Below, one piece after another: positions 1 through 64,000 of a stretch of 64,000 bases of DNA; the stretch's first letter is position 1, and every line of letters begins with the position of its first letter. Made by a program: the position numbers and the translations under genes. The stretch comes from Listeria grayi DSM 20601 (lineage in GTDB: Bacteria; Bacillota; Bacilli; Lactobacillales; Listeriaceae): assembly GCF_000148995.1 (NCBI RefSeq), contig NZ_GL538352.1:1033149-1097148 (forward strand), read 5' to 3'. The notes under the pieces are model-generated. The model did no database searches and had not been told where the DNA came from. It saw nothing but the letters and a program-made list of their open reading frames with translations.

Positions 1-323
1 TGGCCGATCACCCTCTCAGGTCGGCTATGCATCGTCGCCTTGGTAGGCCTTTACCCCACCAACTAGCTAATGCACCGCGGGCCCATCTGTAAGTGACAGC
101 CGAAGCCGCCTTTCAAACCTGCTCCATGCGGAGCTGATTATTATTCGGTATTAGCTCCGGTTTCCCGGAGTTATCCCAATCTTACAGGCAGGTTGCCCAC
201 GTGTTACTCACCCGTCCGCCACGAACGACCAAAGGAGCAAGCTCCTAAGGTCATTCGTTCGACTTGCATGTATTAGGCACGCCGCCAGCGTTCGTCCTGA
301 GCCAGGATCAAACTCTCTTTAAA
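1..323 (-). rRNA. 16S ribosomal RNA, 5' portion (partial)
   Basis: The minus strand carries the conserved start of bacterial 16S rRNA. The universal 27F-type sequence AGAGTTTGATCCTGGCTCAG reads leftward from 316, and the mature 5' end should lie about seven bases further out, near 323. The rest of the gene continues off the left edge. The sequence down to position 1 (conserved cores of the first 320 bases of 16S) is typical of Firmicutes. This is the promoter-proximal end of an rRNA operon transcribed away from perR. Confidence 0.97.
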
Positions 324-549
324 ATAAAGTGCGTTTGAATATTTATTCGTTTGACCGAATAAATTCCTCGCGTCATAAATTGACTTCGCTAGCAATTACT
401 TACTAGTTTGTTACTATTTGGAAACAACTTTTTGTTTCCGCTTGCGATGTTCCGAAACATACTGTTCCGTTACCATTTCGTCTTCTTTTTGTTCAGTTTT
501 CAAAGGTCGTTTTTTCGCTTAGCTGCAATGTTTCAACAGCTTTTTGCGA
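324..549 (-). promoter_or_regulatory. rRNA operon leader with boxA-like element and hairpin
   Basis: This is the transcribed leader between the proximal rRNA promoter and 16S. At 491-508 the minus strand reads GACCTTTGAAAACTGAAC, which resembles the boxA antitermination element of Gram-positive rRNA leaders. At 341-364 a 9-bp perfect stem (ATTTATTCG / CGAATAAAT, 6-nt loop) lies just upstream of 16S and may be part of the processing stem. No protein gene is credible here; the short ORF across it is a chance frame. Confidence 0.6.
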
Positions 550-556
550 CTTTTAA

Positions 557-585
557 ATCATATCATTTATGGCGGTTACTGTCAA
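557..585 (-). promoter_or_regulatory. rRNA promoter P2 (proximal)
   Basis: On the minus strand there is a perfect -35 TTGACA (580-585), a 17-base spacer and a -10 TATGAT (557-562). Transcription should start near 549. The near-consensus hexamers and the position about 230 bases before 16S are typical of strong rRNA promoters. Confidence 0.85.
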
Positions 586-649
586 CAACTTTTTAAATTA
601 ATTTTTAAAATGTTTTTTCGTAAACAGCTTATTATCAGCGCCGAAAACT

Positions 650-678
650 AATATATCAATTTTACAACAATATGTCAA
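650..678 (-). promoter_or_regulatory. rRNA promoter P1 (distal)
   Basis: A second minus-strand promoter lies 93 bases upstream of the first: TTGACA (673-678), 17-base spacer, TATATT (650-655). Tandem P1/P2 promoters are the usual arrangement for Bacillales rRNA operons. Confidence 0.8.
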
Positions 679-785
679 TATAATTATGCATAAAAATTAA
701 ATAAAGTGCTTTTTTAACTATTTATCTCTCTTTTCTTTGTGTATATTGCATGAAAATCATCATTTTATGCATTCTCTACCCACAA

Positions 786-835
786 AAAAACTGTTAGCTA
801 TTGCTTAATTCTTTAAGCCAATGCCAACAGTTTTA
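786..835 (-). terminator. Rho-independent terminator after perR
   Basis: There is a long imperfect hairpin whose outer arms are AAACTGTTAGC and GCCAACAGTTT. On the minus strand it is followed by a run of T's just past the perR stop. Confidence 0.8.
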
Positions 836-839
836 TCAT

Positions 840-1280
840 TTATTGAATTTTATTTTTGCAATCGGGGCATAATCCATAAACTTCCAAACGATGATTATCT
901 ACTTCATAACCAGTCATATGTGCCGCAAAGTTTTCCACTTCATCTAACCCCGGATAATGAAAATCTACTATTTTACCACAATTGTTGCATATCGCATGAT
1001 AGTGATCAGAGGTACTGAAATCAAATCTGCTGGATGCGTCGCCGTAAGATAATTCTTTGATCAGCCCTGCATCACGGAAAACGCGTAAATTATTGTAGAC
1101 AGTCGCAACGCTCATATTGGGATAAGTGCTTTCTAAAGCTCGATAAATATCATCGGCAGTTGGATGGGTATGCGAATTGATCAGAAATTCCAATATCGCA
1201 TGCCGTTGTGGAGTGATCCTGACGCCAGTCCGTTTTAAAACATCAATTGCTTCTGCTAAATGCGAATGTGAATGAGACAT
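840..1280 (-). CDS. perR: Peroxide-responsive repressor PerR (Fur family)
   Basis: This is a Fur-family metalloregulator of 146 residues. The N-terminal winged helix ([13 protein letters not shown], then ADDIYRAL and [12 protein letters not shown]) binds DNA. The C-terminal half has the CNNCGK and CPDCKN cysteine pairs that hold structural zinc, plus the His-rich [10 protein letters not shown] segment. PerR senses peroxide by metal-catalysed oxidation of its histidines; assignment to PerR rather than Fur or Zur rests on Listeria synteny (perR next to this hydroxyacid dehydrogenase and gsaB). I chose the ATG at 1280 because AAAGGAG lies 8 bases before it; the longer frame from 1301 would place the SD inside the gene. 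The His-rich start (SHSHSH) is notable. Confidence 0.9.
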
Positions 1281-1308
1281 CGCCACGCACTCCTTTCTCA
1301 TTTTAATT

Positions 1309-1346
1309 ATATTCTTATTTTAACGGAAAGTGACGAACGATGTCAA
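1309..1346 (-). promoter_or_regulatory. perR promoter with possible weak Per box
   Basis: On the minus strand TTGACA (1341-1346), an 18-base spacer and TAAAAT (1317-1322) form a good sigma-A promoter. The overlapping 15-mer at 1309-1323 matches the Per box consensus TTATAATNATTATAA at about 11 of 14 defined positions, so autoregulation by PerR is plausible but unproven. Confidence 0.55.
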
Positions 1347-1359
1347 TAAGCCAATTTCC

Positions 1360-2304
1360 CTAGTAGCCCTTCTCAAGATCAACTTCGTTAGTCAGCGGTT
1401 CTTCTTTTTTAAATTGTTCAAAGACCTCAAGCCAAATATCGAAGCCCCGATATACATATTTATCTGATGTCCCTGATACATGCGGTGTTAGAAAGACATT
1501 GTCAAGTGTCCACAGTTTGCTTTCTTTCGGAAGCGGTTCTTCCGGCAAGACATCTAAATAGAAGGCCGCGATTTGTTTTGTTTCAGCCGCCTTCACTAAA
1601 ACACTTTCTTCTACTGCACTCCCTCTACCAATGTTAATGAAAACGCCTTGCTCCGGCATGTTCTCAAAAAAAGTATCCTTATATAGACCTGTAGTTGCCT
1701 CGGTGTTTGGAAGTACAGATACGAAATATTCTGCTTTAGCTGCCACTTCTTCTAATTGTTCAATAGGAAATGTTTTGTCAAACGCAGGTACATCGTGTCC
1801 GGTTGTATTAAGTCCATATACTTCCATATCAAAAGCTTTTGCCAATTCAGCAACCTTGGATCCGATCGCTCCAGTTCCAGCAACAACAAGTGTGTGTCCT
1901 GCAAGCTCTGTCAAACTACTTCCTTTTTCCCATAAGCGGTAGCCTTGTGATTTAAAGAAACGGGATAGTTTTTTTGCGTGATCTAGCATGAACCCGATTG
2001 CAAACTCGCCCATGGGGATGGCGTGTATACCGCGGACATTCGCTACCTTCACTTGCTTTTCTTTTAAAATATCTACTGGCAGTGAATCAACTCCTGCTGA
2101 AAATACCATCATCAATTTTAAATTCTTGGCTTCTTCTACGTACTTCGCGGTGCTTTTACTACTATAAGCAATAAGGACATCCACTTTACTGATGACGTCG
2201 CTGTCTTTCGCTTGTTCTTGGTAATAAAACTCATCATCTGGCCATTTCTCTGCTTGTATTTTCTTTAATTCTTCTGGGATATCCATTGTAAATAATACTT
2301 TCAT
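1360..2304 (-). CDS. D-isomer 2-hydroxyacid dehydrogenase family protein
   Basis: This is a 314-residue NAD-dependent oxidoreductase of the D-2-hydroxyacid dehydrogenase family, which contains glycerate, phosphoglycerate and lactate dehydrogenases. The Rossmann motif GTGAIGSKVAELA lies in the middle. The catalytic Arg/Glu/His of the family are represented by NIGRGSAVEE, the PEEPLP segment and TPHVSG near the C-terminus. The substrate cannot be told from sequence. The ATG at 2304 was preferred to the upstream GTG (2319), which has no usable ribosome binding site. The gene sits between perR and gsaB, as in other Listeria. Confidence 0.85.
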   Translation of the reverse strand: MKVLFTMDIPEELKKIQAEKWPDDEFYYQEQAKDSDVISKVDVLIAYSSKSTAKYVEEAKNLKLMMVFSAGVDSLPVDILKEKQVKVANVRGIHAIPMGEFAIGFMLDHAKKLSRFFKSQGYRLWEKGSSLTELAGHTLVVAGTGAIGSKVAELAKAFDMEVYGLNTTGHDVPAFDKTFPIEQLEEVAAKAEYFVSVLPNTEATTGLYKDTFFENMPEQGVFINIGRGSAVEESVLVKAAETKQIAAFYLDVLPEEPLPKESKLWTLDNVFLTPHVSGTSDKYVYRGFDIWLEVFEQFKKEEPLTNEVDLEKGY

Positions 2305-2445
2305 TTCTCTACTCAGCACCTTTATTTATTATTCTATAGTAAAAGTGTAGGACTTTTCATAGAAATAAGCAATCAACTTGCGTTTGCTACTCCGTAAGTT
2401 TTTATATAAAATAGAAGAGATGAAATTAATAAGGAGATGTCAATT

Positions 2446-3741
2446 GTGAATCATAGTAAATCAGAAGAACTGCATAAAGAGGCCTTGGAACATATTGTTG
2501 GTGGGGTAAATAGCCCTTCTCGGTCTTATAAAGGTGTAGGCGGCGGAACGCCTGTAACAATGGAACGAGCTGTCGGTGCGTATTTTTGGGATGTAGACGG
2601 CAATAAATATATTGATTATCTGCAAGCATTCGGTCCGATTGTTACCGGTCACGCGCATCCGCACATTGCTGCTGCCTTACGTAAAGTGGCGGAAAATGGA
2701 TTGATCTTCGGCACGCCTACTGTCCATGAGATCCATTTTGCGAAAAAATTAAAAGCAGCGATTCCTTCTTTGGAAAAAGTTCGGTTTACCAATTCTGGAA
2801 CAGAAGCAGTTATGACCACGATTCGCGTAGCTCGTGCTTATACCGGTCGCGACAAGATCATTAAATTCGGAGGAAGCTATCATGGCCACTTTGATCTAGT
2901 GCTCGTAGAAGCCGGATCTGGTCCGTCTACGCTTGGTTCGCCGGACTCAGCAGGCGTGACAGAAGCGACTGCAAAAGAAGTGATCACCGTTCCATTCAAT
3001 GACATTCCTGCTTTTAAAGAAGCATTATCAGCTTGGGGTGATCAAGTCGCTGCGGTTCTTGTAGAGCCGATCGTTGGGAATTTCGGGATGGTAGCTCCGG
3101 AACCTGGCTTTTTAGAAAGTGTCAATGAGCTTACTCATCAAGCAGGAGCACTCGTAATCTATGATGAGGTTATTACCGCTTTCCGCTTTATGTATGGCGG
3201 TGCGCAGAACTTACTGCATGTAACACCTGACTTGACCGCGCTTGGGAAAGTGATCGGCGGTGGATTGCCAATCGGAGCTTACGGTGGCCGAATCGATATT
3301 ATGGAAAAAGTAGCACCACTTGGACCTGCTTATCAAGCTGGAACGCATGCTGGTAATCCTGCTTCTATCCAAACCGGGATCGCTTGTCTAGAAGTACTGG
3401 AACAGCCCGGTATCTATGAGGAGTTGAATCGGCTTGGTGAAAAACTCAAAGCAGGCTTGCAAAACGCTGCGGATAAGAACGGAATTGCTGTAACGATCAA
3501 CCAGATCGGTGGATCATTAACAGTTTACTTTACAGAAAGATCGGTTAAAAATTATGAAGATGCTAAAGCCTCCGATAGCGAACGATTCGGACGTTTCTTC
3601 AAGGGCATGCTCGAAGAAGGAGTAAATCTAGCTGCTTCCAAGTATGAAGCATTATTTATCACGACAGCGCACACCGATAAGGATATCGAGGATACAATCA
3701 CAGCAGCGGAACATGTCTTTGCCGATATGGCACGTAAATAA
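2446..3741 (+). CDS. gsaB: Glutamate-1-semialdehyde 2,1-aminomutase
   Basis: This PLP enzyme converts glutamate-1-semialdehyde to 5-aminolevulinate for tetrapyrrole synthesis. It is a class III aminotransferase fold protein of 431 residues. Visible landmarks are GGVNSPSR at the start, the [11 protein letters not shown] phosphate-binding region, [10 protein letters not shown] with the PLP-contacting Asp, and the Schiff-base lysine in [13 protein letters not shown] chose GTG at 2446 because AAGGAG lies 9 bases upstream; the ATG at 2437 abuts that SD. It stands alone, outside the main hem operon, which fits a second GSA aminotransferase (GsaB/HemL2) as in other Bacillales. Confidence 0.92.
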
Positions 3742-3823
3742 TCAAGACATCCGCGCAATTACTTGTTATAATAGCAACAAGAAATGTACTAAAAAGGAAA
3801 TATAAGAGAGAGGAATACGACAA

Positions 3824-4912
3824 ATGAAATTCGGAGCAAGAATTTTAAAAACTGGAATCGCCATTTGTCTGGCGCTCTTCATTGCAAAATTGTGCCATTC
3901 ACCATCTCCGTCACTTGCTGGTATTTCAGCAGTCTTCGCCATTCAGCCTTCCCTCTACCGCTCCTACCTAACCATTTTGGAGCGTGCACAAGGGAATATT
4001 ATCGGAGCGATCATTGCTATTATATTTGGATTATTTATCGGCCATGATTTTATTTTGATCGGTGTCGCGTCTATCATCTGTGTGGCCTTACTGATTCAAC
4101 TCAAGTTGGAAAATACGATTGGATTGACTGTCGTAACGCTGATCGTCATCATGGATTCTCCTGGAACAGAATTTCTTCAAATCGCCTTGATTCGTTTCGG
4201 AACGATCATGCTGGGACTGGTAGCAGCCTTTATCGTAAATATGCTGTTTATCCCGCCCAAATATGAGATTTCTTTATTTCAATTGATCTATCAGACCAAT
4301 ACAGAGATCGTTCGCTGGATAAAGCTTAATTTACGGCATGCCGCCGACTTTCCGCTTTTAAAGAAAGACATGAAGTGGATGGAGAAACAATTGGGGCAAA
4401 CGCGTAGTATTTATGATCTTTATCGCGAAGAACGTACGTTTTTAAAGAAAAATGAAGTATCGAAAGGTCGGAAGATCGCGGTCTATCGGCAGATGATTCT
4501 TTGTTCACAGAAAGCTTATGAACTGCTTAAAATCCAAAACCGCTATGAAAATGATTATCTTCAGCTTTCCGATGAAAAGCAAGAATTGATCAGGCAACAG
4601 ATCGATTATCTGACCGAGAAACATGAACAGCTGCTTCTCACCTACATCGATAAAGTATCGATCGACGAAGAATATGCAGAACAGAATCTCGTACAGGATT
4701 CTCAAGAGTTGCTACAGCTATTTATGAAAGAGATTGATCCAAATGGTTTTGAAAAAGATGATGAAATGTTAGATAAATATCATTTGATGCGCATTATCGC
4801 CAGTATTTACGGCTATCAGGAAACACTTGATTACTTGGAAAAGCTGATCCACAGCTTTAAAATTCGCCACCGCGAAGCCAACAAAATCAACATTTCTATT
4901 ACAAATGACTAA
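3824..4912 (+). CDS. Aromatic acid exporter family membrane protein (YgaE/DUF939-like)
   Basis: This is a 362-residue membrane protein. Residues 1 to about 150 form a block of hydrophobic helices (for example TGIAICLALFIAKL and FGTIMLGLVAAFIVNMLFIPP). The remaining half is soluble, charged and helical. This is the layout of the FUSC/ArAE_1 group of putative aromatic acid exporters found in Bacillales. Substrate and direction are not proven. A strong terminator follows directly. The SD GAGAGAGG lies before the ATG. Confidence 0.75.
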   Translation: MKFGARILKTGIAICLALFIAKLCHSPSPSLAGISAVFAIQPSLYRSYLTILERAQGNIIGAIIAIIFGLFIGHDFILIGVASIICVALLIQLKLENTIGLTVVTLIVIMDSPGTEFLQIALIRFGTIMLGLVAAFIVNMLFIPPKYEISLFQLIYQTNTEIVRWIKLNLRHAADFPLLKKDMKWMEKQLGQTRSIYDLYREERTFLKKNEVSKGRKIAVYRQMILCSQKAYELLKIQNRYENDYLQLSDEKQELIRQQIDYLTEKHEQLLLTYIDKVSIDEEYAEQNLVQDSQELLQLFMKEIDPNGFEKDDEMLDKYHLMRIIASIYGYQETLDYLEKLIHSFKIRHREANKINISITND

Positions 4913-4914
4913 AA

Positions 4915-4948
4915 AAAAGAACGCCGGGATATCCCAGCGTTCTTTTTT
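4915..4948. terminator. Bidirectional terminator between exporter and ntdP
   Basis: The hairpin AAGAACGCCGGG/ATAT/CCCAGCGTTCTT has one mismatch, A's on the left and T's on the right. It serves both converging genes. Confidence 0.9.
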
Positions 4949-5475
4949 TAACGATACTCTTTATACTTATCATACCAAATATCAATATAATCCGGAGAGA
5001 ACGGTCCTTTTTTATCTAAAATCCAGTGACTCAAGATATCGACATTCTTTCGAAGTACACGATCAATAGCGTCAGGGTAATGCATTTGCTTACGATGTTG
5101 CTCATATTCTCCTTCATCCAGCAAATGAAATCTGCCGTCCGGAAAGACTTTAATGTCAAGATCATAATCAATATACTTGAGTGCTTCCTCATCCATTGCA
5201 AATGGCGTTCCCAGATTGCAGTAGTGATAAATCCCGTCTTCTCTGATCATCGAAATCACATTGAACCAATACTCACTGTGAAAATAACAAATCGCTGGCT
5301 CGCGGGTCACCCATTTTCTCCCGTCTGATTCTACAACAAGTGTATGATCATTGCCGCCGATAATGATATTTTCTGTGGATTTTAGGACAACCGTTTTCTT
5401 CCAAGTACGATGAAGTTTACCGTTATGTTTGTAGCTTTTGATTTGAATTGTTTCTTTTTCTCTAGGTAGGTACAT
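4948..5475 (-). CDS. ntdP: Nucleoside tri-/diphosphate phosphatase (DUF402 family)
   Basis: This 175-residue DUF402 protein matches the YgaC/SA1684 family. Members hydrolyse nucleoside di- and triphosphates with divalent metal, and the S. aureus orthologue affects virulence. Key features are [12 protein letters not shown] at the N-terminus, the acidic metal-binding segment [20 protein letters not shown] in the middle, and the C-terminal tail [11 protein letters not shown]. Length and motif order match the family throughout. Confidence 0.85.
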
Positions 5476-5611
5476 ACTTTATCCTACTTTCTTCATGTAC
5501 TAACATATCCAAATCCATTATAACACAACTATTGCTTTCTAAAAAACTATATATTCTGTAACTTGCCCAAAATTCATTATAAAATCTGATTTTAGCTGTA
5601 AAAACCTTCCT

Positions 5612-7445
<1,834 letters not shown>

Positions 7446-7672
7446 TAAATATCCCCTAAATTCTAATAAATTTCTAATGTGTAGTTGTTCCCAATGTGTA
7501 GTATAATGGAAACAGGGAATAATGTATACATGACCTGTTTGACCGTTTTCTATTATACAAAATATCTACTTACTTGAATAGTCTTCTAGAAGAATTCGTC
7601 AAATCTAACAGGTGAATCGGCTTTTATTCCTAGCACATCCTAACGTCCCGATTCCATAAAGGAGGAATATTC

Positions 7673-8647
7673 TTGGACACAGGTACTCACGTCGTAATGG
7701 GAGTAGCATTAGGTGCATTAGCTACGGCTGACCCGATGATTGGAAGCCACCCGACCGCTACAATCGGCATTATGGCAGCGACGATAATCGGTTCACAAAT
7801 CCCCGATATCGATACTGTCTTGAAATTAAAAAACAATGCAGACTACTTGCGAAATCACCGCGGGGTCACACATTCATTGCCAATGCTTGCTATTTGGCCA
7901 TTACTATTATCATCGATTCTATATTTATTATTTCCACAGGCAACTTTCCTACATCTCCTGCTTTGGACCTTCATTGCGGTTGCCGTGCACATTTTCGTCG
8001 ATATATTCAACGCCTATGGTACACAGGCTATCAGGCCATTCAAAGATACTTGGGTCGCTTTTGGATTTATCAATACATTTGACTGGTTTATCTTTTCCAC
8101 ACATATTATCGCGATTTTGTTTTGGCTACTTGGCGCTCCGCCATTGCCAACGTTTATTACCTTGTATGTCGTGCTTGCCGCATACTATGTCTTGCGTTTC
8201 ATCACGCAGCAGGTCATTCGCGGTCGCGTGTTGAAACTGATTCCGGATGCAGAGGAAGTGATCACTGCTTCTACCATTCATTTTTTCCAATGGCGTATCG
8301 CAGTAACTACGAAAGACCATTATTATGTCGGTCGTTCTTTCAAACGAAATATTTCGATCTATGAAAAATTTGAACGATTACCGGTACCAGATAATGAGAT
8401 CATTCGTAAGGCAAAACAAGACAAAAATTTAGCGGCTTTTCTCTCTTTCTCAAAAGTGTATAACTGGCGAATCGAAGAAAAGCTTGATGGAACTTACGTG
8501 ACTTTTACCGACTTACGTTATCGCAGTAATGGTCACTATCCTTTCGTTGCAGTAGTGAAGCTGAACGATGATCTGGAGATTCTCTCTTCTTACACCGGTT
8601 GGATCTTCAGCAACGAAAAATTGCATATGAAATTAGCAACTGTTTAA
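7673..8647 (+). CDS. YfhP/YdjM-type membrane-bound metal-dependent hydrolase
   Basis: This is a 324-residue protein of the DUF457/YdjM family. The N-terminal half holds several membrane helices and conserved polar motifs (GTHVVMG, SQIPDIDTV, NHRGVTHS) thought to bind metal. The C-terminal half is soluble. B. subtilis YfhP is the nearest relative I recognise; its reaction is unknown. The start codon is TTG, with AAAGGAGG about 8 bases upstream. The 227 bases before it (7446-7672) carry no evident gene, only two copies of AATGTGTAGT. Confidence 0.75.
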   Translation: MDTGTHVVMGVALGALATADPMIGSHPTATIGIMAATIIGSQIPDIDTVLKLKNNADYLRNHRGVTHSLPMLAIWPLLLSSILYLLFPQATFLHLLLWTFIAVAVHIFVDIFNAYGTQAIRPFKDTWVAFGFINTFDWFIFSTHIIAILFWLLGAPPLPTFITLYVVLAAYYVLRFITQQVIRGRVLKLIPDAEEVITASTIHFFQWRIAVTTKDHYYVGRSFKRNISIYEKFERLPVPDNEIIRKAKQDKNLAAFLSFSKVYNWRIEEKLDGTYVTFTDLRYRSNGHYPFVAVVKLNDDLEILSSYTGWIFSNEKLHMKLATV

Positions 8648-8649
8648 TT

Positions 8650-8685
8650 AAAAACCGGCTTATACATCTAAGCCGGTTTTTCTAT
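8650..8685. terminator. Bidirectional terminator
   Basis: The hairpin AAACCGGCTT/atacatct/AAGCCGGTTT is followed by T's on the right and preceded by A's on the left. It lies between the convergent hydrolase and dUTPase genes. Confidence 0.9.
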
Positions 8686-8690
8686 GTTTC

Positions 8691-9152
8691 TTATCTACCT
8701 GTACTCCCGACCCCGCCGATCCTAGCTTCATTGGCGACGTTATCTTCATCAGCAAGCAAATATTTTTCAAAAATACCTTGGGCGATTCGTTCTCCTTTTT
8801 CAACGCGAACGTTTTCGCCTGATTGATTGCGGATCGCGATTCCAATGTTCCCGTCATTGCCGGGATTATTGTAATAGGAGGCATCGATAATGCCTGTTCC
8901 GTTAGAAAGGACCAATCCTTTTTTGATACCTACTGAAGAACGTATGTAGACTTTTAATACCTCGTCTTCTAGCATATAGCTTTTCACATCTGTCCAGAAG
9001 ATGTGCTGTTTAAGAGGCGCTATATCAACGGTTTCATTCGAAAAGAAATCATAGCCCGCTGAACCTTTGTCCCCTCGAAGTGGCAGGGAGATCGTTTCCG
9101 CTGCAAATTTACGATTTTCTGTTTTTACTACTTCAAATCCTCTTGTTTTCAC
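8691..9152 (-). CDS. dut: dUTP diphosphatase (trimeric dUTPase)
   Basis: This 153-residue enzyme hydrolyses dUTP to dUMP and PPi and keeps uracil out of DNA. Trimeric dUTPase motifs are visible: GSAGYDFFS (motif 1), RSSVGIKKGL (2), GTGIIDASYYNNPGNDG (3), KGERIAQGIF (4) and a terminal GGVGSTGR (5). The start is GTG at 9152, sharing one base with the stop of the upstream WVELL gene, with AAAGGAG 10 bases before. The family also occurs in phages, but here it sits in the conserved chromosomal recX-yfhJ-dut order. Confidence 0.9.
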   Translation of the reverse strand: MKTRGFEVVKTENRKFAAETISLPLRGDKGSAGYDFFSNETVDIAPLKQHIFWTDVKSYMLEDEVLKVYIRSSVGIKKGLVLSNGTGIIDASYYNNPGNDGNIGIAIRNQSGENVRVEKGERIAQGIFEKYLLADEDNVANEARIGGVGSTGR

Positions 9153-9382
9153 TACTTATTCTCTCCTTTATTGATTTCATGTAAATGTTTCCCATGCTGT
9201 TGGATTTGTTTAGCAACATAATCAGCCGTATAATCGGGTCCTTTATAGGGATAACCAGCTTTTGCATAAGAACTTTCAAAATCATTCCATAGCATTTCGA
9301 CCCACCAAACTGCTTTTTCTTTATCAAGCTGCGGATTCTCCGCAAGTAGGCTGGCTACTAATTCATCTAAATGTTCGTACAA
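9152..9382 (-). CDS. YfhJ family (WVELL) protein
   Basis: This is a 76-residue soluble protein with the family signature WWVEML, near HLDELVASLLAENPQLD. The function of the YfhJ family is unknown. The start codon is TTG at 9382, with GGAGGAA upstream. It lies 3 bases after the recX stop and overlaps dut by one base, so the three genes form one transcription unit. Confidence 0.75.
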   Translation of the reverse strand: MYEHLDELVASLLAENPQLDKEKAVWWVEMLWNDFESSYAKAGYPYKGPDYTADYVAKQIQQHGKHLHEINKGENK

Positions 9383-9385
9383 CGT

Positions 9386-10189
9386 TTATTCCTCCTCTTC
9401 CAATGGATGTTCCATTAAATAACCCTGGATACTATGATAACTGAAGCCTTTTTGCATCAAAGACTGAATGATTTTTTGTTTGGCTTTTTTTGGATCATGA
9501 CGGCTATTTTTGCGGACGGCTTTGGCGAATTGTTCGGCCAAGATAGCATCTTCTTCTTGGGTATCAAGCTCACTTACAACTTCCGCACTAATTGCTTTCG
9601 CATCGTCTGTGCCATACCCTTTTTGAATTAGATCGGTCACGATTTTTTGGATAATATTGCGCTTTGCCATTTTTTTAGAACGCCGCATGATTTTCTCGGC
9701 TGCTTTTCGACCATTTTCAAATTGCGCTTCTTCAGAATAAGTTGCCATCACACGCTCAATGATTTCTTTACTGATTCCTTTTTCTATCAATTCGCGTTCA
9801 ATTGTTTTGGGACCTTTTAAAGTTGTTTTGATTTGTGTGCGGACAAATAATAAGGCAAACTCTTCGTCGTCCAAATATTTGCGGTCGACCAACATTTCCA
9901 GTATCACTTCGATCTGATCATTCTCGATCTCTTGTTTTTTTAAAAACTCCCGCACTTCTTTTTCCGAACGGACACGATGTGATAAAAAGTGAATGGCTTT
10001 ATTTAATCCAGTACGAAGCATATCGGCTTGTTCGATCTCCGTTATCTCCGCTTCGGTGATTTCTCTGCCTTTCAGCAGATGGAACCTAGCTACTACTTCT
10101 TCGTCGGCGCTAAAGCGATAGGTTTCGTCAATAAAAATATTATAGCGTTCTTTTTTCTTTTGCTGCACTTGGATCGCTGTCACTTTCAT
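9386..10189 (-). CDS. recX: Recombination regulator RecX
   Basis: This 267-residue, highly charged helical protein belongs to the RecX family, which caps RecA filaments and modulates recombination. Three repeats of the RecX helical module are visible (for example HRVRSEKEVREFLKK, then YLDDEEFALLFV, then GFSYHSIQGYL). Length fits the Bacillales form, which is longer than that of E. coli. The start ATG has GGAGGCGAG upstream. Confidence 0.9.
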   Translation of the reverse strand: MKVTAIQVQQKKKERYNIFIDETYRFSADEEVVARFHLLKGREITEAEITEIEQADMLRTGLNKAIHFLSHRVRSEKEVREFLKKQEIENDQIEVILEMLVDRKYLDDEEFALLFVRTQIKTTLKGPKTIERELIEKGISKEIIERVMATYSEEAQFENGRKAAEKIMRRSKKMAKRNIIQKIVTDLIQKGYGTDDAKAISAEVVSELDTQEEDAILAEQFAKAVRKNSRHDPKKAKQKIIQSLMQKGFSYHSIQGYLMEHPLEEEE

Positions 10190-10300
10190 TTGGTCTCGCC
10201 TCCTTTATTCATTGTAACCTATTTTTGCTTCTTAATAAATATTCACGTTTCTTTATGTGCGAAAAGGGAATATACTAGTTAATAAAACGAGGTGATAGAT

Positions 10301-11212
10301 ATGCGTATTTTAATGAGCGGAGCAACGGGGTTTATAGGTAACCATCTCGTCTCCTACTTTCAAAATGAAGGACATACCTTATATATATTAACGAGGCATC
10401 CAAAAGAGGATCAAGATAATATCCATTATATCGAGTGGCTGACAGATGATAATGTTGTTCCGGACCTTGGGACAACAAGGATCGATGTGTGCATCAATCT
10501 CGCAGGAGCCAGTATCAACGGTTCGCGTTGGACCGATGAGTATAAAGAAAAAATCTTAAAGAGCCGTTTGGAAGCAACTTCTGCATTGCTGGAGATCGTC
10601 AAACGCTTGGAGCAGAGACCAACTACATGGATCAATGCCAGTGCGATCAACATTTATCCGTCTTCTAAACGAACGATTTATTTAGATACGGTAAAAAATC
10701 CGCATAAAGACGATTTCCTAGCGGATACTGTCGCGCGTTGGGAGGCAAAAGCAAAAGAAGCCGAAGCACTAGGTATTCGTGTTGTTTTCACTCGCTTTGG
10801 GTTAGTACTTGGAAATGATGGAGGGGCATTCCCAGTTTTCCAAAAACTATTTGCATCTTTTCTTGGTGGACGATTCGCTCATGGGAAGAACTGGTATTCC
10901 TTCATCCACATCGACGACCTAGTTCGCGGCTATGGACACATTATCGACCATCCAGAGATTTCTGGCGTCGTCAATTTGACAGCTCCCCATCCCGTTACTC
11001 AGAAAAAATTTGCAAATATCTTGGGACATGCCTTGCATCGCCCTAGTAAGGTCAATATTCCCAAATTTGCTCTTCGCATCGGTGCCGGGGAACGCGCCAC
11101 TGTTTTACTGGAAAGTCAGCGTGCACAGCCGCAGAAACTGATCGAAAGTCAGTTCCATTTCCAATATCCAACGATCGAAGAAGCTGTGGATGCTCTAATC
11201 GACGATAAATAA
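10301..11212 (+). CDS. TIGR01777 family NAD-dependent epimerase (YfhF-like)
   Basis: This 303-residue Rossmann-fold protein starts MRILMSGATGFIGNHLV, with the glycine-rich dinucleotide motif. It has the C-terminal DUF1731-type extension (ERATVLLESQRAQPQKLIESQF...YPTIEEA) typical of the YfhF/SulA-type epimerase group. The substrate is unknown. The ATG at 10301 has GAGGTG 6 bases before it; the GTG at 10292 overlaps that SD and is rejected. Confidence 0.82.
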   Translation: MRILMSGATGFIGNHLVSYFQNEGHTLYILTRHPKEDQDNIHYIEWLTDDNVVPDLGTTRIDVCINLAGASINGSRWTDEYKEKILKSRLEATSALLEIVKRLEQRPTTWINASAINIYPSSKRTIYLDTVKNPHKDDFLADTVARWEAKAKEAEALGIRVVFTRFGLVLGNDGGAFPVFQKLFASFLGGRFAHGKNWYSFIHIDDLVRGYGHIIDHPEISGVVNLTAPHPVTQKKFANILGHALHRPSKVNIPKFALRIGAGERATVLLESQRAQPQKLIESQFHFQYPTIEEAVDALIDDK

Positions 11213-11243
11213 AGAAACAGTGCCTTTCCGGCACTGTTTTTTA
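11213..11243. terminator. Terminator between epimerase gene and mprF
   Basis: The stem AACAGTGCC/tttcc/GGCACTGTT is followed by a T run on the plus strand. It lies between two convergent genes; the minus-strand T tract is weaker. Confidence 0.85.
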
Positions 11244-13835
11244 TTTGTCCCCTTCCTCCCTCTTTTCCGTCAATGGAAAGTCTAGGACCATTTGATTTTT
11301 AGTGAGTGGACGCTTTTTACCTACTAAAATCATTAGCTGTAGCATTGTAAAGGCGATCGAGCTGCGTTTACGGAAGGCTACAAATTTTTGATCCCATGTG
11401 GTAACATATTTCGCTTTAAATTTACGAATCCCTTTAAAACCATAAAAGCCTTGGCTATATCGATATACCAGTCCAGCCAAGCGTTCACCAAGAAAAGCAA
11501 ATTTGGATTCGCCAACATTAGCAAGTGGGGCCATGCCGGTATTGAAGCTTTGATAGCCCTGCTCTTTAGCGCGTTCAAACAAATGAATGAAAATATAGTC
11601 CATGATCCCAGACGGGGCAGCTTTTCCATAACGCATCAAGTCGATCGATGTCACTTCATCATTGTAATTAGGCATCATCGACACAAAAGCAATAATCTCT
11701 TGTTCGGCATCACGAACGATTCCGATTTCTGCCTGCTGCAAATAATAAGGATCAAAAAATCCTAATGAGAACCCTTTTTCCATTCGCCCATCCAGCCATT
11801 CTTCTGAGATGATCTCCAATTTTTGCAGCAATGCATCGTCAAAAGGTGGTGCTAGCACTTCAAACTGGTAGCCCTCACGTTCAAAACGGTTCATCGTTGC
11901 CCGCTCACCTTTACGTTTTTTACCAGTCAGCGAAAAATTCTGAATGTCCACAAACCCTTCTTCTCCGAGCTTGATAAAGTCAAATCCATGGTCATGCAGG
12001 TAAGGAATCAGATTATTGCTCACCTCATAAAAGACCGCACGATAACCAAATCGATCTGCTTCCAATATTACCTCTTCGATCGCATCATCGAATTTGGATC
12101 TATCTCCAACCGGTTCCCCCATGATCACCATCTTATCTGCGATCAATCTAAAGATGAATAATACCTCTCCTTCTGCTGCCCAAAACAATAATTTATCGCG
12201 CAGAAAGACTGTATGGGTTACTTCATTTCCTTCATATTTTTCTAAATGCTCTCGCACCCGTGTGGCATCAAATGGAGAACCGATTTTTTCTTTGGAGGTC
12301 GTCAAATAGAGATAAATGATCACCAAACTGATCACAGCAATCATCACGCCGATAAATCCAACGATCCAAAGTCGTTCTGAGGTGATCTCCAAAAATTCCG
12401 GAATTGGCCTGCCATGATGCATCTTGGGTGAATTATAGATTCCGATCAACAAATAGCCTAATAAACAAGCTAGAAAAATAATCGAATCCTTGATGATCTT
12501 GCTCCATGTATAAACAAGTTTTTCACGGTAAAATTCATTTCTTGCTAAGAATACACATAAGAGCACGATTCCTAAGAAAATCGCTTGTTTCAAAGAGAAA
12601 ACTCGGAAAAGCGTATTGAAAATCGCACAACCGAGGACGATGATCGTTGCCAAATAAGCCTTTTTCGTTTTCCGTTCGATCCCGCGTGCAAGTCCGAGTA
12701 ACAAAAAGCCGAATGCAACGGTGGTGATTTGTGACATAAAGATAAAGCTGAACGGCAACAAGCGATATAAGAATGGTACATGGAAAATAAAATATGGCGC
12801 TGAGGCAGACAAAATCAGCATCAACCCGGCAAAGTATACAAAGATAACTAAAAATTGGTGCGCCACTTTCTGCAGAAATAGTAATGGCAGTCCCTCTAAA
12901 AATTGGTTGAATCGCGTACCTGCTTTTTGAACAAAAAACAACAATCCGGCCAGAAAAGGAATAATATAATAGAAGATCCGGTAAAACAACAGCCAAACAA
13001 CTGCAAACTCGCTGGAAACGCCTAAAACTTCCAGACCACTGATCATAACGATATCAAAGGCACCGATACCACCGGGCGTCATGGAGATGATTCCTGAGAA
13101 AGAAGCAATAATAAATAGTAAGAATAATTTCGTATCATAGATCGGTATGTTCAAAAAGTAGCCGATCACAGCAAAACAAACAAATGCCATTCCCCATTCC
13201 AGTAAAGAAGCACCAATCAATGTCACTTCTCTACGCCAAGGTAAATCAACAAATAATGATTTGCTCTTCCATTTCATGACTGCAAAAACGATTGGAAAAT
13301 AAAGGCCACCTAGTAAAAGGATGATCCAATATTTTCGAAACGGGACAGCGAAGTCCGGGAACAACAGTAGAATAAAGCCGATTAAACTGTAGATGGAGAG
13401 GCCAGCTAATAAGAATAAGGCGATTTTCGAAATAGCAGCTAAAATCTGCTTGTGTGTCGCATTTTTCCCATAAAAACTAGCACGTAGCGAAGCGCCGAGT
13501 ACGCCACCAAAACCACCGATATTCGTAAATGTGTTGGTAATCCAACCGGAAGAAAAAATATGCATTTTCGAAAATTTTCCTGGTAGCAGTTGAACGATCA
13601 CAAAATCATACAGTAGCATCGGAGTAACTGAGATAAGTCCGATCAATGTCATCCAAAAAACACTCTCTGTCGATTGAGAGGTCAGATTTTGTTTTAGTTC
13701 ACCGTAATCGATATCGCTGAAAATTTTTACCACTTCAAATACAACAAAGACCAAAATGAATAGTATAAAAACAATCTTTACGATCGTCCCGTTTTTTTGA
13801 AACCATTCATAAAATTTTTTAAAGAGATTCTTCAT
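11241..13835 (-). CDS. mprF: Phosphatidylglycerol lysyltransferase/flippase MprF
   Basis: This 864-residue integral membrane enzyme transfers lysine from Lys-tRNA to phosphatidylglycerol and flips the product, giving resistance to cationic peptides. Residues 1 to about 530 contain many transmembrane helices (flippase plus synthase membrane core). The C-terminal 300 residues are the cytosolic DUF2156 synthase domain (for example FYEVSNNLIPYLHDHGFDFIKLGEE and FNTGMAPLANVGESKFAFLGERLAGLVYRYSQGF is the hallmark stretch at 11450-11550). The start ATG at 13835 has GAGGT 6 bases upstream. It is preceded by a VanZ-like gene on the same strand. Confidence 0.93.
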   Translation of the reverse strand: MKNLFKKFYEWFQKNGTIVKIVFILFILVFVVFEVVKIFSDIDYGELKQNLTSQSTESVFWMTLIGLISVTPMLLYDFVIVQLLPGKFSKMHIFSSGWITNTFTNIGGFGGVLGASLRASFYGKNATHKQILAAISKIALFLLAGLSIYSLIGFILLLFPDFAVPFRKYWIILLLGGLYFPIVFAVMKWKSKSLFVDLPWRREVTLIGASLLEWGMAFVCFAVIGYFLNIPIYDTKLFLLFIIASFSGIISMTPGGIGAFDIVMISGLEVLGVSSEFAVVWLLFYRIFYYIIPFLAGLLFFVQKAGTRFNQFLEGLPLLFLQKVAHQFLVIFVYFAGLMLILSASAPYFIFHVPFLYRLLPFSFIFMSQITTVAFGFLLLGLARGIERKTKKAYLATIIVLGCAIFNTLFRVFSLKQAIFLGIVLLCVFLARNEFYREKLVYTWSKIIKDSIIFLACLLGYLLIGIYNSPKMHHGRPIPEFLEITSERLWIVGFIGVMIAVISLVIIYLYLTTSKEKIGSPFDATRVREHLEKYEGNEVTHTVFLRDKLLFWAAEGEVLFIFRLIADKMVIMGEPVGDRSKFDDAIEEVILEADRFGYRAVFYEVSNNLIPYLHDHGFDFIKLGEEGFVDIQNFSLTGKKRKGERATMNRFEREGYQFEVLAPPFDDALLQKLEIISEEWLDGRMEKGFSLGFFDPYYLQQAEIGIVRDAEQEIIAFVSMMPNYNDEVTSIDLMRYGKAAPSGIMDYIFIHLFERAKEQGYQSFNTGMAPLANVGESKFAFLGERLAGLVYRYSQGFYGFKGIRKFKAKYVTTWDQKFVAFRKRSSIAFTMLQLMILVGKKRPLTKNQMVLDFPLTEKREEGDK

Positions 13836-13871
13836 TTTTCTACCTCGCATTTCGTCTGTTTGTCTTTTTAT

Positions 13872-14555
13872 CTATTTGCGCCCCATCCGCTTACGCACTT
13901 TCGGGATAAGATAAGCAGCGAGAATGCCAAGCAGCCCGCTGCAGCTGTTTAGAATAATGTCATCAATATCTGCGGAACGATGGCTATTAGCTGGCATTAG
14001 CTGATACATCGAAGCAAATGTCGTTTGCAAGAATTGGATACATTCGATCCCAATTGCTACTGCTACGATCCAAAGAAAAGTTTTGCCCGCTTTTTTTGTC
14101 AATTGAAAATACAGCAGGAAAAATGCCAATGGTGCGAGCATCAAGATATTGCCAATCACTTGGATCGTGACCGAAAAATTCGGATCGATCTGGTTGAAGG
14201 TTGCTTCGATCGTTGCAAACGGTACAAGATTGATAGATTGGAACTGCAGATGAGGATGTCCCGTCAGCTGCCCTTTGATAAAATTGCCGATGTATAAATA
14301 AGTGACCAAATAATGTAAGATCATCAAATATAAGCTGAAAACAAAAAACCAAATAATATCTAAAAATTGCTTGATATTGGCTTTTCTTGCGATCAGTAAA
14401 ATGATAATAAAAAGAATCAAGCTATTACTCAATGCATTGATCTGATCAGCGGAAGTACCTAATTGTTTTGCTAAATAATAATCGTAAATAAAATAAAGAA
14501 CGGGCAGTATCAATGCACCGTATTTCCACGTTTGAAGTTTCATCGTTTTTCCCAT
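13872..14555 (-). CDS. VanZ-like family membrane protein
   Basis: This is a protein of about 227 residues with roughly five to six membrane helices. The conserved VanZ core is INLVPFATI and a late CIQFLQTTF...RSADIDDIILNSCSGLLGILAAYL segment. The founding member VanZ gives low-level teicoplanin resistance; most relatives are uncharacterised. It lies 36 bases upstream of mprF on the same strand, so the two envelope genes may be co-transcribed. The start is uncertain: ATG at 14555 and ATG at 14543 both lack a strong SD. Confidence 0.78.
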   Translation of the reverse strand: MGKTMKLQTWKYGALILPVLYFIYDYYLAKQLGTSADQINALSNSLILFIIILLIARKANIKQFLDIIWFFVFSLYLMILHYLVTYLYIGNFIKGQLTGHPHLQFQSINLVPFATIEATFNQIDPNFSVTIQVIGNILMLAPLAFFLLYFQLTKKAGKTFLWIVAVAIGIECIQFLQTTFASMYQLMPANSHRSADIDDIILNSCSGLLGILAAYLIPKVRKRMGRK

Positions 14556-14711
14556 ACTTTCTTGGTTAATCTGCTTTGTGTTTATTATCAAGTTTAGCAA
14601 AAATATTTTTGAAAAGAAAGTAAATCTTTTGCAATATGTAAGTCGGTACTCTTCTATAATTGGCTTTTAGCTCATAAAATGCTATTATTTTTTTAGAATG
14701 GAGCGAAGAAA

Positions 14712-15677
14712 ATGAAAGAATTGATGCAATTACTGAAAAAAGGGAATAAATCCGCATTATTAGCGGCAGTTGTTAATGCGGTGGTTTCGCTAGTTAAAGG
14801 AGTGACTTTCTTTTTTACTGGAAACGTTGCTATGTTTGCGGAAACGCTGCATAGCCTTGGTGATGCGGCGAACCAACTCTTTGTGTTTACTGGATCGGCA
14901 TTGAGCAAAAAACGGCCTACCCGTCGTTTTCCGAATGGCTTTGGGCGCCTCGTCAACTTAGTGCTGCTTGGTGCAGTCATCGTAGTTGGGATCATGGCTT
15001 ACGAAACTATTAAAGAAGGATTTTCCCATATCTTTGAGCCGAATGAATCTACTGGATTTTGGCTGAATGTCATCGTGCTACTAGGATGTACGCTATTAGA
15101 ATCTACGGTATTGATCAAAGCTATGCATGAGATCACGGAACATGCTGGGATCGAATCAAAGGGACTTAGCCTGTTTACGGATAGTCTGAAACATTTCAAG
15201 ACCGCAAGCGGACCGACGAAACTCGTATTCCTAGAGGATTCTGTCGCAACAGGCGGTGGACTGTTGGCAGTCATTTCGATTTTCATTTCCCACTATACGC
15301 CGTTTCATCAAGCAGAAGGAATCGCTTCGATTTTGATCGGGATCTTGATGTTCTTGGTAGTTGGACGCGTTTTCCTTGATAATGCGGCCGGTGTTATCGG
15401 CGAATCGGATGAAAGCATGTACTTGAAAATCGGGCAATTAGCGATGAATGATCCAGATGTGCGGGATATTGAGAAATTGACGGTCATCAAAGAAGGCGAC
15501 CATTTTCATGTCGCGATCGAGATCGAGTTGGATGCATCGCTGACTATAGCCGAAGCAGATGATATCAAAGATCGTTTGGAAGAAGCAATTTTGAATGAGC
15601 AAGGTGTTCAGGATGTAAGTGTTTCTTTCGATGAAGATGATTCCATTCCAGATTGGGATTATGGAGATGGCAGATAA
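14712..15677 (+). CDS. Cation diffusion facilitator (CDF) family transporter
   Basis: This 321-residue CDF-type metal exporter has an N-terminal block of membrane helices with the signature GNVAMFAETLHSLGDAANQ; His and Asp in such helices bind the transported divalent cation. A C-terminal cytosolic ZT-dimer domain follows (ESMYLKIGQLAMNDPDVRDIEKLTVIKEGDHFHVAIEIELD). The ion cannot be predicted from this alone. The convergent neighbour is a manganese-type importer operon, so export and import of divalent metals are encoded side by side. Confidence 0.85.
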   Translation: MKELMQLLKKGNKSALLAAVVNAVVSLVKGVTFFFTGNVAMFAETLHSLGDAANQLFVFTGSALSKKRPTRRFPNGFGRLVNLVLLGAVIVVGIMAYETIKEGFSHIFEPNESTGFWLNVIVLLGCTLLESTVLIKAMHEITEHAGIESKGLSLFTDSLKHFKTASGPTKLVFLEDSVATGGGLLAVISIFISHYTPFHQAEGIASILIGILMFLVVGRVFLDNAAGVIGESDESMYLKIGQLAMNDPDVRDIEKLTVIKEGDHFHVAIEIELDASLTIAEADDIKDRLEEAILNEQGVQDVSVSFDEDDSIPDWDYGDGR

Positions 15678-15708
15678 AAAACCAAGGCGCAATGCCTTGG
15701 CTTTTTTA
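15678..15708. terminator. Bidirectional terminator
   Basis: The stem CCAAGGC/gcaat/GCCTTGG is flanked by A's and T's. It is shared by the convergent CDF gene and the metal ABC operon. Confidence 0.9.
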
Positions 15709-16638
15709 TTGGGACAAGCCTTCGTAAATTTTGTCTAGATTCCACTTCATCATCGCATAATAACTGTCACCATTTTCACCTTTTTTAGCAATAGAATCTG
15801 TAAAGATTTTTGCATAGATCGGAATATCCGTATCTCGAGAAACAGATTTCATCGGACGTTCATCGACGCTGCTTTCCACAAATAATGCTGGTACATCTGT
15901 CTTTTTCAACTTGTCGACAAGGTCTTTGATTTGATCCGGAGTTCCCTCTTCTTCTGTATTTATCTCCCAAATATAAGCAGATGGGATACCGTATGCTTTC
16001 GAGAAATATTTAAAACAGCCTTCACTCGTGACAATCATTTTTTTCGCTTTAGGAATCGAATGGAACTTCTGTTTTGCTTCTTTATCCAATTTTTGCAATT
16101 TCGCTACATATTTGTGTAGATTCTCTTGATAGAAGGCTTTATTTTTTTCATCTTTTGCGGAAAGTTGTTTTTCGATGTTTTTTGCGAAAATAATGCCGTT
16201 TTCGATATTCAGCCAAGCATGTGGATCTTCTTTACCTTGTTTTTTTTTGCCTTCTAAATGAATGACAGCAACACCGTCGCTAACTGCAAAATAATCACGA
16301 TCCGGTTTTTTATCTGCATTTTTCATTAATTTAGTAAACCAAGCATTGCCACCCGTTTCTAAATTGATCCCGTTGTAAAAGATTATATCTGCATGGGTGG
16401 ACTGACGCACATCATTTGGAAGTGGTTCATATTCATGCGGATCTTTTCCTACGGGAACGATGCTGTGCAGATTGATTTTATCTTTGCCGATTTGTTTGGT
16501 GATGTCAGCAATGATCGAGTTGGTTGCGACGACATTTAGTTTGCCATTCTCCTTTTTGGGAGCGGCGTTATTTCCACATGCAGTAATGATAAAAACGGCA
16601 GCGATGAGTATTAGTGCGAGTCCATGATATTTTTTCAT
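15706..16638 (-). CDS. Manganese-type ABC transporter, metal-binding lipoprotein
   Basis: This is a 310-residue cluster A-I solute-binding lipoprotein. The signal peptide ends in the lipobox ITAC with lipidated Cys21. Metal ligands expected from PsaA/MntC are all present: His in DPHEYEP, His in EDPHAWLN, Glu in [11 protein letters not shown] and Asp in IFTDSIA. There is no His-rich loop of the zinc-specific type, and the C-terminal half closely resembles streptococcal PsaA/MtsA, so Mn(II) is the likely ligand. The start at 16638 has GAGGGG upstream, and ATGA overlaps the permease stop. It is the last gene of a three-gene operon. Confidence 0.9.
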
Positions 16639-17483
16639 TTTGTTGCCCCTCTCTTCCATAATGTAGTGAATTTTTGCTTTGGTGAAATAAAGAAACTGAT
16701 TGTAAAGATGATAGCGGCAGTTAATACAATACAAGAGCCGACAGCAATATTGAAACGATAACCGATAAATAACCCTAGAACGGAAGATAATGCGCCTAAA
16801 CTTGCGGAAAGCAACATCATCTTTTTCAAACTATTGGTATATAAGTAAGCCGTTGCAGCCGGCGTGATCAGCATTGCCACGATCAAGATCGTCCCCACAC
16901 TTTGCATTGCTGCGACAGCTACCAATGTCAGTAAGACCATAAGTAAGTAGTGATAAAAAGAAACATTCATACCGACAGCCTTTGCCATCGCAGGATCAAA
17001 GGATGTCAGCAACAGTGGTTTGAAAAATAAAATGATGGTTATGATGACGATAACTGCAACGCCGATCGTCAGCCACTTATCGATATCTTGAACAGCAAGG
17101 ATATTTCCGAATAAAATGTGGAATAAGTCTGTAGAGCTGTTAGCTACACCAATCAATATGACACCGAGCGCCAAAAAAGAGCTGAATGTGATCCCGATAG
17201 CGGTCTCACCTTTGATCATGCTGTTGTTTTTTACATAAGTAATGATAATGGAGGCAAGTAAGCCGAAAAGAATTGCACCGATAAAGAAATTGATGCCAAG
17301 AATAAAGGAAATCGCAACGCCTGGCAACACCGCGTGAGAGATCGCATCGCCCATGAGTGACATCCCTCTAAGAATGATAAAACATCCGACTACTCCGGAA
17401 ACGATCCCGACCACTACAGCAGTGATCAAGGCATTTTGTAAAAAATGATATTCTTGGATCCCCCAGATAAATTCATTGATCAT
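16635..17483 (-). CDS. Manganese-type ABC transporter permease (ABC-3 family)
   Basis: This is a 282-residue polytopic protein of the metal ABC-3 permease family with about eight hydrophobic helices. Characteristic stretches are [25 protein letters not shown] near the N-terminus and the [20 protein letters not shown] helix. It forms the membrane channel for the upstream ATPase and downstream lipoprotein. It starts one base after the ATPase stop and overlaps the lipoprotein by 4 bases. Confidence 0.9.
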
Positions 17484-17484
17484 G

Positions 17485-18192
17485 TCAAAACTCCCCTTTC
17501 GTCAACACGCTGCTTCCATAAGCATCATGGAGGTTTTCTGGTGTAAAAATTTCCATTGTTGGTCCAAAGGCAATTCGCTTTTTATTAAGTATTAACAGAT
17601 GATCAAAATAATGATTTACCTTACTCAGATCGTGATGCACAATCAAGATCAGCTTGCCTTCCTGCTTTAGTTGGCGCAAGATCGCCATAATGATTTTCTC
17701 GCTTGCCATGTCGATGCCGACAAATGGTTCATCCAACAAAAAAATATCCGCATCCTGAGCAAGTGCTCGTGCTAATAATACGCGTTGAAACTGACCATCG
17801 GATAACTCGCCGATTTGTCTCTCCTTATAGTACGTCATTTCTACAGCTGCCAAAACTTGAGCAACCTTTCTTTTATCGGCTTTCTTCACTCGCCCAAAAC
17901 GTTTTAGGCGTGGATAGATGCCTAGCTCCACGCATTCCGCAACTTTAATGGGGAATGTGTAGTCGATCTGGCTTTTCTGCTCCACATACGCCACATTGGC
18001 TAAATGCTGGATCAGTGAAGATTTCCCTTGATGCGGGATCATATTCAACATCGCTTTGAATAAAGTGGATTTTCCCGCCCCATTTGGACCAATGATCCCG
18101 ACAATACTTGGTTTATCGATGGCGAAAGTAACGTCTTTGATCGCATATTCCACTGCATCGTAAGAAACAGTTAGATTTTTCACTGCTAACAT
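17485..18192 (-). CDS. Manganese-type ABC transporter ATP-binding protein
   Basis: This 235-residue ATPase has Walker A GPNGAGKST, signature LSDGQFQRVLLARAL (LSDGQ in place of the usual LSGGQ), Walker B IFLLDEPFVGID and the switch His in LIVHHDL. It energises the metal importer. The ATG at 18192 has AAAGGGG upstream; the longer frame to 18258 runs through the operator region and is rejected. It is the first gene of the operon. Confidence 0.9.
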   Translation of the reverse strand: MLAVKNLTVSYDAVEYAIKDVTFAIDKPSIVGIIGPNGAGKSTLFKAMLNMIPHQGKSSLIQHLANVAYVEQKSQIDYTFPIKVAECVELGIYPRLKRFGRVKKADKRKVAQVLAAVEMTYYKERQIGELSDGQFQRVLLARALAQDADIFLLDEPFVGIDMASEKIIMAILRQLKQEGKLILIVHHDLSKVNHYFDHLLILNKKRIAFGPTMEIFTPENLHDAYGSSVLTKGEF

Positions 18193-18203
18193 AGCACCCC
18201 TTC

Positions 18204-18237
18204 TTTCCTTAGAGAAAATAAGTTTCCTTAGGGAAAA
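18204..18237 (-). promoter_or_regulatory. Tandem MntR-like operators
   Basis: Two copies of a dyad, TTTCCTTAGAGAAAA (18204-18218) and TTTCCTTAGGGAAAA (18223-18237), start exactly 19 bases apart, between the promoter and the ATPase start codon. On the gene strand the second reads TTTTCCCTAAGGAAA, close to the operators I recall for B. subtilis MntR. Binding here would block transcription of the importer when Mn is abundant. Confidence 0.6.
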
Positions 18238-18248
18238 TTTATAAGGAT

Positions 18249-18277
18249 ATGCTAACAATAATGAGAATGAATGTCAA
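18249..18277 (-). promoter_or_regulatory. Metal importer promoter with overlapping Fur-like box
   Basis: On the minus strand TTGACA (18272-18277), a 17-base spacer and TAGCAT (18249-18254) form a promoter. The 19-mer at 18257-18275 matches the classical Fur box (GATAATGATAATCATTATC) at 14 of 19 positions and covers the -35 and spacer. Confidence 0.45.
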
Positions 18278-18285
18278 TCGTTAAC

Positions 18286-18323
18286 AAAAAAAACGTTCCT
18301 TTTTGAAGGAACGTTTTTTGATA
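18286..18323. terminator. Terminator after rlmD
   Basis: The perfect stem AAAACGTTCCTT/tttg/AAGGAACGTTTT has T's or A's on both sides. It lies immediately after the rlmD stop (minus strand). Confidence 0.9.
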
Positions 18324-18324
18324 C

Positions 18325-19698
18325 TTATCGTTTTTGCATTACAGTGACTGTCTCCACATGTGCCGTTTGCGGAAACATATCCACCGGCTGAATGGAATTT
18401 ATCTGATATTCTTTCGAAAATAACGCCAGATCTCTTGCCAATGTCGATGGATTACAAGATACATAGACGATCTGTTTCGGCGCGTAATCGAGCAGTGCGC
18501 GTATCAAGGATTGGTCACATCCAACTCGTGGCGGGTCTAAGATCACTGCATCTGCTTGGAAGCCCTCTTCTAGCCATTTCGGCAAGATCGTTTCTGCTTT
18601 TCCTACTTCATAATAACTGTTGGTCACTTGATTGAGTGCGGCATTATGTTTCGCATCTTCAATCGCTTCGGGAATAACGTCCATGCCTCTTACTTCGCGT
18701 ACTTGTCCGGCTAGCGACAAGCCGATCGTTCCTGCCCCGCAATACGCATCAATGATTCGTTCGGTACCACTCAGGTTTAGCGCACGCCGAACTTCGTTAT
18801 ATAGCTTTTCCGTTTGCACTGGATTGAGTTGAAAAAAAGCGCGGGCGGAAAGATCGTATTTCATTTCGCCTAATGCTTCCTGCATCGTTTCCTCGCCATC
18901 TAAGTGCATGGTTTCTTCACCGAAAATCAACGAAGACTTTTGCGTATTTACGTTCTGCATGATGGATATGATTTCCGGGTGTTTTTGCTTGATGATTTCT
19001 AAAAGTGCCCGTTTTTTCGGTAATTTTTTACTATTAGTGATCAGCACCAGTTGAGATTGACCTGTTTTGAAGCCAGTTCGAACCACGATCGTCCTTACAA
19101 TCCCACTGTTTTGCTTCTCATTATAAATGGGGATATTTAATTCTTGCAGAGCTTCCTTGACGGTATTCGTGATCGCAACAGTAGCCGGGTCTTGTACCAG
19201 ACAGTCATCGATGGGGACTAAGTCATGAGAATTAGCGCTGTACAATCCCGCCACCACATTTCCATCCTCAGAATATCTAGTTTGAAACTGGCTCTTATTT
19301 CGATAGCGGAAAGGCTCATCCATGCCAATTACGTCTTTGATCGGTAATTTGCCGATGTTGAATTTCGTATGCTTTTCGAGTGCTTGAATCAAGATGTCAC
19401 GTTTCAGTTCTAATTGTGCCTGATAGGAGATATGCTGCAATTGACAGCCCCCGCATGCTTCATATACTGGACAAGGCGGTTTGACCCGATTAGGAGAAGG
19501 GATGCGGATCTTCTTGATTTCTGCTTCTGTATAGCGTGGGGCTATTCTTTTCGCTTCCACCACCACTTCTTCTCCTGTGATCGCTCCGGGCACAAATACG
19601 ATCGCCCGTTTATAATAACCGATTCCTTCTCCATTTATCCCCATTCTTCTAATCGTGAGCGGGAAGCGTTGTCCTTCTTGGACAGGGTTTGTCTTCAT
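18325..19698 (-). CDS. rlmD: 23S rRNA (uracil-5-)-methyltransferase RlmD/RlmCD type
   Basis: This 457-residue SAM-dependent RumA-family methylase acts on uridines of 23S rRNA. The N-terminal TRAM domain carries RMGINGEGIGYY. An iron-sulfur cysteine cluster CPVYEACGGCQLQHI follows, then the SAM-binding motif DAYCGAGTIGLSLAG and the catalytic CNPSTLARDL. In Gram-positives a single enzyme often modifies both U747 and U1939 (RlmCD), so dual specificity is possible. It has its own terminator. Confidence 0.9.
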   Translation of the reverse strand: MKTNPVQEGQRFPLTIRRMGINGEGIGYYKRAIVFVPGAITGEEVVVEAKRIAPRYTEAEIKKIRIPSPNRVKPPCPVYEACGGCQLQHISYQAQLELKRDILIQALEKHTKFNIGKLPIKDVIGMDEPFRYRNKSQFQTRYSEDGNVVAGLYSANSHDLVPIDDCLVQDPATVAITNTVKEALQELNIPIYNEKQNSGIVRTIVVRTGFKTGQSQLVLITNSKKLPKKRALLEIIKQKHPEIISIMQNVNTQKSSLIFGEETMHLDGEETMQEALGEMKYDLSARAFFQLNPVQTEKLYNEVRRALNLSGTERIIDAYCGAGTIGLSLAGQVREVRGMDVIPEAIEDAKHNAALNQVTNSYYEVGKAETILPKWLEEGFQADAVILDPPRVGCDQSLIRALLDYAPKQIVYVSCNPSTLARDLALFSKEYQINSIQPVDMFPQTAHVETVTVMQKR

Positions 19699-19713
19699 CC
19701 TTTTTCTCCTTTT

Positions 19714-20109
19714 TTATTCAGAAATGATTTCTACACTTTCCGTAATTTCGATGCTACCTTCTACAGAACGTGCCATGGAACAATGTTTCGGTACTAATTT
19801 CAATGCCTTGTCTAAACTAGTTGCATCAAGATCTGTTCCTGTTATTTTAAAATGGATATGGACAGCAGATATCCGGTTTGCTTCTTCCGGTACTTTTTCA
19901 GCCGTTGCCTCTAGCCATAGATCCGTATACGCCATTCTTTTTTTGCTTAGAATATTCCGGAATACGAGCGCACTGCATCCTGCTAAAGAAGCGATCATTA
20001 GATCGGATGGGCTGTGTCCATTGCCCTTATTATCAATAATAATGGTTTCTGCTGGAAGTTCTGTTTCAAAACCTTGTTCGGTCAACTTAATTTTTAATGG
20101 TTCACTCAT
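19714..20109 (-). CDS. OsmC/Ohr family peroxiredoxin-like protein
   Basis: This 131-residue protein has the OsmC-like pattern of two conserved cysteines: one in LAGCSALVF after SPSDLMIASL, the other in VPKHCSMARSV. OsmC/Ohr proteins reduce organic hydroperoxides with this Cys pair. The variant here is closer to the YhfA-like OsmC branch, whose substrate is less certain. It lies upstream of rlmD on the same strand. The long plus-strand frame across it is a shadow. Confidence 0.8.
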   Translation of the reverse strand: MSEPLKIKLTEQGFETELPAETIIIDNKGNGHSPSDLMIASLAGCSALVFRNILSKKRMAYTDLWLEATAEKVPEEANRISAVHIHFKITGTDLDATSLDKALKLVPKHCSMARSVEGSIEITESVEIISE

Positions 20110-20157
20110 GTCTTCGCCTTCTTTCTTTTACCATTGTACAAAAAAATTACGTTTTTG

Positions 20158-20173
20158 GCACTATTTTAGCCCA
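20158..20173 (+). repeat. Left attachment-site repeat
   Basis: GCACTATTTTAGCCCA is identical to 21598-21613, with 1440 bases between starts. It is interpreted as one half-site left by site-specific integration. Confidence 0.75.
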
Positions 20174-20292
20174 GAAGATATTGATATTATTTAAGTAAGC
20201 CTAGCAGAAACAAAAAGTCTTATATATCAACGTTTTATACATTAATAAATAGAGTCTTCAAAATCTATATAAATCTAATCAAATACTATTAT

Positions 20293-20311
20293 TAGGGGCA
20301 AACTAGGGGCA
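20293..20311 (+). repeat. Left pair of TAGGGGCA arm-type repeats
   Basis: TAGGGGCA occurs at 20293-20300 and 20304-20311 in the same orientation, 11 bases apart. The same octamer is paired at the right end. The rest of 20174-20361 is AT-rich and I see no gene in it. Confidence 0.6.
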
Positions 20312-20361
20312 TGAATGAAATTAAGACCTTTACAATTTTCAAAGTAGGGGTCTTTTAAATA

Positions 20362-20391
20362 TAAAAACCCCGCCGAAGCGAGGTGCTTATA
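20362..20391 (-). terminator. Terminator after the immunity gene
   Basis: On the minus strand the hairpin ACCTCGC/ttcg/GCGGGGT (one mismatch) is followed by TTTTTATA. It is a phage-style UUCG-loop terminator, just past the stop of the 82-residue gene. Confidence 0.85.
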
Positions 20392-20401
20392 TAATGTGAT
20401 C

Positions 20402-20650
20402 CTATAAAATCGTTTCAACTTCTATATCATTATTTGCAAGCAGCTCTATCCACGGTTTACCATCGATTTTGCTCTCCATAATTAGTTTATAATAATTTTT
20501 TTCAGGCCCTACTTCCCAGCCATCATCTTTGCAAAAATAAAATCCTTCTTTAGCATGCAGGAAGATATATTTATCATCATTATAACTGAATTCGATTTCA
20601 CGTCCCGAATCAATAGCATCCAATAGTTCTTGATAGTCTTTTATATTCAT
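20402..20650 (-). CDS. Small acidic protein, probable immunity partner
   Basis: This 82-residue soluble protein is not recognised as a named family. It is clearly acidic (NNDIEVETIL tail, YNDDKY, CKDDGWEVGPEK), the opposite of its very basic neighbour. It starts 20 bases after the toxin-like gene on the same strand, with AAAAGGAGA before the ATG at 20650, and is followed by a terminator. Order (toxin then partner), small size and acidity fit a cytosolic immunity protein. This is inference from context. The longer frame to 20707 overlaps the toxin gene and lacks an SD. Confidence 0.65.
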   Translation of the reverse strand: MNIKDYQELLDAIDSGREIEFSYNDDKYIFLHAKEGFYFCKDDGWEVGPEKNYYKLIMESKIDGKPWIELLANNDIEVETIL

Positions 20651-20670
20651 AATTAATCTTCTCCTTTTAT

Positions 20671-21252
20671 TTAATGCCCTTCTCTTTTCATTTTTCCATT
20701 TTTCCATGTTATTTTGTGTCTGTGTGGAAACTTAACTGTTTTTTTCAAACTTTTAGACAGAGCATGAAAGTAATCAATGTCTAATTCTGCTTTTCCGTTT
20801 TTCCCGTAATATCTCCGTTGTTTTACTTTACCATCGACAATTAAGTCTTTTGAAGAATATTTTTTACCAGTTTTTGGCAAATTACTATCGCCTTTTTTAC
20901 TTACTTTCTTAGAATTATTCCCCTTAACCTTTTTACCTTTTTTCTTAGCTGACTTGTATTTTTGAGCTTTAGTTTTTTTCTTCTTCTTCTTTTTCTTTTT
21001 GCTCTTCTTCTTGCCTTTTTTACCTTTGTTTGATTTTGGCTTAGGCTTAGGTTTCGGAGTTGGCTTTGTATAACCTCCACCCGATGCAGGTGCTCGTCCT
21101 ACTCCACCACCCGGCGAAGGTGGGCTACTGTCTGTTTGATTTGCTGCTAGGGTAGCAGTTTGTTCTTTTGCTATTGCTGCTGTCGCTGGTACACTTACAG
21201 AAAATAACATTAAACTAGCTGCTAATATGTACATTAGATGCTTTAATTTCAT
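20671..21252 (-). CDS. Secreted Lys-rich protein with C-terminal toxin-like domain
   Basis: This is a 193-residue protein. Residues 1-28 are a Sec signal peptide (MKLKHLMYILAASLMLFSVS...ATA). A Gly/Pro-rich linker follows, then (about 62-120) an extreme Lys tract with nine consecutive lysines. The last 70 residues form a compact domain: QRRYYGKNGKAELDIDYFH (145-163) and FPHRHKITW (175-183), with Arg, Asp and His residues that could form a nuclease-like active site. From memory this resembles C-terminal domains of polymorphic toxins and phage head proteins (possibly the type 24 polymorphic toxin domain). LPKTG at 125-129 is internal and is not a sorting signal. AGGAG precedes the ATG. No LXG or WXG domain is present. 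Confidence 0.7.
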   Translation of the reverse strand: MKLKHLMYILAASLMLFSVSVPATAAIAKEQTATLAANQTDSSPPSPGGGVGRAPASGGGYTKPTPKPKPKPKSNKGKKGKKKSKKKKKKKKKTKAQKYKSAKKKGKKVKGNNSKKVSKKGDSNLPKTGKKYSSKDLIVDGKVKQRRYYGKNGKAELDIDYFHALSKSLKKTVKFPHRHKITWKNGKMKREGH

Positions 21253-21407
21253 TCTCTCACACTCCTATTTATTTTCAAACATTTATTTTACTTGATTTAC
21301 TGATGAATGTCTGCGGAGATTTTGTGACAATTTGGAATGAAATGTGTCGTTTTATTGTGTAAGTATGTAATTTCTTTGATCGTCCAGTCATTATTATCTA
21401 CTAAAAG

Positions 21408-21505
21408 GATCAAGAACAACACGGGTTTATAGCCATGCTGATGATAAACTTAATAAAGACACACTTAGCAAATATACAGCGTATAAAAGTGTAAAAGGAC
21501 TCTGA
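21408..21505 (+). pseudogene. Tyrosine integrase C-terminal remnant
   Basis: Read in frame to the TGA at 21503-21505, the DNA encodes TTRVYSHADDKLNKDTLSKY followed by TAYKSVKGL. This looks like the extreme C-terminus of a phage-type tyrosine recombinase, with the nucleophilic Tyr in VYSH. Upstream of about 21408 no matching integrase frame can be followed, so only about 30 codons survive. It ends 8 bases before the arm-type repeats, the usual position of int relative to att. Confidence 0.6.
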
Positions 21506-21513
21506 ATATCTTT

Positions 21514-21533
21514 TAGGGGCACGGCTAGGGGCA
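21514..21533 (+). repeat. Right pair of TAGGGGCA arm-type repeats
   Basis: TAGGGGCA occurs at 21514-21521 and 21526-21533, in the same orientation as the left pair. It lies between the integrase remnant and the right attachment repeat. Confidence 0.6.
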
Positions 21534-21597
21534 AAACAGCAATATAGCGTTTTACAAGTCCCCTACCGTTGATAAATAGCAATTTCTTTAAAAAATA

Positions 21598-21613
21598 GCA
21601 CTATTTTAGCCCA
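21598..21613 (+). repeat. Right attachment-site repeat
   Basis: GCACTATTTTAGCCCA is identical to 20158-20173. It abuts the promoter region of the downstream nucleoside kinase gene. Confidence 0.75.
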
Positions 21614-21661
21614 AAATGTACTATAGTAGTAACGGAGGGGTCCAAATTGAAAGGAGACGAC

Positions 21662-22285
21662 ATGAGTGTGATTGTACTTGCAGGAATGATAGGTGCTGGT
21701 AAAAGCAGCTATACGGAATTATTGGCTAGTAGCTTAGAAAGCAAGGCTTTTTATGAAGAGATCCAAGATAATGCCTTGCTGGAGAAATTTTATGAGGATC
21801 CAAAGCGATGGGCTTTTGCTTTGCAGATCTATTTTTTAAATACTCGTTTTCGCAGTATCAAAGCTGCACTAACGGATAAACATAATGTGTTGGATCGCAG
21901 TATTTATGAGGATGCGTTATTTACACAGATCAATTATGAGAATGGCAATATGTCTAAAGCGGAGATGGCTACATACCTAGATCTGCTCAGTAATATGATG
22001 GAAGAACTTGACGGCATGCCGAAAAAAGCGCCGGATCTGCTTATTTATCTGCGTGGTAGTTTGGACACGGTACTTACCCGGATCAAAAAACGTGGACGTT
22101 CCTATGAACAGATTCAGGAGCACCCGGAATTATTTGCATATTACAAACAGCTCCACAGTAGATATGATGACTGGTTTGCTTCATATGATAAAAGTCCGAC
22201 GCTGCTTATCCCGATCGATGAGATCGATATATCTGATCCGGCTGATGCGGAAAAAGTAATCGCGCTGGTAAAAAAACATTTATAA
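21662..22285 (+). CDS. Deoxynucleoside kinase (dAdo/dGuo/dCyd kinase family)
   Basis: This 207-residue kinase belongs to the Bacillus Dck/Dgk type. It has P-loop GMIGAGKSS, the DRS motif in VLDRSIYEDALF that contacts the nucleoside and Mg, and the Arg-rich lid RIKKRGRSYEQ. It phosphorylates deoxynucleosides for salvage; which base it prefers is not clear. The ATG at 21662 has AAAGGAG 6 bases before it. The gene begins 48 bases after the right repeat of the integrative element, so the insertion lies in its promoter region. Confidence 0.87.
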   Translation: MSVIVLAGMIGAGKSSYTELLASSLESKAFYEEIQDNALLEKFYEDPKRWAFALQIYFLNTRFRSIKAALTDKHNVLDRSIYEDALFTQINYENGNMSKAEMATYLDLLSNMMEELDGMPKKAPDLLIYLRGSLDTVLTRIKKRGRSYEQIQEHPELFAYYKQLHSRYDDWFASYDKSPTLLIPIDEIDISDPADAEKVIALVKKHL

Positions 22286-22304
22286 CCTTGCCCCGCCTAT
22301 ATTT

Positions 22305-22338
22305 AAAACAGGTACTCATTGGAGTACCTGTTTTTTAA
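22305..22338. terminator. Bidirectional terminator
   Basis: The stem AAACAGGTACTC/attg/GAGTACCTGTTT is followed by T's. It is shared by the convergent kinase and YihY-family genes. Confidence 0.92.
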
Positions 22339-23192
22339 TTCAAATCGCCTACTTCTTTCTTTTGTTTGATAAAAGCAAGTGTCCCATTTAATTCGCCGCC
22401 AACGATCAATATGATGCCTGTTAGGAAAAACCATAGCATGAGAACGATCACGATCCCGATACTGCCGTAGGTTGCTGTGTAGTTGCCAAAATTATTGACA
22501 TAAAAAGCGAAACCAATCGAAGCAAGGCTCCAGCCAATCGAAGCGAACAAAGCTCCGGGCAACACTGTTTTGATCGTCCCCTTGCGATTAGGTGCAAACC
22601 AGTATAAGAATGTAAATACGACCAAGATCACAAGAACCGAGAGCAGTTCACGTAGTCCATTCCAAACATCGATCACCTGACTTGGCATATGTAGAGAGTG
22701 TAGTAAAAAGTCCCCGATTTGCTGTCCGAAAACAAGCAATACTAATGTGATCGCAACGGTTACCAACATCGCAACGGTAAATAAAACGGATAATAATTTT
22801 TGGATGATAAAGTTGCGGCGATCAATGATCCCGTACGCTTTATTCAGAGCTTTCATCACAGCCGCCATCCCGTTTGATGCCGACCATAACGTTGCCAAGA
22901 TACCAACTGACAATAATCCGCCACTCCGGTTAGAAAGCACTTGATCCAAATTTGTCTGGATAAAATCAATGATTTGTTTCGGAGCAAAGTCTTCTACCAT
23001 TTGAAATATCGAATCTTTGTCTAAATTTAAAAAACCAAGTAAAGCTACAGCAACTAATAACAGTGGAAATATAGAAAATAGCATATAATACGCTAACTGC
23101 GCAGCATTCCCGGTGACGTCATTTTTTTTCATTCGCGCTAATAATAATTGCACAAAGCGAAAAAAATCTGAGTGCATGAACCTCGTAAGCAT
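22335..23192 (-). CDS. YihY/UPF0761 family inner membrane protein
   Basis: This 285-residue protein has about six membrane helices and the family pattern GNAAQLAYYMLFSIFPLLL near the N-terminus. ATLWSASNGMAAVMKALNKAYG, WFAPNRKGTIKTVLPGA and YGSIGIVIVLMLWFFLTGIILIVGGELN follow. Early literature called this family RNase BN, which is now regarded as wrong; the real function is unknown. The SD GGGAGGG precedes the ATG. Confidence 0.87.
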   Translation of the reverse strand: MLTRFMHSDFFRFVQLLLARMKKNDVTGNAAQLAYYMLFSIFPLLLVAVALLGFLNLDKDSIFQMVEDFAPKQIIDFIQTNLDQVLSNRSGGLLSVGILATLWSASNGMAAVMKALNKAYGIIDRRNFIIQKLLSVLFTVAMLVTVAITLVLLVFGQQIGDFLLHSLHMPSQVIDVWNGLRELLSVLVILVVFTFLYWFAPNRKGTIKTVLPGALFASIGWSLASIGFAFYVNNFGNYTATYGSIGIVIVLMLWFFLTGIILIVGGELNGTLAFIKQKKEVGDLN

Positions 23193-23312
23193 ATTGATCC
23201 CTCCCGTTTTTTAGTGAATTCCCCAATTTCTGAGGCTCCAAACGCCCAGCTACTAGCTTAGACGAAAGAATTATGATAAAATCTTTCTATTGAACCTGAA
23301 AGAGGTGCCGCA

Positions 23313-23534
23313 ATGGACTTAACGAATCCCACGCAAGAAAATGTGGATTATATGATTAAAACAATTACGACCAAACTGAAAATGGTAAATGCTGGCGTTT
23401 TTGAAAATCTACAGCTGGAAAATATCCACTACGACACATTGCTTGATCTTTATACGCTTATCGATCGCAAAGCGAACTTTAGTCCGCGCGATATGCAACT
23501 ATTTGCAGAAGAATTAAAAGCGATACGCAAGTAA
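23313..23534 (+). CDS. DUF1128 family protein (YfkK-like)
   Basis: This 73-residue soluble helical protein matches the DUF1128/YfkK family of Bacillales in length and pattern (NVDYMIKTITTKLKMVNAGV...LYTLIDRKANFSPRDMQLFAEEL). Function unknown. The start ATG has GAAAGAGG upstream. Confidence 0.82.
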   Translation: MDLTNPTQENVDYMIKTITTKLKMVNAGVFENLQLENIHYDTLLDLYTLIDRKANFSPRDMQLFAEELKAIRK

Positions 23535-23577
23535 AAGGCTCAGATCCTATTTTTCATAAGGATCTGAGTCTTTTTTC
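23535..23577. terminator. Terminator overlapping the 3' end of the AAC(3)-like gene
   Basis: A 12-bp stem (GGCTCAGATCCT / AGGATCTGAGTC, one mismatch) is followed by TTTTTT on the plus strand. The stop codon of the convergent acetyltransferase gene (23547-23549) lies in the loop, so that gene's last codons are part of the hairpin. Confidence 0.9.
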
Positions 23578-24368
23578 TGCAAATAATCCACTGCAAAATC
23601 GATCAGTTCGCGCATTTCATACAATTTGCAAGGTGCTCCTGCAAATCGCTGCTTATGATACTGCGTTGCTCTTTCATATGCAGTCCCGATCTCGAGAAAT
23701 CGATCGCTGTCATAATCAGGCTCTTCAAATTCTGCCCACTGCGTTACTTTTTGCCGGCTGACTGGCGCTCGTCTGACCACTATTTTCGCTGTACCGGCAC
23801 GTTCTTCTGCCAAATGGAGCGAAGTATTATTATCGTTGTCTACGCCGAGCAACAGGATCTTCGTCCGCAGCTGATATAATTTAGCAAGCGGCGACTGTTC
23901 TCCAAATCCGTGACCAAGAGAATGGTCTGCTACAAGCCATTCCTTTTTCGAGCCCCATGCCACAAAAGAATGCAAAGGGTGACTGCTGCGAACTACATCT
24001 GGAAAAGAACGGAACGTTTCGGGAATAACACCCATGCGATAGCAAGGCGTCTTCGCTTTATGAAAGGGAGGCATTTCTTGGCGGATCGTTTCCCACCATT
24101 CTTCCGGAACGGGCGGGTTCTGCCACGTACTGGGATCAGAAAGATTCTCTGTTTGCGATGGCATGACAAGATTGCCTTCTGTCCCGACGCTTTCCTGTAG
24201 CGCTTCAATAAAAGTGACCGCGCCACCGCAAACCCAGCCTGCCTGACCCATTGCGGAGTGGAAAATGAGCGTGTCCCCATTCCTCACACCTAATTTCCGC
24301 AATCCTTGCACCAGTAAATCTTTGGTATACGGCTTTTTAGACCGCCAAACTGCCATTTTCTCGCCCAT
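23547..24368 (-). CDS. AAC(3)-family N-acetyltransferase
   Basis: This 273-residue protein belongs to the antibiotic aminoglycoside 3-N-acetyltransferase family (YokD-like). Landmarks are DTLIFHSAMGQAGWVCGGA, GNLVMPSQT, SSHPLHSFVAWG and LLLGVDNDNNTSLHLAEERAG. Chromosomal Listeria members need not confer resistance; substrates of this branch are mostly unknown. It lies upstream of, and in opposite orientation to, DUF1128, and next to map as in L. monocytogenes. Confidence 0.82.
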   Translation of the reverse strand: MGEKMAVWRSKKPYTKDLLVQGLRKLGVRNGDTLIFHSAMGQAGWVCGGAVTFIEALQESVGTEGNLVMPSQTENLSDPSTWQNPPVPEEWWETIRQEMPPFHKAKTPCYRMGVIPETFRSFPDVVRSSHPLHSFVAWGSKKEWLVADHSLGHGFGEQSPLAKLYQLRTKILLLGVDNDNNTSLHLAEERAGTAKIVVRRAPVSRQKVTQWAEFEEPDYDSDRFLEIGTAYERATQYHKQRFAGAPCKLYEMRELIDFAVDYLQKKDSDPYEK

Positions 24369-24398
24369 TCTCGTTCTCTCCTATAGTTGGTTCATTTT

Positions 24399-25157
24399 TT
24401 AATCGTTTTCGCCTTGATACGTCAATATTTCCGGACCATCTTTGGTAATCGCCAAAGTATGCTCATACTGTGCGGATAGCGAACCGTCAACGGTTCTTGC
24501 TACCCAGCCATTATCATCCATTTTAGCTTTCCAGCCGCCTGTGTTGACCATCGGTTCGATCGTAATAACCATTCCTTCTTTCAAGCGCGGTCCCTTGCCA
24601 GGATTGCCGTAATGTGGGACTTCTGGCTTTTCATGCATCGTTGGTCCGATTCCATGTCCGATAAATTCCCGGACAACAGATAGATTTTGACTTTCGACGT
24701 AGCTTTGGATCGCATGCCCAATATCGCCGATACGGTTACCGACTTGTGCTTGTTCAATTCCCAAGTAAAGCGATTTACGCGTTACTTCCATTAATCGGGC
24801 AACTTCTTCCGAAACTTCCCCCACACCATAGCTCCAAGCAGAGTCTGCAAGTGCGCCATGATGATTCACGACCATATCGACCGTGATCAGATCTCCTTCG
24901 TTCAGTTTCTTCTTCCGCGGGAAACCGTGGCAGATCTCATCATTGATACTTGCACAAATGGCATATTCGTAACCTTCAAATCCTTTTTGTTCCGGTATCG
25001 CATCGTGTTTACGGATAAATTCATCGGCAAATACTTCCAGATCCCAGCTTGTGATCCCGGGTTTGATCAATTTTTTGATCTCTTTGTGCGTCGCTACCAA
25101 GATATCGCCCGCTTTTTTCATTTCATCGATTTCTCGTCTCGATTTCAGTGTGATCAT
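24399..25157 (-). CDS. map: Methionine aminopeptidase, type I
   Basis: This 252-residue metallopeptidase removes the initiator Met. The pita-bread-fold metal ligands are visible in order: Asp in ITVDMVVNHHG, Asp in ALADSAWS, His in FIGHGIGPTMHE, Glu in VITIEPMV and Glu in QYEHTLAIT. It is one of possibly two Map paralogues, since the ribosomal operon usually has its own. It is monocistronic or co-transcribed with the downstream AAC(3) gene (30-base gap). Confidence 0.92.
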   Translation of the reverse strand: MITLKSRREIDEMKKAGDILVATHKEIKKLIKPGITSWDLEVFADEFIRKHDAIPEQKGFEGYEYAICASINDEICHGFPRKKKLNEGDLITVDMVVNHHGALADSAWSYGVGEVSEEVARLMEVTRKSLYLGIEQAQVGNRIGDIGHAIQSYVESQNLSVVREFIGHGIGPTMHEKPEVPHYGNPGKGPRLKEGMVITIEPMVNTGGWKAKMDDNGWVARTVDGSLSAQYEHTLAITKDGPEILTYQGEND

Positions 25158-25242
25158 CTTTCTTTCCCCTCTCTCTACATTTCACTGCCTTTTATTATAG
25201 CATCATTATCTGTATCTGACGAATGAAAAATGTAAGAAGGAC

Positions 25243-25403
25243 TTGCTTTCATTTCCGGATATTTGCTATAATTATCTGGATTATAGGGTAGGATTCAAGT
25301 GCTACGGACTCGTTTCTTTTGGCAGCTTTATTAAAAAGTGCGTAAAGGACAGATCATCCACTTGGTCTAGCAGATGATAAAACTAAAAAAGATGGTGATA
25401 ATG
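25243..25403 (+). promoter_or_regulatory. Flavodoxin promoter and 125-nt leader
   Basis: TTGCTT (25243-25248), an 18-base spacer and TATAAT (25267-25272) predict a start near 25279, leaving about 125 transcribed bases before the gene. The leader has a 6-bp hairpin (ATCATC / GATGAT, loop of 14) close to the SD. I do not recognise a known riboswitch. Confidence 0.5.
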
Positions 25404-25856
25404 TTGGCAAAAGTAATGATTGTATATGCGAGTATGACTGGTAATACTGAGGAAATCGCTGATATTCTCGGCGAAGAATTGGAAAAATACGATATCGAAG
25501 TCGAGATCGAAGAATGTATCTCTGTTACTCCAGAAGATCTTTTGGAATATGATGGTGCATTGATTGGCGGCTATACCTATGATGATGGCCAATTACCGGA
25601 CGAATTTGTTGATTTTTATGAAGATATGGCGGATGTCGATTTCAGCGGCATGGTCTGTGCTTCCTTTGGTTCAGGTGATACATTCTACGATGAATTTTGC
25701 CTGACAGTAGATCTTGTGGAAACAAGATTGAAGGAACAAGGAGCGACCGTTCCTGTGGCAGGTTTTAAAGTCGATCTTGATCCAGATGAAGACGATGTTG
25801 CTAAAGCAGAAGAATATGCGAAAACTTATGCGAATGCCCTTTTAGGAAACGCATAA
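25404..25856 (+). CDS. Flavodoxin
   Basis: This 150-residue FMN electron carrier starts MAKVMIVYASMTGNTEEIAD, where SMTGNTE is the phosphate-binding loop. The isoalloxazine-contact regions GGYTYDDGQLPDEFVDFYEDM and SFGSGDTFYDEFC follow. It is strongly acidic, as usual. TTG at 25404 is preferred because GGTG lies 6 bases before it; the in-frame ATG at 25401 is too close. It donates electrons to enzymes such as IspG/IspH, ribonucleotide reductases or desaturases; the partner is not shown here. Confidence 0.88.
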   Translation: MAKVMIVYASMTGNTEEIADILGEELEKYDIEVEIEECISVTPEDLLEYDGALIGGYTYDDGQLPDEFVDFYEDMADVDFSGMVCASFGSGDTFYDEFCLTVDLVETRLKEQGATVPVAGFKVDLDPDEDDVAKAEEYAKTYANALLGNA

Positions 25857-25861
25857 TCGAT

Positions 25862-25894
25862 TTAGCCGACCTAAATAATGGTCGGCTTTTTATT
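25862..25894 (+). terminator. Terminator after flavodoxin
   Basis: The stem AGCCGACC/taaataat/GGTCGGCT is followed by TTTTTATTTT. Confidence 0.9.
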
Positions 25895-26003
25895 TTGCTT
25901 TGATTTTTCTGTTTTTTTTGAAGTTTCGATCTCATGGAGTTGCTTTCTCATGCCCTTTAAGCTACAATTTCAATATTGAGAAAAAAAAAGAGGTGTAATT
26001 ATA

Positions 26004-27236
26004 TTGGCAACATTTGAAGAAAATCTAAAAAAATATGCAAAACTGATCGTGGAGGTTGGCGTGAACGTACAACCTGATCAAAAAGTAGTTGTTAATGCAA
26101 CACTTGAAAACGCACCGCTTGCTAGACTTATTACAGCATTTGCGTTTGAAGCAGGTGCAAAAGATGTCATTATCAACTGGTCCGATTCAGAAGTAACGGC
26201 ACTTCGCTATAACAATGCTCCCCTCGCTGTCTTTGAAACGCCGGATAAACACCGCGCTGCAAAATTGACAGAATTAGCTAAAGAAGGTGCTTGCTTTATT
26301 TCCATCACTTCGGAAGATCCTGATCTACTCAAAGGCGTCGACGGTGCTAAAATTGCCGCTAACCAACGCGCTAATGGCGATGCACTGGCCGAGTACCGCG
26401 AATTAATGATGTCGAACACCGTGAGCTGGACTGTTGTCGCTGCTGCTTCAGAAGGATGGGCGAAAAAAGTATTTCCAGATGCAGCAGAATCAGAACAAGT
26501 GGATAAATTGTGGGAAGCTATTTTCCAAAACACACGTATCCACACAGATGATCCGGTTGCAACATGGAAAGCACATGATAAAAATCTAGCTGCTAAGGCG
26601 GATGAACTGAACGAAAAACAATTTAAAACATTACACTATACTGCTCCCGGCACTGATTTATACATCGGACTGCCGGAAAACCATTTATGGGTCGGAGCTG
26701 GCAGTTATAATCAAAAGGGACATGAATTTATGGCAAACATGCCGACAGAAGAAGTTTTCTGCTGTGCGGATAAGTATGCTGTATCTGGTCACGTTTCCAG
26801 CACGAAACCACTTAGCTATGGTGGCAATATCATCGATAACTTCACCATCACATTTGAAGAAGGCCGTATCGTTGATGTAAAAGCAGAACAAGGTGAAGAA
26901 ATCTTGAAAAACTTGATTGAAACTGATGAAGGTTCGCATTATCTTGGCGAAGTTGCATTGGTTCCAGATCCTTCCCCTATTTCGCAATCAGGTATTCTTT
27001 TCTACAATACGCTGTTTGATGAAAATGCTTCTAACCACTTGGCTATTGGTAGCGCGTATGCCTTTAATGTAAAAGGCGGCGAGGAAATGTCCCGCGAAGA
27101 GTTAGAAAAAATGGGTGTCAATAATAGTCGTACGCACGTCGACTTCATGATTGGTTCCGCTCAAATGGATATTGACGGTATCACACAATCTGGCGACTCA
27201 GTTCCCGTTTTCCGAAATGGAGATTGGGCATTCTAA
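26004..27236 (+). CDS. M29 family aminopeptidase
   Basis: This 410-residue metalloaminopeptidase belongs to the AmpS/PepS (M29) family. It acts in the cytosol on N-terminal residues of peptides. Conserved acidic and His metal-site regions are visible toward the C-terminus: FTITFEEGRIVD, ETDEGSHYLGEVALVP, ASNHLAIGSAYAF and RTHVDFMIGS. The start is TTG at 26004, with AGAGGTG 8 bases before. It has its own terminator. Confidence 0.9.
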   Translation: MATFEENLKKYAKLIVEVGVNVQPDQKVVVNATLENAPLARLITAFAFEAGAKDVIINWSDSEVTALRYNNAPLAVFETPDKHRAAKLTELAKEGACFISITSEDPDLLKGVDGAKIAANQRANGDALAEYRELMMSNTVSWTVVAAASEGWAKKVFPDAAESEQVDKLWEAIFQNTRIHTDDPVATWKAHDKNLAAKADELNEKQFKTLHYTAPGTDLYIGLPENHLWVGAGSYNQKGHEFMANMPTEEVFCCADKYAVSGHVSSTKPLSYGGNIIDNFTITFEEGRIVDVKAEQGEEILKNLIETDEGSHYLGEVALVPDPSPISQSGILFYNTLFDENASNHLAIGSAYAFNVKGGEEMSREELEKMGVNNSRTHVDFMIGSAQMDIDGITQSGDSVPVFRNGDWAF

Positions 27237-27267
27237 CCTTTTACGTTATAACATATGCCTAAGCGAT

Positions 27268-27307
27268 ACAGACCCTTAGAAACTTAATGTTTTTAAGGGT
27301 CTTATTT
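27268..27307 (+). terminator. Terminator after the M29 aminopeptidase
   Basis: The arms AGACCCTTA and TAAGGGTCT are followed by TATTTTAT. Confidence 0.75.
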
Positions 27308-27327
27308 TATAGAGAGAAAGAAGGTAT

Positions 27328-28572
27328 ATGATGAAATTCAATACTTGGGATATTAATTTAAAAGTACGGTTGTTCGGGGAAGCGTTACTTGATATTTCTT
27401 TTTGGACAGTTTTCCCCTTTTTAACGATTTATTTTTCAAAAGAACTTGGTATTCAGATCACTAGTTTTCTACTGATCGGTTCTCAGGTACTCACTGTGTT
27501 CACTGGTCTATTGGGAGGGTATTTTGCTGATAATATTGGCCGGAAAAAGATGATGAGCATTTCGGTGATCGGCGAATGTTTTGGTTTCTTGTTGTTTGCC
27601 TTCAGCGCTACAGAAAGTTTCCACCAACCTTATCTCGGTTTTCTCGGCTTTACGATCGCTAGCGTATTCACTTCTTTTTATCAGCCTGCCAGCCAAGCAA
27701 TGATTGCAGATGTGGTTGCTGCAGAACACCGCTCGCATGTGTACGCTGTTTTCTATATGATGATCAATGTAGCCGTCGTCATCGGTCCGATTATCGGCTC
27801 GGTCGTTTTCTATAATTATCCTGTTGTGACCCTTGTGGCAATCGCACTTGCCGACCTGCTGCTGCTTGTATTGCTGCAAAAATTCGGTCATGAAACGGCG
27901 CCGCTCGTACTCCATCCAGAGGGAAAAATCAAAAAAACGGTGTGGGAAGCTTTGCGGGAGCAAGTCAGTCAATATAAGATCATTTTCAAAGATAAAGTGT
28001 TTTTACTATTTATCGTAGCCGGAATCATCATCGCACAAGCCTTTATGCAGCTGGATCTATTATTCCCGCTTTACATTAAAGATGTGATCGGAACCAGCTC
28101 GCTTTTTCACTTCTCATTGCGCAGCGAGCAGCTATTTGGCGTTAGTGTAGCGTTGAACGGCTTTATCGTTGCTACGTTTACTGTCATTATCTCCCGGCAG
28201 ATCTCGCGGTTCAAAGAGAAGTTCGTTTTTATGAATTCTTCCTTTCTTTACGGGATCGCACTCTTTATTTTTGGTTTCTCCGCTGGGCCTTGGGGTATTA
28301 TTATCGCGATCATCCTGTTCAGCTTTGCCGAATTGATGACCGTTGGGATCCAACAGAATTTTATTTCTATTATCGCGCCTGAAAAATTACGTGGTATGTA
28401 TTTCTCTGCCTCCAGTCTGCGTTATACGGTAGGAAAGGTGGTCGCACCCTTTGCGATCACACTAGCTTCTGTGATCGACTATCCACTCACTTTTATTATC
28501 ATTGGTATTTTGGCGATCTTCAGCGGTTTTGTTTATTACTATATGTACTTCTTGTTTGAAAAACAGCGTTGA
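27328..28572 (+). CDS. MFS transporter
   Basis: This 414-residue major facilitator protein has about 12 membrane helices. The motif A between helices 2 and 3 reads GGYFADNIGRKKMM. A central charged loop (EGKIKKTVWEALREQVSQYK) separates the two halves. It resembles drug-efflux type MFS proteins, but the substrate is unknown. GAAGG precedes ATGATG; either codon could be used. Confidence 0.82.
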   Translation: MMKFNTWDINLKVRLFGEALLDISFWTVFPFLTIYFSKELGIQITSFLLIGSQVLTVFTGLLGGYFADNIGRKKMMSISVIGECFGFLLFAFSATESFHQPYLGFLGFTIASVFTSFYQPASQAMIADVVAAEHRSHVYAVFYMMINVAVVIGPIIGSVVFYNYPVVTLVAIALADLLLLVLLQKFGHETAPLVLHPEGKIKKTVWEALREQVSQYKIIFKDKVFLLFIVAGIIIAQAFMQLDLLFPLYIKDVIGTSSLFHFSLRSEQLFGVSVALNGFIVATFTVIISRQISRFKEKFVFMNSSFLYGIALFIFGFSAGPWGIIIAIILFSFAELMTVGIQQNFISIIAPEKLRGMYFSASSLRYTVGKVVAPFAITLASVIDYPLTFIIIGILAIFSGFVYYYMYFLFEKQR

Positions 28573-28690
28573 TTTGTTAGAATGACACTAGAGAGAGAAA
28601 AAAGTAATGATTTTTACCAGTTTCAGATCCGTGGTAGATGGCAAGCTGTCGTTTCTTTTTTTACAAGTTAATGACGCTTTGCATTATTTC

Positions 28691-28758
28691 TGGGCAATAT
28701 GTATTAAACTTTTTTACTATTTCATGTCAACTTTATTGTATACCCAACATATTGCCCA
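28691..28758. repeat. 12-bp perfect inverted repeat in the mreB-like leader
   Basis: TGGGCAATATGT (28691-28702) and ACATATTGCCCA (28747-28758) are exact reverse complements separated by 44 bases. They lie 9 bases upstream of a TATACT (28767-28772), a possible -10, in the 251-base gap before the mreB-like gene. They could be an operator pair or an RNA stem. Confidence 0.6.
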
Positions 28759-28823
28759 AATTCCTTTATACTGGAAAGGGAGTTTTTGAAAAATCTCGTA
28801 TTATTAGAAAGTTAGGTGGAAAA

Positions 28824-29831
28824 ATGTTTGGAACTACAACGATAGGAATCGATTTAGGAACAGCAAATATTCTAGTTTACAGCAAAACAAAAGGAATCAT
28901 TTTGAATGAGCCCTCTGTAGTTGCACTGAATCGTGAAACGAATGAAGTACTGGCAATCGGCCATGAAGCTAAGGAAATGATCGGAAAAACACCGGCCAAC
29001 ATTATCGCTGTCCGTCCCATGCAAGATGGTGTCATTGCAGATTTTGATTTAACAAGTGGTCTACTTAATGCCATTATGCGCCGAATCGGCAGTAAATCCG
29101 GCAACAACATCCGTAAACCTAATGTCGTTGTTTGTACGCCTACCGGTGCTACATCTGTAGAGCAACGTGCGATCCAAGATGCAGTACGCTCTACAGGTGC
29201 AAAAAATGTCACATTGATCGAAGAACCTGTTGCAGCAGCAATCGGAGCAGACCTGCCGGTCGACGAACCGATCGCAAATGTGATTGTTGATATCGGCGGC
29301 GGAACTTCTGAAATCGCGATTATTTCGTATGGCGGTGTCGTTTCTAGCACATCCATCCGTACCGGCGGCGATCATATGGATGAAGAAATCATTCAATACA
29401 TTCGTAAAAATTACAATGTGCTTATCGGGGAGGCAACTGCTGAACGCATCAAAATGGAACTTGGCTATGCGCCAATCACGCACGAAACTATCACTTCTGA
29501 TGTTCGCGGTCGCGACCTTCTAACTGGTCTGCCAAAAACGATCCAAGTAGAATCTACCGAGATCCAGCGTGCACTGACCGAAACATTGAACCGTATTTTG
29601 GAAGCGATTCGTCATACATTGGAACAATGCCCACCAGAACTCAGCGGCGACATCGTTGATCGTGGCATCATCCTTAGCGGCGGCGGTTCCCTTTTACACG
29701 GCTTCCAAGATTGGCTTAAACAAGAAATCGACGTACCTGTCCACATGGCACCAAGCCCGCTGGAATCCGTTGCAATCGGAACAGGACGATCACTTCAAAC
29801 GATCGAATCGTTGGGGAAAAAGGTGAAATAA
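28824..29831 (+). CDS. MreB-family cell-shape actin (MreBH/Mbl paralogue)
   Basis: This 335-residue actin-like ATPase has phosphate 1 [18 protein letters not shown], phosphate 2 [17 protein letters not shown] and the adenosine motif [15 protein letters not shown]. MreB paralogues guide lateral wall synthesis. Being a monocistronic gene away from mreCD, it is a paralogue of the MreBH or Mbl type rather than the main MreB. ATG at 28824 has TTAGGTGG upstream; the 62-codon upstream extension of the frame spans the promoter region and is rejected. Confidence 0.9.
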
Positions 29832-29888
29832 AAAAACGCTACTAGTTTAGCAGCGTCCAAACCGAAGTAGCTCTCTACTTCGGTTTCT
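29832..29888. terminator. Double hairpin terminator region
   Basis: The plus-strand hairpin AAACCGAAGTAG/ctct/CTACTTCGGTTT (29858-29885) with T's ends the mreB-like transcript. A second hairpin (ACGCT...AGCGT at 29836-29856) has its T run on the minus strand and suits the converging small gene. Confidence 0.8.
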
Positions 29889-30015
29889 TTTTATGTCTGT
29901 AAACAGCTATCCCAATGTAGATAATAAGACATAAAACAAAAACATTTACGGCGAAAAAGCCTATTGTATATACCATATCAAATTTCGAGAATTCGCTAGC
30001 GATTATTAGATTCAA
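29875..30015 (-). CDS. Small single-pass membrane protein
   Basis: This hypothetical protein of 46 residues starts with TTG at 30015, preceded by GAGAGGAG at 8 bases. After a short polar N-terminus one helix (IGFFAVNVFVLCLIIYIGIAVY) is followed by a positively charged tail RHKKKPK, so the C-terminus is likely cytosolic. I do not recognise a family. The start is uncertain; the frame is open to 30069. Confidence 0.5.
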   Translation of the reverse strand: MNLIIASEFSKFDMVYTIGFFAVNVFVLCLIIYIGIAVYRHKKKPK

Positions 30016-30083
30016 CCTGTTGGCTCCTCTCCATTTCTTACTCAAAAAAGCTGTGATCATATAGAGCACAGCAATCTAAATTA

Positions 30084-30155
30084 CACCCCCTGCCGGAGTC
30101 GAACCAGCGACTAATCCTTAGGAGGGATTTGTTATATCCACTTAACTAAGGGGGT
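30084..30155 (-). tRNA. tRNA-Arg (anticodon CCT)
   Basis: The minus strand folds as a complete cloverleaf. The acceptor is ACCCCCT/AGGGGGT (7 bp), D stem GTTA/TAAC, anticodon stem AATCC/GGATT with loop CTCCTAA (anticodon CCT, reading AGG), T stem GCTGG/CCGGC with loop TTCGACT, and discriminator G. The CCA end is not encoded (TAA follows). This is the minor arginine AGG-reading tRNA. Confidence 0.95.
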
Positions 30156-30204
30156 AATACACAACTATTCTATTGTATCAAAATTCCGTTTACAGCGCAA
30201 TTTC

Positions 30205-30657
30205 TTACGGATGTATTCGTTTTTCAATAAATAAGTCGAAAATAATATTGCAGATGGTGAATAAAGCAAAGAAATACACGCCGACAATGAGTGCTCCAAC
30301 ATCCGTTGCCTGGATACTTGGTGCAAAGTAGCAGTAAATAAAAGCGAAGGCGATCATGGAAAAAAGACCGACAATGTTTTTCACCACGTGTTTGGCAAAT
30401 CCAGTTTCGGGCATGTATGGTTGCAAGGTGAATTCATAGCTGATATCAAGACAGAATAAATAAACAACGCTTGAGATTCCTAGGATGACGCCGTTTCCTA
30501 CAAAGTCTAGCGGGTTGACGATCGTGATGTCGATAAATGGTAAGAAATTTAAGCCACCAAAGGCAAGCAGATAAAGTGCAAACGGAATTAGGAGAGTGAA
30601 GCCAACAAGAATAATAAGTAAAAAGCTTACAATGACGACATCTACTATTTTTTTCAT
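30205..30657 (-). CDS. Four-helix membrane protein, possibly YrvL family
   Basis: This 150-residue protein has about four hydrophobic helices (VVIVSFLLIILVGFTLLIPFALYLL; ILGISSVVYLFCLDI; NIVGLFSMIAFAFIYCYF; IVGVYFFALFTICNIIF). The organisation recalls the regulatory YrvL family of Bacillales, but I am not sure. The start at 30657 has GGAGGG upstream; the frame to 30699 is an artefact. It is a single gene downstream of the tRNA-Arg on no shared transcript that I can see. Confidence 0.6.
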   Translation of the reverse strand: MKKIVDVVIVSFLLIILVGFTLLIPFALYLLAFGGLNFLPFIDITIVNPLDFVGNGVILGISSVVYLFCLDISYEFTLQPYMPETGFAKHVVKNIVGLFSMIAFAFIYCYFAPSIQATDVGALIVGVYFFALFTICNIIFDLFIEKRIHP

Positions 30658-30728
30658 TATCAGCCCTCCTTTAAACAGTTTACTTCTGTAATATAGCATA
30701 AATATGCTGTTTTGTCAGTTCTCATCCG

Positions 30729-30757
30729 TTGTTCTGAGCACCTTCTTAGGTTATACT
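30729..30757 (+). promoter_or_regulatory. Promoter of the small membrane protein gene
   Basis: TTGTTC (30729-30734), a 17-base spacer and TATACT (30752-30757) lie 35 bases before the start codon of the downstream gene. Confidence 0.6.
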
Positions 30758-30791
30758 AAATTACGTATCGAAGACGAAAGGAATGATGCCG

Positions 30792-30953
30792 ATGATGTGG
30801 GGTCCTCTTATCACAGCAGGAGTACTGGTCATTATTATTATTGGTATCGCTGCCGGATATCATATCGAATATCGCAAGCGTGAGCGGTTTGTTCAAAAAT
30901 ACCATATCACAGAAAAAGATATCAAAGGCCAAATCAAATTTTATGATGATTAA
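30792..30953 (+). CDS. Small membrane-anchored protein (53 aa)
   Basis: This ORF has all expected signals: a promoter at 30729-30757, AAAGGA at 30777-30782, an ATG at 30792 (alternatives 30783 and 30786) and a terminator right after its stop. The product begins MMWGPLITAGVLVIIIIGIAAG, a single N-terminal membrane helix. A charged cytosolic tail (EYRKRERFVQKYHITEKDIKGQ) follows. No family recognised. Confidence 0.7.
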   Translation: MMWGPLITAGVLVIIIIGIAAGYHIEYRKRERFVQKYHITEKDIKGQIKFYDD

Positions 30954-30991
30954 AAAGACCAAGCATTCGTTACAAATGCTTGGTCTTTTCG
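30954..30991. terminator. Bidirectional terminator
   Basis: The stem AAGACCAAGCATT/cgttac/AAATGCTTGGTCTT has T's on both strands. It lies between the small gene and the DUF871 gene. Confidence 0.92.
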
Positions 30992-30993
30992 CT

Positions 30994-32076
30994 TTATTTT
31001 TCGATAACGCGGAAATGCTGCCACGGCAGGATGCTATCTAGCAGATATTTTTCTTCAGGGATGACTCTGGCTACAATATTTGTGTTGCCGGAATTATTCA
31101 TTTGCCGAAGTGCTACTTGCATCTCGCCTTTATAGCGTTCATACCCATTATTATCAACGGTGATGTCGCCGCGTTCGATCGTGTCTGTATCGTGAGTTGG
31201 GAAATCGAACTGTTTATAATTGACACGTGTCATTGTGGAACGAATAACATAGTCAGAAACATCGCCACGATTAAAATGTTTTTGCGTCAGTACCAATTCT
31301 TTTTCTGTCGCCGTAGTTTCTGGTAAAAATTCGACTGTCAATTCCAATTCATTGCGGTTCAGTGCCGCTAGAGATTGCAGTTCTTCTTCGGATGCAAACA
31401 TATTGCCAACGATCACGTCATCGATCAAACCGGTATTCCATAGATCTTTTGCCTGTACGGCGATCGGCAAGCCGCGATGTTCTTCTAATGTCGGCAGTCC
31501 TCCGTCTACTACAAACCAAGGACCAAACTCTCCGCTAGTTGATGAAACGAAAGCCGCTGTGCGGATATTCAAGTCTTTGAACTGCTTGCTCGTTTTTAGG
31601 AAGTGCTCTCGGCTAAGCGCTGTATATTTACGTGGATAGAAATTATGACAGCCAACTATATTCGCTAAATTGGGACGATAAGAGAGAATATTTTCTACAT
31701 ATCTTGTCCCATTACTGATATTTAATTCGATTTTCAGATCCGTATCATCGAAAGACATCATCGCTTCTTCCGCACCGGAGAATCCCATATCGAGACGCAG
31801 CCCCGCTAGACCGATCTCCTTAAATTTTTCTAATTCCCGATACGTAATACCAAGGGACTCAAATACGCCAGGATCGACATCGGCAATCACTTCAAAGCCT
31901 AATTCTTTCGCACGTTTGCAGATCACTTCTAATTTGCTGAATTCTTCTTTGTCATTTGCCGAGATCAAGCAAGTGAAAATTCTGCTGAAACCGTGTTTAG
32001 CTGCAAGCTCAATATAATCTAAAGATGCTTGTAATTCCACATGCTGCGGAAAAACGGAAATTCCTAATTTTCTCAT
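30994..32076 (-). CDS. MupG-like protein (DUF871, TIM barrel)
   Basis: This 360-residue protein has an N-terminal TIM barrel (MRKLGISVFPQ, SRIFTCLIS, EVIADVDPGVFESLGITY, GLRLDMGFSG, VGCHNFYPRKYTALS). A C-terminal small barrel includes DFPTHDTDTIERGDITVDN. DUF871 contains the 6-phospho-N-acetylmuramidase MupG, which cleaves phosphorylated MurNAc-GlcNAc; other members are uncharacterised. It is the last gene of a PTS IIB-IIA-DUF871 operon, so it probably hydrolyses a phosphorylated disaccharide made by that PTS. Confidence 0.8.
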   Translation of the reverse strand: MRKLGISVFPQHVELQASLDYIELAAKHGFSRIFTCLISANDKEEFSKLEVICKRAKELGFEVIADVDPGVFESLGITYRELEKFKEIGLAGLRLDMGFSGAEEAMMSFDDTDLKIELNISNGTRYVENILSYRPNLANIVGCHNFYPRKYTALSREHFLKTSKQFKDLNIRTAAFVSSTSGEFGPWFVVDGGLPTLEEHRGLPIAVQAKDLWNTGLIDDVIVGNMFASEEELQSLAALNRNELELTVEFLPETTATEKELVLTQKHFNRGDVSDYVIRSTMTRVNYKQFDFPTHDTDTIERGDITVDNNGYERYKGEMQVALRQMNNSGNTNIVARVIPEEKYLLDSILPWQHFRVIEK

Positions 32077-32093
32077 CTTAGCTACCTCTTTTC

Positions 32094-32399
32094 TTATTTA
32101 GCGCGGTATAATTCCACGATTTCTTTAGCTAGATCTTTGAATGTAATCGCATTCATCAAATGGTCTTGGGCATGAACTAAAAGTAAAGAAACTTCTGTCC
32201 GGTCGCCACGAGCCTCGCCTTGGATTAGTGCTGTTTGCGAATGATGTGCTTCAAGCAAGGCATCATCTGCCAATTTAATTTGTTCATCTGCAGTTTTCAG
32301 ATCGCCTTTTTTAGCTGCTTCAATAGCTAGCATGGCATCGCTTTTCGCATTTCCCCCATAAATAATCAATTGCATGATGGTTTGTTCTAATTCTTCCAT
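32094..32399 (-). CDS. PTS lactose/cellobiose-type IIA protein
   Basis: This 101-residue helical phosphocarrier has the family's phosphorylation His in LVHAQDHLMNA and the early MQLIIYGGNAKSDAMLAI pattern. It passes phosphate from HPr to the IIB protein. ATG at 32399 fits the SD AAAGGA 9 bases upstream; ATG at 32408 abuts it. It lies 15 bases after the IIB gene. Confidence 0.9.
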   Translation of the reverse strand: MEELEQTIMQLIIYGGNAKSDAMLAIEAAKKGDLKTADEQIKLADDALLEAHHSQTALIQGEARGDRTEVSLLLVHAQDHLMNAITFKDLAKEIVELYRAK

Positions 32400-32414
32400 T
32401 TCCAACATTCCTTT

Positions 32415-32729
32415 CTATCTCTTTCTCTCACCTACCAGCTCGATTGCCCGTTCCAGTACTTTCGCGCCATTCATCGTTCCATAATCGATGCCACCCATTA
32501 CTTCCACTGGGACAGATTCGCCCATTTTCCGCTTGACATTTTTTTCTAAAAAACGGACTTGCGGGGCAAGAAAAACGACGTCAACCTGATCGCGATATTT
32601 ATCATAATCGACTTCCGCCACTGCCATGACATTCGCAGCGACTTGTTTTTTTTTGATGGCTTCATTTAATTTTTTGACAAGCAAACTAGTAGACATGCCA
32701 GCTGAACAAATAAGCATGATTCTAATCAT
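32415..32729 (-). CDS. PTS lactose/cellobiose-type IIB protein
   Basis: This 104-residue protein starts MIRIMLICSAGMSTSLLVKKL, with the phospho-accepting Cys in CSAGMST. The rest (VDVVFLAPQVRF, VMGGIDYGTMNGAKVL) matches the IIB-cellobiose fold. ATG at 32729 has GGAGGAGGG upstream; the longer frame to 32852 runs through the sigma-54 promoter and is rejected. It is the first gene of the operon; no IIC permease gene is present nearby. Confidence 0.92.
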   Translation of the reverse strand: MIRIMLICSAGMSTSLLVKKLNEAIKKKQVAANVMAVAEVDYDKYRDQVDVVFLAPQVRFLEKNVKRKMGESVPVEVMGGIDYGTMNGAKVLERAIELVGERKR

Positions 32730-32768
32730 AATATGCCCTCCTCCATTCAAACTGTCACTAAATAAAAA

Positions 32769-32785
32769 TGCAAAAAGCGTGCCAA
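32769..32785 (-). promoter_or_regulatory. Sigma-54 (-24/-12) promoter of the PTS operon
   Basis: The minus strand reads TTGGCACGCTTTTTGCA, an essentially perfect -24 (TTGGCAC) and -12 (TTGCA) element with correct spacing. It ends 40 bases upstream of the IIB start codon. It agrees with the adjacent AAA+ LevR-type activator. Confidence 0.93.
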
Positions 32786-32825
32786 CTTTTACATTGCAAT
32801 AGCGTGCTTTTTCGTTACACATCTC

Positions 32826-32861
32826 AAAAAGCAAGTGTGTAAACCTACACACTTGTTTTTT
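32826..32861. terminator. Terminator of the activator gene, possibly also upstream activator site
   Basis: A perfect 9-bp dyad CAAGTGTGT/aaaccta/ACACACTTG, extended by A/T pairs, directly follows the activator stop and has T-rich tracts on both sides. It also lies 46-70 bases upstream of the sigma-54 promoter, a suitable distance for an activator-binding site. Confidence 0.7.
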
Positions 32862-35537
32862 TTATCTACTAGGACTGTTGATTTTATTAGCGATCATCAT
32901 CTGAGTCAAATAAGCGATCTCGGATTGCGGGATCGTAACGCTGTATTCTTTTTCAATATTTTCCATCATTTGCTGGGTGATTTGCATTTCGACCAGATGT
33001 GTTTTTTCAAACTCGTTAAGGTTAGGAAATTCTCGGTCGACAGCACCTAGTCGAATTCGCTCGATCAAGAAGGCCATATGAAGGATCAGTCCGATATCGA
33101 CATCGGAGTCTAGCACGATATTAAGCTGGACTTGCAATTCGGAAATGACTTTTCTTAAGAAGTAAACAAGCTGTTCTGGAGAATCCACGACCTTTAGATT
33201 GCCTTCTAAGGAAGCGATAAGTTTTTCATAAGGGACTTCATCATTAATGATCCGCTTGATAATATTGATGCCGCCTTCTGACAGCACTTCTAAAGCACTG
33301 AAAAAAGGAATATCGCGATATTCAAATTCGACAGAACCCATAATGGCCAAGATATTATAGTTTTCCATCAGCTGGTCGATCCGCTCGCGAAATGCTTCTT
33401 TATGCAAGAACTGCAGCAGGATCAGTTCGACATTGGTATTGCCAATAAATGGGGCAACGACGCTTCGCAGCTGTTCTGCCACTCCCTCGCCAGTAAAACA
33501 AGTCAATACGACCGCATTTTTTGTCGGTTTGGCACGCAAGACCCGTGCTTTGTATTTATTTTCGAAAAGCTGCTGGCAACTTTGGTAAATATCTTCCAGT
33601 CCTCTCCCCATCGATGCTTTGCGAATCGCTTCCAAAACGACAGGAGTACTGACCATAGAAACGCTTTTGGTTCGAATACCTAGCTCTTCGGTCAGCATAT
33701 TTCCAAAAGATGTCAAGGAACCCATGTCACTGAGTAGTAGCACGCCTTTTTGTGGATTCAACTGTCTAACGGTATTTTTTAATTTTTCATACATGGTCTG
33801 CACATCCATCGAAAGTGGCATGTCCATTGCCGTACCGGTTTCAATGCTAAGTAGTTCTTGGACCGTTTCGACCATGCTGCTTGCTGTCGAGCGACCATGC
33901 ATCATGACAATCACTTCGACTTGTGATTCTGGGGAATTATCGGTGTCCACTGTTTCTTCTGTTAAGAACATTGTCAGGAAACCGATTTCATCAAATGGAA
34001 TCTCAATATCCAGCGATTGCTCGATCGTTGCGGAAAGATCGATCGCGACTTGGAATTCTTTGGGATAGCGTTTGCGAATGTTGTTAAGATCGGGATGAAT
34101 GATATGTTTCTGTTCTTTGATACGCTCGATCGTACTTTGCAAGTGCAGCGCAAATGCAAAACGCATTTTTTCGTTATAGGTCCTGCCCAAACTTTCGCCT
34201 GCTTGCTGATAGATTGCTCCAGCCAACTCCCAGATCGGCGGCGCAATGATTTCTTTGGCTGTTTGTTCGGAAGGTAGCTGAATCATATACTCATGAAAAT
34301 ATTTATCGACATCGATGTAAAGCATTTTTTCCATTTCTGTCTGATCTTTACCCTCTTTTTCCAGGCGTTCTGCTTTTTCTTGGATGACTTGGTAAACATC
34401 ATCAAAATCTTCGTCGGGATCAGATTTTGCGCTTGTATCGGTGAACTTGAAAATCGTTTGGTTCATATCGATCAAACGATTGATTTTATCCGGTTCGTCT
34501 TTGACATGAAGCAGTCCTTTTTGAACATGGATCGGCAAATCATTTTGTTCGATCAGGATATATGTGCTCGCTTTGGTTTTATAATGTAAAAATGCTTTGG
34601 CACAAGCGAGTTTCAAATCGCGTTGCAATTGGCCGACATTTGCACTTGCTTTATAAAGTAAAAATGCGAGCAACGTCTTGCGATCAATGTGAATCGTTTG
34701 TTTTAAACGAGAAGCTTCTTGTTTCAGGAAAAATTCGATCAGCTCATAGCGTTCATTCAAACTCCGTTCTGCTAGGGAAGGTAGCGTGATCGTCATGGGA
34801 ATGCGCCGTGTAAATGTTTCTAACAAGAAGTTGTCTGGCGATTCCGTTGTGGCCCCGATGATCTGCACATCTGCATGATGCACTTCAGCGCTTTCGCCAA
34901 GCGGGCGATACTCTCCTTTGTCAATAAAAGTGAAAAGCATTTCCTGCCCTTCTGGAGGCAGTCGATGAATCTCATCTAGAAATAAGATCCCACCGTCTGC
35001 ACTGCTGAGCAAGCCATCTTGAGAAACTTCTGCTCCGGTGTAAGCCCCTTTTTTCACGCCAAAAATATGTCCGAACAAAAGCTGCGGATTTTGTGCATAG
35101 TCCGCGCAATTAAAGGCAATAAATGGAGCATCTGTTTTGATCATCCCTACTTCTTTTGAAAAATAATACATACATTCAGCAAAGAGTGATTTCCCTGTCC
35201 CGGTTTTACCGAGTACAAGCGAATGAAGACCGCGGGGAGGATAAAGCATCGCAGCTTTTGCTTGCTGGATGCTCACTTTAAGGCTCTCCTCAGAACCGAT
35301 CAATCGATCAAAAGCCGCGGATTCTTCTGCAGCTTTCGTTTCTAATTCTTGCGCTAGACACTTATATAAAACTGGCTTACCGTTTATTTTTTCGATCTTG
35401 TTTTCTTTATATAATTCATTTAAATATCGACTGCTGTTTGCGCGGTCCATGTGGAGGTATTCAGCAATTTCGGCTGCTGAAACATTTTTATTCCATTCGT
35501 TTAAAAGTGCAAGTATCTCTTCTTTTCTACTCGACAT
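32862..35537 (-). CDS. Sigma-54-dependent LevR/ManR-type PTS regulator
   Basis: This 891-residue activator has an N-terminal HTH ([25 protein letters not shown]) and an AAA+ domain with Walker [13 protein letters not shown], sigma-54 contact loop GAYTGA and Walker [13 protein letters not shown]. Two PTS regulation domains follow, with IIA-Man-like ([16 protein letters not shown]) and IIB-like stretches between them ([16 protein letters not shown]). Such proteins sense PTS phosphorylation and drive sigma-54 promoters. From memory the L. monocytogenes counterpart is LacR (Lmo1721). Confidence 0.92.
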
Positions 35538-35632
35538 CTACTCGTCTCCTTTAGACAAATCTCTGTACCTTCATTATAACGGTTGCCTAGAAACAATCAA
35601 TAGATTTTGTTCACTATTTTAAATAAAACAGC

Positions 35633-36799
35633 TTATTTCTTCTTTTTCTTGTGAGGTTTTCTGACATTTACGTTTGTTCTAACCGGTTTGGTCGTCTTGG
35701 CTTGAATCTCGCCGTGGTAAAATTGCACAAATTGACCTTTGACATCCATATCTCGGTAATACTGTTTTAATATCCGGATTTCACGTGGAGAGGCAAATGT
35801 GATCACATTCCCTGCTTTTCCCATTCGACCGGTACGTCCGCTGCGATGGGTATATTCGCGGGCACCAAGCGGCATATCATATTGGATAACATATGGTAGA
35901 TCTGGAATATCCAATCCTCTTGCCGCTACATCTGTAACCACAAGAAATGTGATTTCCTTGTTTTTAAATTGTCTCAGTACTTTTTTCCGAATTTCACGAT
36001 TGATATCGCCATGGATACCTGCTGCTTTGACGCCATCAAATTGTAATTTTTCAAGCAGAATATCCATTCGTGGCTTGTCTTTCACAAATACAAGTGCTTG
36101 CATCCCTTTTACAAACGACAATCGTTTCAGCAAATTACCTTTTTCGCGGCGCTCGACTTCCATGTATTGATGTGCGATATTATCCGTGCTTTGTTTACTA
36201 GTCTGGATATCGATATAAGTGATCTCATTCTCGACCTGTGCAAAGAAACGTTCGGGTTCTTCCAACTTTGTCGCGGATACTAAAATCAATTGTCGATCTC
36301 TTTTAGCACTGTTTACGATCTCCAAGGTAGAAGCGAAGTTTTCTTGACGCAACAGCTGATCGGATTCATCCAATGTGATTGCTTCGATCTCGTGCATTTT
36401 CAGTTTCTTTTGTTTGATCAGTTCAAGCGCTCTTCCGGGTGTAGCGACCACGATCTGTGGTTTCTTTTTCAATTTCTCGATTTGGCGTTTTACGTTGGCG
36501 CCTCCAATTATTGACATCACATCGATTTTTTCTTCTGGTTCTATCCAGCTTCGGATCACATCACTGATTTGCATGACTAATTCATGGGCAGGTGCCAGAA
36601 CCAGCCATTGTGTCTTCGGCTCTGGTGTTATTTTTTCTAACATTGGGAGTAGATAAGCGACAGTTTTACCTGTTCCTGTAGCGGAAGCAGCAATAATGGC
36701 TTCTCCATTTTTTATCGGTTGATATAACGCTTTTTGGACATCGGTAGGTGCTTCGTAACCATGCGCTTCCCACTGTTTATTCCATCTTTGATTCAGCAT
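35633..36799 (-). CDS. DEAD-box RNA helicase with variant DESD motif
   Basis: This 388-residue ATP-dependent helicase has the two RecA domains. Motif I ASATGTGKT, Ia PAHELV, Ib TPGRAL, III SAT, a VTDVAARGLDIP motif and VI HRSGRTGRMG are all present, followed by a basic tail. Motif II reads DESD instead of DEAD. Members act in ribosome assembly or mRNA turnover and cold growth; the Listeria counterpart is Lmo1722 from memory. AAAGGAG precedes the ATG. Confidence 0.9.
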   Translation of the reverse strand: MLNQRWNKQWEAHGYEAPTDVQKALYQPIKNGEAIIAASATGTGKTVAYLLPMLEKITPEPKTQWLVLAPAHELVMQISDVIRSWIEPEEKIDVMSIIGGANVKRQIEKLKKKPQIVVATPGRALELIKQKKLKMHEIEAITLDESDQLLRQENFASTLEIVNSAKRDRQLILVSATKLEEPERFFAQVENEITYIDIQTSKQSTDNIAHQYMEVERREKGNLLKRLSFVKGMQALVFVKDKPRMDILLEKLQFDGVKAAGIHGDINREIRKKVLRQFKNKEITFLVVTDVAARGLDIPDLPYVIQYDMPLGAREYTHRSGRTGRMGKAGNVITFASPREIRILKQYYRDMDVKGQFVQFYHGEIQAKTTKPVRTNVNVRKPHKKKKK

Positions 36800-36883
36800 G
36801 CTTTTATCTCCTTTATTTCATTCTTATTTCATCATATCATGTCTACTAAAAAAAAGCATCGCCATGAAAGGCGGAGTTTATTA

Positions 36884-36924
36884 AAATAAGCATGTTTCCT
36901 AAGAAAATAGGAAACATGCTTTCC
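36884..36924 (-). terminator. Terminator after mvaE
   Basis: A 13-bp perfect stem AAGCATGTTTCCT / AGGAAACATGCTT (loop of 8) has a T-rich tail on the minus strand. Confidence 0.85.
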
Positions 36925-36926
36925 GA

Positions 36927-39365
36927 TCAAAGTTCTACTTTTTGTGAGCGGATCTCAGCCAAAATGGTTTGTGCGTTTGCTTGATTCATTCGACTACCTT
37001 GAAGTTTTTCCGCCAGGATCTCCACTTCTTTCCCCGTAGCTCCAACAGAAAGCGCTAAAGAGCGAGCTTGAAGGGACATATGACCTTGCTGGATACCTTC
37101 TGAAACAAGCGCCCTCAAAGCGGCTAGATTCTGCGCCAGACCAACTGCGGCTGTCACTTCTGCAAGTTCCTTCGCTTCCGTGATGCCCATGATCTCAAAA
37201 GCAGCTTTTGCTTTCGGTAAGACCTCGATCGCGCCGCCGACACTTCCAAGCGCCAGTGGCAGACTGATTTCGCCATGTAACGCACCTTCCGCCACTTGCC
37301 ACTGGCTTAGGCCTCGGTAGTGCTGGTCTCTCGAGGCATAGGCGTGTGCCGCAGCTGCGACCGCTCTGGTATCATTACCGCTTGCTAACACCACTGCTTC
37401 GATGCCGTTCATGATTCCTTTATTATGGGTCGCCGCTCGGTAAGGATCTAGCTGAGCAAATTTAGAGGCTGCTGCCACTTTTTCAGCAATACGTTTTCCA
37501 TCCCCCTTTTTGCTTAACGCTTCATAAGGGATGCGGCAGCTTGCAGTAACGATCGATTCTGTCGCATAATTGCTGAGGATACTGAAAAGGATCTCTTCTG
37601 TGAGTATTTCCCGCAGAAAGCCTGCTACGCCTTCTAAAATCGTATTGATGATATTCGCACCCATGGCATCTTTCGTATCCACAATCAAATCGATGGATAG
37701 AAAGGTTGGATCATCATCAAAAGTACGGACTACTATTTCTTTTAAACCACCGCCGCGCTTGACGATCGACGGATGACTTTGCGCTGCAGCACGAAAGATT
37801 GCTGCTTTTTCGGCAGTGATCGTATGCTCGATTGTGGCAGGCTCTTTTACATTCATCAACACGATTTGACCGCGTAAGAATCCGTCTTTCAGTTCGCTTT
37901 GAAAACCGCCTAAATGGTTTGCCATTTTTGCTCCGTTATTACATGCGGCAATGACGGATGGCTCCTCTGTTGCTAGCGGAATAGTATAACTTTTATCGTT
38001 GACACGCAGATTCAACGCGACCCCAAGCGGGATTTCCATCTCACTGATTTGATTTTCGATCAAATTGTCGGCAATATCCTCCGGCAATGTCATTTCTGCT
38101 AATACGTGTTTCGTTGCCGGAGAAATGACTGCTTGTTCCTGCAGCCTAGCTAGACGGTCTTCTCTAGCTAATTGGTAGAACTTTTTTACAGGTTGGTCCT
38201 CCTGTGGGACTTCTATTAATATCGCTAAGCCCAATCCGCCACCAATACAAAGGGAGGCGATCCCATATCTACCGTGTGTTCGTTTCAGCTGATGTGCCAA
38301 TGTCGTTACGATCCTTGCACCTGTGGCTCCAAGTGGATGACCGAGTGCAATGCCGCTGCCGCCGATATTGATTTTTTCATCAGGAATACTTAATTCTTTT
38401 TGAACTACGACTGAAGAAGCTGCAAAAGCTTCATTGATCTCAAATAAATCGATCTCTTCCATCGAAATTTGGTTACGATCGATCAGTTTGTTGATTGCAG
38501 AAACTGGTGCGATACCCATGATACTTGGATCGATTCCGATCTCGGTAATATCATGCACGATAGCTAAATATGGGATTTGATTTGTTTCAGCAAATTCCTT
38601 AGAAGCGATAATCACGGCAGAAGCACCGTCATTGATTGTTGAAGCATTGCCGGCTGTTACAGTTCCGTCTTCTTTAAAGATCGTACGCAATAGGCTTAAT
38701 TTTTCCAGCGTCGTTTCTTGGCGGACACCTTCATCTTGTGTAATGACCTCGTCGCCGATTTCAAGGGGCAGGATCTCTGCTGCAAATATACCTTGTTCCT
38801 GCGCCTTGGCTGCTTTCATTTGTGAGCCATATGCAAACGCATCTTGAGCTTCGCGACTGACGCCATATTGCTCAGCTACATTTTCAGCAGTCAGCCCCAT
38901 TATTTTCCCGCTAAAAGCATCCGTCAAGCCGTCGAACGTCATCGTTGGCACCGGTTTGCTAAGCGTATCTTCTTCTTTATTATAATAAGTGATCGAAGGC
39001 GCATTTGTCATACTTTCAATGCCACCTGCAACAATAACCTCTGCTTCTCCTAGCAATATCTGCTGGCGAGCCATACTGATTGCTTTGAGCCCCGATCCAC
39101 ATACTTGATTGATAGTTGATGCTGGTATTTCCGCACTTAATCCGCTATTCAAGGCGATTTGCCTTGCGGGATTTTGACCATTACCTGCTTGCAAGACATT
39201 TCCAAAGATCACTTGCTCTACATGGTCTTTCACTTGGTCATTTTTTTCGAATAATGCTTTTGTAACGGCAGTTCCTAATTCAACCGCTGTCATTTTGCTT
39301 AATTGGCCTCGGTACTTACCTATCGGTGTTCTCAAGGCATCGATAATCACGATATCTTTCACCAC
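36927..39365 (-). CDS. mvaE: Bifunctional acetyl-CoA acetyltransferase/HMG-CoA reductase MvaE
   Basis: This is an 812-residue fusion. Residues 1 to about 385 are thiolase II: nucleophile Cys89 in NQVCGSG, GNASTINDGASA, then GGSGIALGHPLGATGARI and the second Cys in ASLCIGGG. Residues about 400-812 are class II HMG-CoA reductase: ENQIS near the start of the domain, DAMGANIIN and NDTRAVAAAAHAYASRDQ. It makes acetoacetyl-CoA and reduces HMG-CoA to mevalonate for isoprenoids. The start is GTG with GGAGGTGG close upstream. The fusion is typical of enterococci and, in this genus, of L. grayi; the sequence agrees with the L. grayi MvaE as I remember it. Confidence 0.96.
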   Translation of the reverse strand: MVKDIVIIDALRTPIGKYRGQLSKMTAVELGTAVTKALFEKNDQVKDHVEQVIFGNVLQAGNGQNPARQIALNSGLSAEIPASTINQVCGSGLKAISMARQQILLGEAEVIVAGGIESMTNAPSITYYNKEEDTLSKPVPTMTFDGLTDAFSGKIMGLTAENVAEQYGVSREAQDAFAYGSQMKAAKAQEQGIFAAEILPLEIGDEVITQDEGVRQETTLEKLSLLRTIFKEDGTVTAGNASTINDGASAVIIASKEFAETNQIPYLAIVHDITEIGIDPSIMGIAPVSAINKLIDRNQISMEEIDLFEINEAFAASSVVVQKELSIPDEKINIGGSGIALGHPLGATGARIVTTLAHQLKRTHGRYGIASLCIGGGLGLAILIEVPQEDQPVKKFYQLAREDRLARLQEQAVISPATKHVLAEMTLPEDIADNLIENQISEMEIPLGVALNLRVNDKSYTIPLATEEPSVIAACNNGAKMANHLGGFQSELKDGFLRGQIVLMNVKEPATIEHTITAEKAAIFRAAAQSHPSIVKRGGGLKEIVVRTFDDDPTFLSIDLIVDTKDAMGANIINTILEGVAGFLREILTEEILFSILSNYATESIVTASCRIPYEALSKKGDGKRIAEKVAAASKFAQLDPYRAATHNKGIMNGIEAVVLASGNDTRAVAAAAHAYASRDQHYRGLSQWQVAEGALHGEISLPLALGSVGGAIEVLPKAKAAFEIMGITEAKELAEVTAAVGLAQNLAALRALVSEGIQQGHMSLQARSLALSVGATGKEVEILAEKLQGSRMNQANAQTILAEIRSQKVEL

Positions 39366-39521
39366 GCCACCTCCATTTAAAATATATCACATCTCTTCTA
39401 TAAAAACACCTCGCGAAGCCCAATAAAAGTTATTTTGTGGAACTTTGCGAGCTTACTTTTTTAAAATCTTGTATTCTATGGTAAAGTTATAAAAGTATAC
39501 TATATATAAAGGAGAATGACA

Positions 39522-40673
39522 ATGAACGTTGGTATAGATAAAATGAGCTTTTTTGTCCCACCTTACTTTGTGGATATGACTGACTTAGCAGTAGCAAGAG
39601 ATGTTGACCCAAATAAATTCCTTATCGGGATCGGCCAAGATCAAATGGCAGTGAATCCGAAAACACAAGATATCGTGACATTTGCCACGAATGCTGCCAA
39701 GAACATTTTGTCAGCGGAAGACCTAGACAAGATCGATATGGTCATTGTCGGAACTGAGTCAGGCATCGACGAATCCAAGGCCTCCGCTGTTGTGCTACAC
39801 CGCTTATTAGGCATTCAAAAATTCGCCCGCTCCTTTGAGATCAAGGAAGCATGTTATGGTGGTACTGCTGCCCTGCAATTTGCGGTCAACCATATTCGTA
39901 ATCATCCAGAAAGCAAAGTTCTAGTGGTTGCTTCCGATATCGCAAAATATGGACTTGCCTCTGGAGGAGAACCGACGCAAGGGGCTGGTGCCGTCGCGAT
40001 GTTGGTCTCTACTGATCCTAAAATCATTGCTTTTAATGATGACAGCCTGGCACTGACGCAAGATATTTATGATTTTTGGCGTCCAGTCGGACATGACTAT
40101 CCAATGGTCGACGGTCCGTTATCTACAGAAACTTATATCCAGTCTTTCCAAACTGTTTGGCAAGAATATACCAAGCGTTCTCAGCATGCGCTTGCTGATT
40201 TCGCGGCACTCAGCTTTCATATTCCTTATACAAAAATGGGCAAGAAAGCCTTACTTGCTATTTTAGAAGGTGAAAGTGAAGAAGCACAAAACCGGATTTT
40301 AGCCAAATACGAAAAAAGTATTGCTTATAGCCGCAAAGCCGGTAATCTTTATACTGGCTCTCTGTATCTTGGCTTGATTTCGTTACTTGAGAATGCAGAA
40401 GATCTTAAAGCTGGCGATTTGATTGGTCTGTTTAGCTATGGCTCCGGAGCAGTGGCAGAGTTTTTCAGCGGTCGCTTGGTAGAAGATTATCAGGAGCAAC
40501 TGTTAAAAACAAAGCATGCCGAGCAGCTTGCGCATCGCAAACAATTGACGATCGAAGAATACGAAACCATGTTTTCTGACCGTCTGGATGTAGATAAAGA
40601 CGCGGAATACGAGGATACGCTCGCTTATAGTATTTCGTCAGTTCGAAATACGGTTCGGGAGTATCGAAGCTAG
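39522..40673 (+). CDS. mvaS: Hydroxymethylglutaryl-CoA synthase MvaS
   Basis: This enzyme condenses acetyl-CoA with acetoacetyl-CoA in the mevalonate pathway. Visible residues are the catalytic Glu in VGTESGIDESKA, the nucleophilic Cys in EACYGGTAAL and His in SFHIPYTKMGKKA. Starting at ATG 39522 (GGAG 7 bases upstream) puts the nucleophile at residue 111, the number used for E. faecalis MvaS; the ATG at 39516 (MTM start) sits one base after the SD. It is divergent from mvaE with a 156-base shared upstream region, so the upper pathway is encoded as one divergent pair. Confidence 0.95.
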   Translation: MNVGIDKMSFFVPPYFVDMTDLAVARDVDPNKFLIGIGQDQMAVNPKTQDIVTFATNAAKNILSAEDLDKIDMVIVGTESGIDESKASAVVLHRLLGIQKFARSFEIKEACYGGTAALQFAVNHIRNHPESKVLVVASDIAKYGLASGGEPTQGAGAVAMLVSTDPKIIAFNDDSLALTQDIYDFWRPVGHDYPMVDGPLSTETYIQSFQTVWQEYTKRSQHALADFAALSFHIPYTKMGKKALLAILEGESEEAQNRILAKYEKSIAYSRKAGNLYTGSLYLGLISLLENAEDLKAGDLIGLFSYGSGAVAEFFSGRLVEDYQEQLLKTKHAEQLAHRKQLTIEEYETMFSDRLDVDKDAEYEDTLAYSISSVRNTVREYRS

Positions 40674-40683
40674 GAATTGATTT

Positions 40684-40718
40684 AAAATAGAGACGGAGCT
40701 CCGTCTCTATTTTTTTTG
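40684..40718 (+). terminator. Terminator after mvaS
   Basis: The perfect palindrome AAAATAGAGACGGA/gc/TCCGTCTCTATTTT is followed by T's. Confidence 0.93.
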
Positions 40719-40762
40719 CATTAGTCGCCAAATGCAGGATATAATCGAAAACTATCAGCGTT

Positions 40763-40807
40763 AAAGCAAAGACCAACCAGCTAACATGACTGGTTGGTCT
40801 TTGCTTT
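40763..40807 (-). terminator. Terminator after the LacI-family gene
   Basis: An 18-bp perfect stem (AAAGCAAAGACCAACCAG and its complement, loop of 9) lies just past the regulator stop. The T run is weak, so it may be a stabilising hairpin as well. Confidence 0.75.
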
Positions 40808-40810
40808 AGG

Positions 40811-41773
40811 TCACTTCGATACCGAAGGACTTGTGATCAGTGTCGTATAAATAATCTCATTCGTTGCTTCTTTTCCTTCCAGCAATTTTACCAGCTGTTC
40901 TGCTGCCAAGGCTCCCCACTTATACTTCGAATATTCGATCGTCGAAAGTCGAGGGTTTAAGTATTCGCTGATTGGCGTATTATCGAATCCCACGATGCGG
41001 ATATCTTCACCGATTTTTAGATTGGTTTGTTGGAAGTGGCGGTACATGCCGATCGCCATATTGTCGTTGAGTGCAAATACGGAAACGGGTTTTTCCCATT
41101 CTTTTTCGATTTTTTTAGCAGCAAGCTCACCACTTGCCTCGCTGAAATCCCCTTCAATGATATGCACTTCTTTATCACCGAAACGGGCTAACTCATCTTT
41201 TGCCGTCTGCAATCGGATCATTGCATCGTACGAATCATCTGGACCTGTCACGATATAAAAATCGCCGGAAAAATTGGTTGATAGATAATCGATCGCCAGT
41301 GTTGATCCAGCTCGGTTATCCAATAATACCTGACCGATATTCTCATGAGTGATCTCACGGTCCAAGACTACTAATTTATGTCCGCGATCGGCATAATTCA
41401 AGATTTCTTCGGTCGGGAAAGTGGCATCTAGGATAATCGCACCATCGATCATCTTTTCGGGTAGAAAGCGATGACTCTTTTTACCGCTACAGGCAATCAG
41501 TTCATAACCATGCTTATAAAGCGAATTTGTAAGTCCATCTAATAATTCACTGTAAAAGACGCCGCCATACGAAGTCAGGTAAACGCCGATGATTTTCGTT
41601 TCTCTCGTTTTCAGCGTTCTTGCCGCCATATTCGGGATATAATTTAAATCGTTTGCGATCGCCATGATTTTCGCTCTGGTCTTTTCCGTAACTTTCGAAC
41701 TATTGTTAAGTGCATAGGAGACCGTAGAAATAGAAACGCCAGCCTTCTTTGCAATATCTTTGATCCCTACCAC
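40811..41773 (-). CDS. LacI-family repressor of the 1,2-beta-glucan cluster
   Basis: This 320-residue regulator has an N-terminal LacI helix-turn-helix (IKDIAKKAGVSISTVSYALNNSSKVTEKTRAKI) and a hinge NMAARTLK. A periplasmic-binding-protein-like sugar-sensing domain follows (SVFALNDNMAIGMYRHFQQ, VGFDNTPISEYLNPRLSTI). GTG at 41773 is chosen because AAAGGAG lies 8 bases before it. It stands downstream of, and on the same strand as, the GH3-GH94 operon and probably binds the two GAAACGTTTC operators at 47284 and 47473. Confidence 0.88.
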   Translation of the reverse strand: MVGIKDIAKKAGVSISTVSYALNNSSKVTEKTRAKIMAIANDLNYIPNMAARTLKTRETKIIGVYLTSYGGVFYSELLDGLTNSLYKHGYELIACSGKKSHRFLPEKMIDGAIILDATFPTEEILNYADRGHKLVVLDREITHENIGQVLLDNRAGSTLAIDYLSTNFSGDFYIVTGPDDSYDAMIRLQTAKDELARFGDKEVHIIEGDFSEASGELAAKKIEKEWEKPVSVFALNDNMAIGMYRHFQQTNLKIGEDIRIVGFDNTPISEYLNPRLSTIEYSKYKWGALAAEQLVKLLEGKEATNEIIYTTLITSPSVSK

Positions 41774-41838
41774 ATTAATCGCTCCTTTGTGTTTTATTTC
41801 ATTATACATGAATTACGGCTATTTAACGACTTGTTTCC

Positions 41839-44800
41839 TTAAAAATAAATCGTCAGCTGTGCATTGTTCGGCAGTTGATTTTTATCGATTGAAAGCGCTC
41901 CCTCACGGTAAGGATTTGCTTCTTGTTCAAAGACGGCTGTTTCACCATTTATTTCGATCGACCGCTTTTCTGCTGCTATAAATTGGATATCGAAGCGTTT
42001 GCCAGCCAACTGGATATGGGCTTCCAAACCATCTAGTTCATTCGGCAGTACTGGGTCGAATAACAATTGCGTTTGTGTTTGCCGTATCCCAAGAACGGAG
42101 CTGATCAATTGATTCAAATAAATGCCTGGTCCACTGGAATAAATTCGCCAGCCTCCTTGTACCGGTATCCCGCCTTTTTTCACCAAATCATATTTTTCTT
42201 GTGCTTCATAACGGTTTATAAAGGCGGCATCTGAACTGCTGAAATAGGTATTTGCTTGGCGTGCGGCCGCATTGGGAACGGCTTCGCTGATATTGATCGG
42301 ATTGATTTTTTCCAGCATTTCCCATGCTTCGGTATTCCCCACTTTTGCCAATGCTTCTACATAACGAATGTGTGCATGGACATATTGTAAACCGATCTCT
42401 CTGCCGAAATTCGCTGCTTGTTCGGCACGTTTGAAATGTCTGCTCACTCCGCCCGTATAATTTGCCGGTCGATCCATCAATCGAACGCCATCTGGATAGA
42501 ATAAATGCTCTCGAATAATATCGAAATTCGCTGCCGCTTGTTTGGCATCGACCAATTCGGAGATCACACTTTGCGTCATCGGGATCAAACGATAATGGCT
42601 GTTTGTTTCCTTGTCATTTGGATGGATCATGTAACGAACTTCTTGTGGGTCTTCTAAATTTAAAAAGCCAGGGATAATATCCGTTTCTCCAAGCATATAT
42701 TGGTGGAAATCCTTATAGATACCTTCTGCAATCGTTTGATAACGTTCGCTCTCAGGTAGCCAGTCTGCTAGCTTCCCTAGAACTTGATAGGTCAAGGCAA
42801 CGGTCCAGCTCGATACCATTGAGGCTTTCAGCTGACTATTAGCAGGCTGCAAGGTATCATCCCAATCCCCATCGCCGTAATTAGATAGATACGTTCCTGG
42901 CATAAAGCGTGCTTCGATCGTTGCGACTGCTTTTTGGACATGCTCCAATAACGTTGCTTTCTCCGCTGTAAATGCTTTGGCTTCACTATCGACATAAGGT
43001 AATTCTGCGCTCAGGATGTCTGTATCTCCGGTTGCTTCTAAATAATCGCCCAGCATTTTCAGCGGCCAAACAATCACATCCCCATGACTTTCTTCTTGCT
43101 GGATCGCTGTATATTTATCAAACATAAACCACTGTGGCCAGTCGCCCGTCTGTTCATATTGATGAGAAAAGACCGTTTCGATAATGGCTTTCATCACTGG
43201 TTGATTTCCCGTTGCATAGAAAAATTCAAATGGTCCCTGACTGACATCCCGCGTTCCCCATGCGGCTCCGCTGTACTGTTCCAAGCCATGTGGCGCTGCA
43301 TAATGAACGAGCATTTGATGCGTATACCAGAAAACAGTGATGTTTATTTTTTCGGTAAAGCGACTTGGATGTTCTAAATAAAGTTCCGCTGTCAGTTCAT
43401 CATAATGCGATCGGAACTTACGGCGATCTTCTGCATGGTCGATTTCTAGCTGAGAAAATTCTCCATCGAAACTTGCTTGTACATAAAAATGCGCTTCCGA
43501 TGTAGTGGGATAAACAAATACATCCAGTTCCGCAGTCCCTTGATAAACGTCCGCAAAATAGCGTTCATCTGTGATTTGGTCGTAATCGCCTGTCACTTGA
43601 TAAGCCAGTTCTGGATAGATCTGTTCTCCTAAGCTATTAGCAGGCAGCTGATAAGTCACCGTTTTACCGCTGATGTGTTTACGCGGTGTTTGTTCATATT
43701 CATTTGCTCCCATTGTCACTTGATTGGTGATCACAAAAGAGTAGGCACGTTGTCGAGCAGAAGAAATGGCAAGTTCGATCGTTTTAGAAGTTGCTGTGAT
43801 AAAAGCGCGAACAGTAATGACATCATCTGCCAACCAGTAATGCCAAACTGCTTCGTTCGTTGTAATCTCCCAAAGCGAAGGCATCCCCAGATTTTGCAGA
43901 CCAGCTTCTGTTTCTAAATAAACACGGACACCGCTTGTTTTAAGCAGATTTAATGGGTTGCGGGCATTGCTGTTCCACTTATTCATATTTGTGTTCCCCA
44001 GCACGGCTTGCGATAGGAACAATCCATACATATACGAAGAAGCAGACAGTGTATTTTCAGGATGGAGCGGATCGACTTGATCCAGTAAAATCGTCCCGTG
44101 CGGCCGGAGCAACTGTGTTTCTTTTACGGGAAGAACCACATGCTTATAATCAGGCGTAAAGAAGGACAATAATTCTTCTCCCTGCCATTCTTCTTGGATA
44201 CGATCCGGGTATCGTTCGTCGATGATTTGCATCTCGACTGCTTTCCCACTGATTGTAGGGCCAAGTGGACGCTTCCACTGAACTTCTGTACCAGCTTGCC
44301 AAGCGATTTCCCGTTGCTTCACATATGCTTGGCGAATGGTTGCCAATGCGACTGGTTCTCCCGACGCCTCTGGCTGATTCGAGCTGAATTTCCCATAGAA
44401 AACAAATTCCGCCTTATCTCGGAAACTTTCTGTCTGCAGGACCGCTTCTGTAAATTCATATTGATACACACGATTGGGCAATTGTTTTTGATAGAGACCT
44501 GTTGGCTCTTCGGTCGTTTTATAAGTAGTCCCGTAAATATCAAAACCATCCGTAGCAAAGCCGATAGTTTTTTGGAAAGAACCGATCTGAACGGCAGGAA
44601 ATTCTCCGTTTTGCGGCTGATTTTGTCGCGCTTGGATAACGTAACCACTATCGGTAGTATCAGTCACTTTCATATCAATATATTGCGAAATGTATGCTTC
44701 ATTGGAACGAACTGCGCCGCTGTCTGCCAAACTCAGATCTTGGATATACACAAAATCAAATGTCCCGCTTCCTTCTATCGCTACTTCATAAAACCAATAG

Positions 44801-45090
44801 TTTTCCATCAGCGTAAATAACACGGTGTAAGTAGCATCAAATGCCTTCCCTTCATATTTAACACCACTAGCGCTGTAAGAAAAACGCGCCGTGTCAGTTA
44901 ACAATGGGGCGATCAAGATTTTTTCGCCTTGATGCTTCCGTACATAAAGCTGAGTCAAACGATTTTCCAGCGGATTTTGGATCACTTGATTGATCATCTT
45001 ATCATTGCCAGTTAGTACTGCAAGCTGACCGGTTTCATGAAATTTTGCTTTTAATTGTCCTGTTTCGACTGAAATTGCTGGTTTAAGCAT
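41839..45090 (-). CDS. 1,2-beta-oligoglucan phosphorylase (GH94)
   Basis: This 1083-residue cytosolic enzyme resembles L. innocua Lin1839, which phosphorolyses 1,2-beta-oligoglucans to glucose 1-phosphate. There are N-terminal beta-sandwich regions and a C-terminal (alpha/alpha)6 catalytic barrel with the GH94-like GDWDDTLQP segment carrying the general-acid Asp, then YTGGVSRHFKRAEQAANFGRE and GIPVQGGWRIYSSGPGIYLN. It overlaps the GH3 stop by 8 bases (coupled translation). The specificity call rests on remembered similarity and on the gene neighbours. Confidence 0.85.
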   Translation of the reverse strand: MLKPAISVETGQLKAKFHETGQLAVLTGNDKMINQVIQNPLENRLTQLYVRKHQGEKILIAPLLTDTARFSYSASGVKYEGKAFDATYTVLFTLMENYWFYEVAIEGSGTFDFVYIQDLSLADSGAVRSNEAYISQYIDMKVTDTTDSGYVIQARQNQPQNGEFPAVQIGSFQKTIGFATDGFDIYGTTYKTTEEPTGLYQKQLPNRVYQYEFTEAVLQTESFRDKAEFVFYGKFSSNQPEASGEPVALATIRQAYVKQREIAWQAGTEVQWKRPLGPTISGKAVEMQIIDERYPDRIQEEWQGEELLSFFTPDYKHVVLPVKETQLLRPHGTILLDQVDPLHPENTLSASSYMYGLFLSQAVLGNTNMNKWNSNARNPLNLLKTSGVRVYLETEAGLQNLGMPSLWEITTNEAVWHYWLADDVITVRAFITATSKTIELAISSARQRAYSFVITNQVTMGANEYEQTPRKHISGKTVTYQLPANSLGEQIYPELAYQVTGDYDQITDERYFADVYQGTAELDVFVYPTTSEAHFYVQASFDGEFSQLEIDHAEDRRKFRSHYDELTAELYLEHPSRFTEKINITVFWYTHQMLVHYAAPHGLEQYSGAAWGTRDVSQGPFEFFYATGNQPVMKAIIETVFSHQYEQTGDWPQWFMFDKYTAIQQEESHGDVIVWPLKMLGDYLEATGDTDILSAELPYVDSEAKAFTAEKATLLEHVQKAVATIEARFMPGTYLSNYGDGDWDDTLQPANSQLKASMVSSWTVALTYQVLGKLADWLPESERYQTIAEGIYKDFHQYMLGETDIIPGFLNLEDPQEVRYMIHPNDKETNSHYRLIPMTQSVISELVDAKQAAANFDIIREHLFYPDGVRLMDRPANYTGGVSRHFKRAEQAANFGREIGLQYVHAHIRYVEALAKVGNTEAWEMLEKINPINISEAVPNAAARQANTYFSSSDAAFINRYEAQEKYDLVKKGGIPVQGGWRIYSSGPGIYLNQLISSVLGIRQTQTQLLFDPVLPNELDGLEAHIQLAGKRFDIQFIAAEKRSIEINGETAVFEQEANPYREGALSIDKNQLPNNAQLTIYF

Positions 45091-47263
45091 TACTTTCTTC
45101 CTTTCTGATTTGAATTAGTGCTACTTCTGGTGCTAAACTGCTAGTCCCCACGAAAATCCGATGTCTGCCAGGTTCTTGGATTTTTTCCAGATTAGGAAGG
45201 TAGAAAGAAAAATCATCGGCAGTCAATGTGAATTGCATTTGACGTTCTTCACCGGCAGCTAAATTTACTTTTTCAAATCCTTTCAATTCTCTTACAGGCC
45301 GGGAAACAGATGCGGTTTCATCTTGAAGATAAATTTGAACAACTTCTTTTCCGGCACGCGAACCGCTATTTTTAATACGCAATCGAATCGTTACTTCTTC
45401 GCCAAGAGCAATTTCTGTTTTAGATAACTTTACGTCTGAAATCTCAAACTCTGTATAGCTTTTCCCATAACCGAATGGGTAAAAAGGTCGGTTCGGGATA
45501 TCGAGATATTTAGAAACGTAGCGTTCTTCTGCGTTTTGTCTTGTTTTCGGTCTCCCGGTATTCAAGTGATTATAATAGATCGGGATCTGTCCTGTCGTTT
45601 GCGGGAAGGACATTGGTAATTTCCCAGAAGGATTTGCTTTTCCAGTCAAAAGATCTGTGACCGCGTGGCCAGCTTCCGTTCCCGGGAACCACATCTCGAT
45701 CATTGCTTCGCTATTTTCGGCAAGTTCTTTGATCTCGATCGGGCGGCCACTGAATAATACAGTCACCACTGGTTTTCCAAGGGTGTGTAAGTAGGCCACT
45801 AATTGATATTGCGATTCGGGGAGCCGAACTGTTGCGAGACTCCCCGCTTCGCCTTCCCACTCCGTTTTTTCTCCGACCGCTGCGATAACGATATCGCTTC
45901 CTTCGACTGCTTGTTTGATGGCTGCTTTGTGGGTTTCTGTCAAAGTGGTATAAGGAGTTGGAATAATTGCAGAGTTTGTAAAGGTTTCTTGGAAAGCTGC
46001 TTCTAGCGTTACCGCCTGCTCTTTTTCTCCATACACTGTCCAGCCGCCTAATACATCATTGGAATCAGCAAGTGGTCCTACTAAGGCTACTTGTTGATTT
46101 GCTGCAAACGGAAGTGTATGTGCTTTATTTTCTAATAAAACGGCAGATTCGGCTGCTATGATTCGTGCGATATTACGATGTTCCTCGGAAAAAATTTCCT
46201 TTTGACGGTCATTCGCTTTTAAGCCGCGATATGGATCTTGGAATAAGCCTAGTTCTTCTTTCAACGTTAAAATCCGCAAAACAGCCTCATCTAAAATAGT
46301 CGCTTCTAGCTCACCGTCTTCGATCAATGCCTGCAGATTTTGCATATAACAGGATGTCATCATTTCAATATCGACACCTGCTGTTATCGCAAGCTTTGCT
46401 GCCTCTCGTTTGTCAGCAGCGGTACCATGATTGATGACTTCTTGGATAGCTCCCCAATCGGAGATCAGCACACCGTCAAAGCCAAATTCTCCGCGGAGAA
46501 TATCACGATTTAGCCAACGGTTCATCGTTGCTGGAACACCATCGACAACATTGAAAGAAGTCATGACCAATTTGGCGCCAGCGTCTAATGCAGCACGATA
46601 AGCTGGTAAATAATTTTGATATAATTCACGATTTGACATATCTACTGTATTATATTCACGGCCACCTTCTGGCTGTCCGTAAGCAGCGAAATGTTTTACT
46701 GTTGCTGCCATTTTTGTATAGTCCTTTTCTAAATCAGCTGTTTTCCCTTGGTAACCGCGTACCATCGCTACGCCTAGTTCGCTGTTCAAATATGGATCTT
46801 CTCCTGTAGATTCCATCACCCTACCCCAGCGAGGATCTCTGACCAGGTCGAGCATTGGTGAGAAGTTGACATGGAGCCCATCTGCAGTGGCTTCTTTTGC
46901 AGAAACTGCTGCCATTTCTTCTGCTGCTTCGCGATCAAAGCTTGCGCCTAATGCGAGCGGGATCGGGAATACGGTCTTGTAACCATGAATCACGTCTGCC
47001 ATAAATAATAGTGGGATATTCAGGCGACTTGTTTCTAAGTGTTTTTCTTGGATCGCGATCATTTCTTCTGCTGAGCTTGAGCCAAGCGTAGATCCGACTA
47101 ATTGCACATCCTTTTCTGTCAGTTCTAGTTCTGCAAGCGGTCCTGTTACTTCTCCTTCTACTTTTGTTCCCGGGAAGAAAAACGGGGATAACTGCATACA
47201 TTGTGCGACCTTTTCTTCGATCGTCATTTGTGCTAATAGATTTTTCATAGTTTCAGATGCCAT
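45083..47263 (-). CDS. GH3 beta-glucosidase (1,2-beta-glucooligosaccharide type)
   Basis: This 726-residue cytosolic glycosidase has the GH3 barrel (PLLFMADVIHGYKTVFPIPLALGASFD, MGMESTGEDPYL-like RVMESTGEDPYLNSELGVAMVRGYQG, VKHFAAYG). The nucleophile is Asp in GVLISDWGAI. The alpha/beta sandwich domain and a C-terminal fibronectin III-like domain follow (VSRPVRELKGFEKVNLAAGE). L. innocua Lin1840 in the same position cleaves sophorose and 1,2-beta-glucooligosaccharides. ATG at 47263 has GGAGG 5 bases upstream; ATG at 47275 precedes the SD. Confidence 0.88.
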   Translation of the reverse strand: MASETMKNLLAQMTIEEKVAQCMQLSPFFFPGTKVEGEVTGPLAELELTEKDVQLVGSTLGSSSAEEMIAIQEKHLETSRLNIPLLFMADVIHGYKTVFPIPLALGASFDREAAEEMAAVSAKEATADGLHVNFSPMLDLVRDPRWGRVMESTGEDPYLNSELGVAMVRGYQGKTADLEKDYTKMAATVKHFAAYGQPEGGREYNTVDMSNRELYQNYLPAYRAALDAGAKLVMTSFNVVDGVPATMNRWLNRDILRGEFGFDGVLISDWGAIQEVINHGTAADKREAAKLAITAGVDIEMMTSCYMQNLQALIEDGELEATILDEAVLRILTLKEELGLFQDPYRGLKANDRQKEIFSEEHRNIARIIAAESAVLLENKAHTLPFAANQQVALVGPLADSNDVLGGWTVYGEKEQAVTLEAAFQETFTNSAIIPTPYTTLTETHKAAIKQAVEGSDIVIAAVGEKTEWEGEAGSLATVRLPESQYQLVAYLHTLGKPVVTVLFSGRPIEIKELAENSEAMIEMWFPGTEAGHAVTDLLTGKANPSGKLPMSFPQTTGQIPIYYNHLNTGRPKTRQNAEERYVSKYLDIPNRPFYPFGYGKSYTEFEISDVKLSKTEIALGEEVTIRLRIKNSGSRAGKEVVQIYLQDETASVSRPVRELKGFEKVNLAAGEERQMQFTLTADDFSFYLPNLEKIQEPGRHRIFVGTSSLAPEVALIQIRKEESNA

Positions 47264-47283
47264 AGCAACCTCCATAAAAACGA

Positions 47284-47303
47284 TTTTGTCGAAACGTTTC
47301 TAT
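47284..47303 (-). promoter_or_regulatory. LacI-type operator O1
   Basis: TTTTGTCGAAACGTTTCTAT, with palindromic core GAAACGTTTC, lies just downstream of the predicted start of the GH3-GH94 transcript. An identical 20-mer is at 47473-47492. Confidence 0.8.
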
Positions 47304-47317
47304 TTAGATATAAAGTC

Positions 47318-47346
47318 ATTATAAGCGCTTTCTTTTATAACGTCAA
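47318..47346 (-). promoter_or_regulatory. GH3-GH94 operon promoter with cre-like site
   Basis: On the minus strand TTGACG (47341-47346), a 17-base spacer and TATAAT (47318-47323). The spacer overlaps TATAAGCGCTTTCT (47320-47333), which matches the CcpA cre consensus at 12 of 14 positions. Confidence 0.8.
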
Positions 47347-47441
47347 ATCAAATAATTATTTTGTTCGATTTTTTGGGTTTCTTCTTATTGTTACTGCTAG
47401 CATCCGCATCAGTACAAGTTTTTATTTTCTTCGATTAAAAC

Positions 47442-47470
47442 TTGAAACCGATTTCAATGTGTATTATAAT
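47442..47470 (+). promoter_or_regulatory. Permease operon promoter with overlapping cre site
   Basis: TTGAAA (47442-47447), a 17-base spacer and TATAAT (47465-47470). TGAAACCGATTTCA at 47443-47456 fits the cre consensus TGWAANCGNTNWCA at every position and covers the -35, so CcpA repression is expected. Confidence 0.82.
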
Positions 47471-47472
47471 AA

Positions 47473-47492
47473 TTTTGTCGAAACGTTTCTAT
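47473..47492 (+). promoter_or_regulatory. LacI-type operator O2
   Basis: A second identical TTTTGTCGAAACGTTTCTAT, two bases after the -10 of the permease promoter. It would cover the transcription start. The two operators are 189 bases apart, so looping is possible. Confidence 0.8.
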
Positions 47493-47582
47493 AAATCAAA
47501 TATGCTTATAAATGGCAGTTTTAGGCTGTCATATCAATAAAAGAAATCGTTGGTTTCTTTTAAGGAAATGGAAGGAGCGTCT

Positions 47583-48473
47583 ATGAAACAGTTTTTTAAC
47601 CGTCACACCCCTTATTTTTTCATCTCACCTGCGCTTTTACTTTTAATTCTATTTTCATTACTTCCGATTGTTATTGCTTTTGTCATCAGTTTTACAGATA
47701 TTGATTTGGTCGGACTTGCGGATTATTCGCAGATCCACTTTATCGGATTAGAAAATTACATCAATGTAATGAAAGATCCGACTTTTTTAAAAGCAATAGG
47801 AAATACACTTTTTTATGTTATTATCGGTGTTCCGCTTGTTATCGTTTGCTCGCTTGGTATTGCGCTGATGATCAATTTCTCGCAAGCAAAGATCTTTCAA
47901 TTTTTCCGATTGATTTTCTACACACCCTCGATCACAAACGTTGTCGCTGTTGCGGTCGTATGGAGCTACTTATATAATCCGCGCTTTGGATTATTGAATT
48001 ATCTGCTTTCCTTCTTGCATATCGGTCCGATTCCGTGGTTGCAAGATCCTGTGATGGCAAAGATATCGCTGATCATCCTTGCTGTATGGCGGGCGATCGG
48101 TGTAAATATGATCATCTTTTTGGCCGCTTTGCAAGGTATTCCAAAGGCTTATTACGAAGCAGCACAATTGGACGGCGCAAACAGCTGGCAACAGTTATTC
48201 CGTATCACAGTGCCACTACTTCGTTTTGCGATTTTCTTTGTGACGGTTACAACTATGATCGCTTGGCTGCAATTCTTTGAAGAGCCATTTGTCATGACTC
48301 AGGGCGGGCCGCTCGACAGTACTACTTCTGTTGCCCTCTTTATTTACCAAAACGGGTTCCAGTTGAGTAAATTCGGTTATGCGGCAGCTGGATCATTTAT
48401 TCTGTTTATTGTCATCATTATCATTACCTTGATCCAATTCCGGATCCAGCGTAGAGATAATGAAGAATATTAA
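47583..48473 (+). CDS. Sugar ABC transporter permease (MalF/UgpA type)
   Basis: This 296-residue CUT1-family permease has six membrane helices and the EAA loop YYEAAQLDGANSWQQLFRITVPLL that docks the ATPase. AAGGAG lies before the ATG at 47583. By position it imports 1,2-beta-oligoglucans (L. innocua Lin1842 equivalent, from memory). No solute-binding protein or ATPase gene is next to it; CUT1 systems often share a distant MsmK-type ATPase. Confidence 0.88.
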   Translation: MKQFFNRHTPYFFISPALLLLILFSLLPIVIAFVISFTDIDLVGLADYSQIHFIGLENYINVMKDPTFLKAIGNTLFYVIIGVPLVIVCSLGIALMINFSQAKIFQFFRLIFYTPSITNVVAVAVVWSYLYNPRFGLLNYLLSFLHIGPIPWLQDPVMAKISLIILAVWRAIGVNMIIFLAALQGIPKAYYEAAQLDGANSWQQLFRITVPLLRFAIFFVTVTTMIAWLQFFEEPFVMTQGGPLDSTTSVALFIYQNGFQLSKFGYAAAGSFILFIVIIIITLIQFRIQRRDNEEY

Positions 48474-48491
48474 AGGAGAGGAGTCTTTTTA

Positions 48492-49322
48492 ATGGACCAA
48501 TCAACACACAAATCTCGGCTTTCCAAATGGCTGATAATCCTTATTTTAACTTTTGGCGGCTTCTTCATGATCTTGCCTTTTATCTGGATGATCCTCTCTT
48601 CTGTCAAAACAGATGCAGAGATTCTTCAGATCCCGCCGACCATCTGGCCTCGAGGTTTTACTTGGGATAGCTTTGTCAAACTATTTACGGAAATGAATTT
48701 TGCTGTTTATCTTAAAAACACCTTGATCATCGTCGTGTTCTCTTTCTTGGGACTTTTCTTAAATGCGATGGCTGGTTATGGTTTTGCGAAATTTAAATTT
48801 AAAGGAAAAAACAAGTTGTTTTATTTAGTATTAGCAACTATGATGATTCCCGGACAAGTGACCATGATTCCTGTTTACCTGCTATTGAATGCAGTAGGTC
48901 TTACCAATACGATGACAGGTATCGTACTGCCCGGCCTTGTTGGAGCGTTTGGGATCTTCTTATTCCGTCAGTTCATGTCCACGATCTCCAACGACTTGAT
49001 CGAAGCTGCCCGACTTGACGGCGCTAGTGAATTTTATATTTTCTGGCGGATCATCTTGCCGATCTCACGTCCAGTACTGGCAGTTCAAGGTATCTTGACA
49101 TTTATTGGGGCATGGAACTCCTTTATCTGGCCACTTATTATTGCCAACGACGAAAAATTCTACACGCTTTCCGTTGGATTGCAACTTCTCAAGGGCCAAT
49201 ACGGCAGCAACTACGCGCTACAAATGGCTGGTTCCACGTTTATGGTCATTCCGATCATTATTATCTTTATGATTTTCCAAAAATATATTCTGAAAGGATT
49301 CAATGTTTCAGGAATGAAATGA
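48492..49322 (+). CDS. Sugar ABC transporter permease (MalG/UgpE type)
   Basis: This 276-residue partner permease has six helices and the EAA loop LIEAARLDGASEFYIFWRIILPISRPVLA. It starts 18 bases after the first permease, with AAAGGAGAGGAG upstream. Together they form the membrane channel of the beta-glucan oligosaccharide importer. Confidence 0.88.
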   Translation: MDQSTHKSRLSKWLIILILTFGGFFMILPFIWMILSSVKTDAEILQIPPTIWPRGFTWDSFVKLFTEMNFAVYLKNTLIIVVFSFLGLFLNAMAGYGFAKFKFKGKNKLFYLVLATMMIPGQVTMIPVYLLLNAVGLTNTMTGIVLPGLVGAFGIFLFRQFMSTISNDLIEAARLDGASEFYIFWRIILPISRPVLAVQGILTFIGAWNSFIWPLIIANDEKFYTLSVGLQLLKGQYGSNYALQMAGSTFMVIPIIIIFMIFQKYILKGFNVSGMK

Positions 49323-49336
49323 TTTATCCTTCGACC

Positions 49337-49386
49337 AATGGATTTGTTGCTTCTTTTCAAATAGAAGCTTCAAATCCATTTTTTAT
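49337..49386 (+). terminator. Terminator after the permease operon
   Basis: The outer arms AATGGATTTG and CAAATCCATT enclose inner complementary GCTTCT/AGAAGC and are followed by TTTTTTA. Confidence 0.85.
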
Positions 49387-49416
49387 AGACAATTCATCGA
49401 AAAATGATTCTCGCTG

Positions 49417-49445
49417 TTGCTTCTTGAGAGTAGAAGTGCTACTAT
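49417..49445 (+). promoter_or_regulatory. Promoter of the antitoxin RNA
   Basis: TTGCTT (49417-49422), a 17-base spacer and TACTAT (49440-49445). Predicted start near 49452. Confidence 0.6.
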
Positions 49446-49451
49446 GAATAT

Positions 49452-49577
49452 GAAAAGAGAGAGCTATGCGCTAACATAGCCCCCTCTCAGCAGCACCGTT
49501 AAAAAGACGGTAGCTTAATAGAATAAATGATAATCATCTTTCCTACTCTGCTAAAGCGTAAAGATGATTATTTTTTT
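49452..49577 (+). ncRNA. Probable type I antitoxin RNA
   Basis: This RNA of about 125 nt is predicted from the promoter above to a strong terminator (ATAATCATCTTT / AAAGATGATTAT, 49530-49571, then seven T's). It contains a hairpin GAGAG...CTATG/cgctaa/CATAG...CTCTC and a small ACCGT/taaaaag/ACGGT hairpin. This order (a GAGAGxTATGCGCTAACATA-like hairpin, then a CCGTT..ACGGT hairpin) is one I know from RNAs that accompany Fst/TxpA-like small toxins in Firmicutes. It overlaps the 3' end of the toxin message on the other strand. Confidence 0.65.
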
Positions 49578-49654
49578 GGCTTATGGAAGTCCAGTATTAG
49601 AACGACTAAGGCAGCAAAAGCTACTGTAAAAGTCATTGCTTCATACACAGACAT
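49568..49654 (-). CDS. Holin-like/TxpA-type small membrane toxin (28 aa)
   Basis: This 28-residue peptide starts MSVYEAMTFTVAFAALVVLI and continues with LDFHKPKK. It has a short polar N-terminus with the MSVYEA signature of the putative holin-like toxin family, one membrane helix and a basic tail. GGAAAGGG lies 6 bases before the ATG at 49654. A small upstream frame (ATG near 49694, ending just before the toxin SD) may couple translation. Such peptides depolarise membranes when expressed without their antisense RNA. It is convergent with the antitoxin RNA, as in TxpA/RatA. Confidence 0.72.
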   Translation of the reverse strand: MSVYEAMTFTVAFAALVVLILDFHKPKK

Positions 49655-49854
49655 GATTAACCCTTTCCAGGAGTCAGACCATCAAAAACCATTGGCATCA
49701 CCCCTTTGTTCAGGATTAGCCACCATCTTTTTCACTTTACTGCTGAAGAATATTAACCATTTTCCGAAGATTATCACGTTCTTTAATTTGAGCGATGATT
49801 CTGGATTTTAGGATATAATTATCTCCCATTATTAGCTTAGCTTGCACAAAGAAT

Positions 49855-49891
49855 CAAAAAAGATCAAAATCCTAGATTTTGATCTTTTTTA
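49855..49891 (-). terminator. Terminator after gltD
   Basis: The stem AAAGATCAAAATC/cta/GATTTTGATCTTT is flanked by A's and T's. The rest of 49695-49854 shows no gene. Confidence 0.9.
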
Positions 49892-49912
49892 GTACTTTTT
49901 TTATGCGCTACT

Positions 49913-51388
49913 TCATGGTAAAAATGTTTCTTCCATCAAATAAAAATCTACTTCCCGAGCTGCTTCTCTGCCTTCTGCAATTGCGGTTACGACAAGGCTT
50001 TGACCATAACGGGCATCGCCGCAAGCAAATACGCCTTCTTCGCTTGTTCGGTAAAATCCTTTTCTTGCATCAATGGTGTGCCGTTTTGTCTTATCGACGC
50101 CAAAGTTGCTGAAAATATCGTCAGTCGCACCTGCAAAACCAATAGCGATCAGTACCATATCTGCTTCCCAGAAACGTTCTGTTCCTTCTACCGGCGTATA
50201 ACGTCTATTGCTTCCTTCTTCATTCATGGTCACGTCCACCGTATAAAGTCCGATCAGTGTGCCATTGTCATCTTTCACAAATGATGTCGTGCTGACTAAA
50301 TACTCACGCGGATCTTTACCGTACACATTAGCTGCCTCTTCGTGGGCATAATCCATCTTGAAGACTTTTGGATATTGCGGCCATGGATTTTTTCCTGTTC
50401 GGTCTTCTGGAAGTCTTCCTGCTAGACCAAATTGGTGGATGCTTTTTGCCCCTTGCCGCAATGCTGTAGCCACGCAGTCAGCACCTGTATCTCCGCCGCC
50501 GATAACGATCACGCGTTTGCCTTCTGCAGAAAGAGTCTGCTTACCGTCATTTTCTAAATTATCACGAATACTTTGCGTAAGATACGGTACCGCCATATGG
50601 ATGCCGTCCGCATCTCTGCCTGGTAAAGAAATATCACGTGGCTTACTTGCGCCAGTTGCCAGAACGATCGAATCATAGGTAGCTTTTAATTCATCATAAC
50701 TGATCGTTTCGCCGACATTGACACTTGTTTGGAATTGTACGCCTTCTGCTTCCATCAATTGCACACGTCTTGTCACTTGCTCTTTTTCTAATTTCATTGT
50801 TGGGATGCCGTACATCAGCAACCCACCGATCCGGTCGCTTTTTTCAAAAACGGTTACCAGATGACCTGCTTTATTTAATTGGTCAGCACATGCTAAGCCT
50901 GCCGGGCCTGAGCCAATGACAGCAATGCGTTTTCCGGTCCGATGTTTCGGAATCTCTGGTTTGATCCAACCCATTTCAAAGCCTTTATCGATAATAGCTT
51001 TTTCAATTGACTTGATGCCAACAGCCGGTTCGGAGATTGCTACGGTACAACCGCCTTCACATGGGGCAGGACAAACCCGTCCCGTGAATTCCGGGAAATT
51101 ATTCGTTTTAAGAAGAGCTTGTAGCGCTTCATACCAGTCGCCTCGATAAACCGCGTCATTCCACTCAGGGATAAGGTTATGGAGCGGACAACCAGAAACG
51201 CCATTTTTGATTTCCATTCCGACACTACAGAATGGAACACCGCAGTCCATACAGCGAGCTGCTTGGACAGTCAAGTCTGCTTCTGGCATCGGTAAACTAT
51301 ATTCGAGCCAGTCACGCACACGTTCCCGCGGTTTCCTTGTGGGCGATGGAATACGCTCATATTCCATAAATCCTGTCGCTTTTCCCAT
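49913..51388 (-). CDS. gltD: Glutamate synthase, small (beta) subunit
   Basis: This 491-residue NADPH-dependent FAD/iron-sulfur subunit passes electrons to GltB. The N-terminal cysteines in ARCMDCGVPFC and CPLHNLIPEW, then CPAPCEGGC, hold two [4Fe-4S] clusters. The FAD motif VIGSGPAGLACADQL and the NADPH motif VIGGGDTGADCVATAL follow, ending with the FAD-binding FACGDARYGQSLVVTAIAEGR. ATG at 51388 has AAAGGAG 8 bases upstream. It follows gltB by 15 bases. Confidence 0.95.
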   Translation of the reverse strand: MGKATGFMEYERIPSPTRKPRERVRDWLEYSLPMPEADLTVQAARCMDCGVPFCSVGMEIKNGVSGCPLHNLIPEWNDAVYRGDWYEALQALLKTNNFPEFTGRVCPAPCEGGCTVAISEPAVGIKSIEKAIIDKGFEMGWIKPEIPKHRTGKRIAVIGSGPAGLACADQLNKAGHLVTVFEKSDRIGGLLMYGIPTMKLEKEQVTRRVQLMEAEGVQFQTSVNVGETISYDELKATYDSIVLATGASKPRDISLPGRDADGIHMAVPYLTQSIRDNLENDGKQTLSAEGKRVIVIGGGDTGADCVATALRQGAKSIHQFGLAGRLPEDRTGKNPWPQYPKVFKMDYAHEEAANVYGKDPREYLVSTTSFVKDDNGTLIGLYTVDVTMNEEGSNRRYTPVEGTERFWEADMVLIAIGFAGATDDIFSNFGVDKTKRHTIDARKGFYRTSEEGVFACGDARYGQSLVVTAIAEGREAAREVDFYLMEETFLP

Positions 51389-51403
51389 GGTTATCACTCC
51401 TTT

Positions 51404-54400
51404 CTATTTTCCTGCACCTGTTAGTAGTTTGCCGTCTTTGTGCTCATAAAATGCTTGTAGTTCCGCAGCGTCGTGTTCATTTCCTTCTGCTTCTAACGTC
51501 TCGATTCGGTCACGCATCAGTTCAAATTCATTCGGGATCACGTAAGCGAAGTTTTTAAGTTCTGCTTCCCAGTTTGCGAGCAGTTGTTTTGCAAAGTTGC
51601 TTTTCGTATAGCGATAATGATTTTCGATCAATTCTTTCAGCAATCTGATCTCACGATTTTTTTCTACACTGCGGATACGGACCATTTCATGATTCGTTTT
51701 GATCACAAAGCGTTCACGTTCCGGTGCATAGATGAATGCTTCCCCTCCGGACATCCCAGCGGCAAAGTTATTTCCGATCTCGCCAAGAATGACTGCCACG
51801 CCGCCTGTCATATATTCACAGCCATTATCGCCGATTCCTTCTACCACGACTTTTGCACCACTGTTACGAACAGCAAATCTAGCACCCGCTTTGCCATGGA
51901 GGTAAGCCTCTCCACCAGTCGCCCCATAAAAAGTAACATTTCCTGCAATTGCAGATTCATGTGGATCGATCGGTGTTTCTTTTTGGGGACTGACGATCAG
52001 TTTACCCCCAGAGAGTCCTTTTCCAAGGTAGTCATTGGCATCGCCATGAACTCTCAGTGTCATACCGCGCGGGGCATAAGCTCCGAAACTTTGACCAGCA
52101 GAACCAATAAAATCAAGTTCGATCGTATCTTCCGGTAAACCGACTGCTCCGAATTTTTTACTTACATAAGAACCAGCAATGGTGCCGATTGCTCGATCAA
52201 TATTGCGAACAGCAAATGTCCCCGTCACTTTTGCTTGTGTTTCTAAAGCTGGTTGGATCAATGGAACAAGTTCTCGCATATCCAATGTTTGGTCGATTTT
52301 ATGATTTTGTGGTTTTGTACAATACTGGATTTGATTTTTATAGAAATCGTCTTGATACAACATCTTGCTGAAATCAATATATTTAGCTTTCCAATGACTG
52401 TCCTTCCGTTCATGTGTGGTCAAATATTCTTTATGTCCAATCAACTCTTCTAGTGAGCGAACTCCCATTTCTGCCATCATTTCCCGCATTTCCTGTACTA
52501 CAAACTGGAAGAAATTCACGACATAATCTGGAGAACCACCGAATTTTTTCCGTAGCTCCGGGTTTTGGGTCGCGACGCCGACTGGACAGGTATCCATGTG
52601 GCAGACACGCATCATGACGCAGCCAAGTGTTACGAGCGGAGCGGTTGCGAAACCGAATTCTTCAGCTCCTAACATGGCAGCAACTAAAACATCTTTCCCG
52701 GTCATCAGTTTGCCGTCGGTTTCCACAACGACTTGATTACGCAGACCGTTCAATAGCAATGTCTGATGGGCTTCGGCAAGGCCGATCTCCCACGGCAGAC
52801 CAGCGTGACGGATACTTGTCCGCGCCGCTGCTCCTGTTCCACCTTCATATCCACTTACTAAGATGACATCAGCAAGGCCTTTTGCTACCCCGGCTGCGAT
52901 AGTACCGATCCCCGTTTTCGATACCAATTTGACATTGATCCGAGCTTCGTGGTTAGCATTTTTCAAGTCGAAAATAAGTTGCGATAAGTCTTCGATCGAA
53001 TAAATATCGTGATGCGGCGGTGGCGAAATAAGTCCCACGCCTGTCGTAGAGCCACGTGTTTTTGAGATCCACGGATAGACCTTCTGTCCAGGGAGATGTC
53101 CGCCTTCACCTGGTTTAGCTCCTTGTGCCATTTTGATCTGCAATTCTTCGGCATTTACCAAATAATGACTGGTAACACCAAAACGTCCTGAAGCAATCTG
53201 CTTGATAGCACTTCTACGCCAATCTCCATTTTCGTCTTTGACAAAACGCTCTGGATTTTCGCCGCCCTCACCGCTGTTACTTTTCCCGCCGATCCGGTTC
53301 ATTGCGATCGCTAATGCTTCATGTGCTTCCTGACTGATCGATCCATATGACATCGCACCAGTTTTAAAGCGTTTGAAGATGGCTTCAGCTGGTTCGACTT
53401 CCTCGATTGGGATCGGCTTGCGGTCGCTTTTGAACGTCAATAAGCCTCTTAGAAAGGCACTGTTTTGATTTTGCATCAAGTCCGCATAAAGATCATATGT
53501 CTCGCGGTTATTTTCCCGCGTTGCTTGTTGAAGAGAATGGATGGCTAATGGATTATAGACATGATATTCGCCGTTAGACCGCCATTGATATTCACCGCCA
53601 GTATCCAGTGTGAACGACTGATAGCCGATATCATGGAAAGCTTCGCGATGTCTGAGCCATGCCTCTTGGGCAATGATTTTGAGCGGGATTCCGCCGATTT
53701 GTGTAGCTGTTCCTGGAAAATAGGTATTGATCACAGCATCACTGATCCCGATCGCTTCAAAGATCTGCGCCCCACGATAGCTTTGTACTGTCGAAATACC
53801 CATTTTTGACATTACTTTCAGCATGCCGTCCGTAAGTGCTTCAGCATAGCGTTGTTCCGCTTCTTGAAGGGTAAAACCTTTGATCCGCTGTTCGTCGATC
53901 AAACCTGCGATCGTATCGATAGCCAAATATGGATAAACCGCATCGGCACCATAACCAACTAATAAGGAAAGATGATGAACATCTCTGGCCTCTGCTGTTT
54001 CCAAAACAAGACTTGCTTTGGTACGTAATCCCTGCTGAACGAGATAATGATGCAGACCGCTGGTTACTAACAGCGAAGGAATCCCGATCCGGTCATCATT
54101 CACGCCGCGGTCGGAAAGTACGAGCAACTCGGCGCCATCTCGGATTGCTTCCGCCGCTTCCTCAAATACTTCCTGCAGCCTCGCTTCTAATTGATCACGT
54201 TCTTTTTCAGAAAAATGGATCGCGATTTTACGAGTTTTTTTGGTAAAAACATTCTGCTCCATCAGTGCTTGAAATTCAGCGCGCTTTAAAACAGGCGTTG
54301 CCAATCTGATTCGATGTGCATTTTTTGCAGAGGGTTCTAAAATGTTCCCTTCGTCTCCCAAGAGCGTCATCGAAGAAGTCACGACTTCTTCCCGAATACC

Positions 54401-55999
54401 ATCAATTGGTGGATTGGTTACTTGCGCAAACAGCTGCTTGAAGTAATTGAACAATAGCTGAGGCCGCTGGGATAGTACAGCGAGTGGTGCGTCATAGCCC
54501 ATTGCTCCCATTGGATCTTTTTTCTCTGTGACCATTGGAATCAAGATCTTATTGAGCTCATCTTGCGTATAACCAAACGCCCGCTGCTCTTTGAAACGTT
54601 CCGATTTGGAAAGCTCTGCTTGTTCGCTTGGCTCTGCTTTCGCAAGATCTGCTAGCTCTGTTAATTCCGCCTTTAGCCATTCTCGGTAAGGTTTAGCAGC
54701 CGTCAAATGCATCTTTACTTCTTTATCTGTGATCAATTTCCCCTGCTCTAAATCGATGAAAAGCATTTCTCCAGCGCCGACAGTTTCTTTGCGGATCACT
54801 TCTTCTGCCTCTACAGGTACAACGCCTGTTTCGGAAGAATAGATGATCGTGTGATCTTTGGTTTCGTAATAACGCGCTGGACGAAGCCCGTTTCTATCTA
54901 AAATCGTACCGATAACCCGGCCATCTGTAAATGAGATCGAAGTTGGTCCATCCCACGGCTCCATCAGCATACTGTGATATTCGTAAAAAGCTCGTTTGGG
55001 ATCTAGCATGTTTGGATTTTTATCCCATGGTTCCGGGATAAGCATCATTGCTGCGTGTGGCAATGAACGGCCGGTCTGCACGAGAAATTCCAAGGCGTTG
55101 TCTAAGGCCGCGGAATCACTTCCGTTCTCATCGATAACTGGAATAACTTTTGCCAAGTCATCGCCAAACAGACTGGATGCGGCACGTTTTTCTCTTGCTT
55201 TCATCCAGTTGACATTGCCACGTTGGGTATTGATCTCGCCATTATGGACAAGATAGCGGTAAGGATGTGCGCGTTCCCAGCTTGGAAACGTATTTGTAGA
55301 GAATCTGGAATGCACAAACGCAAAGGAAGAGGTATACGCTGGATCCGCAAGATCCAAGTAATAGCGGTCGATTTGTTCTGGTGTAAGCATCCCTTTGAAA
55401 ATAACCGTACGTGTCGAAAGACTAGGAATATAAAATACTTCTGTCACTGCTTTGCTATTCGCCGCAAAATTTTCGATCTGACGGCGGATGAGATAAAGCT
55501 GTTTCTCAAATTCTCGCTCCGTGAGTCCGCGTTCCTGTTCCACAAATAATTGGTAGATCGCTGGTTCCGTTTCCCGCGCTCCTGCTCCAACTTTGCTAGC
55601 ATCCGTTGGTACTTTACGCCACCCTAAGAAATGCTGCCGTTCTTGCTGGATCAATTTCTCCGCCTCTGCCATCAATAATTCCCGCTGTGCTGAATCTTGG
55701 GGGAAGTTAAACATACCGACTGCATACGTGTATTTGGCAGGTAATTCGATACCCATTTCAAGGCAAACATGACGAAAGAAAGAATCCGAGATCTCTAGGA
55801 GGATGCCTGCTCCGTCCCCAGTATCGCCGCCAAGCTCACCGCCACGGTGCTTTAACTGACAAAGCATGTGGATGCCTTGCTCAACGATTTTATGCGAATC
55901 ACGGTGTTTAATATTAGCAACAAAACCGATGCCGCACGCATCATGTTCTCTGCTCGGATCATACAAACCGTGTTTTTCAGGCAAATTCGTTACTTTCAT
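51404..55999 (-). CDS. gltB: Glutamate synthase, large (alpha) subunit
   Basis: This 1531-residue enzyme makes glutamate from glutamine and 2-oxoglutarate. A propeptide of about 20 residues precedes the Ntn-hydrolase nucleophile Cys in EHDACGIGF. The glutaminase domain, the central domain, the FMN-binding synthase barrel (GGENPERFVKDENGDWR, YEGGTGAAARTSIRHAGLPWE) and the 3Fe-4S cysteines (CVMMRVCHMDTCPVG) follow. The C-terminal beta-helix has repeated G-x-x-G patterns (GLSGGKLIVSP, GATGGEAYLHGKAGARF). ATG at 55999 has GAGGAGGAA 6 bases before; the extension to 56026 contains that SD. Confidence 0.96.
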   Translation of the reverse strand: MKVTNLPEKHGLYDPSREHDACGIGFVANIKHRDSHKIVEQGIHMLCQLKHRGGELGGDTGDGAGILLEISDSFFRHVCLEMGIELPAKYTYAVGMFNFPQDSAQRELLMAEAEKLIQQERQHFLGWRKVPTDASKVGAGARETEPAIYQLFVEQERGLTEREFEKQLYLIRRQIENFAANSKAVTEVFYIPSLSTRTVIFKGMLTPEQIDRYYLDLADPAYTSSFAFVHSRFSTNTFPSWERAHPYRYLVHNGEINTQRGNVNWMKAREKRAASSLFGDDLAKVIPVIDENGSDSAALDNALEFLVQTGRSLPHAAMMLIPEPWDKNPNMLDPKRAFYEYHSMLMEPWDGPTSISFTDGRVIGTILDRNGLRPARYYETKDHTIIYSSETGVVPVEAEEVIRKETVGAGEMLFIDLEQGKLITDKEVKMHLTAAKPYREWLKAELTELADLAKAEPSEQAELSKSERFKEQRAFGYTQDELNKILIPMVTEKKDPMGAMGYDAPLAVLSQRPQLLFNYFKQLFAQVTNPPIDGIREEVVTSSMTLLGDEGNILEPSAKNAHRIRLATPVLKRAEFQALMEQNVFTKKTRKIAIHFSEKERDQLEARLQEVFEEAAEAIRDGAELLVLSDRGVNDDRIGIPSLLVTSGLHHYLVQQGLRTKASLVLETAEARDVHHLSLLVGYGADAVYPYLAIDTIAGLIDEQRIKGFTLQEAEQRYAEALTDGMLKVMSKMGISTVQSYRGAQIFEAIGISDAVINTYFPGTATQIGGIPLKIIAQEAWLRHREAFHDIGYQSFTLDTGGEYQWRSNGEYHVYNPLAIHSLQQATRENNRETYDLYADLMQNQNSAFLRGLLTFKSDRKPIPIEEVEPAEAIFKRFKTGAMSYGSISQEAHEALAIAMNRIGGKSNSGEGGENPERFVKDENGDWRRSAIKQIASGRFGVTSHYLVNAEELQIKMAQGAKPGEGGHLPGQKVYPWISKTRGSTTGVGLISPPPHHDIYSIEDLSQLIFDLKNANHEARINVKLVSKTGIGTIAAGVAKGLADVILVSGYEGGTGAAARTSIRHAGLPWEIGLAEAHQTLLLNGLRNQVVVETDGKLMTGKDVLVAAMLGAEEFGFATAPLVTLGCVMMRVCHMDTCPVGVATQNPELRKKFGGSPDYVVNFFQFVVQEMREMMAEMGVRSLEELIGHKEYLTTHERKDSHWKAKYIDFSKMLYQDDFYKNQIQYCTKPQNHKIDQTLDMRELVPLIQPALETQAKVTGTFAVRNIDRAIGTIAGSYVSKKFGAVGLPEDTIELDFIGSAGQSFGAYAPRGMTLRVHGDANDYLGKGLSGGKLIVSPQKETPIDPHESAIAGNVTFYGATGGEAYLHGKAGARFAVRNSGAKVVVEGIGDNGCEYMTGGVAVILGEIGNNFAAGMSGGEAFIYAPERERFVIKTNHEMVRIRSVEKNREIRLLKELIENHYRYTKSNFAKQLLANWEAELKNFAYVIPNEFELMRDRIETLEAEGNEHDAAELQAFYEHKDGKLLTGAGK

Positions 56000-56179
56000 T
56001 AGGGGTTCCTCCTCTTTCAAAGCCATTTATCGAAATAATTGATTGAATAAACTGACTATTCGACTCTCATTAATTAGCTGACATTATTTGTAGTTTCCAT
56101 TTTAGTCCTTTTCATTTATCTAAACAATATATATAATAGAATAAAACAATATCAAATTGAGAACAATCGAGGTGTAGGT

Positions 56180-57073
56180 ATGGAACTTAGACAATTGAAG
56201 TATTTTATGGAGGTCGCAAGTTTTGAACATATGACTCAGGCTTCGGAGAATTTACACGTTGCGCAATCTGCCGTCAGCAGGCAGATAACAAAATTAGAAG
56301 AAGAACTTGGGATCAAGCTTTTTGACCGAGTTGGCCGAAATATGCAGCTGACAACCGTTGGTGAGGATTTTCTGAATCAAGTCAAAGTCGCATACAATGA
56401 ACTGCTCAAAGCAGAAGCGATCGTAACCGAATACTCTGATCCAACGAAGGGTTCCGTCCGGATCGGTCTGCCCAATTCACTTGCTTCAAAAGTATTGCCC
56501 GCTGTTATTTCTGCTTTCCGAGCAGAGTATCCAGATGTGACCTATCATTTTGTCGAGGGATCTAATGCCGAATTGAAACAGTTATTATTGGATGGTGAAA
56601 TCGATATTACTTTCTTATCTCCCGTCCCGGTAACAGATGATTCCGTAGAAGCAGTGAAATTTTTCGATGAAAAGTTGAAAGTGATTTTCCCCGCAACTCA
56701 TCCGTTGGCAGATCGCTATAATGTCTCGCTGGAAGAGTTAGCAGCTGAAAAATTCATTTTGTATCCACCCAATTTTGATTTATTCAAAATCGTGACCACA
56801 GCAGCCGAAAAAAAAGCAATATCGCTTGATATTGCTTTCCAAAGTCAAGATTTTTATACGATTCAAGGGCTTGTTGGAGCGGGGCTTGGCATCAGTATTT
56901 TACCAGAAATGATCTTGGATGGTACCATTTTCAAAGACACCAAAGCGCTTCCGCTCCGAAATAAAGAACTGCGTCGTTCTGTCGGCTTAGTCGTGACGAA
57001 AAAACGCCAATTATCGCCGACTGAAAAATTATTTTACCAGTTTATCAAGAAATTTTTCCTGAATCATCAGTAG
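56180..57073 (+). CDS. gltC: LysR-family regulator GltC
   Basis: This 297-residue regulator has an N-terminal LysR HTH (MELRQLKYFMEVASFEHMTQASENLHVAQSAVSRQITKLEEELG is the domain at 56180-56310) and a co-inducer domain that in B. subtilis senses 2-oxoglutarate and glutamate. Divergent placement from gltB with a 180-base shared region is the classical gltAB/gltC arrangement, implying that it activates gltBD. Its 3' end overlaps the convergent thiE by 29 bases. Confidence 0.92.
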   Translation: MELRQLKYFMEVASFEHMTQASENLHVAQSAVSRQITKLEEELGIKLFDRVGRNMQLTTVGEDFLNQVKVAYNELLKAEAIVTEYSDPTKGSVRIGLPNSLASKVLPAVISAFRAEYPDVTYHFVEGSNAELKQLLLDGEIDITFLSPVPVTDDSVEAVKFFDEKLKVIFPATHPLADRYNVSLEELAAEKFILYPPNFDLFKIVTTAAEKKAISLDIAFQSQDFYTIQGLVGAGLGISILPEMILDGTIFKDTKALPLRNKELRRSVGLVVTKKRQLSPTEKLFYQFIKKFFLNHQ

Positions 57074-57710
57074 TTCCAGCTAACTGATGTAAGGTTTGTT
57101 TTTTATCTGTCGAGCGAACTAGTGCCGAAATAAATGATAATCCGGCAACTCCCTGCGCCAAGATCGCCCGCGCATTTTCTGGATAGATGCCTCCGATCGC
57201 AACGACAGGATAATCACTTGCTGCTACCAATTGCTGTAGACCATTTAGCCCTAATTCAGCTTCTGCATCTGCCTTTGAAATCGTTTGAAAAACTGGTCCG
57301 ATACCTAAATAGGCAAGTTGCCGCAGTTGGTTAGCTTTTTCCACCTCAGCCAGTGAGTGACAAGATAAACCAATAGAAAAACGATCCGAGTGTTCGTGCA
57401 ATGCTTTTTCCACCGCGTAATCCGATTGACCCAAATGGATTCCATCTGCTTCCAGCTGGATCGCTAAGTCGACATCATCATTTACGATAAATGGAATGGC
57501 ATGCAAACGGCAGATTTCCCGCAGTGTTTTTCCTAATTCGATGATTGCTTCGTTTGACTCCAAACTTCCGGCACCTTTTTCCCGGAACTGAAATGCCGTT
57601 ATGCCTGCTCTGATCCCTTCTTCTAGCATGTCTGGCAAGGATTGCCCTGTTGCCAGATCTTGCGTACCAGCGATCCAATACAACCTAAGATCTGAGGCTG
57701 TCACTCGCAT
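57045..57710 (-). CDS. thiE: Thiamine phosphate synthase
   Basis: This 221-residue TIM-barrel enzyme joins HMP-PP and thiazole phosphate to thiamine phosphate. Landmarks are FQFREKGAGS, IVNDDVDLAIQLEADGIHLGQSD, SCHSLAEV, LGIGPVFQTISKADAE and VAIGGIYPENA. It is the last gene of the thiM-thiD-thiE operon, 2 bases after thiD. The C-terminal codons run into gltC on the opposite strand. Confidence 0.93.
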   Translation of the reverse strand: MRVTASDLRLYWIAGTQDLATGQSLPDMLEEGIRAGITAFQFREKGAGSLESNEAIIELGKTLREICRLHAIPFIVNDDVDLAIQLEADGIHLGQSDYAVEKALHEHSDRFSIGLSCHSLAEVEKANQLRQLAYLGIGPVFQTISKADAEAELGLNGLQQLVAASDYPVVAIGGIYPENARAILAQGVAGLSFISALVRSTDKKQTLHQLAGTTDDSGKIS

Positions 57711-57712
57711 GG

Positions 57713-58522
57713 CTATTCCTCCTTTCGATAAGCCCAGTGATTGACTGGACCATGGCCGTGTCCTACTTCGATCGATTGCTCAATGCTTGCTGTGATAAAT
57801 GCTTTTGCTGTTCGAATCGCGGCTTCGACATCCGCCTGTTTAGCTAATTCGGCTGCAATACATGCAGAGAATGTACAGCCTGTTCCATGCGTCCGAACGG
57901 TTTCGGTTTTAACACTCGAAAGCCAGAATGATTTGCCATTTTCCAGCAAAACAAAATCTTCTGCTGCTTCGGTATCTAAACGATGTCCACCTTTGATAAC
58001 AACGTTTTTCGCTCCAAGCGCTTGTAACTTTTGGGCCGCTTTCTGGATGGCGGACTGCGTAGGAAGCTTTTCATCTACCAAGACTTCTGCTTCGGGAAGA
58101 TTAGGCGTTAGCACAGTAGCAAGCGGCACTAGCTGTTCTTTTAAAGTTTGAATGGAATCTGCCGCTAATAGGGAAGCGCCTCCCTTAGCAATCATCACTG
58201 GGTCGATCACAAGTTGCGGAAGTGACTGCTGCTGGGCGAATTGCACGACTGCCCGCATCGTTTCTGTATCTGCCAGCATACCCGTTTTCACTGCTCGAAT
58301 ATCGAAATCAACAAAGATCGAGGTCAGCTGACTAATAAGGACATCTTTTGGCAATGTATAGCTAGCCTGCACGCCCTGTGTGTTTTGAGAAGTGACCGCA
58401 GTGATCGCACTGGTACCGAATACCAATCGTTCTTGAAAAGTTTTCAAATCTGCTTGGATTCCAGCACCGCCACCACTATCAGATCCGGCGATCGTTAATG
58501 CTTGTGGATACGTTTCAACCAT
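57713..58522 (-). CDS. thiD: Hydroxymethylpyrimidine (phosphate) kinase
   Basis: This 269-residue ribokinase-fold kinase acts on HMP and HMP phosphate. It has the substrate pocket ALTIAGSDSGGGAGIQADLKTF, the anion hole GTGCTFSACIAAELAKQ and VIDPVMIAKGG in between. It overlaps thiM by 8 bases. It works with ThiM and ThiE in salvage, since no de novo thiC or thiG is seen here. Confidence 0.93.
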   Translation of the reverse strand: MVETYPQALTIAGSDSGGGAGIQADLKTFQERLVFGTSAITAVTSQNTQGVQASYTLPKDVLISQLTSIFVDFDIRAVKTGMLADTETMRAVVQFAQQQSLPQLVIDPVMIAKGGASLLAADSIQTLKEQLVPLATVLTPNLPEAEVLVDEKLPTQSAIQKAAQKLQALGAKNVVIKGGHRLDTEAAEDFVLLENGKSFWLSSVKTETVRTHGTGCTFSACIAAELAKQADVEAAIRTAKAFITASIEQSIEVGHGHGPVNHWAYRKEE

Positions 58523-59315
58523 TTATAACGACCTCCATTTTCACTTGGGTCTTCACATCTGCCTCATTAAGCTGATAAAGTGCATCCATCAGCTGCAAGC
58601 GAAAACTTCCTGGCCCTTCGGCGATCTCACTTGCTTTCTCTCCAGCGATCGCATATGTTGCTGCTGCGGTTTCAAGCGCTGTCAGTGAATTTTCCATTGC
58701 TAAAAAAGCTGCTGCGATTCCGCCAAATAAACAGCCCGAACCGGTCATCTTCGGAAATAGCGCCGTCCCATTATCGATCCGAACGACTTGTTTGCCATCC
58801 GTTATAAAATCAGACACACCGCTAACCGCTACAAGCGTTTGATACTGCTGCGCGACTTTTTTCGCTGCTGCCACTACTGATTCATGATCTCCCTCTCCCG
58901 CATCTACACCTTTACTTTGCCACTCTATTTCCGCGAGCGCCGCGATTTCTCCGGCATTTCCGCGGATCGCATCTACCCGGATCGCTTGCAGTAATTGTAA
59001 GTTGAAATTTTTACGATAAGCAGTTGCTCCGATCCCGACCGGGTCAACCACCACTGGGATTTGCCTAGCATTTGCTTTTTCAGCTGCTGCCTTCATCATC
59101 TCAAAATTACCACCGGAAAGTGTGCCCGTATTGATCAAAAGTCCACTGGCATGCGCCACCATTTGCACGACATCTTCTACTTCATCTCCCATAACTGGCG
59201 AAGCGCCAATGGCAAGTAATCCATTTGCCACGTCATTGATCGTGACTGTATTTGTCAAACAAACCACAAGTGGATTCTGCTTTCGTAATGCTGTTAAAAG
59301 TGCTGGTTGAATCAT
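58515..59315 (-). CDS. thiM: Hydroxyethylthiazole kinase
   Basis: This 266-residue ATP-dependent kinase phosphorylates the thiazole moiety. Conserved segments are NTVTINDVANGLLAIGASPVM, LLINTGTL, PVVVDPVGIGATAYR, IRGNAGEIAALA and the anion-hole MTGSGCLFGGIAAAFLA. It is the first gene behind the TPP riboswitch, with AAGGAGGAAGG before the ATG. Confidence 0.95.
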   Translation of the reverse strand: MIQPALLTALRKQNPLVVCLTNTVTINDVANGLLAIGASPVMGDEVEDVVQMVAHASGLLINTGTLSGGNFEMMKAAAEKANARQIPVVVDPVGIGATAYRKNFNLQLLQAIRVDAIRGNAGEIAALAEIEWQSKGVDAGEGDHESVVAAAKKVAQQYQTLVAVSGVSDFITDGKQVVRIDNGTALFPKMTGSGCLFGGIAAAFLAMENSLTALETAAATYAIAGEKASEIAEGPGSFRLQLMDALYQLNEADVKTQVKMEVVING

Positions 59316-59332
59316 TTTCCTTCCTCCTTAGG

Positions 59333-59370
59333 CAACAAAAAACCACTTCCCAGACAAAGGAAAGCGGTTA
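59333..59370 (-). terminator. Riboswitch expression-platform terminator
   Basis: On the minus strand AACCGCTTTCC ... GGGAAGTGGTT is followed by TTTTTTGTT, between the TPP aptamer and thiM. The GCTAAATAGC stretch between aptamer and hairpin can pair with GCTATTTAGC in the aptamer's 5' arm as an alternative fold. Confidence 0.85.
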
Positions 59371-59394
59371 GACAGCTATTTAGCAACTATATCC

Positions 59395-59478
59395 ACTCAC
59401 TTCCCTACGTTGGTGCTAACCAAATCAGGTTCAAAGGGACCAATCTCTCGATTATCTCAGCTAAATAGCGCCCCTAGC
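59395..59478 (-). promoter_or_regulatory. TPP riboswitch (THI box)
   Basis: The minus strand contains CTAGGGGCG ... CTGAGATAATCGAGAGATTG ... CCCTTTGAACCTGATTTGGT ... GCACCAACGTAGGGAAGTG. These are the conserved pyrimidine and pyrophosphate sensor helices of the TPP aptamer (CTGAGA and CCTTTGAACCTGA are diagnostic). Thiamine pyrophosphate binding should favour the downstream terminator and shut off thiMDE. Confidence 0.96.
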
Positions 59479-59550
59479 GATTTATTGTTTTTAGTTATCT
59501 TCTGTTTTAGGATAACGCTTTTTTGATGAAAATGCAATGCTTCGTAAATA

Positions 59551-59595
59551 ATAAAAAAGCTTCCCTATGTCGTTTCGCATAAGGAAGCTTTTTTC
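59551..59595 (-). terminator. Terminator after the glycerol-dehydrogenase-like gene
   Basis: The stem AAAAAAGCTTCC / GGAAGCTTTTTT with an inner TATG..CGCATA pairing. It works on both strands. Confidence 0.9.
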
Positions 59596-60697
59596 ACACT
59601 TGGATCCTTTTTTTCTCCATAAAGATCTCTAATTGATCGATCGCTTGCAACACTTTATCCGCAGTCATCTTACCAGGCATCAAGTGGATCGTTTCGTGTT
59701 CCGAAGCTGCACGATCTGCCACTTCTGCTAATCTCTCTTCTGGAAGCTCTGCTAAGCCAAGATCTACAAGGCTTGCTGGAAGTTGCAAGGATTGATAGAA
59801 CGGCAGTAGCGTATCGATCTCTTGCCAATTGCCTTCTAAAACTAATTGCACAAAAATACCATAGGCTACTTTGTTTCCATGGAGGAGATGATGCGTTTCC
59901 GGTAAGATCGTCAACGCGTCATGGATCGAATGCGCACCAGCACAGCGACCGTAATCGTCACCAAATCCGCCGACCATTCCACCAACCATAATGTTTGTCT
60001 CTACGATTTTCACAAATGCTTCATTCAATTCGCCTGCTTCCATTGCTGTCAGAGCTGCTTCGCTATATTGCAAAAGATTATCGCGGCATAATTTCGCAGT
60101 AAAGTGAGCAATCTCGACTTCGACTGGTTTTTGCTCCAGCTGACGAATGATAACATCGGCTTCGTACCATTTTGCAAGCGTGTCGCCAATACCGGCGATC
60201 AGTAGTTCTTTCGGCGAATGGAGGATCACTTCTGGATCAAGTAGAACAAGACCATTGCTGCGGGGGAAAACATCATAACGAATCATACTTCCCTCTGGCG
60301 AGTACATAACACTAAGTGGGGTATAAGCTGCACAAGTAGAGGCTAATGTGGGAAAAATAATAACAGGCTTATTCGAGACGATAGCGGCCGCTTTTGCCAG
60401 ATCAGTTATCTTCCCACCGCCAACTGCAACAACTGCTTCCCAGTTTTCCTCAACTATTTTTTCTACTAAAAAGTCACGTTCTTCATACGTGCTTTCACCT
60501 TGATATGTGTGAAAAGCTACCGTGTAATTTGGCAGTTCCGGGAAAAAGCGTTCGGCAACTTCCCATGATTTCGTTCCCTTTAAGACAAGGATGCGCTGCA
60601 ATCCACGACGTTCTAAGTGACGCGGCAACGTTTGCCATGCCCCCGTTTCGCATACAAATTCTTGCGGTGCTCCGCGTACGATCAGTTCTTTTTCCAT
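59594..60697 (-). CDS. Glycerol dehydrogenase-like iron-containing alcohol dehydrogenase
   Basis: This 367-residue NAD-dependent enzyme of the GldA branch has the cofactor motif AVVAVGGGKITDLAKAAA and PTLASTCAAYTPLSVMY. Metal ligands are Asp in AGIGDTLAKWYEAD, His in GAHSIHDALT and His in LLHGNKVAYGI. The actual substrate may differ from glycerol. It lies between the thiamine operon and the amino acid ABC operon (Lmo1737 position, from memory). Confidence 0.83.
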   Translation of the reverse strand: MEKELIVRGAPQEFVCETGAWQTLPRHLERRGLQRILVLKGTKSWEVAERFFPELPNYTVAFHTYQGESTYEERDFLVEKIVEENWEAVVAVGGGKITDLAKAAAIVSNKPVIIFPTLASTCAAYTPLSVMYSPEGSMIRYDVFPRSNGLVLLDPEVILHSPKELLIAGIGDTLAKWYEADVIIRQLEQKPVEVEIAHFTAKLCRDNLLQYSEAALTAMEAGELNEAFVKIVETNIMVGGMVGGFGDDYGRCAGAHSIHDALTILPETHHLLHGNKVAYGIFVQLVLEGNWQEIDTLLPFYQSLQLPASLVDLGLAELPEERLAEVADRAASEHETIHLMPGKMTADKVLQAIDQLEIFMEKKRIQV

Positions 60698-60763
60698 TTT
60701 TCATTCCTCCAACTTAGACGCAATCGATAATAGGGAATATTGTAAAACAAACAATGATAATTG

Positions 60764-61585
60764 TCAATTTTCAGGCTGTTTGGATATTTCATCTTTTCCA
60801 AACCATTTTTTGCTGATCTGCTGCATTTTTCCTTCTTTATATAACTTGTCAAACGCCTGGTTGACTTTTTTCTTCAGCGTTTTATCTGTTTTGCGCATAC
60901 CTACTGCAAAATCTGCTGGTTTAAAGCCGCCGGTGGTGATTCGGTAATCCGCCCGGTTCTTTTGTTTGGCGATAATATACCGCGCGTAGACATTGTCAAT
61001 GATCAGTCCGTCGATCCGATTGTTATTCAGATCGATAAAGGCATCATTAAAACTGTCATAGAGTTCTGGCTGCTTATTTTTGATGATATTTGTCAGCACT
61101 TCCGGCTGCTTCGCCATATCATCAAGGGCACTGGCACCATTTTGGGCACCTAATAGTTTGCCTTTCATTCCTGCAAAGGAGCGAATGTTATTCTTTTTGA
61201 GTGTCACTAGCACTTGTTCATTTTTCATATACGGCTGCGAAAAAGCCACTTTTTCCGCACGTTCTTTATTCACTGTATAGCCATTCCAGATCAAATCGAT
61301 CGATTCGTTTTTCAATTCGGTTTCTTTGAGCGTCCAGTCGATCGGCTGGAATTTTACTTTAATGCCATATTCTTTGAAAACCGCCTTTGCGAGATCGACG
61401 TCAAAGCCGATGATCTTATCTTTTTTATCACGAAACCCCATTGGCACAAAAGTATCATCTAAGCCAACAACGATCTCTTTCTCTTTTTTTATCGCTGTCC
61501 ATCTATCACTACCGGCGATCCTGCAGGCAGAAAGTAAGACTGCAAGTAGTGTCAGAATGAGCAGCAGGTAATATTTGCGTTTCAT
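60764..61585 (-). CDS. Polar amino acid ABC transporter, binding lipoprotein
   Basis: This 273-residue family 3 solute-binding protein has a signal peptide ending LLSAC with lipidated Cys21. The SBP_bac_3 signature is EIVVGLDDTFVPMGFRDKKDKIIGFDVDLAKAVF, and the domain ends KLYKEGKMQQISKKWFG. It captures an amino acid outside the membrane. It is the last gene of the permease-ATPase-lipoprotein operon under T-box control; the exact amino acid is not clear. Confidence 0.9.
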   Translation of the reverse strand: MKRKYYLLLILTLLAVLLSACRIAGSDRWTAIKKEKEIVVGLDDTFVPMGFRDKKDKIIGFDVDLAKAVFKEYGIKVKFQPIDWTLKETELKNESIDLIWNGYTVNKERAEKVAFSQPYMKNEQVLVTLKKNNIRSFAGMKGKLLGAQNGASALDDMAKQPEVLTNIIKNKQPELYDSFNDAFIDLNNNRIDGLIIDNVYARYIIAKQKNRADYRITTGGFKPADFAVGMRKTDKTLKKKVNQAFDKLYKEGKMQQISKKWFGKDEISKQPEN

Positions 61586-61601
61586 ATGATTTGCTCCTTT
61601 A

Positions 61602-62237
61602 TCATCCTTTTGGTTCCACTTCCATCAATTGATCCGCGATATTTTTCGCAAAGTCATGGTCATGGGTAACGACGATCTGCGTGATGCCTTCTTTTTTCAA
61701 ATCTAAAATCAATTTTTCCACGTGCCCCTTCAGATCCGGGTCAAGCGCAGAAGTCGGTTCATCGTAGCAAAGCACTTTCGGTTTCATCGCCAAAGCTCTG
61801 GCAATCGCAGCCCGCTGCTTTTGTCCCCCGGATAATTGGAATGGCAAATGTTCTTTTTTATCTGCCAGCCCAAGCAACGCCAAGATGCGTTCTGCTTCTT
61901 GTTTGGCTTCTTGCTTCGATTGTTTGCCGACCAGCTGCGGCGCTAAAATAATATTATCCAACACTGTCAAATGTGGGAAGAGGTGGAACTCTTGAAAAAC
62001 GACACCAATCGGTTCAACTGGCTTTTTCTTGTTTTCAAAATCGATTTTTTCCTCATCGATCCAGATCTCTCCACTATCCATCGTTTCAAGACCGCTGATA
62101 CAGCGCAGTAATGTCGTTTTCCCGCCGCCTGACGGACCAACGATCGATAGTATCTCATTATCCGCCAGTGTCAGCGATACGTTATCTAAAATCAATCGAT
62201 CATCAAATTTTTTCGTTACATTTTTGATTTTTAACAT
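61602..62237 (-). CDS. Polar amino acid ABC transporter, ATPase
   Basis: This 211-residue ATPase has Walker A GPSGGGKTT, Q-loop GVVFQEFHLFPHL, signature LSGGQKQRAAIARAL, Walker B VLCYDEPTSALD and switch VVTHDHDFA. ATG at 62237 has AAGGGG 8 bases before; the GTG at 62246 overlaps the SD. Confidence 0.92.
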   Translation of the reverse strand: MLKIKNVTKKFDDRLILDNVSLTLADNEILSIVGPSGGGKTTLLRCISGLETMDSGEIWIDEEKIDFENKKKPVEPIGVVFQEFHLFPHLTVLDNIILAPQLVGKQSKQEAKQEAERILALLGLADKKEHLPFQLSGGQKQRAAIARALAMKPKVLCYDEPTSALDPDLKGHVEKLILDLKKEGITQIVVTHDHDFAKNIADQLMEVEPKG

Positions 62238-62249
62238 ATGATCCACCCC

Positions 62250-62891
62250 TTATTTATAGTAATTGTAGTGTTTTTCGATCCGTTTGAAAAGCAGTGTCAA
62301 AACGGCTGTGAGCAGCAAATAGATAAGACCGACTAATACGAGTGGTATCAACGTCACATCGCGGTTGGAAGCAATTTTCCCAGCTCGTAGCAGGTCACCT
62401 AATCCTAAGACATAAACTAGCGAGGAATCTTTCACTAGGTTGATGACTTCATTCCCGATTGCCGGTAAAACACGTTTGATAACTTGTGGCAGCACGATTT
62501 TTCTAACCGTTTGTCCATAACTCAGACCTAAAACTTTCGCACTTTCATATTGCCCTTTTTCAATCGATAAAATGCCGCCGCGGAAGATTTCCGCAAAATA
62601 GGCTGCATAATTGAGAACAAATGCGAATAATACCGCTTCATATCGTTCTAGGATCAAATGGAAATAAGGTGCGCCATAATAAATAAAAATCAATTGTAAT
62701 AATAGCGGAGTCCCTCGCATGATCCACACATAGGTATCGATGATCCAGCGAAGCGGTCTGATTTTGCTGACATTCCCCAGGGCTATGATCGCTCCGAGCG
62801 GAATGGATAATAGTAGTGTGTAGAAAAATACTTGTAGCGTCGTCTTCAAACCTTCAAGTAACGCTGGCATGATTTGTAGTACATAAGTCAT
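62250..62891 (-). CDS. Polar amino acid ABC transporter, permease
   Basis: This 213-residue His/Glu/Gln/Arg/opine-family permease has about five helices. The EAA-type loop is ILSIEKGQYESAKVLGLSYGQTVRKIVLPQ. AAAGGAG precedes the ATG. It is the first gene downstream of the T-box. Confidence 0.92.
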   Translation of the reverse strand: MTYVLQIMPALLEGLKTTLQVFFYTLLLSIPLGAIIALGNVSKIRPLRWIIDTYVWIMRGTPLLLQLIFIYYGAPYFHLILERYEAVLFAFVLNYAAYFAEIFRGGILSIEKGQYESAKVLGLSYGQTVRKIVLPQVIKRVLPAIGNEVINLVKDSSLVYVLGLGDLLRAGKIASNRDVTLIPLVLVGLIYLLLTAVLTLLFKRIEKHYNYYK

Positions 62892-62913
62892 TTGTTTTCG
62901 CTCCTTTTTTGTA

Positions 62914-63203
62914 AAAATAAAAAATCCCGTTCTCCGGGCAGCAGTGCTGCTCAGAGGACGGGAATATCATTCACGTGGTTCCACCTCAGTTTTATTGATA
63001 TCTCACAATATCAACCTCAACCAGTCATAAAATTGACTGTCCGGCTTTAACGGGCCGTCCCGAATTTACCTACTTCTTCCTTCAATAAACCTGCTCCCAG
63101 ATGTGTTCACCTAAGTGCCGTTACTCTTTCCCAGCAATCAAGAGCTCTCTATAAACGGCTAAACCTTAAATTACTATTCTGTTCTTCACATTTACTTCTA
63201 TTT
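62914..63203 (-). promoter_or_regulatory. T-box leader with terminator/antiterminator
   Basis: The minus strand contains TGAGGTGGAACCACGTGA (62971-62988), the T-box that pairs with the uncharged tRNA end. A long G/C hairpin and T run follow (CCCGTCCTC... / ...GGAGAACGGG, 62926-62962). Upstream are an AGAGAG motif and a stem I closed by GCCGT/ACGGC. Binding of one uncharged tRNA should let transcription enter the amino acid ABC operon. I could not read the specifier codon with certainty. Confidence 0.9.
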
Positions 63204-63209
63204 GCTAAT

Positions 63210-63238
63210 ACTGTACCATGATAAAGCAAAGAAGTCAA
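63210..63238 (-). promoter_or_regulatory. Promoter of the T-box operon
   Basis: TTGACT (63233-63238), a 17-base spacer and TACAGT (63210-63215) on the minus strand place the start near 63203. Confidence 0.7.
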
Positions 63239-63243
63239 CTATT

Positions 63244-63281
63244 CAAAAAAAGAGACCAAAAAATCTCTTTTCCGGTCTCCA
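63244..63281 (-). terminator. Terminator after the hypothetical gene
   Basis: On the minus strand GAGACC ... GGTCTC (outer) and AAAAGAGA / TCTCTTTT (alternative inner) are followed by TTTTTTT. Confidence 0.85.
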
Positions 63282-63288
63282 ATGCGAA

Positions 63289-63846
63289 CTAAATTGTTTT
63301 TTTTCGTTTATTTTCGATCCCCACTTCAATTTCTCCTTTAAATGTATAAGAAGAAATGATTTCTTTTCGAATAATAATTACGCCATCCGCACGTCCGTCC
63401 ACATCAAAACTTTGAAATTCGATGGCATCTTCTACATTTTCCAGCACATAGCCATAAAAGCTTTCACTGTCATCAAAAAGCTCTACACCAAGCACGAGCT
63501 GCTCTATTTTCGACAAATCTGTGATATATTCCATTAGTGAATATTTCTTTTTCAACTGGACTTCTAGAAACGGAGCTGTATGCTCTGTTCCTCTGTGTTT
63601 TGCCAATACCAGTACATCCTGCATAGCTAACGTATTCGTCTCTAATTGATAGATGGATTCGATTGGAATGGCCCGATACCCATTCGCTTCGCCATTTTCG
63701 CTGATTACTCGGAACAAGCATTCCAAATTGGTCACTGCTTCAATATATCCCGCGTAATGAAAATCAGCATCCGGATTGGCATAAATAGCTACTAGCTCTT
63801 TCCTCTCTTGAAAGCCAATTAATTTGTCTACGATAAATTTACTCAT
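63289..63846 (-). CDS. Conserved hypothetical cytosolic protein
   Basis: This 185-residue soluble acidic protein has no signal peptide or membrane helix. It alternates beta-like stretches (DFHYAGYIEAV, ECLFRVISENG, GYRAIPIESIYQLE, GVIIIRKEIISSYTF), suggesting two related all-beta modules. I do not recognise the family. AAAGGGAG precedes the ATG. It is followed by its own terminator and may be co-transcribed with the truncated gene upstream of it. Confidence 0.65.
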   Translation of the reverse strand: MSKFIVDKLIGFQERKELVAIYANPDADFHYAGYIEAVTNLECLFRVISENGEANGYRAIPIESIYQLETNTLAMQDVLVLAKHRGTEHTAPFLEVQLKKKYSLMEYITDLSKIEQLVLGVELFDDSESFYGYVLENVEDAIEFQSFDVDGRADGVIIIRKEIISSYTFKGEIEVGIENKRKKTI

Positions 63847-63873
63847 CTCTTCGAACTCCCTTTTTCTATATTT

Positions 63874-64000
63874 TTATCTTGCTGATTTTTTCAGACCGAC
63901 TAGCAAAAGCGCAATCAAACTACCTAACGTAATAATGTCTGCCAACCAACCTAAACCTACTTCTTCCCATGCTCCGCCAAACAAAGAAAAAAAGTCGGCT
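63874..64000 (-). CDS. Membrane protein, C-terminal fragment (runs off the window)
   Basis: An open frame from the right edge to a TAA at 63874-63876 encodes 42 residues, ending in a hydrophobic helix (WLADIITLGSLIALLLVGL) and a basic tail KKSAR. The start lies beyond the window. Family not recognised. Confidence 0.5.
   Translation of the reverse strand, partial: ADFFSLFGGAWEEVGLGWLADIITLGSLIALLLVGLKKSAR

What the first reader, a model, noticed from the sequence alone, without database searches (positions are those of the whole stretch)
20158..21613. Deletion-derived or non-autonomous integrative element carrying a toxin/immunity pair
Seen directly: perfect 16-bp direct repeats (GCACTATTTTAGCCCA) 1440 bases apart, each accompanied inside by two same-orientation TAGGGGCA octamers, plus a 30-codon frame ending in an integrase-like VYSHADDK tail 8 bases before the right octamers. 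Tyrosine-integrase elements normally place int, arm sites and att in this order. Between the ends only a secreted basic protein and an acidic partner remain. The simplest reading is that a phage or ICE integrated here and collapsed by internal deletion, keeping its toxin/immunity cargo. Alternatively it is a mini-element mobilised in trans by a related integrase.
Basis: partly seen in the sequence, partly recalled or inferred. Interest (0 to 1): 0.85.

Follow-up and report, generated by a model that had tools for sequence, protein, structure and literature searches.

The report
Collapsed prophage keeping a toxin–immunity pair
A phage that once inserted in this Listeria chromosome has shrunk to 1.4 kb, keeping little more than its two ends, the last tenth of its integrase gene, and a secreted bacterial toxin gene with its protective partner; the same thing has happened to other phages in this genome and in related species.

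Summary
The 16-bp repeats occur only here in the genome, and the TAGGGGCA pairs lie inside both of them. In at least 13 other Listeria genomes the same two neighbouring genes sit about 1,443 bp closer together, which is an empty site. The 32-codon frame is a true integrase C-terminus. It matches 399–419-aa integrases in other Listeriaceae, one of them in an intact-looking prophage, and several have the same paired octamers right after the int stop codon. The cargo is a secreted Lys-rich protein with an Ntox24-like polymorphic-toxin domain, followed by its phrog_3711 partner. The same two-gene pairing occurs on MuF, LXG/WXG and phage-moron carriers. This genome also carries the cargo in a larger prophage ruin at groEL, in another collapsed one at tsf, and in two decayed copies. 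Six tail-only integrase remnants occur in Listeriaceae, one pair in tandem with other secreted-protein cargo. Best reading: a temperate phage, not an ICE, deleted down to its attachment ends plus a retained toxin/immunity moron, resembling a CIME. Mobilisation in trans is untested.

The parts
20158..20173 (+). left attachment core (16-bp direct repeat)
20293..20311 (+). left pair of TAGGGGCA arm-type octamers
   Evidence: decayed copy of this region in the paralogous locus L047
20322..20358 (-). hairpin and T-run between left arms and cargo (terminator-like; the hairpin is also present in L047)
   Evidence: sequence
20402..20650 (-). 82-aa acidic immunity protein (phrog_3711-related)
   Evidence: E=2e-7; alignments A2/A4; AF2 pLDDT 93
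20671..21252 (-). 193-aa secreted basic protein: signal peptide, Pro/Lys-rich linker, Ntox24-like C-terminal domain (20674-20904)
21253..21371 (-). upstream region of the toxin gene, conserved with the groEL-site copy L045; homology ends at 21371
21372..21406 (.). inferred internal-deletion junction (cargo-side homology ends at 21371, integrase homology starts at 21407)
21407..21505 (+). integrase 3' end: last 32 codons plus stop
21514..21533 (+). right pair of TAGGGGCA arm-type octamers, 8 nt after the int stop codon
21598..21613 (+). right attachment core (16-bp direct repeat), in the promoter region of the kinase gene
19714..20109 (-). chromosomal flank: OsmC-like gene
21662..22285 (+). chromosomal flank: deoxynucleoside-kinase-like gene

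Best explanation
A temperate phage using a tyrosine integrase (arm sites TAGGGGCA, core GCACTATTTTAGCCCA) integrated between the OsmC-like gene and the deoxynucleoside kinase gene. An internal deletion then removed everything from just upstream of the toxin promoter to the last 32 codons of int. What remains is attL, arm pair, immunity, toxin, int tail, arm pair, attR. The pair was lysogenic-conversion (moron) cargo: a secreted polymorphic toxin with an Ntox24-like domain that probably acts on bacterial competitors, plus a cytoplasmic immunity protein protecting the producer. The pair is kept by selection, either because it harms competitors or because loss of the immunity gene exposes the cell to siblings' toxin, while the rest of the phage is discarded. 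Shown: the ends, the integrase tail, the empty site in relatives, the cargo pairing and the purifying pattern. Inferred: the phage (not ICE) origin, the single-deletion event, secretion, toxicity and the reason for retention.
For: Unique 16-bp repeats with inner arm pairs. Empty site: gap 1,443-1,444 bp shorter in relatives. Integrase tail homologous to intact integrases that also have octamer pairs just after their stop: G012 TTAGGGGTA x2, G081 TTAGGGGCG/TTAGGGGCA, and (a frame-shifted int) G243, where the int stop TAG is the TAG of TAGGGGCA. The G012 integrase lies beside HTH regulators and DnaD-like replication genes. A sister locus in the same genome, at groEL, has the same order with more phage left: arms, two imm genes, toxin, lysin, holin..., full int, arms, and 76-bp att repeats. 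Toxin/immunity pairing beside the integrase in Paenibacillus phage Willow, and with a MuF capsid protein in Clostridioides phage phiCDKH02. Toxin dN/dS between the window and L045 is 0.16 overall and 0.08 in the C-terminal domain.
Against: No structural phage gene is left inside the 1.4 kb, so its phage origin rests on relatives. The empty site is seen only in other species, at about 70% identity, where the 16-mer itself is not conserved. The window toxin lacks two histidines that are nearly invariant in homologs, so its activity cannot be assumed. dN/dS between paralogs may mostly reflect time before the collapse.
Confidence: 0.8

Rival explanations
1. A non-autonomous mini-element (CIME-like cassette) that keeps attL, attR and arm sites under selection and is still moved in trans or in cis by a related integrase supplied by another phage.
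For: Six tail-only remnants in five Listeriaceae genomes keep just the last 31-67 codons of int, most with arm sites. In G011 two such units lie in tandem, one with arm repeats at both ends around a secreted protein plus acidic partner, the same layout as here. Arm and core repeats in the window are still perfect.
Against: Deletion endpoints differ between units, so they look like separate collapses rather than one spreading cassette. No second copy with the same core exists in the genome, and no intact integrase of this clade is left there. No identical element was found elsewhere.
Confidence: 0.15
2. A collapsed integrative conjugative element rather than a phage.
For: Tyrosine integrases with paired arm sites next to the int stop codon also occur in ICEs (general knowledge).
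Against: The closest intact relative sits with cI-like and DnaD-like phage genes, and the sister cargo locus has lysin and holin. The same pair is a moron in Paenibacillus phages.
Confidence: 0.04
3. Chance repeats around ordinary chromosomal genes (no mobile element).
For: Octamer pairs alone are common: in viral contigs none of the 80 fetched hits lay beside an integrase, and the AGGGGYA pair has a similar background of reversed-pattern hits.
Against: Repeats, arms, int tail and empty site agree to within a few bases of one another.
Confidence: 0.01

Closest known systems
Cryptic ('grounded') prophage remnant carrying a moron (PMC6379469)
   Same: att-bounded, integrase destroyed, cargo kept
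   Different: Extreme reduction to 1.44 kb; the same cargo survives in several ruins with different integrases in one genome
CIME, cis-mobilizable element (PMC5704250)
   Same: Lost integration genes but retains attL and attR; tandem accretion is seen at related sites (G011; groEL site of this genome)
   Different: CIMEs are defined as decayed ICEs/IMEs; this one is phage-derived, and mobilisation is not shown
MuF polymorphic toxins of temperate phages (PMC5576092)
   Same: Same toxin domain and same immunity family in a temperate-phage context (phiCDKH02)
   Different: Here the domain is on a short secreted Lys-rich protein, not on a capsid protein
Ntox24 polymorphic toxin domain, PF15529 (PMC3482391)
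   Same: All-beta prediction, conserved Y and His residues, carriers MuF/LXG/WXG/RHS
   Different: The window copy itself does not reach the Pfam model; its partner matches phrog_3711 and gave no hit to Imm50 or Imm53, the partners named in the 2012 paper
Paenibacillus larvae phage Willow/Fern gp26-gp27
   Same: Toxin domain plus imm homolog between lysin and integrase
   Different: 676-aa PT-TG toxin in a complete phage

Membership tests
Cryptic prophage remnant | att core duplicated at both ends | tested here: met
Cryptic prophage remnant | recognisable integrase (here a remnant) | tested here: met
Cryptic prophage remnant | unoccupied site in relatives | tested here: met
   (other species only; same-species strains not available)
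Cryptic prophage remnant | phage structural, lysis or regulatory genes inside (present in many remnants, not required of the most reduced ones) | tested here: inconclusive
   none in 20158-21613; present in the sister locus L045 and beside the related int in G012. Phage origin is inferred from these relatives.
CIME (cis-mobilizable element) | attL and attR kept, integration and transfer genes lost | tested here: met
CIME (cis-mobilizable element) | derived from an ICE/IME | tested here: not met
   relatives are phage-like
CIME (cis-mobilizable element) | mobilised by an accreted or related element | not testable with these tools
   needs an excision/transfer assay
Polymorphic toxin system | modular C-terminal toxin domain shared across carrier proteins | tested here: met
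   MuF and PT-TG carriers by Pfam/NCBIfam, LXG/WXG and RHS by eye
Polymorphic toxin system | immunity gene directly downstream | tested here: met
Polymorphic toxin system | toxicity neutralised by the partner | not testable with these tools
   bench test
Ntox24 (PF15529) | match of the Pfam model | tested here: inconclusive
   9 of 29 homologs match (best E 1e-4), the window copy does not
MuF toxin | N-terminal MuF domain | tested here: not met
   secreted linker instead
Phage satellite (PICI-like) | own integrase and regulators | tested here: not met
   no such genes

The most novel reading that the evidence does not exclude
A class of phage-derived minimal cassettes in Listeriaceae: two arm/att ends, the int 3' end, and one secreted toxin-immunity pair with its own promoter. 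They would persist and accrete in tandem at a few sites, mobilised in trans by full-length integrases of the same clade, as a phage counterpart of CIMEs dedicated to swapping competition toxins.
Probability: 0.15. Interest if true: 0.7.

Novelty: new member of a known kind. Interest (0 to 1): 0.45.

Why it matters
It shows prophage decay stopping at the toxin–immunity cargo, several times in one genome and with different integrases. That is a clean natural experiment for asking what a host keeps from its phages and why. The intact related integrases in other Listeria make the trans-mobilisation question directly testable. It also links a short secreted Listeria protein family to a polymorphic-toxin domain and immunity family used by MuF, T7SS (LXG) and RHS toxins.

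Tried and rejected
TAGGGGCA pairs as a general integrase signature: a scan of viral contigs gave many hits, none beside an integrase in the 80 fetched, so the motif is informative only within this integrase clade. Searching the 32-aa tail in phages: no hit; DNA search of the element in phages and plasmids: nothing useful. The full G012 integrase in phage records and viral contigs: no relative found. Arms in G011/G017 as the same att core as the window: rejected; their site is a genus-wide motif next to the DUF423 gene. PDB sequence and fold searches for toxin and immunity: no significant match, so no catalytic mechanism could be read off. 'Listeria phage LM 4-11-1' immunity hit as phage evidence: rejected, the stretch read is chromosomal and holds an LXG locus.

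Full report
The observation. The 16-bp direct repeat GCACTATTTTAGCCCA lies at 20158 and 21598 and nowhere else in the genome, even with two mismatches. It is one of two perfect 16-mer repeat families with copies 100-3000 bp apart in the 64-kb window, and such repeats arise in under 1% of shuffled 3-kb windows. The four TAGGGGCA octamers (20293, 20304, 21514, 21526) are all the window has, and the paired form occurs only at these two places in the genome. The 32-codon frame at 21407-21505 ends 8 bases before the right octamers.

Empty site. DNA search of related genomes finds the two flanking genes, but not the segment, in many Listeria species. At least 13 genomes gave matches to both flanks. 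Read from the match coordinates, their interval is 1,443-1,444 bp shorter than here, against 1,440 bp for one element plus one repeat. The 16-mer itself is not conserved in those species, so the empty site is shown at genus level only.

The integrase tail. Searching 398 genomes of the order with the 32-aa tail gives hits that sit at the C-termini of full-length frames (G012 419 aa, E 8e-6; G016 411 aa) and in short remnants in G011 (two), G017, G230 and G081. Aligned, they read GSxxTxVYxHADDxxxKxxIxxY. The octamers follow the stop codon in the clade: G012 has TTAGGGGTA twice, G081 has TTAGGGGCG and TTAGGGGCA, and in G243 the stop codon TAG is itself the TAG of the first TAGGGGCA. The G012 integrase has HTH regulators upstream and a DnaD-like replication region beyond them, i.e. 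a prophage (gene names by eye). So int, arm and att order is real, and the source is a phage lineage.

The cargo. The 193-aa protein has a signal peptide (by eye), a Pro/Lys-rich linker and a C-terminal domain. Sister copies of that domain match phrog_18811 ('toxin') and phrog_21033, and the partner matches phrog_3711. The domain occurs at the C-terminus of Paenibacillus phage toxin gp26 with an imm homolog as gp27, between the lysin genes and the integrase, and of a MuF minor capsid protein in a Clostridioides phage with an imm homolog downstream. It also occurs on LXG/WXG-, RHS- and MuF-like carriers in Firmicutes, many of the MuF, LXG/WXG and secreted ones with the phrog_3711-type gene directly downstream (carriers named by eye from N-termini except where Pfam was run). 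Nine of 29 homologs match Pfam Ntox24, described as all-beta with Y, H, H and found with MuF and LXG/WXG carriers; the AF2 model of the window domain is all-beta. The window copy keeps R30, R31, Y33, G37, D42, D44 and PHxH but lacks two nearly invariant histidines. Toxin dN/dS against the L045 copy is 0.16 overall and 0.08 in the C-terminal domain.

Sister ruins in the same genome. (1) L045, at the 3' end of groEL: a 7.5-kb prophage fragment with a full integrase of another type, holin and lysin genes, toxin and two imm genes, bounded by 76-bp att repeats, with paired GTGGGCA/GTGGGTA repeats at both ends. A third att copy beyond it encloses an orphan imm gene, a second collapsed unit in tandem. 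(2) L046, between a nucleotidase gene and tsf: toxin, imm, a stop-interrupted integrase C-terminus of a third type and paired GTTCCCA repeats. (3) L047 and (4) L048: decayed toxin/imm fragments; L047 keeps a degenerate copy of the window's left arm and hairpin region. The order (arm, imm, toxin..., int, arm) is shared by the window and L045, so the window is the same plan with the middle removed; homology to L045 stops at 21371 and integrase homology starts at 21407.

Sister ruins in other genomes. All six tail-only remnants of this integrase clade keep only its last 31-67 residues. In G011 two lie in tandem; the second has arm repeats at both ends (88% identical) around a secreted protein and an acidic partner with different sequences from those here. 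G011, G017 and this genome's L047 share one insertion site, a motif present once in most Listeria.

Judgement. The mini-element reading stays open: perfect ends and recurring arm-plus-cargo units favour it, while varied deletion endpoints and the lack of a resident integrase of this clade argue against current mobility. The feature works like a cryptic prophage retaining a moron and resembles a CIME. It is not filed as a CIME because that term denotes decayed ICEs/IMEs.

Limits. Toxicity, secretion and excision are inferred. The species name was not tested. Some carrier types and neighbouring genes were assigned by eye.

Noticed in passing
L284:6900-10830 (G011:C1:290.9-294.8 kb): Two integrase-tail remnants in tandem plus a third arm repeat; the second unit is flanked by arm repeats and carries a secreted protein with an acidic partner. 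Looks like site-specific accretion of collapsed elements.
   Followed up: partly
L045:12671-13287 (G000 C2, near groEL): A third att repeat beyond the prophage fragment encloses an orphan immunity gene with its own decayed arm region: a second collapsed unit reduced to immunity alone.
   Followed up: partly
L047:5975-6035; G011, G017: A motif (AAAGGGAGTTTAAGGTAAGAAA...), present once in most Listeria genomes, adjoins integrase-tail remnants next to the DUF423 gene: a genus-wide insertion hotspot, nature of the motif unknown (no Rfam match).
   Followed up: partly
window:20155-20160 and 21595-21624: By eye, the core sits in the kinase promoter: the rejoined site would read TTGGCA-18 nt-TACTAT, while in the occupied state the -35-like hexamer is ATAGCA. 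Insertion may weaken this promoter.
   Followed up: no
L173 (OR846728.1, 'Listeria phage LM 4-11-1'): The deposited phage contig holds chromosomal genes (transketolase, transaldolase by eye) and an LXG locus with an orphan immunity gene, so it is at least partly bacterial.
   Followed up: partly
L282 (G012:C5): The intact prophage with the related integrase is inserted directly beside what look like cas1/cas2 genes (named by eye).
   Followed up: no
L271, L272 (G022, G019): Other Listeria species carry short secreted versions of the same toxin plus immunity (160-168 aa), near a recombinase gene or conjugation-like genes.
   Followed up: partly
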